Below are positions 1 to 44,407 of a stretch of 44,407 nucleotides of DNA, one piece after another (position 1 is the first letter of the stretch; the number at the start of each line of letters is the position of its first letter). Position numbers and translations under genes: made by a program. The notes under the pieces were generated by a model. The model had not been told where the DNA came from and ran no database searches. It saw nothing but the letters and a program-made list of their open reading frames with translations. The stretch spans positions 1 to 44,407 of IMG/VR virus record IMGVR_UViG_3300020182_000063; one strand, 5' to 3'. The stretch comes from a virus.

Positions 1-13
1 ATAATATTTAATT

Positions 14-42
14 ATAATAGCAGACGCATAACAAAATGTCAA
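14..42 (-). promoter_or_regulatory. Sigma70 promoter, leftward
   Basis: On the minus strand, TTGACA (42-37) is separated by 17 nt from TATTAT (19-14). The -35 box overlaps the stop codon of the gene ending at 39. Transcription would leave the window on the left. It belongs to the family of near-consensus promoters found throughout the window. Confidence 0.75.
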
Positions 43-185
43 GATTTATTTTTCTCATCTATAAGGGATTGCTGCACAGCCTTGAGAAATTCATCAAAGC
101 CTTTTTCATCCTCCAACATAAGTGCGAGTGCTAAATCTTTTTCTTTGCGTGCTTCTTTAATTTTGTCAGAAAAAGAAAGCCCCAC
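39..185 (-). CDS. Small charged helical phage protein (48 aa), function unknown
   Basis: This is a 48-residue, Lys/Glu-rich, probably all-helical protein. The GTG start overlaps the upstream gene's TAG in a TAGTG arrangement, which implies translational coupling, and an AAGG lies 9 nt upstream. The body reads as real coding sequence (motifs SDKIKEARKEKD and FDEFLKAVQQSLIDEK). Its TGA stop forms part of the TTGACA of the next promoter. I do not recognise a family. An internal ATG would give only the last 26 residues. Confidence 0.55.
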   Translation of the reverse strand: MGLSFSDKIKEARKEKDLALALMLEDEKGFDEFLKAVQQSLIDEKNKS

Positions 186-196
186 TACTGCGGGGC
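179..196 (-). terminator. Possible weak rho-independent terminator
   Basis: A GCCCC/GGGGC hairpin with an 8-nt loop is followed on the minus strand by TTTCTTTTTC. The hairpin contains the overlapping stop and start codons of two small genes, so it may be an attenuator rather than a true end. It is nearly symmetrical and could also act on the plus strand (CCTTTT). Confidence 0.35.
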
Positions 197-295
197 CTTT
201 TGGTTCTTGCGAGTATATTTAGTTTTATCTCGATACACTTTTGGCTTGTTAAACTTCCAAGCGTGTTTCGCCACGGGGTTTATGCGTCCATCCAT
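185..295 (-). CDS. Small basic phage protein (36 aa), function unknown
   Basis: This 36-residue protein is rich in Lys and Arg (about a third of the residues) and starts MDGRINPVAKHAWKFNKPK. The ATG at 295 is preceded by GGGGAG about 8 nt upstream. Short proteins of the form NP.AKH..KFN are widespread next to structural or late genes in tailed phages; that is from memory and not checked. Its stop codon sits inside a GC hairpin and overlaps the next gene's GTG. The 110 nt between 296 and 406 hold no gene that I can support. Confidence 0.55.
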   Translation of the reverse strand: MDGRINPVAKHAWKFNKPKVYRDKTKYTRKNQKAPQ

Positions 296-406
296 AACTC
301 TACTCCCCAACTCCAAATAATCCACGAAAAGATGAAACCATAGTCATTCGTCATCATGTCCTCGCTATGATAGAGTGCGAAACTGGGAAGAACATGAAAG
401 AGTCCT

Positions 407-1102
407 TCAGCTCGCCAAGTGTTTTGCACAGATTGTTGAATTTGCATAACTCTCCTCCCCAAAATTACTTAAAATATCTTTAGCTAATTGTACCAACTCC
501 TCAACAGATAAGTCACTCTTCGCTTGGTTTGCCTCTCTAAGAGTGGGTGCGCAGTTATCTATTGTATTCGGGCCTCTTGGGTCAATATGATCCATATGCC
601 ATAAGTTCGTCATCCTCAAATCTATAGTTTTTCCAGTTAAATAACATTTAACTGTCATGTCATCTTCGTTATAACTATACTTTTGTTTCCAACTGCTTAT
701 TAAATCTTCAGATGAAAAATTCATGTTTTCATACCTTTTTAGTTTATCAGTTCCTTTTATAGAAAATCTAGTAATTTTATTCTTGAGGTGAAACTTAAAA
801 TCTCTTACTCTTTCTGGGTTATTTCTGCCTTCGCTATTAACTGAGTGAGTGCAGAAACGCCCAATCTTTTTAGATAAAATTACTGTTGGACTTTCTTTTC
901 TGTATCTTTGTGTTCTTATCCGGCTATGGTTTCGGGAGCTAGGGTTAACTCTGTATTGTATTGTAGCTTTAGAAATATTGCGACCTGTTCTTTTCTTCCA
1001 CCAATCAAGACTAACCCTTCCTGTTGGGGGTATGCCTTGCTCTACAATTTCTTTGAAGAAAGCGTCCCAATCTTCTTTTGTGTATCTATGCCCCGTACTC
1101 AT
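407..1102 (-). CDS. HNH homing-type endonuclease
   Basis: This 231-aa protein has a C-terminal HNH nuclease domain (about residues 150-215): CYLTGKTIDL supplies the first strand, WHMDHIDPRG the catalytic His-Asp-His, and two downstream Asn residues and a Lys complete the beta-beta-alpha-metal fold. The N-terminal ~60 residues (WKKRTGRNISKATIQYRV) resemble a DNA-binding helix pair. I chose ATG 1102, which has AAGGGG just upstream. The in-frame ATG at 1123 lies only 2 nt downstream of the -10 box, so it would probably be outside the transcript. The gene has its own promoter and stands alone between a fibre-like gene and small late genes, as expected for a free-standing phage HNH element. No intron or inserted-exon structure is visible. 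Confidence 0.85.
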   Translation of the reverse strand: MSTGHRYTKEDWDAFFKEIVEQGIPPTGRVSLDWWKKRTGRNISKATIQYRVNPSSRNHSRIRTQRYRKESPTVILSKKIGRFCTHSVNSEGRNNPERVRDFKFHLKNKITRFSIKGTDKLKRYENMNFSSEDLISSWKQKYSYNEDDMTVKCYLTGKTIDLRMTNLWHMDHIDPRGPNTIDNCAPTLREANQAKSDLSVEELVQLAKDILSNFGEESYANSTICAKHLAS

Positions 1103-1125
1103 CACTTTCCCCTTAATTTCCATAT

Positions 1126-1154
1126 ATTATACGCCCTTGACATCTCCGTGTCAA
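1126..1154 (-). promoter_or_regulatory. Sigma70 promoter for the HNH gene
   Basis: TTGACA (1154-1149), a 17-nt spacer and TATAAT (1131-1126) are perfect consensus boxes on the minus strand. The -35 is preceded by an A/T tract (AAAATAATTC) shared with the promoter at 9887-9915. Confidence 0.85.
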
Positions 1155-1164
1155 GAATTATTTT

Positions 1165-1803
1165 CTAGTACCAGTGTATATATCTTGTGGTGAAATTCGT
1201 CCATAGAGCGCTAGTGCTTATATACCAAGTCCAAGTATTACTCGCGTTACCTGACGTGGCTGTATAGAGAGTAGCGTCCGCCAAAGCCTTCGTAAACTGG
1301 CCAGTGTAATTATTATTTAACAATTTCTCTCGAATACCTGTAAAAGTATTACCAGAATAAATCTGCCCTGCTAGCGATAGCTTAAATGTTTTTTGGTTAA
1401 AGCCATATGAATTATACATGTGCATAGTATAGCAAGCAATCACTTCTCTTTCAGTAAACTGATTCAAAGTATCCCCACTAGAAGGTATATAAACGCCTGC
1501 CGAGGAGTGTATACTACCTAAGTGAGAACCACTACCAAAAAAATCTTGTATATACCCATTTCTAATAATAGTAGTCGTTCCTGAAGAAGTATGTGATGCC
1601 GTAGTTAGTCTAATATGAGAGCGGTCCCCATAAAAATCTCCTAAAGAGATAGAGCTATCAGCACTACTTGTGGTTCCGCTACCTGCCGCCATTTTTCTGA
1701 ATTGATTATCATTCAAATTTATTGGGGTACCTGACGCAGTGTAACCTTTCATCTCCCTATTAATATCGTTCATACTTATAGTTCCTGAAGTTTGTAGTGT
1801 CAT
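1165..1803 (-). CDS. Fibre/virion surface protein with the N-terminal phage repeat motif
   Basis: This 212-aa protein begins with a motif common in marine phage structural proteins: GTISMNDINREM near residue 7, then PINLNDNQFRKMAAG, then SISLGDFYGDR near residue 50. The remainder is Ser/Thr/Gly/Asn-rich beta-type sequence ending in aromatic residues. The same N-terminal design, ending in (L/I)S(M/L).DFY, occurs in the protein at 38272-39090. I infer that both are virion-surface or fibre components, possibly accessory adhesins. The start is ATG 1803 after AAAGAGAGAAAATA. No catalytic motif is seen. Confidence 0.6.
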   Translation of the reverse strand: MTLQTSGTISMNDINREMKGYTASGTPINLNDNQFRKMAAGSGTTSSADSSISLGDFYGDRSHIRLTTASHTSSGTTTIIRNGYIQDFFGSGSHLGSIHSSAGVYIPSSGDTLNQFTEREVIACYTMHMYNSYGFNQKTFKLSLAGQIYSGNTFTGIREKLLNNNYTGQFTKALADATLYTATSGNASNTWTWYISTSALWTNFTTRYIHWY

Positions 1804-1815
1804 TATTTTCTCTCT

Positions 1816-2124
1816 TTAATTTTTACCTGCGTAGGCGTTCGCTCCGAAGAATGCACTCACTAATGCAGCAATCGCCACAAAGTAGGTTGGTGCAATATCC
1901 CCAATAATTTTAGCCGCATTGTCGAGACCAAAAAAGTCAGTGCAAAAGATACCAAAAGGATAAAGTAACATTCCGAAGAGTGCAAACCATGTCATCTTTC
2001 TCATCGCATCACGCTGTGCATCTTCGTCTTCAAGCCGCTTTCGCTTAAACTCCAAGTGCATTGCTAGTTCTTCATCACTCACATGACCGTCACCATTTAC
2101 ATCCGCTGGATGATGTTCACTCAT
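1816..2124 (-). CDS. EF-hand-bearing membrane protein
   Basis: This 102-aa protein has a canonical calcium-binding EF-hand/dockerin-type loop at residues 8-19 (DVNGDGHVSDEE: acidic or polar ligands at loop positions 1, 3, 5, 7, 9 and 12). A charged helix follows, then two hydrophobic segments (about 46-64 and 78-98). The loop is predicted to sit on the N-terminal side of the membrane. It lies in a run of small membrane-protein genes, so a holin-like role is possible, but the EF-hand argues for a Ca2+-responsive membrane protein of unknown function. The ATG follows directly after the TAA of the upstream gene. Confidence 0.7.
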   Translation of the reverse strand: MSEHHPADVNGDGHVSDEELAMHLEFKRKRLEDEDAQRDAMRKMTWFALFGMLLYPFGIFCTDFFGLDNAAKIIGDIAPTYFVAIAALVSAFFGANAYAGKN

Positions 2125-2286
2125 TTATTTCTCCGTTTTCAGAAGAGTATATACTCCCCATGCCAGGCCGACATACGCGGCAATTTTGGCTAAGCCTCCA
2201 AATAGTATAAAAGCTCCACAAACTCCAATTAACATCACACCATCTAAAGATGTGCGTTCTCCCATGAGTTTTCCAAGGTATTTCAT
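2125..2286 (-). CDS. Small membrane protein (53 aa)
   Basis: This 53-residue protein has a short polar N-terminus (MKYLGKLMGERTSLDG), a long glycine-rich hydrophobic stretch (about 17-46) that could span the membrane once or as a hairpin, and a charged KTEK tail. The ATG overlaps the preceding gene's TGA (ATGA), a usual translational-coupling arrangement here. It could be a holin or holin partner because lysis-type and membrane genes surround it; no motif settles this. Confidence 0.6.
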   Translation of the reverse strand: MKYLGKLMGERTSLDGVMLIGVCGAFILFGGLAKIAAYVGLAWGVYTLLKTEK

Positions 2287-2489
2287 AATTTCTTCTCCTC
2301 TAGTGGGCAGTTTGTAGATTTCATGTCAGTGCCCATCATGCTGACCCAATGAAGCTCAGCAATTAGTTTATTATACCAAAGCCGATCATACTGGTCATGG
2401 CATTTTGCAGCTTCTTCTATCAACTGCTCAATACGAGCGTCGACATACTTCTGCATCTTAGAGATGTGTGCCACGTTTCTTATGTCCAT
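2283..2489 (-). CDS. Small helical phage protein, function unknown
   Basis: About 68 residues from ATG 2489 (MDIRNVAHISKMQKYVDAR). The central part is amphipathic helix (IEQLIEEAAKCHDQYDRLWY). The start is uncertain: ATG 2456, one base after the upstream stop, would give a 57-aa product, and TTG 2516 a longer one. None has a strong ribosome-binding site. The 3' end overlaps the next small membrane gene by 4 nt. No family is recognised. Confidence 0.5.
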   Translation of the reverse strand: MDIRNVAHISKMQKYVDARIEQLIEEAAKCHDQYDRLWYNKLIAELHWVSMMGTDMKSTNCPLEEKKL

Positions 2490-3036
2490 TCCATGCGACG
2501 AAACCCGCAGCAGCAAGTGCCCAGTACGCCAAGTAGTTCAAAAACTTGAATCCATTGACTTCGATACAAATGTCACGAAACAATTTGTCCGCCTGTGATT
2601 GAGTCATCTTCTCCGTGTTGTTTCCAGCTTTCGTTTTCAAGCAAGCATATTTGTATACATAATCGTGTACAAGACCGCCCATCAGCAATACACCTGTAGG
2701 TGACAGCCACATTGCCAAAAACTTGGGCACGCTGGCCCCATCAAATTCAAAGCCTTTGGGAATCACGTACTCTACACCGCCCAGTTTAAAATGAAAGTCA
2801 TCACAAATTTCCCACTGACGCACACCCATTAACCAGTGCCAAATGCCCTTGAAAAACCCTTTATCTTTCGTTGCAATCGGAAGAGGCTTCATATGAGGCA
2901 TTTCAGCATACTCAAAGCCTACACGATGCTCTCCCTGACCATCAAACTTACTAAAAATAAATCCGATGATTACTAATACTCCAAACACTACCCACTGCCA
3001 AAAAGTCATGGCAAGTTCCATTAATGTATCAATCAT
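2458..3036 (-). CDS. DUF1353-family protein with N-terminal membrane anchor
   Basis: This 192-aa protein has an N-terminal transmembrane segment (about 10-29). A DUF1353-like core follows (about 85-165) with the signature IPKGFEFDGASVPKFL and the metal-site-like GLVHDYVYKYA. A second hydrophobic segment lies near the C-terminus. DUF1353 proteins occur in many tailed phages next to tail or lysis genes and their biochemical role is not settled. The membrane anchor and its place in a membrane/lysis-type gene run suggest an envelope function. It overlaps the next gene by 32 nt if ATG 2489 is used. Confidence 0.75.
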   Translation of the reverse strand: MIDTLMELAMTFWQWVVFGVLVIIGFIFSKFDGQGEHRVGFEYAEMPHMKPLPIATKDKGFFKGIWHWLMGVRQWEICDDFHFKLGGVEYVIPKGFEFDGASVPKFLAMWLSPTGVLLMGGLVHDYVYKYACLKTKAGNNTEKMTQSQADKLFRDICIEVNGFKFLNYLAYWALAAAGFVAWNGHKKRGTHL

Positions 3037-3235
3037 ATGTATCCTCCGCTATATTTAGTATAGCATTCTTGTTCAGCAATACTTCTTTACCGTTTGGTTG
3101 TAAGTATCGAATGAACTTAGTATCATTATTCATTACCCAGTGCAAAGCCTCTTGCGATGACATTGTTTGCGCTTCTTCACCGAGCAGAGAACCGTATAAA
3201 GTACTATTCGATGTAGTTACTATACGAATTTTCAT
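3029..3235 (-). CDS. Small phage protein, function unknown
   Basis: This 68-aa protein starts at ATG 3235 (MKIRIVTTSNSTLYGSLLGE), with AGGAGG about 9 nt upstream and an ATGA overlap with the 26-codon gene before it. The composition is soluble and mixed alpha/beta. A longer reading frame starting at 3283 runs through that upstream gene and is unlikely. No domain is recognised. Confidence 0.6.
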   Translation of the reverse strand: MKIRIVTTSNSTLYGSLLGEEAQTMSSQEALHWVMNNDTKFIRYLQPNGKEVLLNKNAILNIAEDTYD

Positions 3236-3312
3236 AGAAAGATCATACCTCCTATCATACCAAGTATTAAACCAAGTATGCAAACTGTTATTACTTTTTT
3301 AAAGTAACTCAT
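3232..3312 (-). CDS. Tiny single-span membrane peptide (26 aa)
   Basis: The 26-residue peptide has a short basic start (MSYFKKV) followed by an uninterrupted hydrophobic helix with glycine-zipper spacing (LGLILGMIGGMIF). It starts 1 nt after the upstream TAA and its TGA overlaps the next ATG. Codon-tight placement on both sides supports translation. It may be an accessory lysis or membrane factor; there is no direct evidence. Confidence 0.5.
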   Translation of the reverse strand: MSYFKKVITVCILGLILGMIGGMIFL

Positions 3313-3313
3313 A

Positions 3314-3793
3314 TTAATTTGCTAGTGGATTATCTAACACTGCCTGCACTTTCTTGTTTAATCTATCTTCCAGTGCTTGAAGTTTTAACTCCGTGTCATT
3401 ATAGAGTGAATCTCGCTTATTGTCAAATCTTTCAGTAGCTTTATCAATCATTTCAGCGACTTTTGTATCGTTTTCTCGAACCATATCTTCTACGCGATCT
3501 ACATTCTTCTCCATTCGATTAAAGTCATCTCGTAAATCATTCTTAATACTTCGAGAGTAGTCTGTAGCTTCTCCTACTGAATCCTGTACTGCATCGAGTT
3601 TAATCTCAATCTCATTGTTTCGCGACTCAATAAGGCCCACATCAATGTTAGCCACAATTTCTTTCATGTCCATATAGTCAGAGTAGAATTCAAATGCACC
3701 CCAACTCGCCCCACCTAACGTAGAAAGAGCAGTGAGAAGAATCATCATCTTCCCACCTTTGAATGTCATACCTCCAAACTCTACTTCAGCCAT
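3314..3793 (-). CDS. Membrane-anchored coiled-coil protein
   Basis: This 159-aa protein has a short cytosol-like N-terminus (MAEVEFGGMTFKGGKM), one transmembrane helix (about 17-35) and then a long charged helical region (about 45-155) with heptad-like spacing, consistent with a parallel coiled coil. Proteins of this layout with a near-identical N-terminal motif occur in marine phages (from memory), with no assigned function. The start codon shares one base with the upstream stop (TAATG). A perfect promoter sequence lies inside its coding region (3398-3426). Confidence 0.65.
   Translation of the reverse strand: MAEVEFGGMTFKGGKMMILLTALSTLGGASWGAFEFYSDYMDMKEIVANIDVGLIESRNNEIEIKLDAVQDSVGEATDYSRSIKNDLRDDFNRMEKNVDRVEDMVRENDTKVAEMIDKATERFDNKRDSLYNDTELKLQALEDRLNKKVQAVLDNPLAN
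3398..3426 (-). promoter_or_regulatory. Intragenic sigma70 promoter
   Basis: TTGACA (3426-3421), 17 nt and TATAAT (3403-3398) are all consensus, and lie inside the coiled-coil gene in the same orientation. It would drive the tiny membrane peptide, the DUF1353 gene and genes further left. Chance occurrence in an AT-rich coding region cannot be excluded, but the match is as good as the intergenic promoters. Confidence 0.6.
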
Positions 3794-4209
3794 TATTTTT
3801 TCCAGAACTTACCTTGAATAAGCTTCTTTACCACTACTAGAGGATTATAGTAAAATTTATATTCCCATTTATACTGTGCATAATCTTTTTCATATATGCT
3901 ACGCGGAGTCCACTCTTTCTTCCAGTTGTCGACCAATAATCCTTCGTATTCTAGTACTGCATGACCACCACCCACATAACTAATAAAGCAAATCTTAATC
4001 TTTTTTGTGAGAATCATCCAAAGAAACTTCATACGACTCTGCCCTGCAAGCATCCAGCCTACAGTAAGTGCATAATCTTCACAATCTCCTTGATCTTTAT
4101 CCTGGCTCATATCAAGTACACGCCAATAATCGGCAACTTGATACTGGTCACTATCATACTGATACTCGAATACGTTGTTTACTTTTGTAACCGCCTCATA
4201 CTTATCCAT
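3793..4209 (-). CDS. Transglutaminase-like cysteine peptidase (C93/BTLCP type)
   Basis: This 138-aa protein carries the bacterial transglutaminase-like cysteine peptidase pattern: the nucleophile in DQGDCEDYALT (Cys43), histidine in GGGHAVLEYEG (His83), and aspartate in LLVDNW (Asp94), giving a Cys-His-Asp triad in the expected order. The family (COG3672) includes bacterial peptidases such as LapG and several phage proteins. No signal peptide is visible. It could process a phage or host envelope protein; the neighbouring membrane and exported genes make an envelope substrate plausible, as inference only. The ATG at 4209 has AAGGAAGATA upstream. Confidence 0.75.
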   Translation of the reverse strand: MDKYEAVTKVNNVFEYQYDSDQYQVADYWRVLDMSQDKDQGDCEDYALTVGWMLAGQSRMKFLWMILTKKIKICFISYVGGGHAVLEYEGLLVDNWKKEWTPRSIYEKDYAQYKWEYKFYYNPLVVVKKLIQGKFWKK

Positions 4210-4217
4210 TATCTTCC

Positions 4218-4433
4218 TTATACTATAGCATCCAAATATGTTGCTGCTTTATGATTGGGACCTAACTCTCCTAGTGCATTATATGTTTTATAACTTATCT
4301 CGTAGACTTTAATTGGTCCGCCATCTTGTTGAGTATGTTTTATGTGTGTTATAACTTCATTTGGCCCTACATTGTGGACCCTAGTAAATAAACTAACAAC
4401 GTTAGTTGCTGGTATTGCGGATATCTCACTCAT
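4218..4433 (-). CDS. Small phage protein, function unknown
   Basis: About 71 aa from ATG 4433, which lies one base after the upstream stop (TAATATG). Beta-rich sequence with motifs VVSLFTRVHNVGPNEVITHI and IKVYEISYKTYN. An alternative ATG in the upstream gene (4445) would add four residues. No signal peptide or membrane segment. No family recognised. Confidence 0.55.
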   Translation of the reverse strand: MSEISAIPATNVVSLFTRVHNVGPNEVITHIKHTQQDGGPIKVYEISYKTYNALGELGPNHKAATYLDAIV

Positions 4434-4434
4434 A

Positions 4435-4860
4435 TTATCCATCATCCTCAAATTTTAACGCTCTTAGGTTATTCACCTCTTGCTGTAGTTTTTGTAATTC
4501 TATTCTCTGTCTTGCCAGCTCCAATTTATAGAGCTGATTACAGTCTAATCTTGTTTTAGGTGCATTGAGAGGTATAATAATCTTTGCATACACCCCAACG
4601 TCTTTCACTAAACCTTCCGAATCGTAGTCTTCTGAATAACTACCTAAGCTACTACGGTAAGGCCCGTTTTCATTTAAAACACCTACTACACCAAACTCTA
4701 AATTTACACTTCCGCCAATCGCCATTGAGCATTCTACATTGCCCTGTGTTCTTATTCTATCACTCGCGTAAGAACCCGGAGTGGTAGGTAAGTTTAGATT
4801 CAAGGAGCTAGAATCGGCTATTGCGTAGGACGAGAATAGCATTAATAGTATAAATCTCAT
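4435..4860 (-). CDS. Exported protein with C-terminal coiled coil
   Basis: This 141-aa protein has a short signal peptide (MRFILLMLFSSYAIADS; probable cleavage after AIA or ADS). The mature N-terminal part is Ser/Gly/Asn-rich, with one Cys in QGNVECSMAIGGSVNLEFG and another in TRLDCNQLYKLELARQ, which could form a disulfide in the periplasm. The C-terminal ~35 residues are a leucine-heptad helix. It is the last member of a run of exported proteins. Its ATG overlaps the upstream TGA. I infer a periplasmic or outer-membrane role. Confidence 0.65.
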   Translation of the reverse strand: MRFILLMLFSSYAIADSSSLNLNLPTTPGSYASDRIRTQGNVECSMAIGGSVNLEFGVVGVLNENGPYRSSLGSYSEDYDSEGLVKDVGVYAKIIIPLNAPKTRLDCNQLYKLELARQRIELQKLQQEVNNLRALKFEDDG

Positions 4861-5228
4861 TTAACTTTTGAACAAACCCTCGAAGATACCGATGTCTTTG
4901 ATGCACCTGCTATAATCAGTTTTGATTTTGAACAGATGTAAACTACTTCTTGTTTGTCCTTCTCCCTTATATAAATATCAATTTTCTTTTTTTCGAGGTG
5001 TTTAACCCGCATAATTTTATTCTGCATAGCAAAAGGTACTTTCTCCCACTCTGCATTAAAAACACCAAACTCATAGTATTCTACATCTTTTCTAGCATTG
5101 AAAAGACTCATTGTAGTATATAGTATACCCTCAACATAAGAAGGTTTCAGCTCCGGGTAGGTTGGAACAAATGAGTGAGCACTTGCTTCTCCACTCATCA
5201 GTAATAAAATTATTAGATAGCGATACAT
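4857..5228 (-). CDS. Exported protein resembling a pilus-chaperone Ig-like domain
   Basis: This 123-aa protein has a signal peptide (MYRYLIILLLMSGEASAH; cleavage probably after ASA). The mature part (about residues 19-95) reads like the N-terminal Ig-like strand pattern of periplasmic pilus chaperones: MSLFNARKDVEYYEFGVFN, then WEKVPFA, then a basic VKHLEKKKIDIYIREKDK. Two Cys (VYICSKSK and RVCSKVK) may pair in the periplasm. It overlaps the pilin-like gene upstream. The second chaperone domain is missing, so this would be a single-domain or divergent version. The chaperone reading is inference from pattern only. Confidence 0.5.
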   Translation of the reverse strand: MYRYLIILLLMSGEASAHSFVPTYPELKPSYVEGILYTTMSLFNARKDVEYYEFGVFNAEWEKVPFAMQNKIMRVKHLEKKKIDIYIREKDKQEVVYICSKSKLIIAGASKTSVSSRVCSKVK

Positions 5229-5710
5229 TCAGCACTTACTACCGCACGATATACACCACCAGGAAATGCTTTGCCGTAGCCATAGTCTGCTTGTGATTCT
5301 GTTTTGAACCAAGTGCTACCAGCAACAGTCAAACTAAACTCAGTAACATTATCAAACTCAATTTTTGCTGCATCGTACCCAGACATGCTAGTGTCTGATA
5401 CTTGAGAGGTACCAACGCTTCCTGTCCAGTTAACGATGTCATTTAGTGTAGGCGATTCCGAAAACTCTATAGGATAGGAAATTTTAGCCTTATACATGCT
5501 TGCTTGAATTACATCAAATCGAACGACAGGATCAACCCCACCGTCTGAAGGATCAGTGCTTAATACATCCGCCGTTGGGTTACCGTATATACCTGCGGTA
5601 TCGGGAATTACTACACATTTTGAAGCAACGTTCCCCACTACTTCCATTTCTTCCGCGTTAATGCTGGCTGCTAGACCTAGCGTTGATAATAAAATAAATA
5701 ATTTTTTCAT
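5213..5710 (-). CDS. Exported pilin/SCPU-like protein
   Basis: This 165-aa protein has a clear signal peptide (MKKLFILLSTLGLAASINAE, cleavage after NA). The mature chain is a beta-rich domain with one Cys near the N-terminus (VASKCVVIPD) and one near the C-terminus (VVSAECIAI), as in donor-strand pilins and spore-coat-U (SCPU) domains. The late part PGGVYRAVVSAEC resembles the G-x-Y-x-x-x-V end of such domains. Strong AAGGAAA ribosome-binding site 5 nt before the ATG. It is immediately followed by the chaperone-like gene. I infer that it is an extracytoplasmic subunit; a phage virion decoration cannot be excluded. Confidence 0.55.
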   Translation of the reverse strand: MKKLFILLSTLGLAASINAEEMEVVGNVASKCVVIPDTAGIYGNPTADVLSTDPSDGGVDPVVRFDVIQASMYKAKISYPIEFSESPTLNDIVNWTGSVGTSQVSDTSMSGYDAAKIEFDNVTEFSLTVAGSTWFKTESQADYGYGKAFPGGVYRAVVSAECIAI

Positions 5711-5731
5711 TAAGTTTCCTTATATGGCCTG

Positions 5732-6604
5732 TTAATCATATTGAGATTGAACAATTTTTTGATGCATTATGTCTTGTGCAAAGTTCACTCTACGAGCATT
5801 TGCGTTGTCTGGTAGAGTACTATCTTTCAGCATTTCTACATCTTTATATTCCCCTCCCTTAATTTGCTCGAAATAAGTTCTAGGCAAATAATTCGTTGCC
5901 ACTAATGCGTTATGCAACAGTGTATCTTGGGCTTCCTGTAGGCCTGCCCCAATTGACAATCCTAGCATCTTCTCTAAACTTTCTCTTACTTTCTCTTCCG
6001 TGGCCTTAGCAAATTTATCTCGTTCTTTCTTTTCTTCTTCGTCTCTTTGCGCTTTTGTATTTGCTTTGCGGTCTAATTCTTCCTGAATATAGTCTTCACT
6101 CGAAGTATCTATTTCAGGTTCTTGAATTAACGTGAGTGGGTCAATATAACCTGGGCATTCTGGATCAGACTGAGGATTATCACACGGAACATACTGATAT
6201 GTGTAATAAACCTCTGGGTCTAAAACTGTTCCAAAGCCTTCTACTTCGATAGAACCATCACCCCAAAAATCAATTCCTATACCACCTACAGGAATTGTTT
6301 TGTTAATCGTATTGCCTGGCAAACCTGACCAGTCGTCTGTGCTTCTAAAGATATACCCATTTCCTTGAGCATTCTCATTTTGAACGTGAACCAACATATC
6401 GGCTTCAGGGTCTTTTTCAGTGGTATATCTATAGATTACATTGTTTACAGTCAATCCCGTCGCTTGCGGCAAGATATTAGACATCACCCAATTCAACCCA
6501 ATATTCGCGGCGTTGGTGGTTGTTCCATATACCTCTTCGCTAGAGTACGAGTAAGAGCAGTAGGCTAACAACACCGGCACTGCCCATGAGTGTCTTAGTA
6601 CCAT
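5732..6604 (-). CDS. Large exported marine-phage protein, function unknown
   Basis: This protein is 290 aa from ATG 6604, chosen because AAGGA lies 7 nt upstream and the product then starts with a signal-peptide-like segment (MVLRHSWAVPVLLAYCSYSY). ATG 6664 would add 20 very basic residues. The central region is a folded beta-type domain (motifs RYTTEKDPEADMLVHVQNEN and WGDGSIEVEGFG) with a Cys pair CDNPQSDPEC. A highly charged coiled coil follows (about 175-225), then a helical C-terminus ending DIMHQKIVQSQYD. It overlaps the upstream exported gene by 65 nt. I recall homologues in other marine phages, all without assigned function. Confidence 0.6.
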   Translation of the reverse strand: MVLRHSWAVPVLLAYCSYSYSSEEVYGTTTNAANIGLNWVMSNILPQATGLTVNNVIYRYTTEKDPEADMLVHVQNENAQGNGYIFRSTDDWSGLPGNTINKTIPVGGIGIDFWGDGSIEVEGFGTVLDPEVYYTYQYVPCDNPQSDPECPGYIDPLTLIQEPEIDTSSEDYIQEELDRKANTKAQRDEEEKKERDKFAKATEEKVRESLEKMLGLSIGAGLQEAQDTLLHNALVATNYLPRTYFEQIKGGEYKDVEMLKDSTLPDNANARRVNFAQDIMHQKIVQSQYD

Positions 6605-7103
6605 TACCGAATCCTTTTTCTTTTTCTTCCGTCGTTTCATCCACGGAGGGTTCAAGTTCTTCATTTACTTTCCATGCTGCTTTTGCTTCATCGCCAATCA
6701 AACCTTCGAAAGGGCAAGGAGTTCCAGCCATCAGCATCGCGTCAAATACTCTTTCATCCTGACACAGAGTAGACACTGCTGCAACTTTCATTCCCATATC
6801 GTACAGAGTTTTCGAAAGTTTTAAGCGTTCACAGTTTGAGTCAGTTATCTGAGAACCCATAGAGATACCCAAAATCTGTGTCTGAACAGCCCCCGCAACT
6901 CCAAAAGTACACAAATCGCTGTTTGAAGTGTTGATAGTAGGCGTAATAGCAGACGCAGGAGGAGACCTCAAGGTAGTCGATGTATCTGATCTTGTAGTAA
7001 CTGTACTGTTAGTAGTAGAATCAGTACGAATAATGTTATCATCAATCGGAGCTTCTTCCGCAAATACGGGAAAGGCTAGTAGTAACAGTAAAATTCTTAT
7101 CAT
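6540..7103 (-). CDS. Exported protein with C-terminal membrane anchor, conserved in marine phages
   Basis: This 187-aa protein has a signal peptide (MIRILLLLLAFPVFAEE), a Thr/Ser-rich linker (25-60), and a conserved core with four Cys (CTFGVAGAVQTQ, SNCERLKLSKTLYDMGMKVA, LCQDERVFDAML, GTPCPFEGLIG). An acidic linker and a C-terminal hydrophobic helix follow (about 170-187). The layout suggests anchoring in the inner membrane with the Cys core in the periplasm. From memory this core is common in marine phage genomes and is uncharacterised. It is the first exported gene in the cassette. Confidence 0.65.
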   Translation of the reverse strand: MIRILLLLLAFPVFAEEAPIDDNIIRTDSTTNSTVTTRSDTSTTLRSPPASAITPTINTSNSDLCTFGVAGAVQTQILGISMGSQITDSNCERLKLSKTLYDMGMKVAAVSTLCQDERVFDAMLMAGTPCPFEGLIGDEAKAAWKVNEELEPSVDETTEEKEKGFGNGTKTLMGSAGVVSLLLLLVL

Positions 7104-7162
7104 TTTTATTAGTAGTCTCTTGAGTTGTTGTTTAAATTAATAGTTTAAAGTATTCTATACTT

Positions 7163-7471
7163 CTACCATTTTACCTTATCCGCCCAGTAAGCTGCACTTA
7201 GCTTACCCTTTGCAATATTTCTAGCATGACGAGCTTTAAAAGAACGACGACGAGCAGCAGCTGCCTTAGACTCACCCGCTTTCTTGGGAGAACCTGAGAC
7301 ACCTTGCTGACCGAATCGAATTGTTTTTACCTTGCCGCCAGCTTTTGCTACGACAACATGAGATTTTTTGGGATGCTTGGGAGTTCTTTTTGGTTTATTA
7401 AAACCAGAAACTCCAGCTCTTTTAAGGCGGGGATCTTTCTTTCTAACGCTTCTTCGTTTTTTTGCTGCCAC
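7163..7471 (-). CDS. Basic phage protein (DUF5872-like)
   Basis: This 102-aa protein contains over 25% Lys+Arg. It starts at GTG 7471 inside the end of the preceding small gene. Conserved features are RLKRAGVSGFNKPKRTP, HVVVAKAGGKVKTIRFGQQG, and the C-terminal FKARHARNIAKGKLSAAYW. This pattern recurs in many tailed phages (DUF5872-type, from memory). It most likely binds nucleic acid or is a small virion component; neither is shown here. It is the last of three consecutive basic genes. Confidence 0.75.
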   Translation of the reverse strand: MAAKKRRSVRKKDPRLKRAGVSGFNKPKRTPKHPKKSHVVVAKAGGKVKTIRFGQQGVSGSPKKAGESKAAAARRRSFKARHARNIAKGKLSAAYWADKVKW

Positions 7472-7607
7472 TTTTCTTTCTCTTCTTCTTAAACCCTGCT
7501 TTCATTAGGGAATAAGCTTTGGGTGAGATAGTAGACTTTTTCTTCGTTCTACTAGTACCCTTCTTTTTTCGGCGGTTTATATTTGCATACAATCCACGAG
7601 CAGCCAT
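7443..7607 (-). CDS. Small Lys/Arg-rich phage protein (54 aa)
   Basis: The 54-residue protein begins MAARGLYANINRRKKKGTSR, has STISPKAYSLMKAGF, and ends in a Lys-rich tail. The SPKAY..MKAGF element is a recurrent signature of a small phage protein family seen in marine phages (from memory). Its ATG shares one base with the TAA of the upstream gene (TAATG), and its 3' end overlaps the next basic gene by 29 nt. Function is unknown; a nucleic-acid-binding or packaging-related role is possible from composition alone. Confidence 0.65.
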   Translation of the reverse strand: MAARGLYANINRRKKKGTSRTKKKSTISPKAYSLMKAGFKKKRKKSGSKKTKKR

Positions 7608-7735
7608 TATTTACGTTTCTTCTTTGATTTCTTTTTCTTCTTAATATTCTTTAAGAAAGCCATTGGCATCTTTTGCTTCCCTTTTTTAGAGGGTCTTCCT
7701 TTCTTTTTGCCGTAAGTACCTTTTCCTGCTGGCAT
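7607..7735 (-). CDS. Small Lys-rich phage protein (42 aa)
   Basis: The 42-residue protein begins MPAGKGTYGKKKGRPSKKGK, a motif (GKGTYG.K.GRP.KK) common to tiny phage proteins of unknown function, then MPMAFLKN and a poly-Lys tail. It has a strong AAGGAG site upstream of ATG 7735. About 45% of residues are Lys or Arg. It is translationally coupled to the next gene. Confidence 0.65.
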   Translation of the reverse strand: MPAGKGTYGKKKGRPSKKGKQKMPMAFLKNIKKKKKSKKKRK

Positions 7736-7758
7736 GTATGAACTCCTTTTATAAATCG

Positions 7759-7938
7759 CTATGCCATTTGAATGGCTGGAAGTCTATCTTCCGGTTCTAC
7801 TAATACGCTAAGGTTTCCACAAACTACTTGTTGATTTCTCTCAACACATTTGCCACATTTAGACCCCACTTTATGAATAAGAAAGGGGTCTTTTTCTAAG
7901 TCTTTACTCGATATATTATTGCAAATACATACATACAT
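7759..7938 (-). CDS. Minimal Bfd-like [2Fe-2S] ferredoxin
   Basis: This 59-aa protein begins MYVCICNNISSKDLEKD and has VGSKCGKCVERNQQVV. This is the Bfd (bacterioferritin-associated ferredoxin) [2Fe-2S] layout: C-x-C at Cys4/Cys6 and C-x2-C at Cys28/Cys31. In Escherichia coli Bfd the second pair is at 38/41, so about ten residues of the helical part are missing here. The C-terminus diverges after an extra Cys40. Cellular Bfd reduces bacterioferritin to release iron; a role in iron release or Fe-S handling is inferred. The ATG at 7938 follows an AGAGG ribosome-binding site that can pair in a small hairpin. It lies directly downstream of the large structured RNA region. Confidence 0.75.
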   Translation of the reverse strand: MYVCICNNISSKDLEKDPFLIHKVGSKCGKCVERNQQVVCGNLSVLVEPEDRLPAIQMA

Positions 7939-7942
7939 AAAG

Positions 7943-8457
7943 ACCTCTATAATAGGTGGGGGCGCGTTACGCTTTAAGGCTGATTGCTCACCCCCAGGTG
8001 TTCGATGAGGTGTAGTGCTTCTTCGGGGAAGTCTTAACTACTCCATGACAGTTTGCCTCATCTCAGAAATAGTGGCCTTTTATTATCAGGAAAAAAGCCT
8101 TAAAACCTACACCCGGATTAGATCCTTTTGATTAACGTGGCGTGCATACACGGAGATGGTCTACGAGTTCTCTTCTCGGCAGGGTTTATGTTTTAACGTC
8201 GTCTCTAGCCTGAAAGACTCGACGTGCCCATAGGAATCGGTACCAGTTTATGGGGCAACGGGGTCATTAGCTCCCCAAGGGCAGTTTATATCCGCATCGG
8301 ACTGCCTTCCGAAGAGTCACTTATCGTAGCAACTATACCGTCTAACTAGGAGGAAGTTAGAATCCTCCACTCACTTACGCCTGAGGGGTATGGGCGATAC
8401 TCCAAATAACTAGGGGGTATCTCTAGTGGATTTTTAAAGAGTTTCCTCTCTTTTATG
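7943..8457 (-). ncRNA. Large structured RNA (~515 nt): candidate ornate ncRNA or giant 5' leader
   Basis: A gene-free region is transcribed leftward from a perfect sigma70 promoter (8464-8492). No reading frame of useful length crosses it on either strand and its GC content is visibly higher than its flanks. Helices seen by eye, in RNA order: 8453-8448/8441-8436; 8421-8414/8403-8396; 8368-8363/8354-8349 (or 8361-8355/8347-8341); 8306-8298/8294-8280; 8257-8249/8232-8225; 8224-8220/8201-8197; 8182-8175/8167-8161; 8099-8092/8081-8074; a three-tier arm 8062-8056/8010-8004 with 8041-8037/8016-8012 and 8031-8028/8024-8021 inside; and 7996-7989/7964-7957. It does not match tRNA, tmRNA, RNase P or group I/II intron cores as I know them. 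No terminator separates it from the Bfd-like gene, so it may be a separate RNA or a leader. Confidence 0.7.
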
Positions 8458-8463
8458 AATACA

Positions 8464-8492
8464 ATTATAACGGTAAATAGGTTAAGTGTCAA
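8464..8492 (-). promoter_or_regulatory. Consensus sigma70 promoter for the structured RNA
   Basis: TTGACA (8492-8487), 17-nt spacer and TATAAT (8469-8464) are a perfect match. An A-rich tract (AAAAAATAGTTC) precedes the -35. Transcription should start near 8457, immediately before the first hairpin of the RNA. Confidence 0.9.
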
Positions 8493-8505
8493 GAACTATT
8501 TTTTA

Positions 8506-8691
8506 TTAACTGTCGAAAAAATCATCATAATTTGGGTAAGGTATCTCAAACTCAAACATTTCTCCAATATCATTTGTTACGGTATAAGTAAAAGTAGCAG
8601 TGTCAAAACTGTCATTTACTACTACAGAGATTGCTCTCTGTTTAGCTTTCTTATACTTTGCGAAATCAATAATATTAGAAGTAGTCTTCAT
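8506..8691 (-). CDS. Small phage protein, function unknown
   Basis: This 61-aa protein has a basic N-terminal helix (NIIDFAKYKKAKQRA) followed by a beta-rich, acidic C-terminus (FEIPYPNYDDFFDS). It overlaps the upstream gene by 17 nt and is the last gene before the promoter of the structured RNA. No family is recognised. Confidence 0.55.
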   Translation of the reverse strand: MKTTSNIIDFAKYKKAKQRAISVVVNDSFDTATFTYTVTNDIGEMFEFEIPYPNYDDFFDS

Positions 8692-8932
8692 CAGTTCCGA
8701 ATCCTGCGGAGGCTAATGCGTCTCCGTCCCAATCAAATAAATCATTGTCTCCATCATTGTAACCTTCTTCAATACGAATTTCGTTTACAATAACTTGTTG
8801 AACTAACTCCCACGCATAATCTGCGCTAATTGAAAGCTGAACAGAAATCTCTGCCGCCATCTCTTCAGGTTCTTCGTCCCACATTGCTAAAACAATGCTT
8901 TCTGCTTCCTGATACAACCTATCCATCATCAT
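8675..8932 (-). CDS. Acidic helical phage protein, function unknown
   Basis: This 85-aa protein has about a third Asp+Glu. A helical N-terminal two-thirds (AESIVLAMWDEEPEEMAAEI; SADYAWELVQQVIVNEI) resembles a small three-helix bundle, followed by an Asp-rich tail (NDGDNDLFDWDGDA). It begins in an ATGA overlap with the iscU stop; the second and third Met codons are also possible starts. No catalytic motif is seen. Its coupling to iscU suggests co-expression, not necessarily a shared function. Confidence 0.55.
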   Translation of the reverse strand: MMMDRLYQEAESIVLAMWDEEPEEMAAEISVQLSISADYAWELVQQVIVNEIRIEEGYNDGDNDLFDWDGDALASAGFGTDEDYF

Positions 8933-9306
8933 ACTTGTTTCTCTTTGTAATCTTTTATCGCAGCTTTTATAGCATCTTCTGCTAGTACGCTACAATGAAT
9001 CTTAACAGGTGGAAGTGCAAGTTCATTAGCTAAGTCCGTATTTTTTATATTACCAGCCTCTTCTAAGCTCTTGCCTTTTACCCACTCACTTAACAGTGAG
9101 CTGGAAGCAATAGCGCTTCCACACCCATAAGTTTTAAATTTAGCGTCTAAGATAATATTATCTTCTACGTCTATCTGTAGAACCATTACGTCACCGCACG
9201 AAGGCGCACCCACTAAACCTGTACCAACAGTCTGGGAATCTTTGTCGAGTTTTCCCACATTCCGTGGGTTTTCATAATGATCCATAACCTGTTCGCTGTA
9301 TGCCAC
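8929..9306 (-). CDS. iscU: IscU-type Fe-S cluster assembly scaffold
   Basis: This 125-aa protein is full length for IscU. It builds [2Fe-2S]/[4Fe-4S] clusters from sulfur given by IscS. All key residues are present: Cys37 and Asp39 in GAPSCGDV, Cys62 in TYGCGSAIASSS, and the LPPVKIHCS motif with the HscA-binding LPPVK, His104 and Cys105. It begins MAYSEQVMDHYENPRNVG, very close to proteobacterial IscU as I remember it, which suggests fairly recent acquisition from a host. The start is GTG 9306 with GGAGAGG upstream. No IscS, IscA, HscAB or ferredoxin gene adjoins it, so it must use host partners. A Bfd-like ferredoxin lies about 1 kb downstream. Confidence 0.95.
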   Translation of the reverse strand: MAYSEQVMDHYENPRNVGKLDKDSQTVGTGLVGAPSCGDVMVLQIDVEDNIILDAKFKTYGCGSAIASSSLLSEWVKGKSLEEAGNIKNTDLANELALPPVKIHCSVLAEDAIKAAIKDYKEKQV

Positions 9307-9585
9307 TTAGTCCTCTCCTTCTCGAAGGTTTAACTCTTTCAAGTATTCGCCTCCCTCTACGGTGGTTTCATGTGCTCTTTCCCACCTTTTAATATTTTCT
9401 CGTATTCCATAGCACATTACAGAGCTAACATTACGAAAAGCAAAATCATCCAACTCTTTCATTTCCTCTCTACTGAGTTGTGCTAACTTTTTATCGTAGT
9501 TCAGCTCAATAAATTCAAGGCACACCATAACAAGTCTATCTTGTATATGTCTTTCCTTGGCTCTAAATAGCGGTGTATGAATCAC
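9307..9585 (-). CDS. Phage protein of unknown function upstream of iscU
   Basis: This 92-aa, mostly helical, charged protein starts at GTG 9585 in a GTGA overlap with the preceding gene and ends one base before the iscU GTG. Motifs are FIELNYDKKLAQLSREEMKE and VSSVMCYGIRENIKRWERAH. It has two Cys, too few for a cluster-binding motif. No family is recognised. Confidence 0.55.
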   Translation of the reverse strand: MIHTPLFRAKERHIQDRLVMVCLEFIELNYDKKLAQLSREEMKELDDFAFRNVSSVMCYGIRENIKRWERAHETTVEGGEYLKELNLREGED

Positions 9586-9863
9586 CGTCCAATGTCCTTA
9601 ATGTTATCTTTACCAATTACCATGTAACCACCCTTATTATAGGCAATCGCTACGGTATGGTTTCTGCTTTCTTCTCGCTTGTACGAAACATCCGCTGGTG
9701 GCTTATACTTCGTCATAGGAGCAGAAGGGTAGTACTTATCCTCCCTCATATTCTTAAACAAAGGGCCAGAAGCGGGGCGAAACACTGGTTCGGTCTTCCG
9801 AGTCCTTTTCACACTACGCTTCCTACCCGAGTAAGAATAGTCAATACTTCCTGAAATTATCAT
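9582..9863 (-). CDS. Basic phage protein, first gene of the iscU operon
   Basis: This 93-aa protein has a basic N-terminal region (YSGRKRSVKRTRKTEPVFR), a Pro-rich middle, and the C-terminal block VAIAYNKGGYMVIGKDNIKD ending DIGR. Similar C-terminal blocks occur in small proteins of marine phages (from memory). A strong AGAGGGAAAA site precedes the ATG, and the promoter at 9887-9915 lies 24 nt upstream. Confidence 0.6.
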   Translation of the reverse strand: MIISGSIDYSYSGRKRSVKRTRKTEPVFRPASGPLFKNMREDKYYPSAPMTKYKPPADVSYKREESRNHTVAIAYNKGGYMVIGKDNIKDIGR

Positions 9864-9886
9864 AGTTTTCCCTCTTTTGAAATATA

Positions 9887-9915
9887 ATTATACTGGCAAA
9901 GAGGATTCTTGTCAA
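9887..9915 (-). promoter_or_regulatory. Sigma70 promoter of the iscU operon
   Basis: TTGACA (9915-9910), 17 nt and TATAAT (9892-9887). The -35 contains the TGA stop of the gene at 9912 and is preceded by the same AAAATAATTC tract as the promoter at 1126-1154. Confidence 0.85.
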
Positions 9916-10154
9916 GAATTATTTTCCCTATGTAGTGCTTTTAATACTTCTGCCCACTGTTCCTCTGTAACACCGGCGTGATGGCCAGGAGCTGTTACCT
10001 TTTTCCATACTGGAAGTTCGCCCGACGGAGCTGTATTCACATACCCGTCAGACGTTATCTTGAGTTCCTCTCCTTCACGCCCACGTTCTTCGTTACCGTC
10101 TGCATTCAGTTCGGTTAACGCCTGCTGAAGCAATCTATAGTTCGGATTCGACAT
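9912..10154 (-). CDS. Small phage protein, function unknown
   Basis: This 80-aa protein starts at ATG 10154 (MSNPNYRLLQQALTELNADG) with GGTGAT 7 nt upstream. A TTG two codons earlier is less likely. The C-terminus contains a helix, EEQWAEVLKALHRENNS. Its TGA stop is part of the next promoter's -35 box. No family is recognised. Confidence 0.55.
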   Translation of the reverse strand: MSNPNYRLLQQALTELNADGNEERGREGEELKITSDGYVNTAPSGELPVWKKVTAPGHHAGVTEEQWAEVLKALHRENNS

Positions 10155-10431
10155 GCGCAATCACCATATCAAAAGCTTCTTGTAAGTCATAAAGCTCTTC
10201 TTCTGCGGAAGGGTCGGTACCCTCATTGCAAACCTGTTCTAGTTTTATAGCGACCATTGTTCGCCTTTCAAATAACTCATCTGTAAATTCATCATTTACA
10301 GACATTTCACAAGCCTTGAAAAACTTACGCAGCTTATGTCGTACATCAGCATCATTCTTACTGTCAAAGTCAAAAGAGATAGATTCATCATTATGATCTC
10401 GGTCTCTCATGCTAAAATTAAAGTTTCTCAT
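10135..10431 (-). CDS. Acidic phage protein, function unknown
   Basis: This 98-aa protein has a beta-type N-terminus rich in Asp (DHNDESISFDFDSKNDADVR) and a helical remainder (KLRKFFKACEMSV; LYDLQEAFDMVIAHV). It overlaps both neighbours, typical of this operon. No motif is recognised. Confidence 0.55.
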   Translation of the reverse strand: MRNFNFSMRDRDHNDESISFDFDSKNDADVRHKLRKFFKACEMSVNDEFTDELFERRTMVAIKLEQVCNEGTDPSAEEELYDLQEAFDMVIAHVESEL

Positions 10432-10631
10432 AGCGCTACTCCTCGTTTTGCTAGTTCGTTTCGTGCCTTCACACGGGTTTTCCTTTCACCCCGACGTAAA
10501 TCAGAGTCAGATTTTGTGCACAGTTCTACAAGCTCTGAAGTTTTCACTCCCGCAATTGGGAATACTTTCTTCGTCTTTACTTTTGTAGCTCGATCCACAA
10601 CAATTTCATTAGGCTTGAATTTTACTGACAT
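10428..10631 (-). CDS. Small basic phage protein
   Basis: This 67-aa protein starts at ATG 10631 (MSVKFKPNEIVVDRATKVKT), which has AAGGA upstream. The earlier in-frame ATG at 10667 lies upstream of the predicted transcription start of the promoter at 10668-10696, so it is rejected. The C-terminus is helical and basic (LRRGERKTRVKARNELAKRG). It is possibly nucleic-acid binding; no family is assigned. Confidence 0.6.
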   Translation of the reverse strand: MSVKFKPNEIVVDRATKVKTKKVFPIAGVKTSELVELCTKSDSDLRRGERKTRVKARNELAKRGVAL

Positions 10632-10667
10632 TTTATATTTTTCCTTTGTTTCTTTTAAGATGTGCAT

Positions 10668-10696
10668 ATTATATGGGCTAAAGCTTGTTGTGTCAA
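10668..10696 (-). promoter_or_regulatory. Sigma70 promoter
   Basis: TTGACA (10696-10691), 17 nt and TATAAT (10673-10668). It lies between the DUF3310 gene and the small basic gene at 10428-10631, which it drives. Confidence 0.85.
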
Positions 10697-10701
10697 TAAC
10701 T

Positions 10702-10923
10702 TTATACCTGTTTATCTGCCTGTATCTCCAACTCTATTAAGAGTTCCGCATAGTGAATAACTTTTCGCAAGTCATCAATTCCACCTTTGTCACGCCAACG
10801 AGTAATATACTTCACTATACAACCTTCAGAGAAAGTAAGGCCGTTTCTCTCAGCATACTCTGTAGGTTGAATAGCATACTTCTTGTAGTGGTCTCCACCA
10901 ACTTGTTTCTCCCACGCACTCAT
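10702..10923 (-). CDS. DUF3310-family protein
   Basis: This 73-aa protein has the DUF3310 signature QVGGDHYKKYAIQPTEYAE followed by FSEGCIVKYITRW and DDLRKVIHYAELLIELE. DUF3310 proteins (sometimes labelled nucleotide kinase-like on weak grounds) are widespread in tailed phages; no biochemical role is established. ATG 10923 forms an ATGA overlap with the upstream stop and has AAGGAG 8 nt away. A GTG three codons earlier is possible. Confidence 0.85.
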   Translation of the reverse strand: MSAWEKQVGGDHYKKYAIQPTEYAERNGLTFSEGCIVKYITRWRDKGGIDDLRKVIHYAELLIELEIQADKQV

Positions 10924-11123
10924 ACATTCCACTCCTTTTGTTCTTCAATAGCCATTTGACACATTTGTATGTAATCTTTATCAGCTTCATCTAATACAGA
11001 CCAAAACTTACTTACTTCTAGGGTAAGATCATAGGCCGCTTCTTCATTCTCCAGGTGTTGATTGCTTTCCATCATCTCCTGGAGCTTGTCCATTCTGTGA
11101 TTGATCTTCTGTTTCAGTCTCAT
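10920..11123 (-). CDS. Small helical phage protein, function unknown
   Basis: Up to 67 aa, all-helical (DLTLEVSKFWSVLDEADKDY; MCQMAIEEQKEW). The start is uncertain: ATG 11123 lies 80 nt inside the spanin gene without a clear ribosome-binding site, and ATG 11093 or 11075 are alternatives. The C-terminal half matches a small protein family I have seen in marine phages, without known function. Confidence 0.55.
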   Translation of the reverse strand: MRLKQKINHRMDKLQEMMESNQHLENEEAAYDLTLEVSKFWSVLDEADKDYIQMCQMAIEEQKEWNV

Positions 11124-11493
11124 AAGTAGTGGCCTTTTTATAGTATAGAATAATTTCTTTTGTTTCTTTAAAGTATCTGCGCAACTCTTGTAAATTTTCG
11201 GACATCTTCTCGTACCCGTCTGGCGTCAGAGCGAATACTACAAACTGTCCATCAAGCATCTTTTCAATCTCTGCTCGTTTCTCCTGATAGTTTTCTTCAG
11301 TTATTATCCAGAAGTTAACATCGAGCATGTCTATTTCACGAGGTAGAGGCGGCTGATAGATACGAATAGGAACTGTTTCTATTTTAGTTACTACGACAGG
11401 TTCCGGTATTACATAAGGTGCTGGCATATCCTTACCGCCAAACCAAGAACATCCACTAATAAGTAGTAATGATGCTATACTAATCGTTCGCAT
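11044..11493 (-). CDS. Lipoprotein, probable outer-membrane spanin
   Basis: This 149-aa protein starts at ATG 11493 with AAGGAGG 6 nt upstream. It has a lipoprotein signal peptide (MRTISIASLLLISGCSWFGG; lipobox LISGC) followed by a Pro-rich stretch (MPAPYVIPEPVVV) and a charged helical region with a polar tail. It lies next to a membrane-anchored coiled-coil protein and a lysozyme and overlaps the former. This is the arrangement of a two-component spanin pair, which fuses inner and outer membranes at lysis. The protein is longer than Rz1-type o-spanins, so the call rests on lipobox and context. Confidence 0.7.
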   Translation of the reverse strand: MRTISIASLLLISGCSWFGGKDMPAPYVIPEPVVVTKIETVPIRIYQPPLPREIDMLDVNFWIITEENYQEKRAEIEKMLDGQFVVFALTPDGYEKMSENLQELRRYFKETKEIILYYKKATTYETETEDQSQNGQAPGDDGKQSTPGE

Positions 11494-11899
11494 TTTCAAC
11501 CTCCTTTGACTCTTCCTCTATTGTTCTAAAGATACTAGCCGTGGCTTTATTTACTCTTGTTTCAATTAAGCCAGGCTTTGCTCTTGCGAGGCGAGTAAGA
11601 TTGTGGTCTTTAAATACTTTCATAAACCTAGACTTCTCCGCTTGTAAAGAGGCTGTTACAGCAGTAAGTTCAGTTACCTGAGCCTGCTGTTCCTCTCTTC
11701 GAGCCTCTAGTTCCGCGACCTTCGTCGCATTGTTTTCGGCCGCTGCCTGTAATACATTGTTGTTCTCTTTAAGAGTACGATTATTAGCCTCTAACTGAAT
11801 GACCGCATTCTCTAACTTTGCAACAGTGACTTGGTGATACGCATATGCACCGCCAGCAGCTCCGACTACACCTAGAACAAGTATGAGTTTAAGATACAT
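11480..11899 (-). CDS. Probable inner-membrane spanin (Rz-like)
   Basis: This 139-aa protein has an N-terminal membrane anchor (MYLKLILVLGVVGAAGGAYAY) followed by a long coiled coil (about 25-95; LENAVIQLEANNRTLKENN, then a Gln/Glu-rich stretch) and a basic periplasmic end. This is the topology of Rz-type i-spanins. It overlaps both the lysozyme gene upstream and the lipoprotein gene downstream, completing a lysozyme / i-spanin / o-spanin order. Confidence 0.75.
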   Translation of the reverse strand: MYLKLILVLGVVGAAGGAYAYHQVTVAKLENAVIQLEANNRTLKENNNVLQAAAENNATKVAELEARREEQQAQVTELTAVTASLQAEKSRFMKVFKDHNLTRLARAKPGLIETRVNKATASIFRTIEEESKEVENAND

Positions 11900-12335
11900 T
11901 TTCTAGTCGTACCATGAGGCGTTCCGCACGATTCGTCACTTGCTTATGCCAGCGCGAGTCTCGTCCTTCGACAGCAGCCTTCGGCCAATCGCCTTCCTCT
12001 AGTGCAGCACAGAAGTTCTTAAACTTTGACAAACGAGGACGCCCCATATTGAACATCATGTTTACCACAATTTCTTGAACTTCTCCAGGAAAGTCATGCC
12101 ATTTGGGGCCAAAAAGAACTTCGCACTCGTCAATAGATGTGTCCAGATCTTTCTCAAACGCTTCCCAAACTCGCTCCTCTGATACCGACGTACCCAAGGG
12201 CGAACCAAATTCCGAATCGCTCTCAATAACAAGATGACCAACACCAAAAGTAGCCAGGCCAAGATGGTCATTATAGATTTCATACTTGACACCTTCGTCC
12301 TCCTTTAGTTGGTTAAATACTTCTTCTCTGTTCAT
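11889..12335 (-). CDS. T4-type lysozyme endolysin (GH24)
   Basis: This 148-aa muramidase has the T4 lysozyme catalytic layout: Glu14 in KEDEGVKYEIYND, Asp23 in the same motif, and Thr29 in LATFGVGHLV. The C-terminal helix region includes VQEIVVNMMFNMG and RDSRWHKQVTNRAERLM, as in family GH24. It cleaves peptidoglycan at lysis. There is no signal or SAR segment, so it needs a holin, which could be one of the small membrane proteins in this block. GGAG lies 5 nt before the ATG; the gene overlaps both neighbours. Confidence 0.95.
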   Translation of the reverse strand: MNREEVFNQLKEDEGVKYEIYNDHLGLATFGVGHLVIESDSEFGSPLGTSVSEERVWEAFEKDLDTSIDECEVLFGPKWHDFPGEVQEIVVNMMFNMGRPRLSKFKNFCAALEEGDWPKAAVEGRDSRWHKQVTNRAERLMVRLENVS

Positions 12336-12543
12336 TTATACTCCATTTTTTAATGCTGGACCTTTCTATGTCTTCCCATTCCTTTGCTTCTACATCATAA
12401 GCAATAAGTTTATCTGATTTGAGATTAACATTTACTTTAAATATAGTTTTCAAAGTATATGTTTTTGTAATCTCTTTTCCGCTGTTTAAACTTTCGTAAG
12501 TGATATTGACATTGCCGTTTCTCAATGCCTCAACAAGTTTCAC
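12313..12543 (-). CDS. Small SH3-like phage protein (DUF2693-type)
   Basis: This 76-aa protein starts at GTG 12543 in a GTGA overlap with the MazG-like gene. The layout KLVEALRNGNVNITYES, then KTYTLKTIF, then DKLIAYDVEAKEWEDIERSS resembles a common phage family with an SH3-like fold (DUF2693-type, from memory). Function is unknown. Confidence 0.6.
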   Translation of the reverse strand: MKLVEALRNGNVNITYESLNSGKEITKTYTLKTIFKVNVNLKSDKLIAYDVEAKEWEDIERSSIKKWSINEQRRSI

Positions 12544-12872
12544 AAATCTGCTTCCTTTACAAAGATGCCATCAACCATCTTTCCTTTGCGATCTTTAATG
12601 TCAATCCACGCAGTCTCTAGACAATCCATCATAGAGTAGTTATTGCGTTCCATAATATTAATAAGCACAACCATAATATCGCCAATGTCGTCTTTCATGT
12701 CTCTGCCCTTACACATATTGTCTGACAGTTCCCCACACTCTTGAATGAGCTTGCAGAACTGGTCTTTATCAGTACTACCATCAATCAAATTGCGGTCTCT
12801 GTGCCAAATTCGTATGCGCTCTTGCATAACATCACTGTTTCCTCTTGACTCTCCATTCCAAACATCATTCAT
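12540..12872 (-). CDS. MazG-like nucleotide pyrophosphohydrolase
   Basis: This 110-aa all-alpha NTP pyrophosphatase-like protein has the first metal-binding motif Glu45-x2-Glu48 in KLIQECGELSDNM and the second in KDDIGDIMVVL (Asp62, Asp65), followed by the conserved IKDRKGKMVDG end. Such phage enzymes remove non-canonical or surplus NTPs, or alter host alarmones; which one is not shown. A second MazG-like gene is at 15875-16126. It starts in an ATGA overlap with the upstream small membrane gene. Confidence 0.85.
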   Translation of the reverse strand: MNDVWNGESRGNSDVMQERIRIWHRDRNLIDGSTDKDQFCKLIQECGELSDNMCKGRDMKDDIGDIMVVLINIMERNNYSMMDCLETAWIDIKDRKGKMVDGIFVKEADL

Positions 12873-12994
12873 AAGTAAGGATTTCCTTGATACATTTCAG
12901 GGTGTTTGACAAGCATCATACTGCTTTGCCAGTTAGTATATAACAATCCAGCTAGAATTGCTACAGTTAAAATTGTATTTCTAATACGTTTCAT
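12869..12994 (-). CDS. Small single-span membrane protein (41 aa)
   Basis: The 41-residue protein starts MKRIRNTILTVAILAGLLYT, a basic N-terminus and one transmembrane helix, followed by a short polar tail. The ATG overlaps the thyX TGA (ATGA) and GGGGAG precedes it by 4 nt. It could be a holin or pinholin because lysozyme and spanins follow, but a single helix is not diagnostic. Confidence 0.6.
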   Translation of the reverse strand: MKRIRNTILTVAILAGLLYTNWQSSMMLVKHPEMYQGNPYL

Positions 12995-13620
12995 GAGTCT
13001 CCCCAGACGTCTCCACCGTTTTGGCAGAGAATCTCTTTGCAGGCTACTGCAATTTCTGAACACTCTTTTTGAGTGCCGTTTCCACCTCGTAGATCGCAGA
13101 AGTGCATCCACGATCGTAAAGTTCCTGTCATATATAGTCGAGTATGAGTGTTACCTTCTGGCAATACTGCTCTCGCTTGTTCTTTTGCAATTCCCATACG
13201 TACAGCCCATGTATAGGCTTCAGTAGCAGCATCGATTACTTCTCTCTGTTTAGTGTGCCAAGCAATTTCTAGCCCGTCATTGTCTGCAGGAATGCTGTTC
13301 TGTCGGTTACGTGGGTCTTGCAGTCTCGCTTCTCTCGTAGAGAAATCTAATGCTTGAGTAGGGTCTGCATAGCGTTGACTAAATTCCTGAAAACTAAAAG
13401 AGCGATGCCGCAGAATCTGGCGAGCAATGTCTCTCGTAGTCTCGATTTCAATGCAAGCACTTGCCATTTCGAATGGGCTGAAGTGTGCTTCTTTTTTAAG
13501 GTACTTCAACAACTTCGGGGCTGTTCTCTCGTTGTCTTGATTTGCAGGATTACTAACTCTCGCACAATAGGCGATGACTTTCATGGCTTCGGGGGTAATC
13601 CAAACTAGGGTTACTTTCAT
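12991..13620 (-). CDS. thyX: Flavin-dependent thymidylate synthase
   Basis: This 209-aa enzyme converts dUMP to dTMP using FAD, NADPH and methylene-tetrahydrofolate. The ThyX signature RHRSFSFQEFSQR is at residues 71-83 (Arg71-His72-Arg73 and Ser81). Downstream ARAVLPEGNTHTRLYMTGT matches the nucleotide-binding arm. The start is ATG 13620 with AGAGGAGA upstream; the frame continues 53 codons beyond this across the promoter, and that extension is rejected. It is the first gene of the leftward block and pairs functionally with the RNR genes on the rightward block. Confidence 0.95.
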   Translation of the reverse strand: MKVTLVWITPEAMKVIAYCARVSNPANQDNERTAPKLLKYLKKEAHFSPFEMASACIEIETTRDIARQILRHRSFSFQEFSQRYADPTQALDFSTREARLQDPRNRQNSIPADNDGLEIAWHTKQREVIDAATEAYTWAVRMGIAKEQARAVLPEGNTHTRLYMTGTLRSWMHFCDLRGGNGTQKECSEIAVACKEILCQNGGDVWGDS

Positions 13621-13644
13621 ACAATCTCCTCTGATTAAGTGTAT

Positions 13645-13673
13645 ATTATACGATGTTAAGGCTTTTATGTCAA
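13645..13673 (-). promoter_or_regulatory. Sigma70 promoter for thyX (divergent pair, leftward member)
   Basis: TTGACA (13673-13668), 17 nt and TATAAT (13650-13645). It lies back to back with the rightward promoter at 13710-13738, with 36 bp between the two -35 boxes. Confidence 0.9.
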
Positions 13674-13709
13674 GAACTTTTTTTCCTGTCACTTGAGCAA
13701 AAAAGTTTC

Positions 13710-13738
13710 TTGACACAATTTGGTGTAGGTGATATAAT
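13710..13738 (+). promoter_or_regulatory. Sigma70 promoter for hsp20 (divergent pair, rightward member)
   Basis: TTGACA (13710-13715), 17 nt and TATAAT (13733-13738), preceded by AAAAAAGTTTC. It gives a roughly 105-nt untranslated leader before the Hsp20 ATG. Confidence 0.9.
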
Positions 13739-13829
13739 ATACCCTGAAATTGATACCAGTCTAACTGTGTCTTTTTCAAAATCCGTAAATTAAAACGATT
13801 GTTACGCTTCCGAAAGGGGCAAGTTCATC

Positions 13830-13846
13830 TTTCTTAAAAGGAGAAA
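13830..13846 (+). promoter_or_regulatory. Weak hairpin over the hsp20 ribosome-binding site (possible RNA thermometer)
   Basis: UUUCUU (13830-13835) can pair with GAGAAA (13841-13846) across an AAAAG loop, covering part of the AAGGAG Shine-Dalgarno of the heat-shock gene. A six-pair A/U-rich helix with a G-U pair would melt easily. The link to temperature is inferred from position and gene identity only. Confidence 0.25.
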
Positions 13847-13850
13847 ACTT

Positions 13851-14240
13851 ATGAATGCAGTAAATCTTGAAAAATTCTTTGTCGGTTTCGACAATTTAGT
13901 TAACAGCCCGTTATATACTCAACAGGCACCAGAATATCCTCGTTATAACATTGAAAAAGTAGAAAATGGCTATATAGTTGAAGTAGCTGTTCCAGGATGG
14001 AACAAAACCCAAATTTCAGTGAACGTTCACAAAAATATTCTTACCATTAAAGGTGAGAAAAAAGAGAATAACGAAGGTAGAGGCTGGGTGCACAAAGGTA
14101 TATCAGGAAAAAGTTTTGAGAAGCATCTAAAGCTTGACAATGCCTTAGAGGTCTCTTCTGCTTCCATGGAAAACGGAATGTTAAAAATAGACCTATCGTA
14201 TTCGCCCTCTAGTAAGCCCACATCAATACCTATTGGGTAA
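13851..14240 (+). CDS. Small heat-shock protein (Hsp20/alpha-crystallin)
   Basis: This 129-aa protein is an ATP-independent chaperone of the IbpA type. The alpha-crystallin domain covers about residues 30-125: YPRYNIEKVENGYIVEVAVP, then LTIKGEKKENNEGRGWVHKG, then SFEKHLKLDNALEVSSASME, and the KPTSIPI C-terminal tail carrying the I-x-I oligomerisation motif. Phage Hsp20 genes are frequent in cyanophages and other marine T4-like phages and are thought to protect or assemble virion proteins. The gene has its own promoter and a long leader; AAGGAG lies 6 nt upstream of the ATG. Confidence 0.92.
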   Translation: MNAVNLEKFFVGFDNLVNSPLYTQQAPEYPRYNIEKVENGYIVEVAVPGWNKTQISVNVHKNILTIKGEKKENNEGRGWVHKGISGKSFEKHLKLDNALEVSSASMENGMLKIDLSYSPSSKPTSIPIG

Positions 14241-14253
14241 CTTGGAGAATTCA

Positions 14254-14364
14254 ATGAAGAACTTCGTAAAAGAAAAGTGGGGTGTACTTGAGGCTGTATT
14301 TCAAATTGTAGTGTGCGTAACAGCACCACTAGCATATATGGCCGTAAGCTACGCTTCTGCTTAG
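14254..14364 (+). CDS. Small membrane peptide (36 aa)
   Basis: The 36-residue peptide begins MKNFVKEKWGVLEAVFQIVV and ends with a hydrophobic segment (VTAPLAYMAVSYASA). TTGGAG lies 6 nt before the ATG. It follows hsp20 by 13 nt and precedes a strong terminator, so the two genes form a short transcription unit. Function is unknown. Confidence 0.6.
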   Translation: MKNFVKEKWGVLEAVFQIVVCVTAPLAYMAVSYASA

Positions 14365-14372
14365 AAACGGTA

Positions 14373-14400
14373 AGCCGGGCAGAAATGTCCGGCTTTTTTA
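14373..14400 (+). terminator. Strong rho-independent terminator after hsp20 unit
   Basis: A 9-bp stem AGCCGGGCA/TGTCCGGCT closed by a GAAA tetraloop is followed by TTTTTTA. It separates the hsp20 unit from the next gene, which starts only 4 nt later and has no visible promoter, so readthrough must feed the downstream genes. Confidence 0.9.
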
Positions 14401-14403
14401 TTT

Positions 14404-15033
14404 ATGAAAATACCTCTAAAGTATCGTAACAAACCGGCTATTCTTGTAGCTACAGGCCCTTCTCTGACTGAAGAGGTGGTAGAGACTATAAGACCCTATA
14501 AGAATGATTTCATTATTTTTGGTTGTAATGATTCTTATAGGCTAGTAGATTATTTAGACCTTCATTATGCTTGCGATAAAGCTTGGTGGGATCTACACGC
14601 AAAACCTTTTAGAGAAAAATATCCAGACTTAGAGGCTTACACACAAGCAGAGGAGTATAGAGACTCTGAGTTTAACTTAAATATAGTAGAAGGAAAACAT
14701 GCTAGAAGTTTGAGCACAGATTCTAGTATTATACATTGGGGCAGTAATTCAGGTTATCAGTTGTTAAACATAGCATTTTTAATGGGTTGTTCCAGATTTT
14801 TACTTGTCGGTTATAATATGCAAAAGATAGGCGGAGTAAGACATTTCTTTGGAGAACATCCCGACGGATTAAGTAAAAATAGTCCTTATCATAAGTTTTT
14901 ATCTGCATTTGATAGCATAGAAGAACCTATACGAAATATAGTAGTAAATTGTACGCCAGACAGTGCTTTAACAACATTCAGAAAAGGCAGTTTAAAAGAG
15001 GAATTAGAGAATGCTAGTATCAGAAGAATATAG
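14404..15033 (+). CDS. DUF115/MptE-like protein (putative glycan-related)
   Basis: This 209-aa protein has a Rossmann-like start PAILVATGPSLTEEV (residues 12-26), then FIIFGCNDSYRLVDYLDLHY, SGYQLLNIAFLMGCSRFLLV, GYNMQKIGG and the late NCTPDSALTTF. This matches the DUF115/6-hydroxymethylpterin-pyrophosphokinase-like family, seen near glycosylation loci in bacteria and in several marine phages (sometimes called norphogenetic protein). The substrate is unknown. It directly follows a terminator with little ribosome-binding signal. It overlaps the methyltransferase gene by 23 nt, suggesting a functional pair. Confidence 0.65.
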   Translation: MKIPLKYRNKPAILVATGPSLTEEVVETIRPYKNDFIIFGCNDSYRLVDYLDLHYACDKAWWDLHAKPFREKYPDLEAYTQAEEYRDSEFNLNIVEGKHARSLSTDSSIIHWGSNSGYQLLNIAFLMGCSRFLLVGYNMQKIGGVRHFFGEHPDGLSKNSPYHKFLSAFDSIEEPIRNIVVNCTPDSALTTFRKGSLKEELENASIRRI

Positions 15034-15532
15034 AAAAACATTAGAAGATACACATAGAGAAACCAACCATTCCTGGGGTCAGACAGCTCCTTTATATACT
15101 GGAGGCATACTAACTTATATGCAGCAGAATAACTTTGAAGAAGTTCTTGATTACGGCTCTGCTCATGGTAGTTTTAGAAAGTCTTTAAATAATCCTAATA
15201 TAGATGTTACGGAATATGATCCGGGATACCCCGATAAAGCAAGTACTAATATACCTAAAAAGTTTCTTGTCTGCATAGATGTTTTAGAGCATGTTGAGCC
15301 TTCATTGATAGATGATGTTTTAGAAGACATTCAAAGGTGTACCCTTGAGAAAGCTTTCCTAACTATTGCATGTTACCCTGCTAGACAGATACTGTCAGAC
15401 GGAAGAAACGCCCATCTTATTGTAGAGTCTCCCACATGGTGGAAGGAGAAAATTTTAAAACTCTTCGATATAGAATCAGAAGATTTTGCTCGAAGAACAC
15501 TTGTAGTATTTGTTAAACCTAAGGAAAAGTAA
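15011..15532 (+). CDS. SAM-dependent methyltransferase (class I)
   Basis: This 173-aa protein has motif I EEVLDYGSAHGSF (about residues 43-55), an acidic residue after strand 2 (VTEYDPGYP), and motif IV/post-I FLVCIDVLEHVEPSLIDDVL, typical of small class I methyltransferases. The substrate is unknown: nucleic acid, glycan or small molecule. Translational overlap with the DUF115-like gene suggests that both act on one substrate. Confidence 0.8.
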   Translation: MLVSEEYRKTLEDTHRETNHSWGQTAPLYTGGILTYMQQNNFEEVLDYGSAHGSFRKSLNNPNIDVTEYDPGYPDKASTNIPKKFLVCIDVLEHVEPSLIDDVLEDIQRCTLEKAFLTIACYPARQILSDGRNAHLIVESPTWWKEKILKLFDIESEDFARRTLVVFVKPKEK

Positions 15533-15667
15533 ATGAAACAAACTAACTTAAACTTCCCTAAAGACACTAACCAGCCACCCTATAATGGGCAGTTCTGGTG
15601 CCATATTCGGCAATCCTTTCAGGGTTGGACCGACCATATTAATTTTTATAAGGTTAAGAATCTGTGA
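15533..15667 (+). CDS. Small phage protein (44 aa)
   Basis: The 44-residue protein starts MKQTNLNFPKDTNQPPYNGQ and contains FWCHIRQSFQGWTDHINFY. AAGGAAAAGTAA upstream gives a ribosome-binding site, and the stop overlaps the next gene's GTG (GTGA). It is aromatic-rich and of unknown function. Confidence 0.55.
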   Translation: MKQTNLNFPKDTNQPPYNGQFWCHIRQSFQGWTDHINFYKVKNL

Positions 15668-15888
15668 TAGAAATTTATGGAAAGATGGATTGCAACTATT
15701 GTGTAGAAGCACAGAACGTATGTAAAAACCTCAAGCTAGATTATAAATACTATCACTTGGACGATCACTACACTATTATGGAACTCTGGGCAAAGGTTAA
15801 GTTTAAAACCTTTCCTCAGATTTTTGTAGATGATGTATGTATCGGAGGGTTTGACGAACTAATGGAATACACCAATGGAATTGAATAA
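15664..15888 (+). CDS. Glutaredoxin
   Basis: This 74-aa thioredoxin-fold protein has redox motif Cys10-Asn-Tyr-Cys13 (MDCNYCVEA), cis-Pro loop FKTFPQIFVDD and the glutathione-contact GGFDEL. Phage glutaredoxins reduce the phage-encoded class I RNR, and the RNR genes are present in this window. Monothiol-type Fe-S roles are less likely because both Cys are present. The start is GTG 15664 in an overlap. Confidence 0.92.
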   Translation: MIEIYGKMDCNYCVEAQNVCKNLKLDYKYYHLDDHYTIMELWAKVKFKTFPQIFVDDVCIGGFDELMEYTNGIE

Positions 15889-16126
15889 GTTGAAACAATT
15901 AGTAATTACTATGGAAGAATGTGGTGAATTAATTCGTGCCTGCTCTAAAGTGTTAAGACACGGAACTGAAGAGGATCCTAAGTATCTACAAAATCTTACT
16001 GAAGAAATAGCAGATGTCATCGCTATGACACGCATCCTTAGAACATCTTACCGTATAGATAGTAGTACCCTAGAAGATTTAGTTCAGAAAAGACTGACAA
16101 AAATGAAGCGGCAGGATTATGCGTAA
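15875..16126 (+). CDS. MazG-like protein (second copy)
   Basis: This 83-aa single-domain MazG-like protein has Glu15-x2-Glu18 in TMEECGELIRACSK and Glu44-x2-Asp47 in LTEEIADVIAMT, the paired metal-binding motifs of all-alpha NTP pyrophosphohydrolases. It is shorter and diverged from the copy at 12540-12872, so this is not a recent duplication. It overlaps the glutaredoxin gene by 14 nt, which places it with dNTP metabolism. Confidence 0.82.
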   Translation: MELNKLKQLVITMEECGELIRACSKVLRHGTEEDPKYLQNLTEEIADVIAMTRILRTSYRIDSSTLEDLVQKRLTKMKRQDYA

Positions 16127-16280
16127 GCTAATAACAATCTGGAAGTTTGCAATCGGTTCTTTTAGTGACGACAAAACAGAGGGCTACGACAATCACGTTA
16201 TGATATTTCGCAGCATTCTCGTTCTAGTAAACTTTGTTACCTGCTTCTTCATAATTGCTAATACACTGCGTCACTGGTAG
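16119..16280 (+). CDS. Small membrane protein (53 aa)
   Basis: The 53-residue protein begins MRKLITIWKFAIGSFSDDKT, then has a polar loop and one transmembrane helix (about 29-49, SILVLVNFVTCFFIIANTL). It overlaps the MazG-like gene by 8 nt. Closely similar small proteins exist in other marine phages (from memory). Function is unknown. Confidence 0.65.
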   Translation: MRKLITIWKFAIGSFSDDKTEGYDNHVMIFRSILVLVNFVTCFFIIANTLRHW

Positions 16281-16299
16281 TTGAGGGCAAAAATAAATC

Positions 16300-16328
16300 T
16301 TGACATTTTTTTCTTCTGCTGTTATAAT
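16300..16328 (+). promoter_or_regulatory. Sigma70 promoter
   Basis: TTGACA (16300-16305), 17 nt (T-rich spacer) and TATAAT (16323-16328), 27 nt before the ATG of the next gene. AAAATAAATC precedes the -35. Confidence 0.85.
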
Positions 16329-16354
16329 AATGGAAATTGTGAAAAGAGTGTGTT

Positions 16355-16957
16355 ATGAATTTATTTTATCTTGACGACGACCTTGACCGTTGTGCCGAGT
16401 TTCATGTCGACAAACACATTGTTAAAATGCCTTTAGAAGTAGCTCAGATATTGTGTACCTCAGTCTGGATTGACGAGTACCTTGGCTTTGTGCCTCGCGC
16501 ACTTGACAAAAACGAACGAGACTATCTTAACGGCCTGAAGGCAGAAATCAAACATCTTCCACCAGAGGAAAGACCTTTGACCCCCTATCTACCAATGATG
16601 TATAATCATCCTTGTACGATATGGGCTCGCTCCTCTCTCGACAATCACGAATGGACTCACTGCTACGGTAATGCTCTTAACGAAGAGTATCGTTACCGTT
16701 ACGGAAAAGATCATAAGTCTATAGCCCAAGTAGTAAATAACCTACCAGAACCTCAAAGAATGGAGCGTGTGGGTTTTACTACTTTCGGGTTGGCTATGCC
16801 AGACGAACTAAAAGATTATGATGATCCAGTAGAATCTTATAGACGCTACTATCACCTTGACAAAGCTACTTTTGCAAGCTGGAAGTACAGAGATAAGCCT
16901 TACTGGTGGGACGAAGATTTTGCAGATTATCAACAACGAATTACAAGGGCAGCATAA
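16355..16957 (+). CDS. Conserved marine-phage protein, function unknown
   Basis: This 200-aa protein begins MNLFYLDDDLDRCAEFHVDK with HIVKMPLEVAQILCTSV, then NHPCTIWARSSLDNHEWTHC, YRYRYGKDHKS and YRRYYHLDKATFASWKYRDK. This pattern (conserved N-terminal FYLD..P..CA..H.DKH.VKM) is frequent in cyanophage and other marine phage genomes. Some entries call it a pyrimidine-dimer glycosylase-like protein, but I see no basis for that here. Conserved His, Asp and Trp suggest an enzyme. It has its own promoter. Confidence 0.65.
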   Translation: MNLFYLDDDLDRCAEFHVDKHIVKMPLEVAQILCTSVWIDEYLGFVPRALDKNERDYLNGLKAEIKHLPPEERPLTPYLPMMYNHPCTIWARSSLDNHEWTHCYGNALNEEYRYRYGKDHKSIAQVVNNLPEPQRMERVGFTTFGLAMPDELKDYDDPVESYRRYYHLDKATFASWKYRDKPYWWDEDFADYQQRITRAA

Positions 16958-17605
16958 ATGAGAAGAGGTATTAAAAAACAAGAAGGAGAAAATCTAACTG
17001 ATGCAAACATTAAAAAGGTTATACGACTTTTGTCAGCGGAAAAGCCGATTACAAAAAAAGAAGCGTGTAGTATTCTTAATATTAGCTATAATACCAGTCG
17101 CCTTAATAAAGTTATTGAAGATTATGAGAGCGACCAAGAGTACCGAAGAACCCGAAAAGCACAGAAGCGTGGCAGACCCGCTGACAATGCTGAAATTGCA
17201 GAAATCGTAGAGTCTTACCTAACAGGTGAGAGCTTTACAGATATTGCTAGAAGAATCTTTCGCTCTGTTGCTTTTGTTAAAACTATCGTTGAGAAACTGG
17301 GAGTCCCTGGAAGGGTGGCTGGTGATGAACGATATGAGATGGAATACTTGCCAGACGAGTGTGTATCCGATAGCTTTGCCGTTGGAGAGGTTGCTTGGTC
17401 AGCCAAGTACCACACTTCGTGTGAAGTAATGGCAACTCTTGACGCCACACACGAACAAGGCTACGGCCCCTGTTATCGTGTGTGGATAAGAGAGGTTAGT
17501 AATGAGGACAATCTTGGGGGAGGCTATAATGCTTTTGTTCCCGCGTATGACCTCGGTAAATTGGAGCATTTGAAAACTTATGGAATCAATACCGCTAGAG
17601 TTTAG
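16958..17605 (+). CDS. Double helix-turn-helix DNA-binding protein
   Basis: This 215-aa protein has two HTH-like segments: TKKEACSILNISYNTSRLNK (about 32-51) and FTDIARRIFRSVAFVKTIVE (about 93-112), joined by a very basic linker RRTRKAQKRGRPADN that resembles an AT-hook. The C-terminal ~80 residues form a separate beta-rich domain (CEVMATLDATHEQGYGPCYR). I infer a sequence-specific regulator of phage or host transcription; the target is unknown. It starts on the base after the upstream stop. Confidence 0.65.
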   Translation: MRRGIKKQEGENLTDANIKKVIRLLSAEKPITKKEACSILNISYNTSRLNKVIEDYESDQEYRRTRKAQKRGRPADNAEIAEIVESYLTGESFTDIARRIFRSVAFVKTIVEKLGVPGRVAGDERYEMEYLPDECVSDSFAVGEVAWSAKYHTSCEVMATLDATHEQGYGPCYRVWIREVSNEDNLGGGYNAFVPAYDLGKLEHLKTYGINTARV

Positions 17606-17852
17606 TTATTATGCCATATTTTGTTTAACAACTGTCATCTGTATAATCTACCTCAATGTAAAAGCATTTCGAGAAGTAGGTTTCAGATGGAATTTTACGG
17701 GTGGTCTCATTTATTATGGAACCACAATACCTATAGTATTAGTGGGTGCTCCCGCATTTTTCATTGTTTTTATCTTTAGAAGCGATGTTTATTACGAAAG
17801 TTTAATTAACTATATCACCGAAATATATGTTGACTCAGATGACGAAAGCTAG
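17580..17852 (+). CDS. Two-span membrane protein
   Basis: This 90-aa protein has hydrophobic helices at about 8-26 (FSYYAIFCLTTVICIIYLNV) and 43-66 (YYGTTIPIVLVGAPAFFIVF), a short Arg-containing loop, and an acidic tail (YVDSDDES). Its last codons contain a near-consensus promoter for the following gene. Function is unknown. Confidence 0.6.
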   Translation: MESIPLEFSYYAIFCLTTVICIIYLNVKAFREVGFRWNFTGGLIYYGTTIPIVLVGAPAFFIVFIFRSDVYYESLINYITEIYVDSDDES

Positions 17853-17858
17853 TATAAT
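17830..17858 (+). promoter_or_regulatory. Sigma70 promoter, upstream member of a tandem pair
   Basis: TTGACT (17830-17835), 17 nt and TATAAT (17853-17858), within the end of the membrane-protein gene. A second promoter starts exactly 35 bp further on. Confidence 0.65.
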
Positions 17859-17864
17859 ATGTTT

Positions 17865-17893
17865 TTGAAATTGAGGAAAGTATGGGATATAAT
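17865..17893 (+). promoter_or_regulatory. Sigma70 promoter, downstream member of a tandem pair
   Basis: TTGAAA (17865-17870), 17 nt and TATAAT (17888-17893). It supports the start of the next gene at 17966 and excludes the longer frame opening at 17882. Confidence 0.6.
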
Positions 17894-17965
17894 TTTTACA
17901 TGCGACAACTTGAAGCGACTGGCAATGCTGCCGGTCTACCTTTTAAACCAAACAGGAGAAAGAAA

Positions 17966-18328
17966 ATGGCGTGGACTGACGAATCCAAGCAACAGGCAAT
18001 TGATGCCTACACAAGTGAAGAACCAACTCCAGAGAACTCTATGGAGATTGTAAAAGCTATCGCAGAAGACATGGGTGAGAGCCCTAATGGTGTGCGAATG
18101 ATTCTAACCAAAGCTGGAGTATACGTCAAGAAAACTCCTGCTGCTTCTAGTGGCGGTGCTAAAGCCGCTTCAACTGGCGGAACTCGAATCAGCAAAGCTG
18201 CCGCACAGGAAGCACTCACAGCAGCTCTTAATGATGCTGGTGTAGCTATTGATGAGGATATTGTTTCAAAGCTCACTGGTAAAGCTGCACAATACTTCGC
18301 AGATGCTATGAATAAAGTAGCTTCTTAA
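17966..18328 (+). CDS. HTH-repeat DNA-binding-like protein
   Basis: This 120-aa protein starts at ATG 17966 with AGGAG 7 nt upstream. The N-terminal domain (MAWTDESKQQAIDAYTSEEP; MEIVKAIAEDMGESPNGVRM) ends in a probable recognition helix and resembles each repeat of the protein at 21459-22181. An Ala/Ser/Gly linker leads to a C-terminal helical domain (SKLTGKAAQYFADAMNKV). It is highly expressed by inference: tandem promoters, a strong ribosome-binding site and a downstream hairpin. Similar proteins occur in other marine phages. Confidence 0.6.
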   Translation: MAWTDESKQQAIDAYTSEEPTPENSMEIVKAIAEDMGESPNGVRMILTKAGVYVKKTPAASSGGAKAASTGGTRISKAAAQEALTAALNDAGVAIDEDIVSKLTGKAAQYFADAMNKVAS

Positions 18329-18335
18329 AAGTCCC

Positions 18336-18376
18336 CACGGGGGTTGAGTATGCTTAGCCGCGTATTCACCCTCGTG
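18336..18376 (+). other. Long near-perfect RNA hairpin in an intergenic region
   Basis: An extended stem pairs 18336-18353 with 18360-18376: CACG/CGTG at the base, then GGGGT with ACCCT, a single mismatch, G-U and A-U pairs, one bulged G and TATGC/GCGTA, around a TTAGCC loop. No T-run follows, so it is not a standard terminator. It may stabilise the 3' end of the upstream mRNA, be processed by RNase III, or belong to a short RNA. Confidence 0.55.
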
Positions 18377-18448
18377 AGGCAACCACTAATAGTCCAAAAA
18401 TTACAAAGACAAAAGAGGTTTTGCTCAATGTAATACTGGAGCTAATTA

Positions 18449-18712
18449 GTGAAAAAAGAAGAGCTAAAGAAGAAAGTAAATAGTGCTGGAGATGCAATTA
18501 TAACTTACAGGAGTCCCAACTCCCGTAAGACAAAGTACAATGTATGTACGATTGACTTCAGCACGCCTTACATTCAAGACAAGAAAAATAGAGCGAAAGA
18601 AGATGATGATACTGTCCTAATGTTTTGTTGGGACACGGATTCTTTTCGCCTTATGAAAGCTGACAATGTTACCTCAGTCGTTCCCTTATCCACTGTGCTA
18701 AGGAATGAATGA
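18449..18712 (+). CDS. Conserved small phage protein
   Basis: This 87-aa protein starts at GTG 18449 with TGGAG upstream. Beta-rich sequence: AGDAIITYRSPNSRKTKYNV, then TVLMFCWDTDSFRLMKADNV, then TSVVPLSTVLRNE. The FCWDTDS.R.....NVTSVVPL block recurs in other marine phages (from memory); the fold may be SH3-like. Function is unknown. Confidence 0.6.
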   Translation: MKKEELKKKVNSAGDAIITYRSPNSRKTKYNVCTIDFSTPYIQDKKNRAKEDDDTVLMFCWDTDSFRLMKADNVTSVVPLSTVLRNE

Positions 18713-18990
18713 TGGAAGCATACTCGAAAATTATCGTATCAGAACCTTATAGACAGGTTCGACTAACGGTGAATGAGTTTCGAGAGGAAGAGTATCTTCA
18801 CTTTCGAGAATACTTTCTCGATTTTGATGAAGAGTGGAAGCCCTCTAATAAGGGTCTTTCTATACCTCTTGAAGTCGAAACCTCAAAAGAATTGTTTATT
18901 GCTATGGCGGAGATCTTGTCTCTAGCTGAAAGTAAACAAGTATTGGAGGAACATTTCGGAGAAACTATTCGAGACCTATATCAAAAATAG
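18709..18990 (+). CDS. PC4/p15-like single-strand-binding transcription cofactor (tentative)
   Basis: This 93-aa protein reads VRLTVNEFREEEYLHFREYF, then FDEEWKPSNKGLSIPLEVET, followed by a C-terminal helix. The R.T..EFR...Y...REYF....EWKP..KGLSIPL pattern matches the PC4/YdbC fold, which binds single-stranded DNA as a dimer and affects transcription or replication; related proteins are known in phages. This is a motif reading, with a chance of a mere resemblance. It starts in an ATGA overlap (ATG 18709 or 18712). Confidence 0.5.
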   Translation: MMEAYSKIIVSEPYRQVRLTVNEFREEEYLHFREYFLDFDEEWKPSNKGLSIPLEVETSKELFIAMAEILSLAESKQVLEEHFGETIRDLYQK

Positions 18991-18993
18991 TTC

Positions 18994-19022
18994 TTGACAT
19001 TTTAACGAAATGGCCTCATAAT
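18994..19022 (+). promoter_or_regulatory. Sigma70 promoter for the ligase N-terminal half
   Basis: TTGACA (18994-18999), 17 nt and CATAAT (19017-19022), preceded by AAAAATAGTTC. It begins 4 nt after the stop of the PC4-like gene. Confidence 0.75.
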
Positions 19023-19046
19023 GTTCTTTTTAAATCAAAGGTATTT

Positions 19047-19997
19047 ATGACTAATATGTTTCTAGCCAAAGCAGCCAAAGCTTATTATGAGGGCAACCCC
19101 ATAATTTCTGATGCTGAGTTTGATGTTCTTGCCGCAGACGCTGACTACGCTTTAGTAGGTTATAGTGACGAATTCTTTGAGTTCGATCATATGTATCCTA
19201 TGTATAGCTTACAGAAAGTTTTTGTGGGTGAAGAACATCCTCCTTACGACCACGCTACTGGAGCAACAGTAATCACACCCAAGTTAGATGGAGCAGCGGT
19301 TTCGCTGGGCTACTACGATGGTGAATTAGTGCTGGCTCTTACTCGGGGTAATGGTAAGAAGGGCAGAAATATTATGAATAAAGTTAAACATCTTGTCCCT
19401 ACTAGCATTACTCGCAAGGGTGTTGTTCAGATTACGGGAGAAGTTGTTGCCCCTGAGACTATTCCTAACGCTAGAAACTATGCTTCTGGTGCGTTGAATC
19501 TCAAGTCTGAAGAAGAGTTTCTCACTAGAGAAGTTCGATTCGTAGCTTATGATATTCAGCCTCGTGCGGAAAAGTTGTGGACGGAAGACATGTCGAATCT
19601 CTCTTCGGACAATTTCGATACTGTTCTTGCGTCTAACTGGGCAGGATACCCGCAGGATGGTCTAGTGTTCCGTGTTGACAACAATGCGAAATATGAAGAG
19701 ATGGGTTACACCGCTCACCATCCTCGTGGTGCCTTTGCTTTGAAAGAAAGACCTCCAGGTGTCGTTACGCGACTACTTGATGTGATCTGGCAAGTGGGTA
19801 AATCCGGTGTGGTTTCCCCTGTTGCTATCCTAGAGCCTGTGCTTATTGGAGAAGCTACTGTTGGTCGTGCCACATTACATAATATGCGGTATATCAATGA
19901 GCTTAACCTTGAGATAGGTTGTATTGTCGAAGTAATTCGATCCGGCGAAATTATACCAAGAGTCGTAAGGCGCGTGGAAGGGGAAATAAATGTTTGA
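19047..19997 (+). CDS. NAD-dependent DNA ligase, adenylation + OB part (split LigA, N-terminal)
   Basis: This 316-aa protein holds a shortened Ia region (YYEGNPIISDAEFDVLA, HMYPMYSLQKVF), the nucleotidyltransferase domain and the OB fold. The active-site Lys is Lys79 in TPKLDGAAVSL. Further motifs are LTRGNGKKGRN, ITGEVVAPE, QDGLVFRVDN and GAFALKERP, then the OB-domain WQVGKSGVVSPVAILEPV, VGRATLHNMRYINE and VIRSGEIIPRVV. The zinc finger, HhH and BRCT domains are absent and are encoded at 20702-21454. The two parts together make a full LigA; the ligase acts in replication and repair. Confidence 0.9.
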   Translation: MTNMFLAKAAKAYYEGNPIISDAEFDVLAADADYALVGYSDEFFEFDHMYPMYSLQKVFVGEEHPPYDHATGATVITPKLDGAAVSLGYYDGELVLALTRGNGKKGRNIMNKVKHLVPTSITRKGVVQITGEVVAPETIPNARNYASGALNLKSEEEFLTREVRFVAYDIQPRAEKLWTEDMSNLSSDNFDTVLASNWAGYPQDGLVFRVDNNAKYEEMGYTAHHPRGAFALKERPPGVVTRLLDVIWQVGKSGVVSPVAILEPVLIGEATVGRATLHNMRYINELNLEIGCIVEVIRSGEIIPRVVRRVEGEINV

Positions 19998-20286
19998 TGA
20001 TAGTATGGAAGACGAGAATATCTTTGGATGGATGGGTCTAAAAGACAATGGAAGTCATTATGTGTCAGCCACAGGCTTATATGATTATTTCTTTTCTATC
20101 GAAAAAGAAACTCGTGACAAAATTCTGGAAGGTTGGATTGCTGCTTTAGAAGCATATCTTGAGCCAGGATTTGAGAAACGAATAGAAGAGTCTGAAGGCG
20201 GTATTATCTATGTATCGGAGTCCTCGGAGTCCGTGGAAGATAAGCCTGTAGGAAATGTTATTCCTTTCCCTAAAATTATCAGATGA
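19990..20286 (+). CDS. Acidic phage protein between ligase halves, function unknown
   Basis: This 98-aa protein starts in overlap with the ligase N-terminal gene. It has an acidic, helical character (MFDDSMEDENIFGWMGLKDN; DKILEGWIAALEAYLEPGFE) and a NVIPFPKIIR tail. No family is recognised. It lies in the segment separating the two ligase parts. Confidence 0.5.
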   Translation: MFDDSMEDENIFGWMGLKDNGSHYVSATGLYDYFFSIEKETRDKILEGWIAALEAYLEPGFEKRIEESEGGIIYVSESSESVEDKPVGNVIPFPKIIR

Positions 20287-20642
20287 GTGGAGTTTATAAC
20301 CTCACTTATTTTCAGAATAATCCTGAAGAAGCTACCCGCGAAGGGGTACTCTACTGCGTAGTATTAGTTAATAAACGTACTATGAAACGAGAATGTCTCA
20401 AGATAGGCATCGCTTCAGGAAAAAACTGGAAAGACGTTTTGAGAAGGAGTCGTGGGTTTAATGGCTACGAGATTCGTATACAGAGAACTTACCACGACTC
20501 ACTTTTTAATGTGTGGACGCTAGAACAAGCATTACACGAAGAATACAAACAATTCAAGTATATACCCCAGCAAAAGTTCGGTGGGTATACAGAGTGTTTC
20601 GAAATAAAGAAGGAGATTATTTTAGCTATTCCGAAAAAATAA
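20283..20642 (+). CDS. GIY-YIG/T5orf172-like nuclease-fold protein
   Basis: This 119-aa protein reads VLYCVVLVNKRTMKRECLKI, then GIASGKNWKDVLRRSRGFNG, then SLFNVWTLEQALHEEYKQFK and FGGYTECFEI. The order (hydrophobic strand with Tyr, KIG, Arg in a helix, conserved Glu in EQALH, TECF end) fits the GIY-YIG superfamily, especially its T5orf172-like branch. Catalytic competence is uncertain because the classic GIY and YIG tripeptides are degenerate. It lies between the ligase halves; a past homing insertion is a possible explanation for the split. Confidence 0.55.
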   Translation: MSGVYNLTYFQNNPEEATREGVLYCVVLVNKRTMKRECLKIGIASGKNWKDVLRRSRGFNGYEIRIQRTYHDSLFNVWTLEQALHEEYKQFKYIPQQKFGGYTECFEIKKEIILAIPKK

Positions 20643-20645
20643 TTC

Positions 20646-20674
20646 TTGACTTTTCAACTCAAACCCCGTATAAT
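20646..20674 (+). promoter_or_regulatory. Sigma70 promoter for the ligase C-terminal half
   Basis: TTGACT (20646-20651), 17 nt and TATAAT (20669-20674), with AAAAAATAATTC before the -35. It lies 4 nt after the GIY-YIG-like gene stop and 28 nt before the TTG start. Confidence 0.8.
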
Positions 20675-20701
20675 ATCTATTCAAATGTAGGAGAAAGTCT
20701 T

Positions 20702-21454
20702 TTGAAAGAAATTGTAGCACCAACACACTGCCCTAGTTGTTCCTCACCTTTGGTGTGGGAAAACGATCAGTTGTTCTGCTATAATACTTCTTGTGAGTCT
20801 AAGACTTATAAGTTAATCGAACACTTTTCCTCTACTTTGAAAATTAAGGGGCTAGGGCCATCATCTATTCAGAAACTCAGAATAACTTCAATACCTCAAA
20901 TCTATGAACTGAGTTTGGGTGAGATGGTAGAGGCTCTTAATTCTGAAAAACTTGCAACAAAACTCTTTGAAGAGATTCAAGATTCCAAGAAAGTTAGTCT
21001 TTCTGAAATCTTACCCGCTTTCTCTATTCCACTAATAGGTAAATCGGCAGCATCAAAGTTATGTTCTGTAGTAAGTAGTATTTATGACCTGAACGAGGAG
21101 GCTTGTACTAAGGCGGGGCTTGGCCCTAAGGCTAGCAATAATTTGCTAACCTGGTACAATACCATGTTTCTCCGTGAGTACAAGTGGCTACCTTTTTCAT
21201 TTGAGTCAAATGAAGTTGTTTCTGTTATTGAGCCTAAGGGTGTTGTCTGCATTAGTGGCAAACTTACATCCTTTAAAACCAAAGCAGAAGCAGAGAAAGT
21301 TCTCATTAGCAAGGGATATATTGTGAAATCCTCCTTAACAAGAGAAGTAACAATCCTAGTGAATGAGAGTGGACTAGAATCTTCAAAAACCAAGAAAGCT
21401 AGAGATAGTGGGGTCTCTATCACAACTAACCTTAACCAATTATTAGGAAATTAA
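20702..21454 (+). CDS. NAD-dependent DNA ligase, zinc finger-HhH-BRCT part (split LigA, C-terminal)
   Basis: This protein is 250 aa from TTG 20702, which has TAGGAG 7 nt upstream; an upstream ATG in frame lies inside the previous gene and before the promoter. Cys4 zinc finger: HCPSCSSPL and CYNTSC (residues ~9-35). Helix-hairpin-helix repeats follow (IKGLGPSSIQKLR; FSIPLIGKSAASKL; AGLGPKASNNLL), then a BRCT domain (about 175-245: GVVCISGKLTSFKTKAEAEK, SKGYIVKSSLTREVTILVNE). It must bind DNA and partner with the adenylation subunit at 19047-19997. Phage T5 also has a two-gene NAD ligase. Confidence 0.88.
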   Translation: MKEIVAPTHCPSCSSPLVWENDQLFCYNTSCESKTYKLIEHFSSTLKIKGLGPSSIQKLRITSIPQIYELSLGEMVEALNSEKLATKLFEEIQDSKKVSLSEILPAFSIPLIGKSAASKLCSVVSSIYDLNEEACTKAGLGPKASNNLLTWYNTMFLREYKWLPFSFESNEVVSVIEPKGVVCISGKLTSFKTKAEAEKVLISKGYIVKSSLTREVTILVNESGLESSKTKKARDSGVSITTNLNQLLGN

Positions 21455-21458
21455 TTTT

Positions 21459-22181
21459 ATGGCAATTCCAAAGTGGACTGAAGAGCGCACAGCGTCTCTT
21501 ACCGATTTCGTAGGTTCTGAATCCCCAGTAACTTACGCAACTGTTGTCGATGCTGCTGACCAGCTCGAAACATCACCCCGTTCTGTAGCTTCTAAGCTGC
21601 GTAAAATGGGTCACGAAGTAGAATCTTCTGCTTCTGTAACTACTCGTGCGTTCTCTGATGCACAAGAAACTACTCTGAATAGTTTCGTAACTGATAACTC
21701 TGGCCAGTATACTTACGGCCAAATCGCTGAAGCCTTTGAAGGTGGCGAGTTTTCTTCCAAGCAAATCCAAGGGAAATTGCTGTCTATGCAATTGACCGAG
21801 CACGTCAAACCTACTCCTAAAGTAGAAAGTGTTCGTACCTTTAGCGATGCTGAAGAAGCAGAGTTTGTTAAGCACGCCTCTAACGGCGCATACCTCGAAG
21901 ATATCGCAGAGGCTCTTGGCCGAACCGTTAATCAAATTCGTGGTAAAGCTTTATCTTTGTTACGTCAAGGCTCTATTGCTTCTATTCCTGCACAAAAGGA
22001 AAGCAAGGCTGCGGCTAAAGCTGATCCTCTCGAAGGTGTAGACGTAGCTTCTTTGTCTGTCGAAGAAATCGCAGAGCAAATTGGCAAAACTGCCCGAGGT
22101 GTTAAGACTATGTTAACTCGACGTGGCCTTACTGCTTCTAACTATGATGGTGCAGCAAAAGCAGCTAAAGCTGCGGGCTAA
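21459..22181 (+). CDS. Tandem HTH/Myb-like repeat protein
   Basis: This 240-aa protein is built from about four similar helical repeats (roughly residues 5-48, 64-112, 128-172, 194-228), each of the form (W/F)(T/S)(E/D)... followed by a turn and a helix such as LETSPRSVASKLRKMGHEV, LGRTVNQIRGKALSLLRQGS or IGKTARGVKTMLTRRGLTAS. The design resembles Myb/HTH DNA-binding repeats with a conserved K-L/A at the recognition helix. The C-terminus is Ala/Lys-rich. A paralogous single repeat is found at 17966-18328. I infer a DNA-binding, possibly nucleoid-like or regulatory, protein. Confidence 0.55.
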   Translation: MAIPKWTEERTASLTDFVGSESPVTYATVVDAADQLETSPRSVASKLRKMGHEVESSASVTTRAFSDAQETTLNSFVTDNSGQYTYGQIAEAFEGGEFSSKQIQGKLLSMQLTEHVKPTPKVESVRTFSDAEEAEFVKHASNGAYLEDIAEALGRTVNQIRGKALSLLRQGSIASIPAQKESKAAAKADPLEGVDVASLSVEEIAEQIGKTARGVKTMLTRRGLTASNYDGAAKAAKAAG

Positions 22182-22198
22182 TCCCCTAGTTCCCCCTG

Positions 22199-22236
22199 CT
22201 GGAGTGGGGCTTTGTGCCCCTCTCTGGCTTTTTATC
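22199..22236 (+). terminator. Probable rho-independent terminator
   Basis: A GGGGC/GCCCC hairpin with TTTGT loop and flanking GAG/CTC pairs, followed 7 nt later by TTTTT. It follows the tandem-repeat gene and precedes the helicase gene. The T-run is slightly distant, so it is probably leaky. Confidence 0.55.
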
Positions 22237-22266
22237 GCTTAATACTTATTACGGAGATGACCAATA

Positions 22267-23601
22267 GTGAACCTGGCAAGCGTTCTTTTCAAGACTATTA
22301 TCGCGCAAAGCGATATAGAAACTTGGTCGAACTGCCAAAAGCACTACTTTCCGACTGAATTTGCCTCTATTTGGGCTTACATAAATAAGCATGTAGAAAC
22401 TCATAGTGTTATTCCTACTTTTGATGACTTACGACTTTCCGTAAGAGACGCGACCCTTCGTGACCGTTTCTTCGCCTTGGAAAAAGTTGACGAAGTAGAC
22501 ATAGACGGCGCTACTCTACTAGAGTATCTCAAGAATGAATACACTCAAATTGAAATCATGAACCAGTTAGAAACCTATCTTACTGATTCGATTGCAATGG
22601 AATCCGCCCAGGAAAATATTGAGGGTCTACAGAATATTGTATTATCAGTAGAGGAGAAAGTTGACCTCAAAGATACAAGTACAAATATGAGAAAAATGGA
22701 ATTGTTTGACCCGATTGAAGAATTGGAAAAGAATGTTCCTTTAGGATTGAATCACGACTTTGATCGTATTCAAACCTTTGGCCCGTCCGATCTTGTACTT
22801 ATTGGTGGAAAGCGTGGTGCTGGTAAGTCTATTGCCTGCGCTAATATCGCTTCTAGCACTTATGAAGCCGGCCATTCAGTAATGTATTTTACGATAGAGA
22901 TGTCATCACGAGCAACTATGCAGAGGATATGTAGTATATCTACTGGAGTTCCTGCGGCTGCAATACGCAACCGCAACCTATCTATAGGTGAGTGGGAACA
23001 GGTTGCTCGTTGGTGGTCTCAACGATTTGAAGACGGCGAGAGAGCATTTTCTCGCTATCTTTCACATCGTGACTTTGATACTTATCATGACGAACTAACA
23101 GCAAAGCCTTTGCGAGAAAAGCAGATTGATGTTGTATATGCACCTTCTCTAACTCTAGCAAATATTCGTACAGAGCTAGACAAGAAAGTAGCAAGACTAC
23201 AGCCACGAGTTGTAATCGTTGACTATATCAACCAAGTAAAGCGTTCTATGGTTTCCAATGGGCGTATGGGTCAGTATGACTGGACAGAACAGATAGAAGT
23301 AAGTAAAGCGTTGAAAACTTATGCACAAGACTATGGATTTATTATGGTGTCTCCTTATCAGATTGATGCTTCCGGCGAAGCTCGATTTGCTAAGGGTATA
23401 TTAGATGCTGCGGATGCAGCCTTTACTCTTGACGCACATGCTAAAGAAGATAATATCATTAGCTTTAATTGTGCAAAAATGAGAAACTCTGATGAAGTAA
23501 GTTTTACTTCTACTATGGACTGGGCGTCTTTAGCTATTGGCCCTGAGACGGGTTATATTAAAGACAAAGACGGTCCCGATGAAGAGGTATACGAACTATG
23601 A
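22267..23601 (+). CDS. Replicative DNA helicase (DnaB/gp41-like)
   Basis: This 444-aa protein has a helical N-terminal region (1-150) and a RecA-fold ATPase domain. The Walker A is GGKRGAGKS (about 180-188), followed by YFTIEMSSRATMQRI, and the Walker B is RVVIVDYINQVKR. Late motifs are IMVSPYQID and NCAKMRNSDEV. It is the ring helicase that unwinds DNA ahead of the phage polymerase, likely with the adjacent primase. The start is GTG 22267 with ACGGAG upstream. The stop overlaps the primase ATG. Confidence 0.9.
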   Translation: MNLASVLFKTIIAQSDIETWSNCQKHYFPTEFASIWAYINKHVETHSVIPTFDDLRLSVRDATLRDRFFALEKVDEVDIDGATLLEYLKNEYTQIEIMNQLETYLTDSIAMESAQENIEGLQNIVLSVEEKVDLKDTSTNMRKMELFDPIEELEKNVPLGLNHDFDRIQTFGPSDLVLIGGKRGAGKSIACANIASSTYEAGHSVMYFTIEMSSRATMQRICSISTGVPAAAIRNRNLSIGEWEQVARWWSQRFEDGERAFSRYLSHRDFDTYHDELTAKPLREKQIDVVYAPSLTLANIRTELDKKVARLQPRVVIVDYINQVKRSMVSNGRMGQYDWTEQIEVSKALKTYAQDYGFIMVSPYQIDASGEARFAKGILDAADAAFTLDAHAKEDNIISFNCAKMRNSDEVSFTSTMDWASLAIGPETGYIKDKDGPDEEVYEL

Positions 23602-24425
23602 GTGCAGTAATTGAATTACTTGAAGAGAGAGGTATTTATTACAAACTCTCTGGCAGAGATGTTTTAATTCGCTGTCTCAATCCAGAACACGACGATGGCA
23701 ATCCTAGTATGAGGATTGACAAAGTTCTTGGGGTGTTCAATTGTTTCTCTTGCGGTTACAAAGGTAGTTTATTCCGCCACTATAATGTAGATTATAGTGA
23801 AACAGAAATGCGTAGGGAAAAACTAAAAAGACTTATCAATAACTTACGAGCTGCTGGTGTAGGTCTCTCAATGCCCGAAGGATTTATGTCCTATATCGGA
23901 AACTGGAGAGACATAAAGCCAGAAACTTATAGAAGATTTGAAGCGTTTCGTCATCACGATAAGCAGTTTATAGGGAGGATCAACTTTCCTATTAAGGACG
24001 CCAGTGGAAGAATAGTCGCTTTCCAAGGTCGTGATGAGACAGGAACCTTAGACAATAAGTATATGTTCTACCCTAGCGGAGTAAAACTGCCTCTGTTTCC
24101 ACAAGTTCGCCCACTACAGGGGCGTGTTATTCTCGTAGAAGGTATATTTGATATGATAAACCTTCACGACAAAGGACTAGAGAATGCAATATGTTGTTTC
24201 GGTGTTAAGAATTTTAACGAAACAAAGTTTAATTATTTAAAGATTTCAGGCGTTACGGGCCTTGACTTGATTTTCGATGCTGACCAAGCAGGAATTCAAG
24301 CAGCAGAACACGTAAAGAAATTAGCGAGAGACTTTCCCGTTCGAGTAATTAGTTTAAAGTCTGGAGATCCAGGCTCACTCGGACAAAACCAAGTAACTGG
24401 ACTGCGGAGAAAACTATATGGCTAG
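23598..24425 (+). CDS. DNA primase (CHC2 zinc finger + Toprim)
   Basis: This 275-aa protein has a zinc finger, Cys26 and His31 in RCLNPEHDDGNPSM with Cys49 and Cys52 in FNCFSCGYKG. The Toprim core has the conserved Glu in VILVEGIFDMI and the acidic pair in LIFDADQAGIQAA. It makes RNA primers for lagging-strand synthesis. It is compact compared with DnaG (no helicase-binding C-terminal domain visible). It overlaps both the helicase and polymerase genes, forming a replication cluster. Confidence 0.92.
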   Translation: MSAVIELLEERGIYYKLSGRDVLIRCLNPEHDDGNPSMRIDKVLGVFNCFSCGYKGSLFRHYNVDYSETEMRREKLKRLINNLRAAGVGLSMPEGFMSYIGNWRDIKPETYRRFEAFRHHDKQFIGRINFPIKDASGRIVAFQGRDETGTLDNKYMFYPSGVKLPLFPQVRPLQGRVILVEGIFDMINLHDKGLENAICCFGVKNFNETKFNYLKISGVTGLDLIFDADQAGIQAAEHVKKLARDFPVRVISLKSGDPGSLGQNQVTGLRRKLYG

Positions 24426-26700
24426 TATAGCCTTGATTGAATCAAAACCAAGTAGAAACGATTACGTTCGCTTATTCGAGAATGAGTTTGAATTTGACCG
24501 ATTCTCTCTTGCTTCAGACCCTACGCTATCCAAAGTTTTAATGAAGGACGTAGATCTGGAGTTTAATCCTGATGCCTATGAATGGATAATTCTAATTGGC
24601 TCAGAACCACTAAAATATTATACGAAAGTAACTCAAGTTATGCAATATGCTGGAACTATAGTAGATGATAAATTTCTTCCTACTATTAATCCCGCAATGC
24701 TATCTTTTAAGCCAGAGGCTAAGAAGACTTGGGAAGATGCTAGAAACAATATCATTGGGTATATTTCTGGCGACAAGAAGAAGGCCGAAATAAATGACGA
24801 AAAATTTGTCGGTATTACAACAACTGAAGGGACTTTGGATTACATTCAAAGATGTATTGACTCGCCCTACGACTTTATCGGAATCGACTCAGAGACTACT
24901 GGTCTGTATCCTCGGAATGGGTATATTCTTGGTATTAGCTTATGCTATCAACCTGATTCAGGTGCTTATATTAATGCCGATACTATTGATGAGTCTGTAG
25001 AAGAGAAACTTCAGGAGTTATTCGATAAGAAGCGAATGGTATTCCATAACGCTAAGTTCGATATTCCAATGTTTGAGTATCATTTCAATGTGAAACTCTC
25101 ACAGTTTGAAGATACTATGCTTATGCATTATATGCTTGACGAGAATCCAGGCACTCACGGCCTGAAGATGCTCGCTATGAAGTACACGGACTATGGTGAC
25201 TATGAGAAACCTATGTATACTTGGATGGACGAGTATCGTAAGCAGAATGGTGTGCTAAAAGATGATTTCAAATGGGAGTGGATTCCTTTTGAAGTTATGC
25301 AGACTTATGCTGCTATCGATGCCTGTGCTACTTTCACAATCTTTGAAAAGTTTGAAAGAGCACTGAAGAAGGGTAATCCTAACTTGATGCGTGTATACAA
25401 GACTATCTTGTTGCCCGCTTGTAGGTTCCTTATGGCTGTTCAAGATAACGGAGTTCCTTTTGATAAGGAAAGGCTCATAGCAAGTCAAGATCTTATGCTA
25501 GAGGAAATTACTGATGCTGTTGGTAAATTGCAAAGCCATCCTGGTGTGGCCGCTTTCCAAGCAGCAGAAGGTAAAGACTTTAATCCAAATAGTGTTCTAC
25601 AATTACGTAAGTTATTGTTCGACTATGTTGGGCTAGAGCCTACTGGAATTAAGACGGAGAAGGGAGAAAACTCAACTAATGCTGAAGTATTAGAGAAGCT
25701 CGCTCTTCAACACGAGATTCCACAGTTAATTTTAGATGTTCGTAAGAAAACTAAGATTAAGAATACTTATCTCGATAAGATTATTCCACAGCTTGATAGG
25801 GACGGTCACTTACGGACCAACTTCAATATTCATGGAACTACCTCCGGAAGACTATCTTCTAGTGGTAAACTGAATATGCAGCAACTTCCGAGAGACAATC
25901 CGATTGTGAAAGGGTGTATTCGTGCTCCCGAAGGCCATCAGATTGTTGCAATGGATTTAACAACTGCCGAAGTATATGTCGCTGCCGTATTGGCAGATGA
26001 CTTGGAGCTTCAGGACGTGTTTCGTTCTGGAGGAAACTTTCACTCTACGATCGCACACAAAGTATTTAAACTAGACTGTGAAGTCGAAGATGTGGCAGAG
26101 AAGTATACAACCTACCGTCAAGCAGCAAAAGCAGTAACCTTTGGTATTATGTACGGAGCCGGTGCAAATAAAATCAGTGAGCAGGTTACTAAAGATGGAG
26201 GCAAGCTTTCAGTTGTCCAGGCTAGACAAATCATCAAAGAATACTTTGGTGCTTTCTGGAAGCTAGAGGAGTGGATTGAGGCTCAGAAAGAGCTTATCAG
26301 AAAGAATGGAAGTATCTATTCTCATTTCGGTAGAAAGAGAAGATTACCTGATGTTAAGTCTGATAACAAAGGAGTTCAAGGACATGCCATTAGATCTGGA
26401 CTTAACTTCCTAGTTCAATCTGCTGCTTCCGACATAAACTTAATCGGGGCTATAGAAGCTCACGGAATACTAAACCAGAAAAAGATGAAGAGTAAAATTT
26501 TCGCACTGGTTCACGATTCCGTGCTTGCAGAAGTTCCGAACGATGAAGTAGAAGAATATTGTTCGATATTACAAACCGAAATACAAAGAGACAGAGGTAT
26601 TTATATCTCCGGCGCTCCTGTAGGTTGTGACTTTGAGATTGGCGAGGATTACTCAATGGGTAAATTCAGTAAAAAGTATGGTAATATCGTTAACCTATAA
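24418..26700 (+). CDS. Family A DNA polymerase with 3'-5' exonuclease
   Basis: This 760-aa protein contains a proofreading exonuclease domain: Asp157 and Glu159 in FIGIDSETTGL, further acidic residues in HNAKFDIPMFE, and YAAIDACATF. Polymerase motif A is AMDLTTAEVYVAA (Asp513), motif B is YRQAAKAVTFGIMYGAG (Arg567, Lys571, Phe575, Tyr579) and motif C is LVHDSVLAEV (His699-Asp700-Ser701). The residue equivalent to Escherichia coli Pol I 762 is Phe. Motif C has Ser where most relatives have Glu. No 5' nuclease domain is fused; it is supplied by the FEN gene at 33564. It is the main replicase. Confidence 0.95.
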   Translation: MASIALIESKPSRNDYVRLFENEFEFDRFSLASDPTLSKVLMKDVDLEFNPDAYEWIILIGSEPLKYYTKVTQVMQYAGTIVDDKFLPTINPAMLSFKPEAKKTWEDARNNIIGYISGDKKKAEINDEKFVGITTTEGTLDYIQRCIDSPYDFIGIDSETTGLYPRNGYILGISLCYQPDSGAYINADTIDESVEEKLQELFDKKRMVFHNAKFDIPMFEYHFNVKLSQFEDTMLMHYMLDENPGTHGLKMLAMKYTDYGDYEKPMYTWMDEYRKQNGVLKDDFKWEWIPFEVMQTYAAIDACATFTIFEKFERALKKGNPNLMRVYKTILLPACRFLMAVQDNGVPFDKERLIASQDLMLEEITDAVGKLQSHPGVAAFQAAEGKDFNPNSVLQLRKLLFDYVGLEPTGIKTEKGENSTNAEVLEKLALQHEIPQLILDVRKKTKIKNTYLDKIIPQLDRDGHLRTNFNIHGTTSGRLSSSGKLNMQQLPRDNPIVKGCIRAPEGHQIVAMDLTTAEVYVAAVLADDLELQDVFRSGGNFHSTIAHKVFKLDCEVEDVAEKYTTYRQAAKAVTFGIMYGAGANKISEQVTKDGGKLSVVQARQIIKEYFGAFWKLEEWIEAQKELIRKNGSIYSHFGRKRRLPDVKSDNKGVQGHAIRSGLNFLVQSAASDINLIGAIEAHGILNQKKMKSKIFALVHDSVLAEVPNDEVEEYCSILQTEIQRDRGIYISGAPVGCDFEIGEDYSMGKFSKKYGNIVNL

Positions 26701-27175
26701 ACAGATACTTCGGTCTATAAAGTTTCCTGTGTATTCTCTAGGCACAGAGAATTTCTATCTTCGAGATGGCTTGCTGCTTGTCAATGACTTAGTAGTAGAT
26801 GATAGAAATCAGCCTGGAGATACTCTTGGAAAACGAAGACTACAAACACCACATAAAAAGAGAAGACTGACTGGCGTATACGAAGAGTTTCTAGACATTG
26901 TAAAAAATAAGACTACAGTGTTGATAGATAATAACGGAGTTATATTTTCATACGAAAGGACAAAGTTTCAGAAAATAAAATCAATAAGAATTGTAAGAAA
27001 AGACTTACAAAATACTCATTCAAGAATTTGGCTGAAGGGAGTAAACTTTGCTTTTATAGTAAAAGAACCCCCATTAGCTATGGACTGGGCTCAAGTTTTA
27101 CACTTAAACTCTCGCCCGTGGCTATTATATAGTTTGTCAGAGGATAGACTAGAAGATAGCAGGAGGAAAATTTAA
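26678..27175 (+). CDS. Conserved marine-phage protein after the polymerase, function unknown
   Basis: This protein is 165 aa from ATG 26678, inside the end of the polymerase gene. Conserved blocks are FPVYSLGTENFYLRDGLLLV, DDRNQPGDTLGKRRLQT, VLIDNNGVIFSYERTKF and WAQVLHLNSRPWLLY, ending DSRRKI. The pattern recurs in replication regions of marine phages (from memory), always uncharacterised. No nuclease or ATPase motif is seen. It is co-directional with and coupled to PhoH. Confidence 0.65.
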   Translation: MVISLTYKQILRSIKFPVYSLGTENFYLRDGLLLVNDLVVDDRNQPGDTLGKRRLQTPHKKRRLTGVYEEFLDIVKNKTTVLIDNNGVIFSYERTKFQKIKSIRIVRKDLQNTHSRIWLKGVNFAFIVKEPPLAMDWAQVLHLNSRPWLLYSLSEDRLEDSRRKI

Positions 27176-27849
27176 TGGGAAGAAGGAATCAAAAAAGAGA
27201 TGCTCTATCAGCGCTGAACTTTTATTTAAAAGAGATAGAGCCTTTAACAAAGTCTCAAGTTGCAGTCTTTGATTCTTACAAGCACCTAATGTTACATGGA
27301 TGTGCAGGAACGGGTAAAACCTTTATCTCACTATATCTAGCATTAGATGACCTACAAAAAGAAGAGTACAGTAGAATAGTTTTAGTTAGAAGTGCCGTCC
27401 CCACAAGGGAAATGGGATTTCTTCCTGGAACAGAAGATGAAAAATCTAAAGTCTATGAGGCTCCTTATGTAAGTATTATGCAAGAGCTGTTTAGTCGTGG
27501 AGATAATCCCTATGGACAGCTAAAGCAAAAAGGAGTTATCAATTTTTTAACTACTTCTTACATAAGAGGAACAACTTTTAATGATAGTGTGATCATTGTG
27601 GATGAATGTCAAAACATGACTTTCCATGAGTTAGACAGCATTATCACTAGGGTAGGTAAGAATTGTAGAATTATTTTCTGCGGTGATTTCTTCCAGTCTG
27701 ACCTTAAAAATAGTGGATTGAAAGATTTTATTAAGATAATTAAAGGTATGTACGAGTTTGATTTTATTGAGTTTGGCATATCTGATATTGTAAGAAGTGA
27801 TTTTGTAAGAAGTTACCTTACTGAGAAATATACAAAAGGTATCATATGA
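27175..27849 (+). CDS. PhoH-like P-loop ATPase
   Basis: This 224-aa protein has Walker A GCAGTGKT (42-49), the PhoH-specific VLVRSAVPTREMGFLPG, Walker B IIVDECQNMT (Asp143-Glu144) and sensor GKNCRIIFCGDFFQSDL. PhoH proteins are among the most common marine phage genes; their role (RNA helicase or RNase-linked ATPase) is not settled in phages and they are not reliable phosphate-stress markers. AGGAGG lies before the ATG. Confidence 0.92.
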   Translation: MGRRNQKRDALSALNFYLKEIEPLTKSQVAVFDSYKHLMLHGCAGTGKTFISLYLALDDLQKEEYSRIVLVRSAVPTREMGFLPGTEDEKSKVYEAPYVSIMQELFSRGDNPYGQLKQKGVINFLTTSYIRGTTFNDSVIIVDECQNMTFHELDSIITRVGKNCRIIFCGDFFQSDLKNSGLKDFIKIIKGMYEFDFIEFGISDIVRSDFVRSYLTEKYTKGII

Positions 27850-28016
27850 AACAAGATGTAGTTATTGATGAGCTAACACGAAAGTTGGACCAAACCCTAA
27901 GTAGATTAGACACTTTGACTGATAGATTAGCTTGGGTAGAAAACTTCGTAGTTCATAAAAGAAAAGAAGAGTACCAAAAAAGAAAACTAGAAGAAGAGAT
28001 GTGGACTAAAAAGTGA
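27846..28016 (+). CDS. Small coiled-coil phage protein (56 aa)
   Basis: The 56-residue helical protein has heptad spacing (MKQDVVIDELTRKLDQTLSR, LDTLTDRLAWVENFV) and a basic/acidic tail. The ATG overlaps the PhoH TGA and its stop overlaps the next GTG, so it is tightly coupled on both sides. It may be an adaptor of PhoH or the helicase; this is speculative. Confidence 0.65.
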   Translation: MKQDVVIDELTRKLDQTLSRLDTLTDRLAWVENFVVHKRKEEYQKRKLEEEMWTKK

Positions 28017-29302
28017 AAGCGGTAGTATCCAACAGAATTTATATGGACATTGATCCCCAGGCTTTTAATGCCTTGGATAAAGCTTTGACCTATAAAATAG
28101 ATTCATATAGATCGGATGTAGCTCCTACCATGATTAAAAATGTTAGGAAGATACGAAATGGTTTAGTATCTATACCTGTTGGACGCTTCGACTTAATTCC
28201 TGAAGGGTATGAAATAAAAGATAAGCGAGTACTACTGCCCGTAGATTTTCCAAAGTTCGGATTTGACCTTCGGGAAAGTCAGCAGGATGTATACGACGCT
28301 ATAGAAGATAATGCTATTATCAATGCTTTTGTATCTTGGGGTAAGACTTTTACTGCATTAGCCGTTGCTGCAAAGCTTGGGCAAAAAACTCTAGTAGTTA
28401 CGCATACAGTGTCTCTACGAACCCAGTGGGAGAAGGAGATAAGGAAGGTATTTGGTATAGAGCCAGGGATTATAGGGTCTGGGAAGTATGACATTTCTCC
28501 TCCTATAGTCGTTGGCAATATACAAACGCTTTACAAGTTGCGTGGAAAAATAGAAAAAGAATTCGGAACCATTATTATTGATGAGTGTCATCATATACCC
28601 GCTAACACTTTCAGTAAGCTAGTAGATGCTAGTTATGCTAGATATAAAATAGGGTTGTCTGGTACGGTTCAAAGAAAGGATGGAAAACATGTTATTATGC
28701 CTGATTATTTTGGGCATACTAAGTTCACTCCACCCAAAGAAAATTATATGGAACCAACTATAGAGGTTATCCAAACAAAGATAAGATTTATGGATGGGGC
28801 TAAGATACCTTGGGCAAACCGTATTAATGATTTGGTTCGGCAAGAAGAGTACGGAAAGTTAATTTGTTTTCTCGCTGCGGCGTATAGAAAGCAAGGACAT
28901 AAAGTTCTCTTGTTGTCTGACCGAGTTTACTTTCTAAAAAGAGTAAAAGAAACATTAGGCGAACATTGTGAGTTGATTACTGGAGAAGTTCCTCTAGCAG
29001 AGAGGGAAAAGAAAATAGAAAGAGTTCAAAGTGGAAAAGTAGATATACTCCTAGGGACTCAAAGTATTTTCTCGGAAGGCATTAGTGTTAATCCTTTAAG
29101 TTGTTTAATACTTGCCACTCCAGTAAGCAACACACCTCTATTAACCCAGCTTGTAGGCAGAGTTATCAGAGAATATCCAGGAAAGATAGACCCTGTAGTA
29201 GTAGATATTAATCTTAAAGGAAAGACGGCTGAGAAGCAAGCCAAACTTCGGTTAGGTCATTACCTTCAGCAAGGGTATAATGTTTTCTTTAAGGACATGT
29301 GA
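28013..29302 (+). CDS. SF2 DNA/RNA helicase (UvsW-like)
   Basis: This 429-aa superfamily 2 helicase has a Q-like region LRESQQDVYDAIED and motif I FVSWGKTFTALA (a marine-phage variant of GxGKT, about 107-116). Further motifs are TLVVTHTVSLRTQW (Ia), IIIDECHHIP (motif II, Asp190), GLSGT (III), LLGTQSIFSEGISV (V) and LTQLVGRVIREYPGK (VI). UvsW in T4 resolves replication and recombination intermediates. It starts at GTG 28013 in an overlap. Confidence 0.9.
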   Translation: MKAVVSNRIYMDIDPQAFNALDKALTYKIDSYRSDVAPTMIKNVRKIRNGLVSIPVGRFDLIPEGYEIKDKRVLLPVDFPKFGFDLRESQQDVYDAIEDNAIINAFVSWGKTFTALAVAAKLGQKTLVVTHTVSLRTQWEKEIRKVFGIEPGIIGSGKYDISPPIVVGNIQTLYKLRGKIEKEFGTIIIDECHHIPANTFSKLVDASYARYKIGLSGTVQRKDGKHVIMPDYFGHTKFTPPKENYMEPTIEVIQTKIRFMDGAKIPWANRINDLVRQEEYGKLICFLAAAYRKQGHKVLLLSDRVYFLKRVKETLGEHCELITGEVPLAEREKKIERVQSGKVDILLGTQSIFSEGISVNPLSCLILATPVSNTPLLTQLVGRVIREYPGKIDPVVVDINLKGKTAEKQAKLRLGHYLQQGYNVFFKDM

Positions 29303-29312
29303 AAAAAATTTC

Positions 29313-29341
29313 TTGACACGGGAGCTATTTCCCCGTATAAT
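29313..29341 (+). promoter_or_regulatory. Sigma70 promoter
   Basis: TTGACA (29313-29318), 17 nt and TATAAT (29336-29341), preceded by GAAAAAAATTTC. It drives the conserved small gene, the SSB-like gene and the recombination and nucleotide genes that follow. Confidence 0.88.
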
Positions 29342-29367
29342 ATACACTTGACTTCGAGAACATAGCA

Positions 29368-29757
29368 GTGATTCTTTTTAACTGGGCAAAAATGTATGCG
29401 GCAACGAGTGGAGATTCTTCTTCAATAGTTACGCTACTTGCCTATTTAACATATCCTACTCTACCTAGAAATAGGTACGACTCTATCTATCGCTTGTCAC
29501 AACAAGACTGGTCAGGTGATAGTTTTATACTGCACCCAGAAAAAATAATATCAAACCGAAGTAAGTTCGGTGATAATGAGTTGGCCCAGTATGTGGCACT
29601 GGCCAGCTTTCGCAGCTATGCTGAATATGAAGCCACAACCAAACGCAGTCTGAACCTATTCTTAGCACCGGTTCCTACTGAAATTATTGACAACAACAGG
29701 CTACTATCCAGAATAGAAGATGAAATATTCTTCTGTTGGGAAGAAGTCACACATTAA
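29368..29757 (+). CDS. Conserved marine-phage protein upstream of SSB
   Basis: This 129-aa protein starts at GTG 29368, directly after the promoter. Conserved blocks are MILFNWAKMYAATSG, PRNRYDSIYRLSQQDWSGDS, DNELAQYVALASFRSYAEYE and CWEEVTH. The family is found in the same position in other marine phages (from memory), and function is unknown. It could be a regulator of the replication genes that follow. Confidence 0.6.
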   Translation: MILFNWAKMYAATSGDSSSIVTLLAYLTYPTLPRNRYDSIYRLSQQDWSGDSFILHPEKIISNRSKFGDNELAQYVALASFRSYAEYEATTKRSLNLFLAPVPTEIIDNNRLLSRIEDEIFFCWEEVTH

Positions 29758-29768
29758 AGGAAAAAACT

Positions 29769-30413
29769 ATGGGTATTAAATTTACATCATCTGCTGGTGG
29801 GGCTAAGAAGTCCTCACTAGAACAATTCACTTACAAGAACGGCGACAACTGCGTTCGTATTTTTGGAGACCTTCTTCCTCGGTATATCTACTGGGTTAAA
29901 GGCGAGAACGATAAGAACATTCCTATGGAGTGTCTATCTTTTGATCGACAGAAAGAAGCATTTGTAAACGTAGAAAAAGATTGGGTTAGAGAATTCTATC
30001 CTGACCTGAAATGCGGCTGGTCATACTCTGTGCAGTGTATTGATCCCTCAGACGGTAAAACCAAAGTATTTAATCTAAAGAAAAAATTAATGGATCAGAT
30101 TCTAGTTGCTGCTGAAGACTTGGGCGACCCTACCGACTTAGATGTAGGTTGGGACATTCACTTTAAGCGTACCAAGACTGGACCAAACGTATATAATGTT
30201 GAATATACTCTTCAAACTCTCAAATGTCAGAAAGGTATTCGTCCTTTAAATGATGACGAGAGAGCTGCTGTAGCTGGTGCTACTTCTATCGATGAGTTGC
30301 TTCCTCGACCAACTCCAGATGCTCAGAAAGAGCTTCTGGAACGACTTGCTACTGGCGGTTCTGGTAAGGATGAAGTTGATTCCTCAATTGAAGACGAGTT
30401 TGACATTAGCTAA
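29769..30413 (+). CDS. Single-stranded DNA-binding protein (gp32-like, putative)
   Basis: This protein is 214 aa from ATG 29769 with AAAGGA upstream; the longer frame from 29736 overlaps the previous gene and is rejected. The middle region is beta-rich with conserved aromatics (DNCVRIFGDLLPRYIYWVKG, FYPDLKCGWSYSVQCID), consistent with an OB fold. The C-terminus is a flexible acidic tail (KDEVDSSIEDEFDIS), a hallmark of SSB-type proteins that recruit partners. Location between helicase and recombination genes supports the call; overall sequence is far from bacterial SSB. Confidence 0.7.
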   Translation: MGIKFTSSAGGAKKSSLEQFTYKNGDNCVRIFGDLLPRYIYWVKGENDKNIPMECLSFDRQKEAFVNVEKDWVREFYPDLKCGWSYSVQCIDPSDGKTKVFNLKKKLMDQILVAAEDLGDPTDLDVGWDIHFKRTKTGPNVYNVEYTLQTLKCQKGIRPLNDDERAAVAGATSIDELLPRPTPDAQKELLERLATGGSGKDEVDSSIEDEFDIS

Positions 30414-31369
30414 TGAAAATACTATTCTCCGCCGATTGGCACATAAAATTAGGTCAGAAGAACGTACCCGTCAATTGGGCACGTGCTCGCTATGACAGCT
30501 TCTTTCACCAGATTTATTTGTTGGAAGATGATGCAGACTTGCATATTATTGGCGGCGACATCTTTGATAGAGTTCCAACTATTGAAGAACTAGAACTGTA
30601 TTTTACCTTTGTAAAAGGTTGTCAGATTGAAACTCTCATTTATGACGGTAATCATGAGGCGACTAGAAAGAATAAAACATTCTTTACGGCGTTAAAAGAA
30701 GTAACCCATTCCTTAAACGATAAGGTTACTATTATTGACGAAGCATACGAAGATGAAAGAGGTTTTAGTATTCTTCCTTACTGTGATTTACACAAGAAGA
30801 ATTCTATTGAGATGCTGAATAAGAACTTTCCGGTCTTTACTCATGTGAGGGGTGAAATACCCCCTCATGTTCAGCCGGAAGTAGACTTAGAAAGATTTGC
30901 AAGGTTTCCAAAAGTATTTGCGGGAGACTTGCATTCCCACTCTAATTGCCAGAAAAATATAGTATACCCAGGAAGTCCGATGACTACTAGCTTTCATAGA
31001 TCGAAAGTAGAAACGGGAGTTCTAGTTATACTTGAAGACTGGGATTGGTACTGGGAGAAAATGGAGCTTCCACAACTTATTCGTAAAACAGTCAGTGACC
31101 CTGCTGAAATGATCACGGGGCTATATGATCATGTTATTTACGAACTAGAAGGAGACCTCGGAGACCTAGCAAAAGTAGGCTCCAGTGACCTTCTCGATAA
31201 GAAAGTTGTAAAACGAAGTTCTGAAGCGACACTTGTTTTGGATAAAGAGTTCTCCGTTGGAGAAGAGTTAGTAGAATACTTAACTTACGTGCTAGAAATA
31301 GCTGAAGATAAAATACCCGAAATATTAGGACTATATAATGATTACGCTAAAAATATTGAAATGGAGTAA
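30413..31369 (+). CDS. SbcD/gp47-like metallophosphoesterase subunit
   Basis: This 318-aa protein has calcineurin-type phosphoesterase motifs: FSADWHIKLG (Asp8, His10), IIGGDIFDR (Asp49), YDGNHEATR (Asn80, His81), FTHVRGEIPP and AGDLHSHSN. With the downstream ATPase it forms a nuclease complex that processes DNA ends for recombination-dependent replication, as T4 gp47/gp46 do. It starts in a TAATG overlap with the SSB-like gene and its 3' end overlaps the next gene by 32 nt. Confidence 0.92.
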   Translation: MKILFSADWHIKLGQKNVPVNWARARYDSFFHQIYLLEDDADLHIIGGDIFDRVPTIEELELYFTFVKGCQIETLIYDGNHEATRKNKTFFTALKEVTHSLNDKVTIIDEAYEDERGFSILPYCDLHKKNSIEMLNKNFPVFTHVRGEIPPHVQPEVDLERFARFPKVFAGDLHSHSNCQKNIVYPGSPMTTSFHRSKVETGVLVILEDWDWYWEKMELPQLIRKTVSDPAEMITGLYDHVIYELEGDLGDLAKVGSSDLLDKKVVKRSSEATLVLDKEFSVGEELVEYLTYVLEIAEDKIPEILGLYNDYAKNIEME

Positions 31370-33134
31370 TTGTTTCTCTTATGGAGAAGGCAATGAACTC
31401 GATTTAGCTTCCACCAGACTTACTCAAATCTTGGGTTACAATGGCGCTGGAAAATCTTCTATTCCTCTCATTTTGGAAGAAGTTCTATTTAACAAAAACT
31501 CGAAAGGTATTAAGAAAGCTGATATTCCTAACAGAGAGTTGCAGAATGGATACTCTATCGGCCTTACGTTCAGTAAAGAAGCTGACGAGTATGAGATCGA
31601 CCTTCAAAGAAAGTCTAACTTAAAAGTAAAGTTCATTAAGAATGGTGAAGATATTGGTAGTCATACGGCTACCAATACTTATAAAACTATTCAAGAAGTG
31701 CTTGGCGTAGACTTTAAAACTTTTACACAAGTAGTATATCAACATCCTAACGCTAGTTTGAATTTTCTTACTGCTACCGATGCGAACCGTAAAAAGTTCC
31801 TGATAGACTTGCTTGGTCTAGAAAAGTATGTAAATCTCTTTGAAGTTTTTAAAGAAGCTTCACGAGGGGTTGAACAAGAATATGCCCAGCTTGAAGGTCG
31901 TATTTCCACTGTTGAGAAATGGTTGGAAAATAATAAACTGACGGATACTACCCCACGAGAACTTGTAAATCTTCCGAAAATCTCGGATGAGGATGAGGAA
32001 GCATTGAGTTCTCTTATGGCTGAAATTAAAAATATTTCATCAACAAATCGTCAAATTTCTCAAAATAATCAATATAAAAGTATGTTGAAAGAAATTAATA
32101 TACAGGAAATTCAAGCAATTGAAGCTTCCGAGCATATTTCATACGATGAGTTGCAGTCACAGCTAGGCGCTATAGCGGGGTCTATCGGTTCAGGACAAAA
32201 AATCATCAAAAAGATGGAGAACTTGGAAAATGTATGTCCTACCTGTGAACAACCCGTTACAGAAGATTTTAAGAAAAAACATATCTCTGAAGAAGAAGAG
32301 AAAGTTAAAATCGAACAAGACAAGCACACAAATATCCAGAAGAAAATTAAAGAGATTCAAGAGAACAATGAAAACTTCGCAATAAAGACTAGAAAACAGA
32401 AAGAGTGGGAAGAGTTATATCGCTCGGTTGATAGTACACTTCCTACTGTATTAGTTGACGAAGAAGTTCTCAAAGTTCGCATTACTAATATCCGGAATAC
32501 TATTGCAACACAGAAAAATGAAATAGATGTGATGCAGAGAGAGAACGAAGCTCGTTCAGCTTATAACGCTAAAATAGAAGTTATAACTGAACAAACGGCT
32601 GAGTTCGAAAAACAACTCGAAGAAGTAGTATCTCGATATAATGTTCTAGGAATTAAGAAAGGTAATCTTGAAATCTTGAAAAAAGCTTTTAGTACAAACG
32701 GACTCATTGCATACAAGATCGAAAATCTTGTTAAAGAACTGGAAGAATTAACGAGCGAATACCTCGCAGAACTTTCAGACGGTCGTTTTACATTGAACTT
32801 TGCCGTGAATAACGATAAACTCAACGTAGAAATCACAGATAATGGAAACGTAGTAGATATTCTAGCACTTTCGAGTGGAGAATTGGCAAGAGTAAATACA
32901 GCTACTCTTCTTGCTATTCGCAAGTTGATGAGCAGTTTATCCTCTAGTCGTATTAATGTTCTGTTTCTGGACGAAGTTATGACAGTACTGGATGAGGTAG
33001 GAAAAGAAAAGCTGGTAGAAGTTCTATTAGAGGAAGAGCTTAATACTTATCTAGTAAATCATGGGTGGTCTCATCCATTACTAGAGAAAGTAGAAGTAAT
33101 TAAAAGCTCAAGTATAAGTAGGTTGGTAGCATAA
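31338..33134 (+). CDS. SbcC/gp46-like SMC-type ATPase subunit
   Basis: This 598-aa protein has Walker A LGYNGAGKSS (32-41), long coiled coils with a zinc hook CPTCEQPV at residues 300-303 between them, an ABC-type signature LSSGELARVNTA, Walker B INVLFLDEVMTVLD and an H-loop region (YLVNHGWSHP). It holds DNA ends for the gp47-like nuclease. It is shorter than bacterial SbcC (about 1000 aa), as usual in phages. AGGA lies 8 nt before the ATG. Confidence 0.93.
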   Translation: MITLKILKWSNCFSYGEGNELDLASTRLTQILGYNGAGKSSIPLILEEVLFNKNSKGIKKADIPNRELQNGYSIGLTFSKEADEYEIDLQRKSNLKVKFIKNGEDIGSHTATNTYKTIQEVLGVDFKTFTQVVYQHPNASLNFLTATDANRKKFLIDLLGLEKYVNLFEVFKEASRGVEQEYAQLEGRISTVEKWLENNKLTDTTPRELVNLPKISDEDEEALSSLMAEIKNISSTNRQISQNNQYKSMLKEINIQEIQAIEASEHISYDELQSQLGAIAGSIGSGQKIIKKMENLENVCPTCEQPVTEDFKKKHISEEEEKVKIEQDKHTNIQKKIKEIQENNENFAIKTRKQKEWEELYRSVDSTLPTVLVDEEVLKVRITNIRNTIATQKNEIDVMQRENEARSAYNAKIEVITEQTAEFEKQLEEVVSRYNVLGIKKGNLEILKKAFSTNGLIAYKIENLVKELEELTSEYLAELSDGRFTLNFAVNNDKLNVEITDNGNVVDILALSSGELARVNTATLLAIRKLMSSLSSSRINVLFLDEVMTVLDEVGKEKLVEVLLEEELNTYLVNHGWSHPLLEKVEVIKSSSISRLVA

Positions 33135-33577
33135 TGGTAGATTCGAGAGCGAAAGGACAACGAGGAGAGTATCTTGTAAGAGATATGCTTCGTGATGCCT
33201 CTGGCCTACAGTTTGAGAGAGTCCCCAGTTCGGGGGCTCTCGCTTACTTGAAAGGCGATTTATATATACCAGACGCTAATAATGCGTTTTGTATAGAAGT
33301 AAAGAATTATGAAAAATCTCCGCTAAGTGATAAGGTATTTACAAATAAAACTAATTACCTTTTGATTTGGTGGGAGAAGATAGTAAAACAAGCAGAGCTT
33401 AAACTACAGCAACCTTTGTTGTTTTTTAAGTATTCTCGTTCAAAGGTATTTGTGGTAACAAACATAAAACCTGAAAATACAAAATACATGCACATCTCCT
33501 GGCTAGATTGCTATGTATGTCTAGCCGAAGAATGGCTAGAAAATGAAAAGATGGAGTGGACTCGTGGCCAGTTTTAA
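33134..33577 (+). CDS. PD-(D/E)XK nuclease, Holliday-junction-resolvase-like
   Basis: This 147-aa protein has an N-terminal helix with Glu12 (KGQRGEYLVRDML), then GALAYLKGDLYI (Asp42) and FCIEVKNYE (Glu55, Lys57), the Asp...Glu-x-Lys active site of PD-(D/E)XK enzymes. Size and layout match archaeal/phage Hjc-like resolvases or endonuclease VII replacements. It lies between recombination nuclease and FEN genes. A restriction-like activity cannot be excluded by motif alone. It starts in a TAATG overlap. Confidence 0.75.
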   Translation: MVDSRAKGQRGEYLVRDMLRDASGLQFERVPSSGALAYLKGDLYIPDANNAFCIEVKNYEKSPLSDKVFTNKTNYLLIWWEKIVKQAELKLQQPLLFFKYSRSKVFVVTNIKPENTKYMHISWLDCYVCLAEEWLENEKMEWTRGQF

Positions 33578-34415
33578 AGAACGAATAATGGAACCTAATA
33601 AGAACGCTCTTATTGTTGACGGTATGAACTTAGCATTTCGTTGGAAACACCAAGGTAAGTTAGATTTTAAACAGGACTATATTAATACTGTAAAGAGTTT
33701 GGCTCAATCATATGATTGTAGTAAAATTATTATAGCGGGAGACCAGGGGTCTAGTGCTTATAGAAAATTTATTGATCCTCAGTACAAAGCGAATAGAGCA
33801 GAAAAATACAAAGATCAAACAGAACAAGAGAAAGAGGATATTAAGTTATTCTTCGAGGAGTATGAAAGAACTCTAGAAGGGTTAGAAGAACAGTTTCTTT
33901 TGCTGAGATACGCTAATGTGGAAGCCGATGACTTGGTAGCTTATGTAGTATCAAAACGAGAAGAAATGGGTATCGAAGATATATGGATGATTTCAAGTGA
34001 CCGTGACTGGGACTTACTCGTAAATGAAAATGTATCTAGATTCTCTACAGTAACTCGTAAAGAAACTACGGTGTTTAATTGGGAGGAATTTTTCGATTTT
34101 CCTCAAGAAGATTACATCTCTTTTAAAGTTCTAACAGGCGATAAGGGAGATAATATTGATGGAGTTGCGGGTATTGGCCCTAAAAGGGCTACGGAACTTA
34201 TCAAAGAATACGGTACAGCGTTTGATATCTACGACGCTATACCTATACCTAGTAGATATAAATATATTCAAGCTCTTAATGCGAGCAAGGAACTAATACT
34301 TAAAAATTATAGGATGATGGATTTGGTCAGTTATTGTGCTGAAGCTATAGAACATCCTGGGCATAGTCTACTAGAAATAGACGAGCGAGTAAAGGAATAT
34401 ATAAATGTTAATTGA
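33564..34415 (+). CDS. 5'-3' exonuclease / flap endonuclease (FEN, RNase H-like)
   Basis: This protein is 283 aa from GTG 33564, which has GGAG 7 nt upstream; ATG 33588 is the alternative. FEN-family acidic metal sites: ALIVDGMNLAFRW (Asp), IIIAGDQGSSAYRK, YANVEADDLVAYVV (Glu-Ala-Asp-Asp), WMISSDRDWDLLV (Ser-Ser-Asp-x-Asp) and the H3TH helix-hairpin LTGDKGDNIDGVAGIGPKRA. It removes RNA primers and flaps, complementing the polymerase that lacks this domain. Confidence 0.92.
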   Translation: MASFKERIMEPNKNALIVDGMNLAFRWKHQGKLDFKQDYINTVKSLAQSYDCSKIIIAGDQGSSAYRKFIDPQYKANRAEKYKDQTEQEKEDIKLFFEEYERTLEGLEEQFLLLRYANVEADDLVAYVVSKREEMGIEDIWMISSDRDWDLLVNENVSRFSTVTRKETTVFNWEEFFDFPQEDYISFKVLTGDKGDNIDGVAGIGPKRATELIKEYGTAFDIYDAIPIPSRYKYIQALNASKELILKNYRMMDLVSYCAEAIEHPGHSLLEIDERVKEYINVN

Positions 34416-36168
34416 TTATGGAAGAGATCGTCTTCTTTCCACGTTTGGTATCCAGACGCTAGAAGATAGATATTTAATAGAAGGTGAATCATCGCCTCAG
34501 GACGCTTTCGCACGTGCGGCGAAAGCCTTCGCAGATGATGAAGGTCATGCACAGCGTTTGTATGATTACGCAAGTAATCTGTGGTTTATGTTTTCTACTC
34601 CAATTCTTTCGAATGGAGGGACTACTCGTGGACTACCTATTTCTTGTTTTCTCAACTATGTTGAAGATAGTAGAGAAGGACTAACAGGACATTATACGGA
34701 GAACGCATTCTTGTCTTCCGTAGGTGGTGGCGTGGGCGGAAGCTGGAGCAGCATTCGCTCTGTAGGTTCACGCACAAGTAACGGAAGCGAAAGCACCGGC
34801 GTTATCCCTTTTATGAAAGTGGTTGACGCGGAGATGCTGGCTTTCTCACAAGGAGTAACTAGGAGAGGTTCATATGCAGCTTATTTACACATTTCTCATC
34901 CCGAGATTGAGGAGTTTCTCGATGTACGCAAGCCTACTGGCGGCGATATCAATAGAAAGTCTACCAATCTTCATCATGCTGTGGTCATTCCTGATAGCTT
35001 TATGAAGCTTATCGCGCAAGCGACACAAGAGCCAGGATTTGATGACAGTTGGGCATTGATTGACCCTCATAGTAATAAAGTGACTAAAACTGTAGCAGCG
35101 AAAGCACTCTGGGTGAAACTCATTCAGAACCGTGTGGAGACTGGCGAACCTTACATTATGTTTGAAGACGCAGTAAACAACGATCTTCCAGAGTATCAAA
35201 GAAACTTAGGTTTGCGTGTTCATCATTCTAACTTGTGTTCAGAAATTACTCTGCCCACGAATGAAGAGAGAACCGCAGTATGTTGTCTTTCTAGTGTGAA
35301 TTTGGAAGAGTATGAAAGCTGGAAGAATATTCCCGAGTTCATTCCTGACTTAGTTCGTATGCTTGATAATGTAATAGAGTTCTTTATTCAGCACGCGCCT
35401 TCTTCTCTTGAGAAAGCAAAGTATAGTGCGATGAGAGAGCGTTCAATTGGTCTTGGAGCAATGGGTTTTCACGCCTATCTTCAACGGCATAACATTGCTT
35501 TTGAAAGTGCGATGGCGAAGAGTTTTAATATGAGAGCTTTCTCCCATATAAAGTCTTCCGCACTTGAAGCCAGTCAGCAGTTAGCTGCTGAGAAAGGAGA
35601 GTGTCCTGATGGAGTCGGTCATGGAATTCGTAATGCCCACCTTCTTGCTATTGCCCCTAATGCTAGCAGTAGTATTATCTGCGGTAACACTAGTCCAAGC
35701 ATTGAACCATATCGTGCAAATGCTTTTACCCAGAAAACAAAGTCTGGTACAAGTCTTCTGAAAAACGAATACTTGGAGCATGTTCTTGATGAGATAGGAA
35801 TGAATAACGACGAAGTGTGGAAAGATATTATGACACACGGAGGCAGCGTTCAACATCTTGATTTTCTCGATACTTGGACGAAAGATGTATTTAAAACAGC
35901 CGTTGAACTCGATCAGCGTTGGGTTGTAGAGTTTGCGGCAGATCGACAGCAGCATATTTGCCAGTCACAATCTGTAAACTTATTCTTCCCAGCAGATGTA
36001 AGTAAACAGGAACTACACAATGTTCATATGCTTGCTTGGCGTCGTGGTATGAAAACTTTGTATTACGCTAGAAGTGAAGCATACAAACGTGCAGAAGTAG
36101 TATCTGACGAGAAATTAAGAGATTTTATATTTGACGACGAAGATTCGTGTCTAGCTTGTGAGGGGTAG
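34405..36168 (+). CDS. nrdA: Ribonucleotide reductase, class I alpha subunit (NrdA-like, compact)
   Basis: This 587-aa protein reduces ribonucleoside diphosphates. Active-site residues: redox Cys81 in LPISCFLNY, the radical motif Asn276-Cys278-Glu280 in NLCSEI, partner Cys in TAVCCLSSVN (Cys293/294), the Tyr-Tyr radical relay in MKTLYYARSEA, and the C-terminal redox pair Cys582/Cys585 (CLACEG). The N-terminal ATP-cone is absent, so allosteric activity control by dATP should be missing, which suits a phage needing dNTPs. It is shorter than bacterial NrdA (about 760 aa). AAGGAA precedes the ATG. Confidence 0.93.
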   Translation: MLIDYGRDRLLSTFGIQTLEDRYLIEGESSPQDAFARAAKAFADDEGHAQRLYDYASNLWFMFSTPILSNGGTTRGLPISCFLNYVEDSREGLTGHYTENAFLSSVGGGVGGSWSSIRSVGSRTSNGSESTGVIPFMKVVDAEMLAFSQGVTRRGSYAAYLHISHPEIEEFLDVRKPTGGDINRKSTNLHHAVVIPDSFMKLIAQATQEPGFDDSWALIDPHSNKVTKTVAAKALWVKLIQNRVETGEPYIMFEDAVNNDLPEYQRNLGLRVHHSNLCSEITLPTNEERTAVCCLSSVNLEEYESWKNIPEFIPDLVRMLDNVIEFFIQHAPSSLEKAKYSAMRERSIGLGAMGFHAYLQRHNIAFESAMAKSFNMRAFSHIKSSALEASQQLAAEKGECPDGVGHGIRNAHLLAIAPNASSSIICGNTSPSIEPYRANAFTQKTKSGTSLLKNEYLEHVLDEIGMNNDEVWKDIMTHGGSVQHLDFLDTWTKDVFKTAVELDQRWVVEFAADRQQHICQSQSVNLFFPADVSKQELHNVHMLAWRRGMKTLYYARSEAYKRAEVVSDEKLRDFIFDDEDSCLACEG

Positions 36169-36171
36169 TTT

Positions 36172-37125
36172 ATGGTTACAGATGAAAGAAATTATTACAA
36201 ACCGTTTCAGTATAACTGGGCGTATGAAGCGTACAAAACGCAGCAGCATCTTCATTGGATGCCTGAAGAAGTTCCAATGGCAGACGATCTTAAAGATTAT
36301 CGTTCTTTGGATGATAGTAGTAAGCGTTTACTTGGACATATCTTTCGTTTTTTCACGCAGAGTGATGTAGACGTTTGCTGTGGATATGCGAAGCATTATC
36401 TGCCTACGTTTAAAGCTCCTGAAGTACGAATGATGTTGTCTGCATTTGCAGCAATGGAAGCCGTTCATCAGGACGCATATTCTACTCTTCTAGAGACTCT
36501 TGGGTTTCCTGAAGAAGAATATCAAATGTTTATGGATGTTCAAGAAATGTCCGATAAACATGAATATTTGACTAATTTTAACATGGATAGTAAGAAAGAT
36601 ATTGCTAAAACTGTAGCAGTATATAGTGGATTTACGGAAGGAGTACAGTTGTTTAGTAGTTTTGCTATTCTATTGAACTTTCCGCGCCACAATCTTATGA
36701 AGAATATGGGCCAGATTGTTACCTGGTCAATTCGAGATGAGAGCTTACATGTTGAAGGAATGTCAAAACTTTTCAGAACTTATATTCAAGAGAACCCTGA
36801 AATATGGAATGATGAATTAAAGTATGAAATCTATTGTGCTGCTGAAAGAGTAGTAGAACTAGAAGATGCATTTATTGATGTTGCTTTTGGGGCTACCGAA
36901 GTAGAAGACCTGTCAGCGGCTGAAGTAAAGGCATATATTCGGTATATTGCTGACAAAAGACTCATGGGTCTAGGTATGAAGAAGATTTTCAATTCAGAAA
37001 GCAACCCTCTTCCTTGGCTAGACTATATGGTAAACGCAGTGGAACACACGAATTTTTTCGAAAATCGTTCCACAGAATACGCCCGAGCCAGTACTACTGG
37101 TAACTGGCAAGACATTTTTAAATAA
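36172..37125 (+). CDS. nrdB: Ribonucleotide reductase, class I beta subunit (NrdB-like)
   Basis: This 317-aa ferritin-like radical generator has metal ligands and a tyrosyl radical site: Asp65 in FTQSDVDV, Glu96-x2-His99 with radical Tyr103 in AMEAVHQDAYSTLL, Glu156 in GFTEGVQLF, and Glu190-x2-His193 in SIRDESLHVEG. The radical Tyr is present, so it is not a Phe-type class Ic subunit. It starts 3 nt after nrdA, making an operon. The C-terminus (RASTTGNWQDIFK) should dock to NrdA. Confidence 0.94.
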   Translation: MVTDERNYYKPFQYNWAYEAYKTQQHLHWMPEEVPMADDLKDYRSLDDSSKRLLGHIFRFFTQSDVDVCCGYAKHYLPTFKAPEVRMMLSAFAAMEAVHQDAYSTLLETLGFPEEEYQMFMDVQEMSDKHEYLTNFNMDSKKDIAKTVAVYSGFTEGVQLFSSFAILLNFPRHNLMKNMGQIVTWSIRDESLHVEGMSKLFRTYIQENPEIWNDELKYEIYCAAERVVELEDAFIDVAFGATEVEDLSAAEVKAYIRYIADKRLMGLGMKKIFNSESNPLPWLDYMVNAVEHTNFFENRSTEYARASTTGNWQDIFK

Positions 37126-37136
37126 GGAACCTTATT

Positions 37137-37388
37137 ATGACAACTGAAGTACAAGACAAGCCAACTCTCGTTCTAGATGGCGAGAACCACATAATTGAAG
37201 ATCTTTCTGACAAAGCCAAGTATATGGTAAGTCAGTTGCAGGATCTTCAGCAACAAGCTACTGCAAATTCTGCACGAGCAGATCAAATTGAAGTGGCACG
37301 ACAAGGCTTTACTACTCTTCTGAAAGAAGAAATTGCAAATCCGCAAATGGACGAAGCACCTCCTGCAGAGGGTGAAATAGTACAGTAA
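37137..37388 (+). CDS. Small helical phage protein after RNR
   Basis: This 83-aa protein reads TLVLDGENHIIEDLSDKAKY, then a Gln-rich helix MVSQLQDLQQQATANSARAD and ARQGFTTLLKEEI, then an acidic/Pro tail. The dG..(y/h).i.dLs..ak pattern recurs in small phage proteins near fibre or structural genes. Function is unknown. It ends at a strong terminator, closing the rightward block. Confidence 0.6.
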   Translation: MTTEVQDKPTLVLDGENHIIEDLSDKAKYMVSQLQDLQQQATANSARADQIEVARQGFTTLLKEEIANPQMDEAPPAEGEIVQ

Positions 37389-37392
37389 AACG

Positions 37393-37417
37393 AAAAGGGG
37401 CCTTGAGCCCCTTTTTT
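37393..37417. terminator. Bidirectional rho-independent terminator at the convergent junction
   Basis: Symmetric AAAAGGGGC...GCCCCTTTTTT with a CTTGA loop stops rightward transcription after the RNR unit and leftward transcription from the fibre block. It marks the boundary between converging units. Confidence 0.93.
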
Positions 37418-37456
37418 ATTTACCCAAGGAACACCTGAAGCGGGAGTAGTCACTTC

Positions 37457-37753
37457 TTACTCCGCAGATGCGGAAATTACTCCAGCAGCAATCTTATGCC
37501 CTACTCCAGCAGCAACTTCTGCAATACGAAGATCGGTAGCGGCTTCATCATAGGCTCCATCTGCTGCAAAGCAAACGTTTACCATGCGAGTATGTGTAGT
37601 GTTTGGTGTAGTAGCGTCTTCTGTAAACGTGACTTCAATATCTCTGATGCCCGTTAAAGTTTCGCTAATAGTTTCGCCTTCATTATCTGGATCGGTCATT
37701 GTCTGCACTCGAGTTCCGTCAAAAGTTTCGTTTTTTACATATGTTACTGCCAT
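37457..37753 (-). CDS. Small virion-associated-type protein, function unknown
   Basis: This 98-aa protein is Thr/Asp/Ala-rich, beta-type in the first two-thirds (VTYVKNETFDGTRVQTMTDP; IRDIEVTFTEDATTPNT) and helical near the end (LRIAEVAAGVGHKIAAGVIS). GGGAG lies 9 nt upstream of the ATG. It is the last gene of the leftward fibre block. I infer a virion or fibre-accessory protein from position and composition only. Confidence 0.5.
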   Translation of the reverse strand: MAVTYVKNETFDGTRVQTMTDPDNEGETISETLTGIRDIEVTFTEDATTPNTTHTRMVNVCFAADGAYDEAATDLRIAEVAAGVGHKIAAGVISASAE

Positions 37754-37754
37754 T

Positions 37755-37877
37755 TTATTTCTCCCAATAATTTAGCGTGAGGATTAGTCCTCTGTATTTA
37801 AGTTCGTCAATTTCTTTTTGTTGTGTTTTAGCGTTTTCAATTAGGTAGCCTACCAAGTTGCAATATGAACTCGTCAT
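37755..37877 (-). CDS. Small helical protein (40 aa)
   Basis: The 40-residue protein contains VGYLIENAKTQQKEIDELKY and ends in GLILTLNYWEK, a helical region that looks genuinely coding. The ATG at 37877 lies within the preceding small gene in another frame. A frameshift joining it to the 30-aa frame at 37837-37929 is possible but not shown. Confidence 0.4.
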   Translation of the reverse strand: MTSSYCNLVGYLIENAKTQQKEIDELKYRGLILTLNYWEK

Positions 37878-37929
37878 TCAAATCATGATTGAACTTGACG
37901 AAGCGATCTTCAATGACGTAATCAGGCAT
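37837..37929 (-). CDS. Short reading frame (30 aa), possibly coding
   Basis: The 30-residue frame MPDYVIEDRFVKFNHDLNDE ends LQLGRLPN. It lies between the tail-associated gene at 37939 and the 40-aa frame. The composition looks plausible but the ribosome-binding site (AATAAAAAGGC) is modest, so this is low confidence. Confidence 0.35.
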   Translation of the reverse strand: MPDYVIEDRFVKFNHDLNDEFILQLGRLPN

Positions 37930-37938
37930 AAAGCCTTT

Positions 37939-38259
37939 TTATTCCTCCCAAGGAAATACTTCGTGAGTAGTATAATCAGGAAAAAGTCTATCATCAGCTT
38001 GTTGCATAGCTACAGCCTTTGTACTAGCCAGCTCTTCGTCAGATATCCAGCCCCAAACAGTTTCTTCTGTAAGCTCCTCCCAAAGAATATAGTTATCTGT
38101 ATTATCAGTGTTTAGTTCCGCTGTAAATGCGCTACTAACTTTTTTTCCTTCGTGCTCAAAGTTATAAACATATTGAACCGCATACGCAAAGTTATCTGGG
38201 TATGTCTCATGGTTAGTATATGTTAAAATATGTAAAATTTTTGTTTCTGTCGGTTCCAT
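37939..38259 (-). CDS. Fibre-associated phage protein
   Basis: This 106-aa protein reads VQYVYNFEHEGKKVSSAFTA, then NYILWEELTEETVWGWISDE, then a helical end. The Y.Y.FE.......FT..L.....D...W..LTEE.V.GW pattern matches small proteins that follow tail-fibre genes in marine phages (from memory; sometimes DUF7936). It is probably a fibre chaperone or minor tail component. It lies 12 nt downstream of the fibre-like gene. Confidence 0.6.
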   Translation of the reverse strand: MEPTETKILHILTYTNHETYPDNFAYAVQYVYNFEHEGKKVSSAFTAELNTDNTDNYILWEELTEETVWGWISDEELASTKAVAMQQADDRLFPDYTTHEVFPWEE

Positions 38260-38271
38260 AAAATTATCCTA

Positions 38272-39090
38272 TTAAACAAACCCGTAATAAATACCAATTT
38301 CTCGATAAATAGCTGTTTGACCTGTTGCAGTTTCTCTAGTCCTAAAAATTAAGGGGGAAGATGCACTCGTATTTGAAATTACAGCTTCTTCCATTAAAAT
38401 CCTAAAAGAAAGTTGAAAATTTCTTCCTCCATATACACTATCCATAGGGGTAGCCATAGTAGAGTTTAAAAGGTTTCTTTCAACATTATCATTGTAAAAA
38501 CGTATATTGCCAACACTCCAGTAGTTGGTAAAATTCGCTCCAGAGCCCCCATTAGTATTAAATCTGACCAAGGTCCTTGGATTGACTAAAGATCCATTAA
38601 TCCAGCCCGAGCCAGGAGGTTGGGCTGACATTGTAATCTTCCCGCCTGTATATGCACTTTTATACTGAATAGTAAATATTGCAAATCTACCCTGGAGGAC
38701 ACTTAGATTGCTGGGACCTAAGTTATTTCCATCATAACCATACCCCAGGGCAGGAAGCGTACCTCCAGTAGCCGAACTAGAAATTGTAGCAGTAGTAAAA
38801 CCAAAATCATCTAGCAACTCAACAGCCATATCTCCATTACTAAAAGTTGTTATAAATCTATTGCTAAAAGAATCTTCATCGTATCCATACCGTGTTTTAC
38901 TATAAAAATCACTCATACTAAGATTAGTGTCTTGAGGCATTCCAGGAGTAGTATTACTGTCTAGTGGATGTCCTATCCACCATCTCATACTTACATTACT
39001 TTGAGTCTGAACTCCTTCATAAACCGGACCATTCATCTCGGTAAAAATTTCACTAAAAGATAACGAAGACCCTGAAGCTTTTATTGTCAC
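38272..39090 (-). CDS. Fibre/tail surface protein
   Basis: This 272-aa protein begins TIKASGSSLSFSEIFTEMNG and has NLSMSDFYSKTRYGYDED near residue 54, the same N-terminal phage motif seen at 1165-1803. The remainder is beta-rich, Ser/Thr/Asn-heavy, and ends in a hydrophobic strand (TAIYREIGIYYGFV). It overlaps the large fibre gene's stop (ATGA) and is translated with it. Probably a distal fibre or accessory adhesin. Confidence 0.65.
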   Translation of the reverse strand: MTIKASGSSLSFSEIFTEMNGPVYEGVQTQSNVSMRWWIGHPLDSNTTPGMPQDTNLSMSDFYSKTRYGYDEDSFSNRFITTFSNGDMAVELLDDFGFTTATISSSATGGTLPALGYGYDGNNLGPSNLSVLQGRFAIFTIQYKSAYTGGKITMSAQPPGSGWINGSLVNPRTLVRFNTNGGSGANFTNYWSVGNIRFYNDNVERNLLNSTMATPMDSVYGGRNFQLSFRILMEEAVISNTSASSPLIFRTRETATGQTAIYREIGIYYGFV

Positions 39091-42000
39091 TGTTTTTTCT
39101 CCACAATCTCAATCAAGTCTTTGATCGCTTCAATAAGTAGAGCACTAATTCTGTCATATTTAACGGCTAAAGTTCCATCAGGTCTCTCTGCCACTAGTTC
39201 GGGCAAAACTTTTTTAAGTTCTTGTGCTATAACCCCTACATCTTTTTTCCTCATAAAATAAGGATCTTCTCCCCCATGCTCAGCCATGTACTCATCCGTC
39301 CAATCAAACGTTACTCCAGAGAGTGCTTTTACTTTTTCTATGCTGTTGGCTATAGGAAGGATATTTTCTTTAAATCTTGAGTCTGAAGAGTAGAAAGCAG
39401 TAATATCGCCTGTTGCTCTAATAGACCCAGCTCCTCCGGATGCGGTGACCCCAACACCCAAAGAATTAACTTGTGCGTTACCTGCTCCTGTTAAATTCCA
39501 GGAGTTTCCGCTAATTGTGTTTCCGCGGAAATATATATTATTTCCACTAGAGTTTCCAATGTATTGATTGGTTGCATAATTATAATAATTGGCTACACTT
39601 GTTTGTATGTAGAAATCACCACTAGCGAAAGCTGTTCGTCCAGGCGTATCGGAAAAGAAACGTCCATCGTTCTCACCGGAACCCACATAAAAGTTAGAGG
39701 CACTTAAAATCTCGGCTCTAATTCTATTTGTTGATGCGGTAATATATACTTCATCAGTATAATATGTAGTACCTGCGGATCTCCACAGTATTGGATAGTT
39801 TCCACCACCATCACTATGATTTTGAGTTACAGTTGTTGCATTACCAGTAACATTACCAGTAACATTACCAGTAACATTACCAATAAAAGTTCCGTTATTA
39901 TCAATATAGGATTTATCAGCGCCGTCTCTTCTGAATTGAACAATACGATTTGAAGATGAATCTGATACAATATACCATCTATTTGAGTGATATTGAATCT
40001 TACCATTTGCTCCTGGATTTCCTGTCCAAGTAGAAGAAGCCGCGGACAAGATTGACGAGTTCGTTATAGTGATTCCGCCATGTCCGCCGTTTGCGTCAAT
40101 AACTCCTGAGCTAACAAGTCCTGCTGAAGTAACAGTGCCATTAAATTTAGCAGCTCCAGTTAAAGCATTTATAGATGCAGATACCGCTGTACGAGAAGAG
40201 CCAAACGTAAAACCCCGACCCGCTGTCGTACCCATATTATGGTGCATACTATAGTCAGTAACCGTACCATGATCTGCTTGGTTGTTGCCCATCTTAATTG
40301 AGTAAGTTTCAGCGGCTCCCCAAAAGGTAAAGCCATTGTTAACGCCTGCAACTGCACTATAAATATTCGCGCTGGTGGTAGAAGGAAGTGAGTAGTTATT
40401 AGCACCATTTGCGACATTAAGAGCCGACCGTAGTTGAGCAGGCGTAGAAGGTCTAACATAGTTATTACTACCAGTATCAACTTGGGTCATGATATAACCA
40501 ATACTAGCGTTTGTACTATCATACTCTGAACGCAACAATCTTACGTTTATATCTCCACTAGCATCCCTCTTTACGACAGTATTTACTGTACTAGCAGTTG
40601 TGCCTCCGCTGTTTGTAATATAACCAGCACTCGCATGATTACCCCAACCATAAGCAGTGTTCCAGTTACCAGAGTTATTAGCAAACGGTAGAGAATAATT
40701 GTTAGCACCATCCGCTACGTTCAAGAAGGATCTAACAGCAGCTGGTGTGCCGTGACGAATATATCCATCGTTACCAGTTTCAACACAAACTTGAGTTACA
40801 CCACTGGTAACTGTGTTTGGAGTCGTATTGAAAAAGTTTGCAAAGATATAACCGTCATTGTGACGCCGGACAACCGTGCCTCCACTTGCTGACTGACTTA
40901 TAGTATAAGGAAAACTATAATTGTTCGCACTCGTAGCTATCGTATCCAACTTTGCACCATCAACAGACACGTTACGGCCATCAAACGTACTATTAGTTGT
41001 TACTGCGCCTGTAAGTGCACCACCAGCTTTTGGTAACGCAGCATTAGCAGTCGTAGTTGTAGAGGTTAAACCAGATGCCGTTGCATAATATGAACCATGT
41101 TGCCCATCAAGTAAATCAGCGTCTAAGCCAGAACCTGAACCGTCGTTAGTGCTGTGCCATACCTTGCTAATGGTAGGCGTAACAGAATTCTCGGTAGCGG
41201 CGTTAACAGTTATCGTCCACGGATCATATGTGTCGGCTACGCTAGTTTGATACCCTCTGGTCATATTATGGACGCGCACACCCATGTAATTAGCGTTTGC
41301 TATGCTTATGTACGCTTTTCCGCTTGAATCTCTACCGACTACTATATCTGGGTTACCAGTGCCAGTATAGATCGCTTTGGGCGAATGCCACTGGTTTGTT
41401 GTCGAGTACATGTATCCGCTAACTACATATGTGTGGCATGTGTAGTTGCCGTAAAGCGAGACAGTAACTTGGAACATGTGACCGCTATTCGTATTAAAAG
41501 GCGCAGTGCATCTGATTCTTCCGCTACTTCCGGCAGTGGTGCCATATGTCGCTAATGTTGCTCCGAAATTAGTATGGTCTTTTCCATCCAACAAATCTGC
41601 ATCTAAACCAGAGCCTGAGCCGTCGTTACCGGCATGCCAGAAAACAGAGCTGTTGTTGAACTTGATGTCATTAGCGCCAGATCCACTAATGTAGATGCCG
41701 CCAGAACCTTGTCCTCCACCAAATATGCGGGTGAGTCCAGAGTTCGAATTCTGGTAACCGATGAACATTCCATCGCTGCCAGACTTATTGTTTCTGATAA
41801 CTCGCATACTTCCGTAAATATCGAAAGTTGCTAAATCAAATCCAGAGCCTCCACCGAAAGTAAGAGTCCCCGACACAGTGTCGCTAGTATCTGACCGCAA
41901 AAAGCTACTTCCTTGAACACCATCCAACAGATCAGCATCTAAACCAGAGCCTGAGCCGTCGTTGCCTGCGTGCCAGACAGTATTACTATTAATAGTAACA

Positions 42001-43256
42001 GCTCCTCCATTATTAGCCAGGAATGTTGATCCGCTACTTCCTACCTGAAGTGACCCATCGGTTCGCATTGTTCCCGTATTTTGATAAATGTTTTTGTTAC
42101 CATAAGTTCGAATCCAAGAGGAATCAGTCATATACCAGCCGCCGCCATAAGTATCACTATGCCACCCGGTATTTCCTATTGTTCTTAACCAATCATCTGC
42201 AATAATTTTATTTCCATGAATATCTCTTCCATAATCTAGCCATCCTGAGCCGTCAAGTAAATCAGCATCAAGACCAGAGCCTGAGCCGTCAACTGTCTTA
42301 ATTGCAGTGAGTATCTCAGCTGCTGTTTGATCGGCGGTTGCTCCTGCTTCTATACCATCGAGCTTTGCACCGTCGACAGATACGTTACGACCATCAAAAG
42401 TACTATTAGTTGTTACTGCGCCTGTAAGTGCACCACCAGCTAAGGGTAGTTTCGTAGCAATACTATTTGTGACAGTAGTAGAAAAGTTAGCGTCATCGCC
42501 AAGAGCTGCCGCGAGTTCGTTCAGCGTATTTAGTGTGCCGGGCGCAGAGTCTACGATTAAAGCGACGCGAGCATCTGCTCGAGCGTCTGTATAGTAGAGA
42601 TTCGTACCTTCAGAAAGGTCACTTGTACTTGCTGCGGCTATGCGAGCATCTGCTCGAGCATTTGTGTAGTAAAGATTCGTACCTTCTGTAATATTCGAAG
42701 TATTCTGTGCTGGCATTGTGAAAGACATAACACCAGTAGTAGAATTATAAGATAAGGAACCAGTTGCGCTTATTGCGGAACGAGCGCGAGCGTTTGTAAA
42801 ATAAAGATTTGTTCCTTCTGTAATATTCGAAGTATTCTGCGCTGGCATTGTGAAAGACATCACACCAGTAGTAGAATTATAAGAAAGACTTCCTCCCGCC
42901 GAAAAGAGACCGCGAACTTCAGCGTCTGTTCTTTCAGTAAAACTTATTACACCAGTAGAAGAATTATATGCTAAATCTCCTGAAACAGAGACTGCGCCAC
43001 GAGCACGAGCATCTGTAAAATATTTATAATTTGTATGTTCAGTAATATTTCCCGTATTTAAAGATACAGAACCTCCGAGCGCAGTAGAATGTCCCGCGAT
43101 CGAGATACTTGCATTAATTAGCTTGGAATTTGGAATACTTGGAATAACATCCAAGTCCAATACTTCATCGGCACCTGCAAGCTCAGACTTTGATTTCTTA
43201 ACTAATCCAGTACTTCCTAGTAGTTCCGCTAGAAAGCGTGCTTTTGATTTTGCCAT
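39087..43256 (-). CDS. Long tail fibre with C-terminal peptidase S74 chaperone
   Basis: This 1389-aa protein has a short N-terminal attachment region (MAKSKARFLAELLGSTGLVK), then many repeats: ITEGTNLYYTNARADARI and SLSYNSTTGVMSFTMPAQN early on, DGSGSGLDADLLDG at least four times, GALTGAVTTNSTFDGRNVSV twice and GNVTGNVTGN late. The last ~110 residues are an intramolecular chaperone of the endosialidase type (S74): SDSRFKENILPI supplies the Ser-Lys pair, then VGVIAQELKKVLPELV and a coiled coil ending IVEKKQ. It trimerises the fibre and is then cut off autocatalytically. It has its own promoter (43420-43448). Confidence 0.93.
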   Translation of the reverse strand: MAKSKARFLAELLGSTGLVKKSKSELAGADEVLDLDVIPSIPNSKLINASISIAGHSTALGGSVSLNTGNITEHTNYKYFTDARARGAVSVSGDLAYNSSTGVISFTERTDAEVRGLFSAGGSLSYNSTTGVMSFTMPAQNTSNITEGTNLYFTNARARSAISATGSLSYNSTTGVMSFTMPAQNTSNITEGTNLYYTNARADARIAAASTSDLSEGTNLYYTDARADARVALIVDSAPGTLNTLNELAAALGDDANFSTTVTNSIATKLPLAGGALTGAVTTNSTFDGRNVSVDGAKLDGIEAGATADQTAAEILTAIKTVDGSGSGLDADLLDGSGWLDYGRDIHGNKIIADDWLRTIGNTGWHSDTYGGGWYMTDSSWIRTYGNKNIYQNTGTMRTDGSLQVGSSGSTFLANNGGAVTINSNTVWHAGNDGSGSGLDADLLDGVQGSSFLRSDTSDTVSGTLTFGGGSGFDLATFDIYGSMRVIRNNKSGSDGMFIGYQNSNSGLTRIFGGGQGSGGIYISGSGANDIKFNNSSVFWHAGNDGSGSGLDADLLDGKDHTNFGATLATYGTTAGSSGRIRCTAPFNTNSGHMFQVTVSLYGNYTCHTYVVSGYMYSTTNQWHSPKAIYTGTGNPDIVVGRDSSGKAYISIANANYMGVRVHNMTRGYQTSVADTYDPWTITVNAATENSVTPTISKVWHSTNDGSGSGLDADLLDGQHGSYYATASGLTSTTTTANAALPKAGGALTGAVTTNSTFDGRNVSVDGAKLDTIATSANNYSFPYTISQSASGGTVVRRHNDGYIFANFFNTTPNTVTSGVTQVCVETGNDGYIRHGTPAAVRSFLNVADGANNYSLPFANNSGNWNTAYGWGNHASAGYITNSGGTTASTVNTVVKRDASGDINVRLLRSEYDSTNASIGYIMTQVDTGSNNYVRPSTPAQLRSALNVANGANNYSLPSTTSANIYSAVAGVNNGFTFWGAAETYSIKMGNNQADHGTVTDYSMHHNMGTTAGRGFTFGSSRTAVSASINALTGAAKFNGTVTSAGLVSSGVIDANGGHGGITITNSSILSAASSTWTGNPGANGKIQYHSNRWYIVSDSSSNRIVQFRRDGADKSYIDNNGTFIGNVTGNVTGNVTGNATTVTQNHSDGGGNYPILWRSAGTTYYTDEVYITASTNRIRAEILSASNFYVGSGENDGRFFSDTPGRTAFASGDFYIQTSVANYYNYATNQYIGNSSGNNIYFRGNTISGNSWNLTGAGNAQVNSLGVGVTASGGAGSIRATGDITAFYSSDSRFKENILPIANSIEKVKALSGVTFDWTDEYMAEHGGEDPYFMRKKDVGVIAQELKKVLPELVAERPDGTLAVKYDRISALLIEAIKDLIEIVEKKQ
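39841..39888 (-). repeat. 12-bp tandem repeat in the fibre gene
   Basis: The unit TTACCAGTAACA is present three times in perfect tandem (39841-39876), followed by a degenerate fourth copy. It encodes repeated GNVT units just before the S74-proximal region. Slippage could change the copy number in frame. Confidence 0.85.
40951..41028 (-). repeat. 78-bp internal repeat of the fibre gene, copy 2
   Basis: Nearly identical to 42364-42441 in the same orientation, with only a few mismatches. It encodes the ALTGAVTTNSTFDGRNVSVD module. Direct copies 1.4 kb apart within one gene allow in-frame recombination. Confidence 0.85.
42364..42441 (-). repeat. 78-bp internal repeat of the fibre gene, copy 1
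   Basis: Partner of 40951-41028. Both are followed in the protein by GAKLD and flanked by LADLLDG-type repeats. Confidence 0.85.
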
Positions 43257-43266
43257 TTAAGTTCTC

Positions 43267-43362
43267 CTAAAAGACTACTTTTTTGATTAGGATGGGAACG
43301 TTTTTTGTGACTATAATTGTCGGAGGAGACGCTTTTCTTATCGTAATTGCACTATGACTCAT
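43267..43362 (-). CDS. Short peptide upstream of the fibre gene (31 aa)
   Basis: The 31-residue, basic and hydrophobic peptide begins MSHSAITIRKASPPTIIVTK. GAAGG lies about 10 nt before ATG 43362 and its stop is 11 nt before the large fibre ATG. It is the first frame after the fibre promoter. It may be a real small protein or a leader peptide. Confidence 0.45.
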   Translation of the reverse strand: MSHSAITIRKASPPTIIVTKNVPILIKKVVF

Positions 43363-43419
43363 GGGTTCTTTACCTTCTCGCCTCACATAACTTTATGTGT
43401 TTTTGAAAAATATTTCTGA

Positions 43420-43448
43420 ATTATAGCATTCAGGAGGTGGGTTGTCAA
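43420..43448 (-). promoter_or_regulatory. Sigma70 promoter of the fibre gene
   Basis: TTGACA (43448-43443), 17 nt and TATAAT (43425-43420) on the minus strand. It is the only promoter that I see in the right-hand leftward block, giving the large fibre its own transcript. Confidence 0.88.
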
Positions 43449-43517
43449 ATATTATTTTTTGTTAGCTATTTTTTTGTGAGTGCCATTTATATCTCCTTTA
43501 TTCTGGGGGGTTATATT

Positions 43518-44407
43518 TTAATCGTCTTCAGTTATATAGGAAACAGAGAGTCCTGTTATTGAAGTATAAATTCTTTGGGTTCCTCCACTGTAAGGCATTC
43601 TTACTTGAAGTCTATAACTACCGCTACTTGCCCCCGAATTCAAATATCGATATTCCATATTACCCGTAACATCTCCCCCATTATAGTTCTGATAATGTGT
43701 ATGATGATATGTTACAGAAGGGCCTCCATACTGAACACTAATTGTTGCTGTAGCAGAGGCTCCTCCGTATGCAGGATCTCCACTTTGTGTTGATTTGCCG
43801 ATTACATTTATTGTACAAGAATGCCCAACAAAGGCAACATCCTGCCAAACATTGCTACCAGACAACTGATTCATGCACTGTACTGTTTGAGTTTTATTTA
43901 GTATAGTATCTTGACTAGTAGAACCTACTAAAAATCCCTCGTCGCCTTCTGTTACAGTAACTTCGAGCTGACCTTGTGGGGAAGTAGTGCCGATACCAAC
44001 TTTGCCGTCGGATTGAATCATCATTCGCGAATGAGCAGTTGTAGCGCTTACATCGTTATTGTCTCCATTAACAGCAAAATGTAAATTACCTGTTCCTCTC
44101 GTTCCGGGATCATCTCTGCTAAATATAATTGCTGCTTTCATTCTGGAGTCGTTATTTTGAGAATCAACTTTAAAATGAAGTTTTGCTTCTCCACCAGCAG
44201 TATCATAATCACTATGAATTAACATACGAGTGGCACCGGCAGATACAATATCTAAATTAGTGTGCGGAGCAGTTGTTCCGATACCAACATTACCTGTGGG
44301 AAATACTGCACCACCTGGAGTTAGCGATAACATTTCAGTAACAGTTGAAGCTCCATTACTAATTTTGAAAGACATTGCTCCATTCCAACCGAGATAATCT
44401 ACACCAT
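43518..44407 (-). CDS. Fibre/tail protein, 5' end cut by the window edge
   Basis: The reading frame remains open to the window edge (the codons before the Met at 44375 read GVDYLGWNGA), so the true start lies beyond 44407. The visible part (about 295 aa) has the head-fibre type repeats GNVGIGTTAPHTNLDIVSAG and GKVGIGTTSPQGQLEVTVTE around a beta domain, then a C-terminal receptor-type domain rich in Gly, Ser and Tyr (VQYGGPSVTYHHTHYQNYNG). It lacks an S74 domain. Probably a structural or receptor-binding component. Confidence 0.75.
   Translation of the reverse strand, partial: GVDYLGWNGAMSFKISNGASTVTEMLSLTPGGAVFPTGNVGIGTTAPHTNLDIVSAGATRMLIHSDYDTAGGEAKLHFKVDSQNNDSRMKAAIIFSRDDPGTRGTGNLHFAVNGDNNDVSATTAHSRMMIQSDGKVGIGTTSPQGQLEVTVTEGDEGFLVGSTSQDTILNKTQTVQCMNQLSGSNVWQDVAFVGHSCTINVIGKSTQSGDPAYGGASATATISVQYGGPSVTYHHTHYQNYNGGDVTGNMEYRYLNSGASSGSYRLQVRMPYSGGTQRIYTSITGLSVSYITEDD

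Follow-up and report, generated by a model that had tools for sequence, protein, structure and literature searches.

The window analysed here, a 44.4-kb IMG/VR virus record (44,407 nt) of a phage genome which we take to be of marine type, encodes on its minus strand a large RNA which, on the evidence of covariation across phage lineages, is very probably a structured RNA under selection. Selection on RNA structure covers the 3' domain in all three lineages recognised, A, B and C, and also the 5' domain of lineage B, and the promoter is conserved along with the RNA. The class to which this RNA belongs is in all likelihood absent from Rfam. The features of the locus are as follows.

8464-8492, minus strand: sigma-70 promoter, with -35 TTGACA at 8492-8487, -10 TATAAT at 8469-8464 and a 17-nt spacer
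7943-8457, minus strand: large structured RNA, with homologues at the matching place and no Rfam match
8506-9306, minus strand: end of the upstream operon, with iscU at 8929-9306, an 85-aa ORF at 8675-8932 and a 61-aa ORF at 8506-8691
7759-7938, minus strand: Bfd-like 59-aa ORF, its start codon 19 nt after P4, with a Shine-Dalgarno-like AGAGG at 7948-7944
8436-8453, minus strand: 5'-terminal hairpin, AAAGAG/CUCUUU in the window; relatives have another sequence and the same hairpin (from the alignment)
8396-8421, minus strand: hairpin H2, GAUACCCC/GGAGUAUC, loop with CUAGUUA
8223-8316, minus strand: core 1, with GGCAGU/ACUGCC, GGGG/CCCC and the stem GCCC-AUA/UAU-GGGC at 8256-8226
8179-8222, minus strand: optional hairpin element, in lineage A and not in C (alignment), separating the two core parts
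8109-8178, minus strand: core 2, CGAGAAGAGAACUCG ... GGAUCUAAUCC, 97% identity between A and C
8074-8099, minus strand: linker hairpin, GGCUUUUU/AAAAGGCC, site of the 49-50-aa ORF in B and C
8004-8062, minus strand: 3' domain arm, with P1 at 8062-8056/8010-8004, P2 at 8041-8038/8015-8012, P3 at 8031-8028/8021-8018 and conserved UAAGAC
7958-7995, minus strand: P4, GGGGGU/GCCCCC, at 7995-7990/7963-7958, enclosing P6 (7972-7970/7966-7964) and the conserved CUUAAAGC (7978-7971)

A preliminary description of the locus had proposed a perfect sigma70 promoter firing into about 515 nt without any usable frame, a position between an iscU operon and a Bfd-like gene, and the lack of a terminator before the latter, and all three claims held. 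The promoter matches at 12/12 positions and begins 14 nt beyond the stop of the 61-aa ORF closing the iscU operon, while reading frames from start to stop on the RNA strand do not exceed 20 aa in the window; in relatives the longest measure 20-47 aa, and they are not conserved. The 5' end of the RNA probably lies near 8457. The identity of IscU was confirmed (TIGR01999, 215 bits against a cut-off of 192). HMM support for Bfd was weak, at 22.7 bits where the cut-off is 75 bits; the cysteines of the Bfd-like protein, of CxC...CGKC type (CxC + CGxC), are nevertheless invariant among relatives. No minus-strand terminator was found between the RNA and Bfd in the window. It should be added that Bfd is followed, at 7163-7738, by a run of very basic small ORFs of about 42, 54 and 102 aa, the last of which corresponds to PHROG 7595, of unknown function and known from Roseobacter and cyanobacterial phages.

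When Bfd, IscU, the 85-aa protein and short blocks of DNA served as queries, homologues of the RNA turned up at the matching place in 24 IMG/VR contigs and one contig of a metagenome-assembled genome (MAG), forming the three lineages. Lineage A, with an RNA of about 515 nt, consists of the window, 16 IMG/VR contigs at 90-100% identity and the MAG contig L206; lineage B (L093, L094, L165, L184, L185) has an RNA of about 780-950 nt, and lineage C (L192, L193, L204) one of about 790 nt. In all of them the RNA is placed between genes of the 85-aa/61-aa type and Bfd, behind the same kind of promoter, the -35 and -10 elements with the 17-nt spacer being retained throughout (TTGACT/TATAAT in B and C); in one lineage B contig an additional gene stands within this interval, between the upstream genes and Bfd. 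The upstream gene order is kept in lineages A and B, and in the C contig IscU is not between these genes. L206 (DNHN01000359.1), 6.3 kb in length, is filed in a Bacteroidetes MAG and syntenic with the window phage; it is likely a misbinned lineage A phage contig. It was the one real match in a scan of genome contigs, which returned also one chance match in Dyella. Queries from A, B or C revealed no RNA homologue in the collection of cultured and reference phages, and the RNA is absent from L187, L189 and L190, whose resemblance is limited to the motif at the C-terminus of the 85-aa protein. The 3' domain occurred at most once per record searched. A 16-mer, GAACTCGTAGACCATC, was tried as a homologue marker and discarded: it matched 45 stretches, and beyond lineage A most of these appear to be chance matches.

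The folding energy of the window RNA was ordinary (z = -1.56, with 8/100 shuffles as good; z = -1.11 for the opposite strand), and thus comparison had to decide; single-sequence folding was not discriminating as a test of structured RNA. Helices P1-P6 of the 3' domain, P5 included, were drawn from lineage A alone, where in seven sequences every cell pairs and three pairs vary on both sides. RNAalifold applied to lineage A alone was abandoned, as there was too little variation and P1 was mispaired. A covariance model of the 3' domain, R1, built from seven lineage A sequences only, was then searched against 610 kb and recovered lineage C at E 4e-20 and lineage B at E 2e-8 to 1.8e-3, all syntenic; nothing else in the 610 kb was convincing, with a weak overlapping opposite-strand match at E 0.06. 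In Roseobacter phages CRP-1 and CRP-9 and in two other phages with the 102-aa gene, no convincing R1 match lay near that gene.

In the joint alignment of 13 sequences from A, B and C, 98.8% of pair cells pair, and compensatory double changes are seen in 10/26 pairs of the 3' domain, a figure matched by 0/500 shuffles; sliding the partners as a control lowered pairing to 37-55%. This alignment was fitted to the model and is therefore biased towards structure, but the two-sided changes are visible in the raw letters despite this bias. P1, P2 and P3 have three pairs each with changes on both sides, and P6 has one covarying pair. P1 reads GAUGAGG/CCUCAUC in the window, GGUAAGG/CCUUACC in L088 and GGUGAGG/CCUCACC in lineage C and L006, and P3 takes the forms CUUC/GAAG, CUUU/AAAG, CGUA/UACG, CCCC/GGGG and CCUC/GAGG; distant phages, that is to say, preserve the RNA shape while the letters change. 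P4 is invariant in 13/13 sequences; as its 6-bp core never varies, it offers no covariation for itself. Two motifs, UAAGAC and CUUAAAGC, are conserved and unpaired, except that the final two letters of CUUAAAGC enter P6. As to the helices drawn in the preliminary description, its three-tier arm at 8062-8004 is real and covaries (P1/P2/P3), and its bulged stem at 8257-8225 is likewise real, with one compensatory pair from lineage B; its 8-bp GC-rich arm at 7996-7957 is kept everywhere as the 6-bp core 7995-7990/7963-7958. The absence of covariation, which that description had named beforehand as refuting it, does not apply, clear covariation having been found. Conserved small frames, another of its refuting outcomes, do not apply in the lineage of the window; lineages B and C do carry a 49-50-aa ORF, but between the structured domains and not inside them.

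The 5'-terminal hairpin is rebuilt from different letters in L003 (AATAAGA/TCTTATT), L006 (ACAAGAG/CTCTTGT) and lineage C (GAGA/UCUC), and in H2 one pair is CG, AU or UA depending on the sequence, with one C-A mismatch in the window. Core 1 is 96% identical between A and C, against 70-79% for most neighbouring genes and 91% for the 54-aa gene. A model of core 1, R2, built from lineages A and C, scores about 1e-24 in C and only E 0.1-0.4 in B, though at the right place. Its stem 8256-8226, with the loop UAAAYUGGUAYC(N)AUUCCUAU, shows one compensatory pair in B, from C-G to A-U; with this exception the A/C core helices remain unproven because they are invariant, and GGCAGU/ACUGCC is not claimed as conserved, since B does not keep this helix. 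Core 2 was not recognised in lineage B, and its helices are without covariation.

Lineage B has a 5' domain of its own, mostly unlike those of A and C, of about 520 nt with 110 pairs in the fold. Two-sided changes affect 21/110 of these pairs in only four sequences, with 98.6% of cells paired; 0/500 shuffles equalled this, and sliding left 36-46% paired with 0-3 such pairs. The structure was predicted from the same alignment on which it was tested, which favours pairing. In the lineage B 5' part (L184:3490-3590, L094:4900-4975) hairpins recur whose loop is CUCCCUGCUGA or similar and whose stems vary, and CCUCC stands in possible hairpin loops of the 5' parts of A and C. Inferred from sequence alone, these could conceivably be anti-Shine-Dalgarno or protein-binding repeats.

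Between the 5' and 3' domains, lineages B and C carry a conserved ORF of 49-50 aa with a hydrophobic N-terminus. Identity between B and C is about 50% and third codon positions vary most, from which the ORF is very likely a real gene. It is absent from the window (lineage A), where the core is nevertheless present, and therefore the core is not merely a leader of this ORF. Furthermore, B and C have a permuted tmRNA, co-directional and directly after Bfd, with tags ANDEVYDLAIAA and ANDEVYDLAMAA. A tRNA/tmRNA search of the window was empty, with no permuted tmRNA by RF04321 or ARAGORN, and none was found in the lineage A records, though all of these may be fragments.

The 8.5-kb contig L193 has two permuted tmRNA genes, at 579-877 and 6532-6902, with tags ANDEVYDLAIAA and ANDDIYSLAA, respectively; each is downstream of a Bfd-like ORF, and the second follows an HNH-like ORF as well. 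The same contig holds a separate unit (L193:7680-8475) composed of a promoter (8473-8445), a B-type RNA module, a 50-aa ORF and a 15-bp intrinsic terminator (7718-7684), and it does not run into Bfd. The unit is without the 3' domain, and consequently it demonstrates modularity and does not settle the choice between a stand-alone RNA and a leader. Short tandem direct repeats, ACAGTTTTGTACTTGAT, are located near its 5' end.

That the RNA has no recognisable class and recalls GOLLD and ROOL without matching them, as the preliminary description had it, is supported by comparison with known families. The whole window gave no match in cmscan against Rfam 15 at gathering scores, and around the locus all 4227 families, with E allowed up to 10, gave chance matches only; the B and C loci, at E up to 5 or 1, gave only tmRNA and chance matches. 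The GOLLD model (RF02032) run alone at E up to 10 on 12 records (the window and lineages A, B and C among them) found nothing, and neither did ROOL (RF03087) run alone on 12 records at the same E, where the control genomes were equally silent. Rfam intron families gave no match, group-II-D1D4-1 (RF01998, a group II intron family) having been searched separately, and the promoter directly upstream leaves no 5' exon, which speaks against an intron.

GOLLD and ROOL, phage and prophage RNAs of unknown function, assemble into cages of RNA alone; in GOLLD the 3' part is conserved, the 5' part less so, and tRNAs are sometimes found in the linker (PMC12286853). The RNA described here is similarly a large phage RNA of unknown function with a variable 5' and a conserved 3' part and a gene-holding linker; the 3' domain is common to A, B and C, and the B 5' domain mostly differs. 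In contrast to GOLLD, there is no model match, the RNA adjoins the permuted tmRNA, Bfd and IscU and not a tRNA island, and its linker carries a small protein gene where that of GOLLD carries tRNA. With ROOL, whose model has 574 positions, it shares phage or prophage location, unknown function and dense helices (PMC12286853), but it has no RF03087 match (a search lacking a positive control) and no tRNA island. In the marine phage Melnitz a glutamine riboswitch shares an early operon with a two-piece tmRNA (PMC9004378), an arrangement alike in that structured RNA elements and such a tmRNA occur together in a single early operon; however, the riboswitch resembles the known glnA RNA class, whereas the present RNA is several times longer and matches none. 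The packaging RNA of phi29 is a phage-encoded structural RNA of about 170 nt tied to the genome end; it was compared with the present RNA through Rfam only. In size, phage location and layout the RNA thus resembles GOLLD and ROOL; it is not shown to be a member of either, and by analogy it may, possibly, work alike.

The explanation we prefer, in the absence of expression data and with the chances finely balanced, is a new large phage RNA class that acts on its own after processing. Host RNA polymerase, starting at the sigma-70 promoter, would make the RNA as the leading segment of a longer transcript, inferred to carry also Bfd and, in B and C, the permuted tmRNA; since that tmRNA can function only once it is excised, RNases are likely to free the structured RNA too. 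The freed RNA would act during infection as a folded RNA or RNA-protein particle, as supposed for GOLLD/ROOL, and the inner ORF of B and C would be an optional passenger in the linker, much as tRNAs are in that of GOLLD. Independence is suggested by the size, by the core without ORF in A, by the L193 unit with its own promoter and terminator, and by Bfd occurring in other phages without such an RNA upstream; further points in favour are the A/C core identity, the tmRNA after Bfd in B/C and the GOLLD-like layout (PMC12286853). Against it, in every complete case 19-26 nt without a terminator separate the 3' domain from the start codon of Bfd, which is leader-like; structure in the invariant A/C core helices is unproven; and recent recombination may have spread the A/C core, the downstream 54-aa gene being also 91% identical. 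A bolder form, rated just short of an even chance, is a giant phage RNA class unrelated to GOLLD/ROOL, with two domains and an optional gene for a small membrane-type protein in the linker, that would be made early with a Bfd-like Fe-S protein and tmRNA and serve as an RNA machine or particle in trans.

The preliminary description had left the choice between a stand-alone RNA and a long leader; both remain, the former favoured by a modest margin. According to the leader explanation, which we rate as clearly less likely than not and for which there are no reporter data, the RNA is a very long structured, cis-acting mRNA leader, whose 5' domain controls the 49-50-aa ORF in B and C and whose 3' domain controls translation or stability of Bfd. 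Immediately following P4, a CCUA motif could base-pair with the ribosome-binding site of Bfd. In B and C a UAGG within the loop of P4 offers this motif a second partner, and a pseudoknot switch would result. The spacing from P4 to the Bfd start, fixed at 19-26 nt with CCUA in the gap in all lineages, the missing terminator before Bfd, and the closing of the lineage B 5' domain shortly before the Shine-Dalgarno of the inner ORF all support it. However, Bfd-like genes of other phages lack such an RNA upstream, the second Bfd of L193 sits behind its own promoter, lineage A has the core but no ORF, and the CCUA/UAGG pairs are invariant and hence unproven, with UAGG missing in lineage A. Moreover, to our knowledge no leader approaches 500-900 nt with about 110 pairs, the RNA being far larger. 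It is possible that both hold.

That the RNA is a divergent representative, gone unrecognised, of a known class (GOLLD, ROOL, a group I/II intron, RNase P or a tmRNA relic) appears highly improbable: the general GOLLD-like layout and the tmRNA nearby in B and C would fit it, but Rfam scans yield tmRNA and chance matches only, the GOLLD and ROOL models are silent (for ROOL the controls too), B and C possess a complete tmRNA in addition to the RNA, and the promoter leaves no 5' exon. That the region is non-functional, a decayed gene or spacer conserved merely through close kinship, could draw on the ordinary folding energy and on the 90-100% identity of lineage A members. This is virtually ruled out, as compensatory changes across lineages stand up to controls and the structure model detects distant lineages; covariation excludes it in the 3' domain and in the 5' domain of lineage B.

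Very few classes of large structured RNA have been described, and for the two phage classes considered here, GOLLD and ROOL, no function is known. A further unrelated class with clear covariation between lineages would, if true, show that phages repeatedly evolve big RNAs, and the natural architectures with and without inner ORF and tmRNA, beside Fe-S genes, offer handles on the function of such RNAs.

Perfect TTGACA-N17-TATAAT sites number ten in the 44-kb window (1126-43448), the RNA promoter included, with 0.12 expected in shuffles, and for this reason the window phage appears likely to use host-type promoters widely, an inference from sequence alone. These ten perfect promoters would chart many of its transcription units. 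The 45-bp RNA promoter region (8458-8502) has a 78% repeat at 9881-9925, before an ORF at 9863, upstream of iscU.
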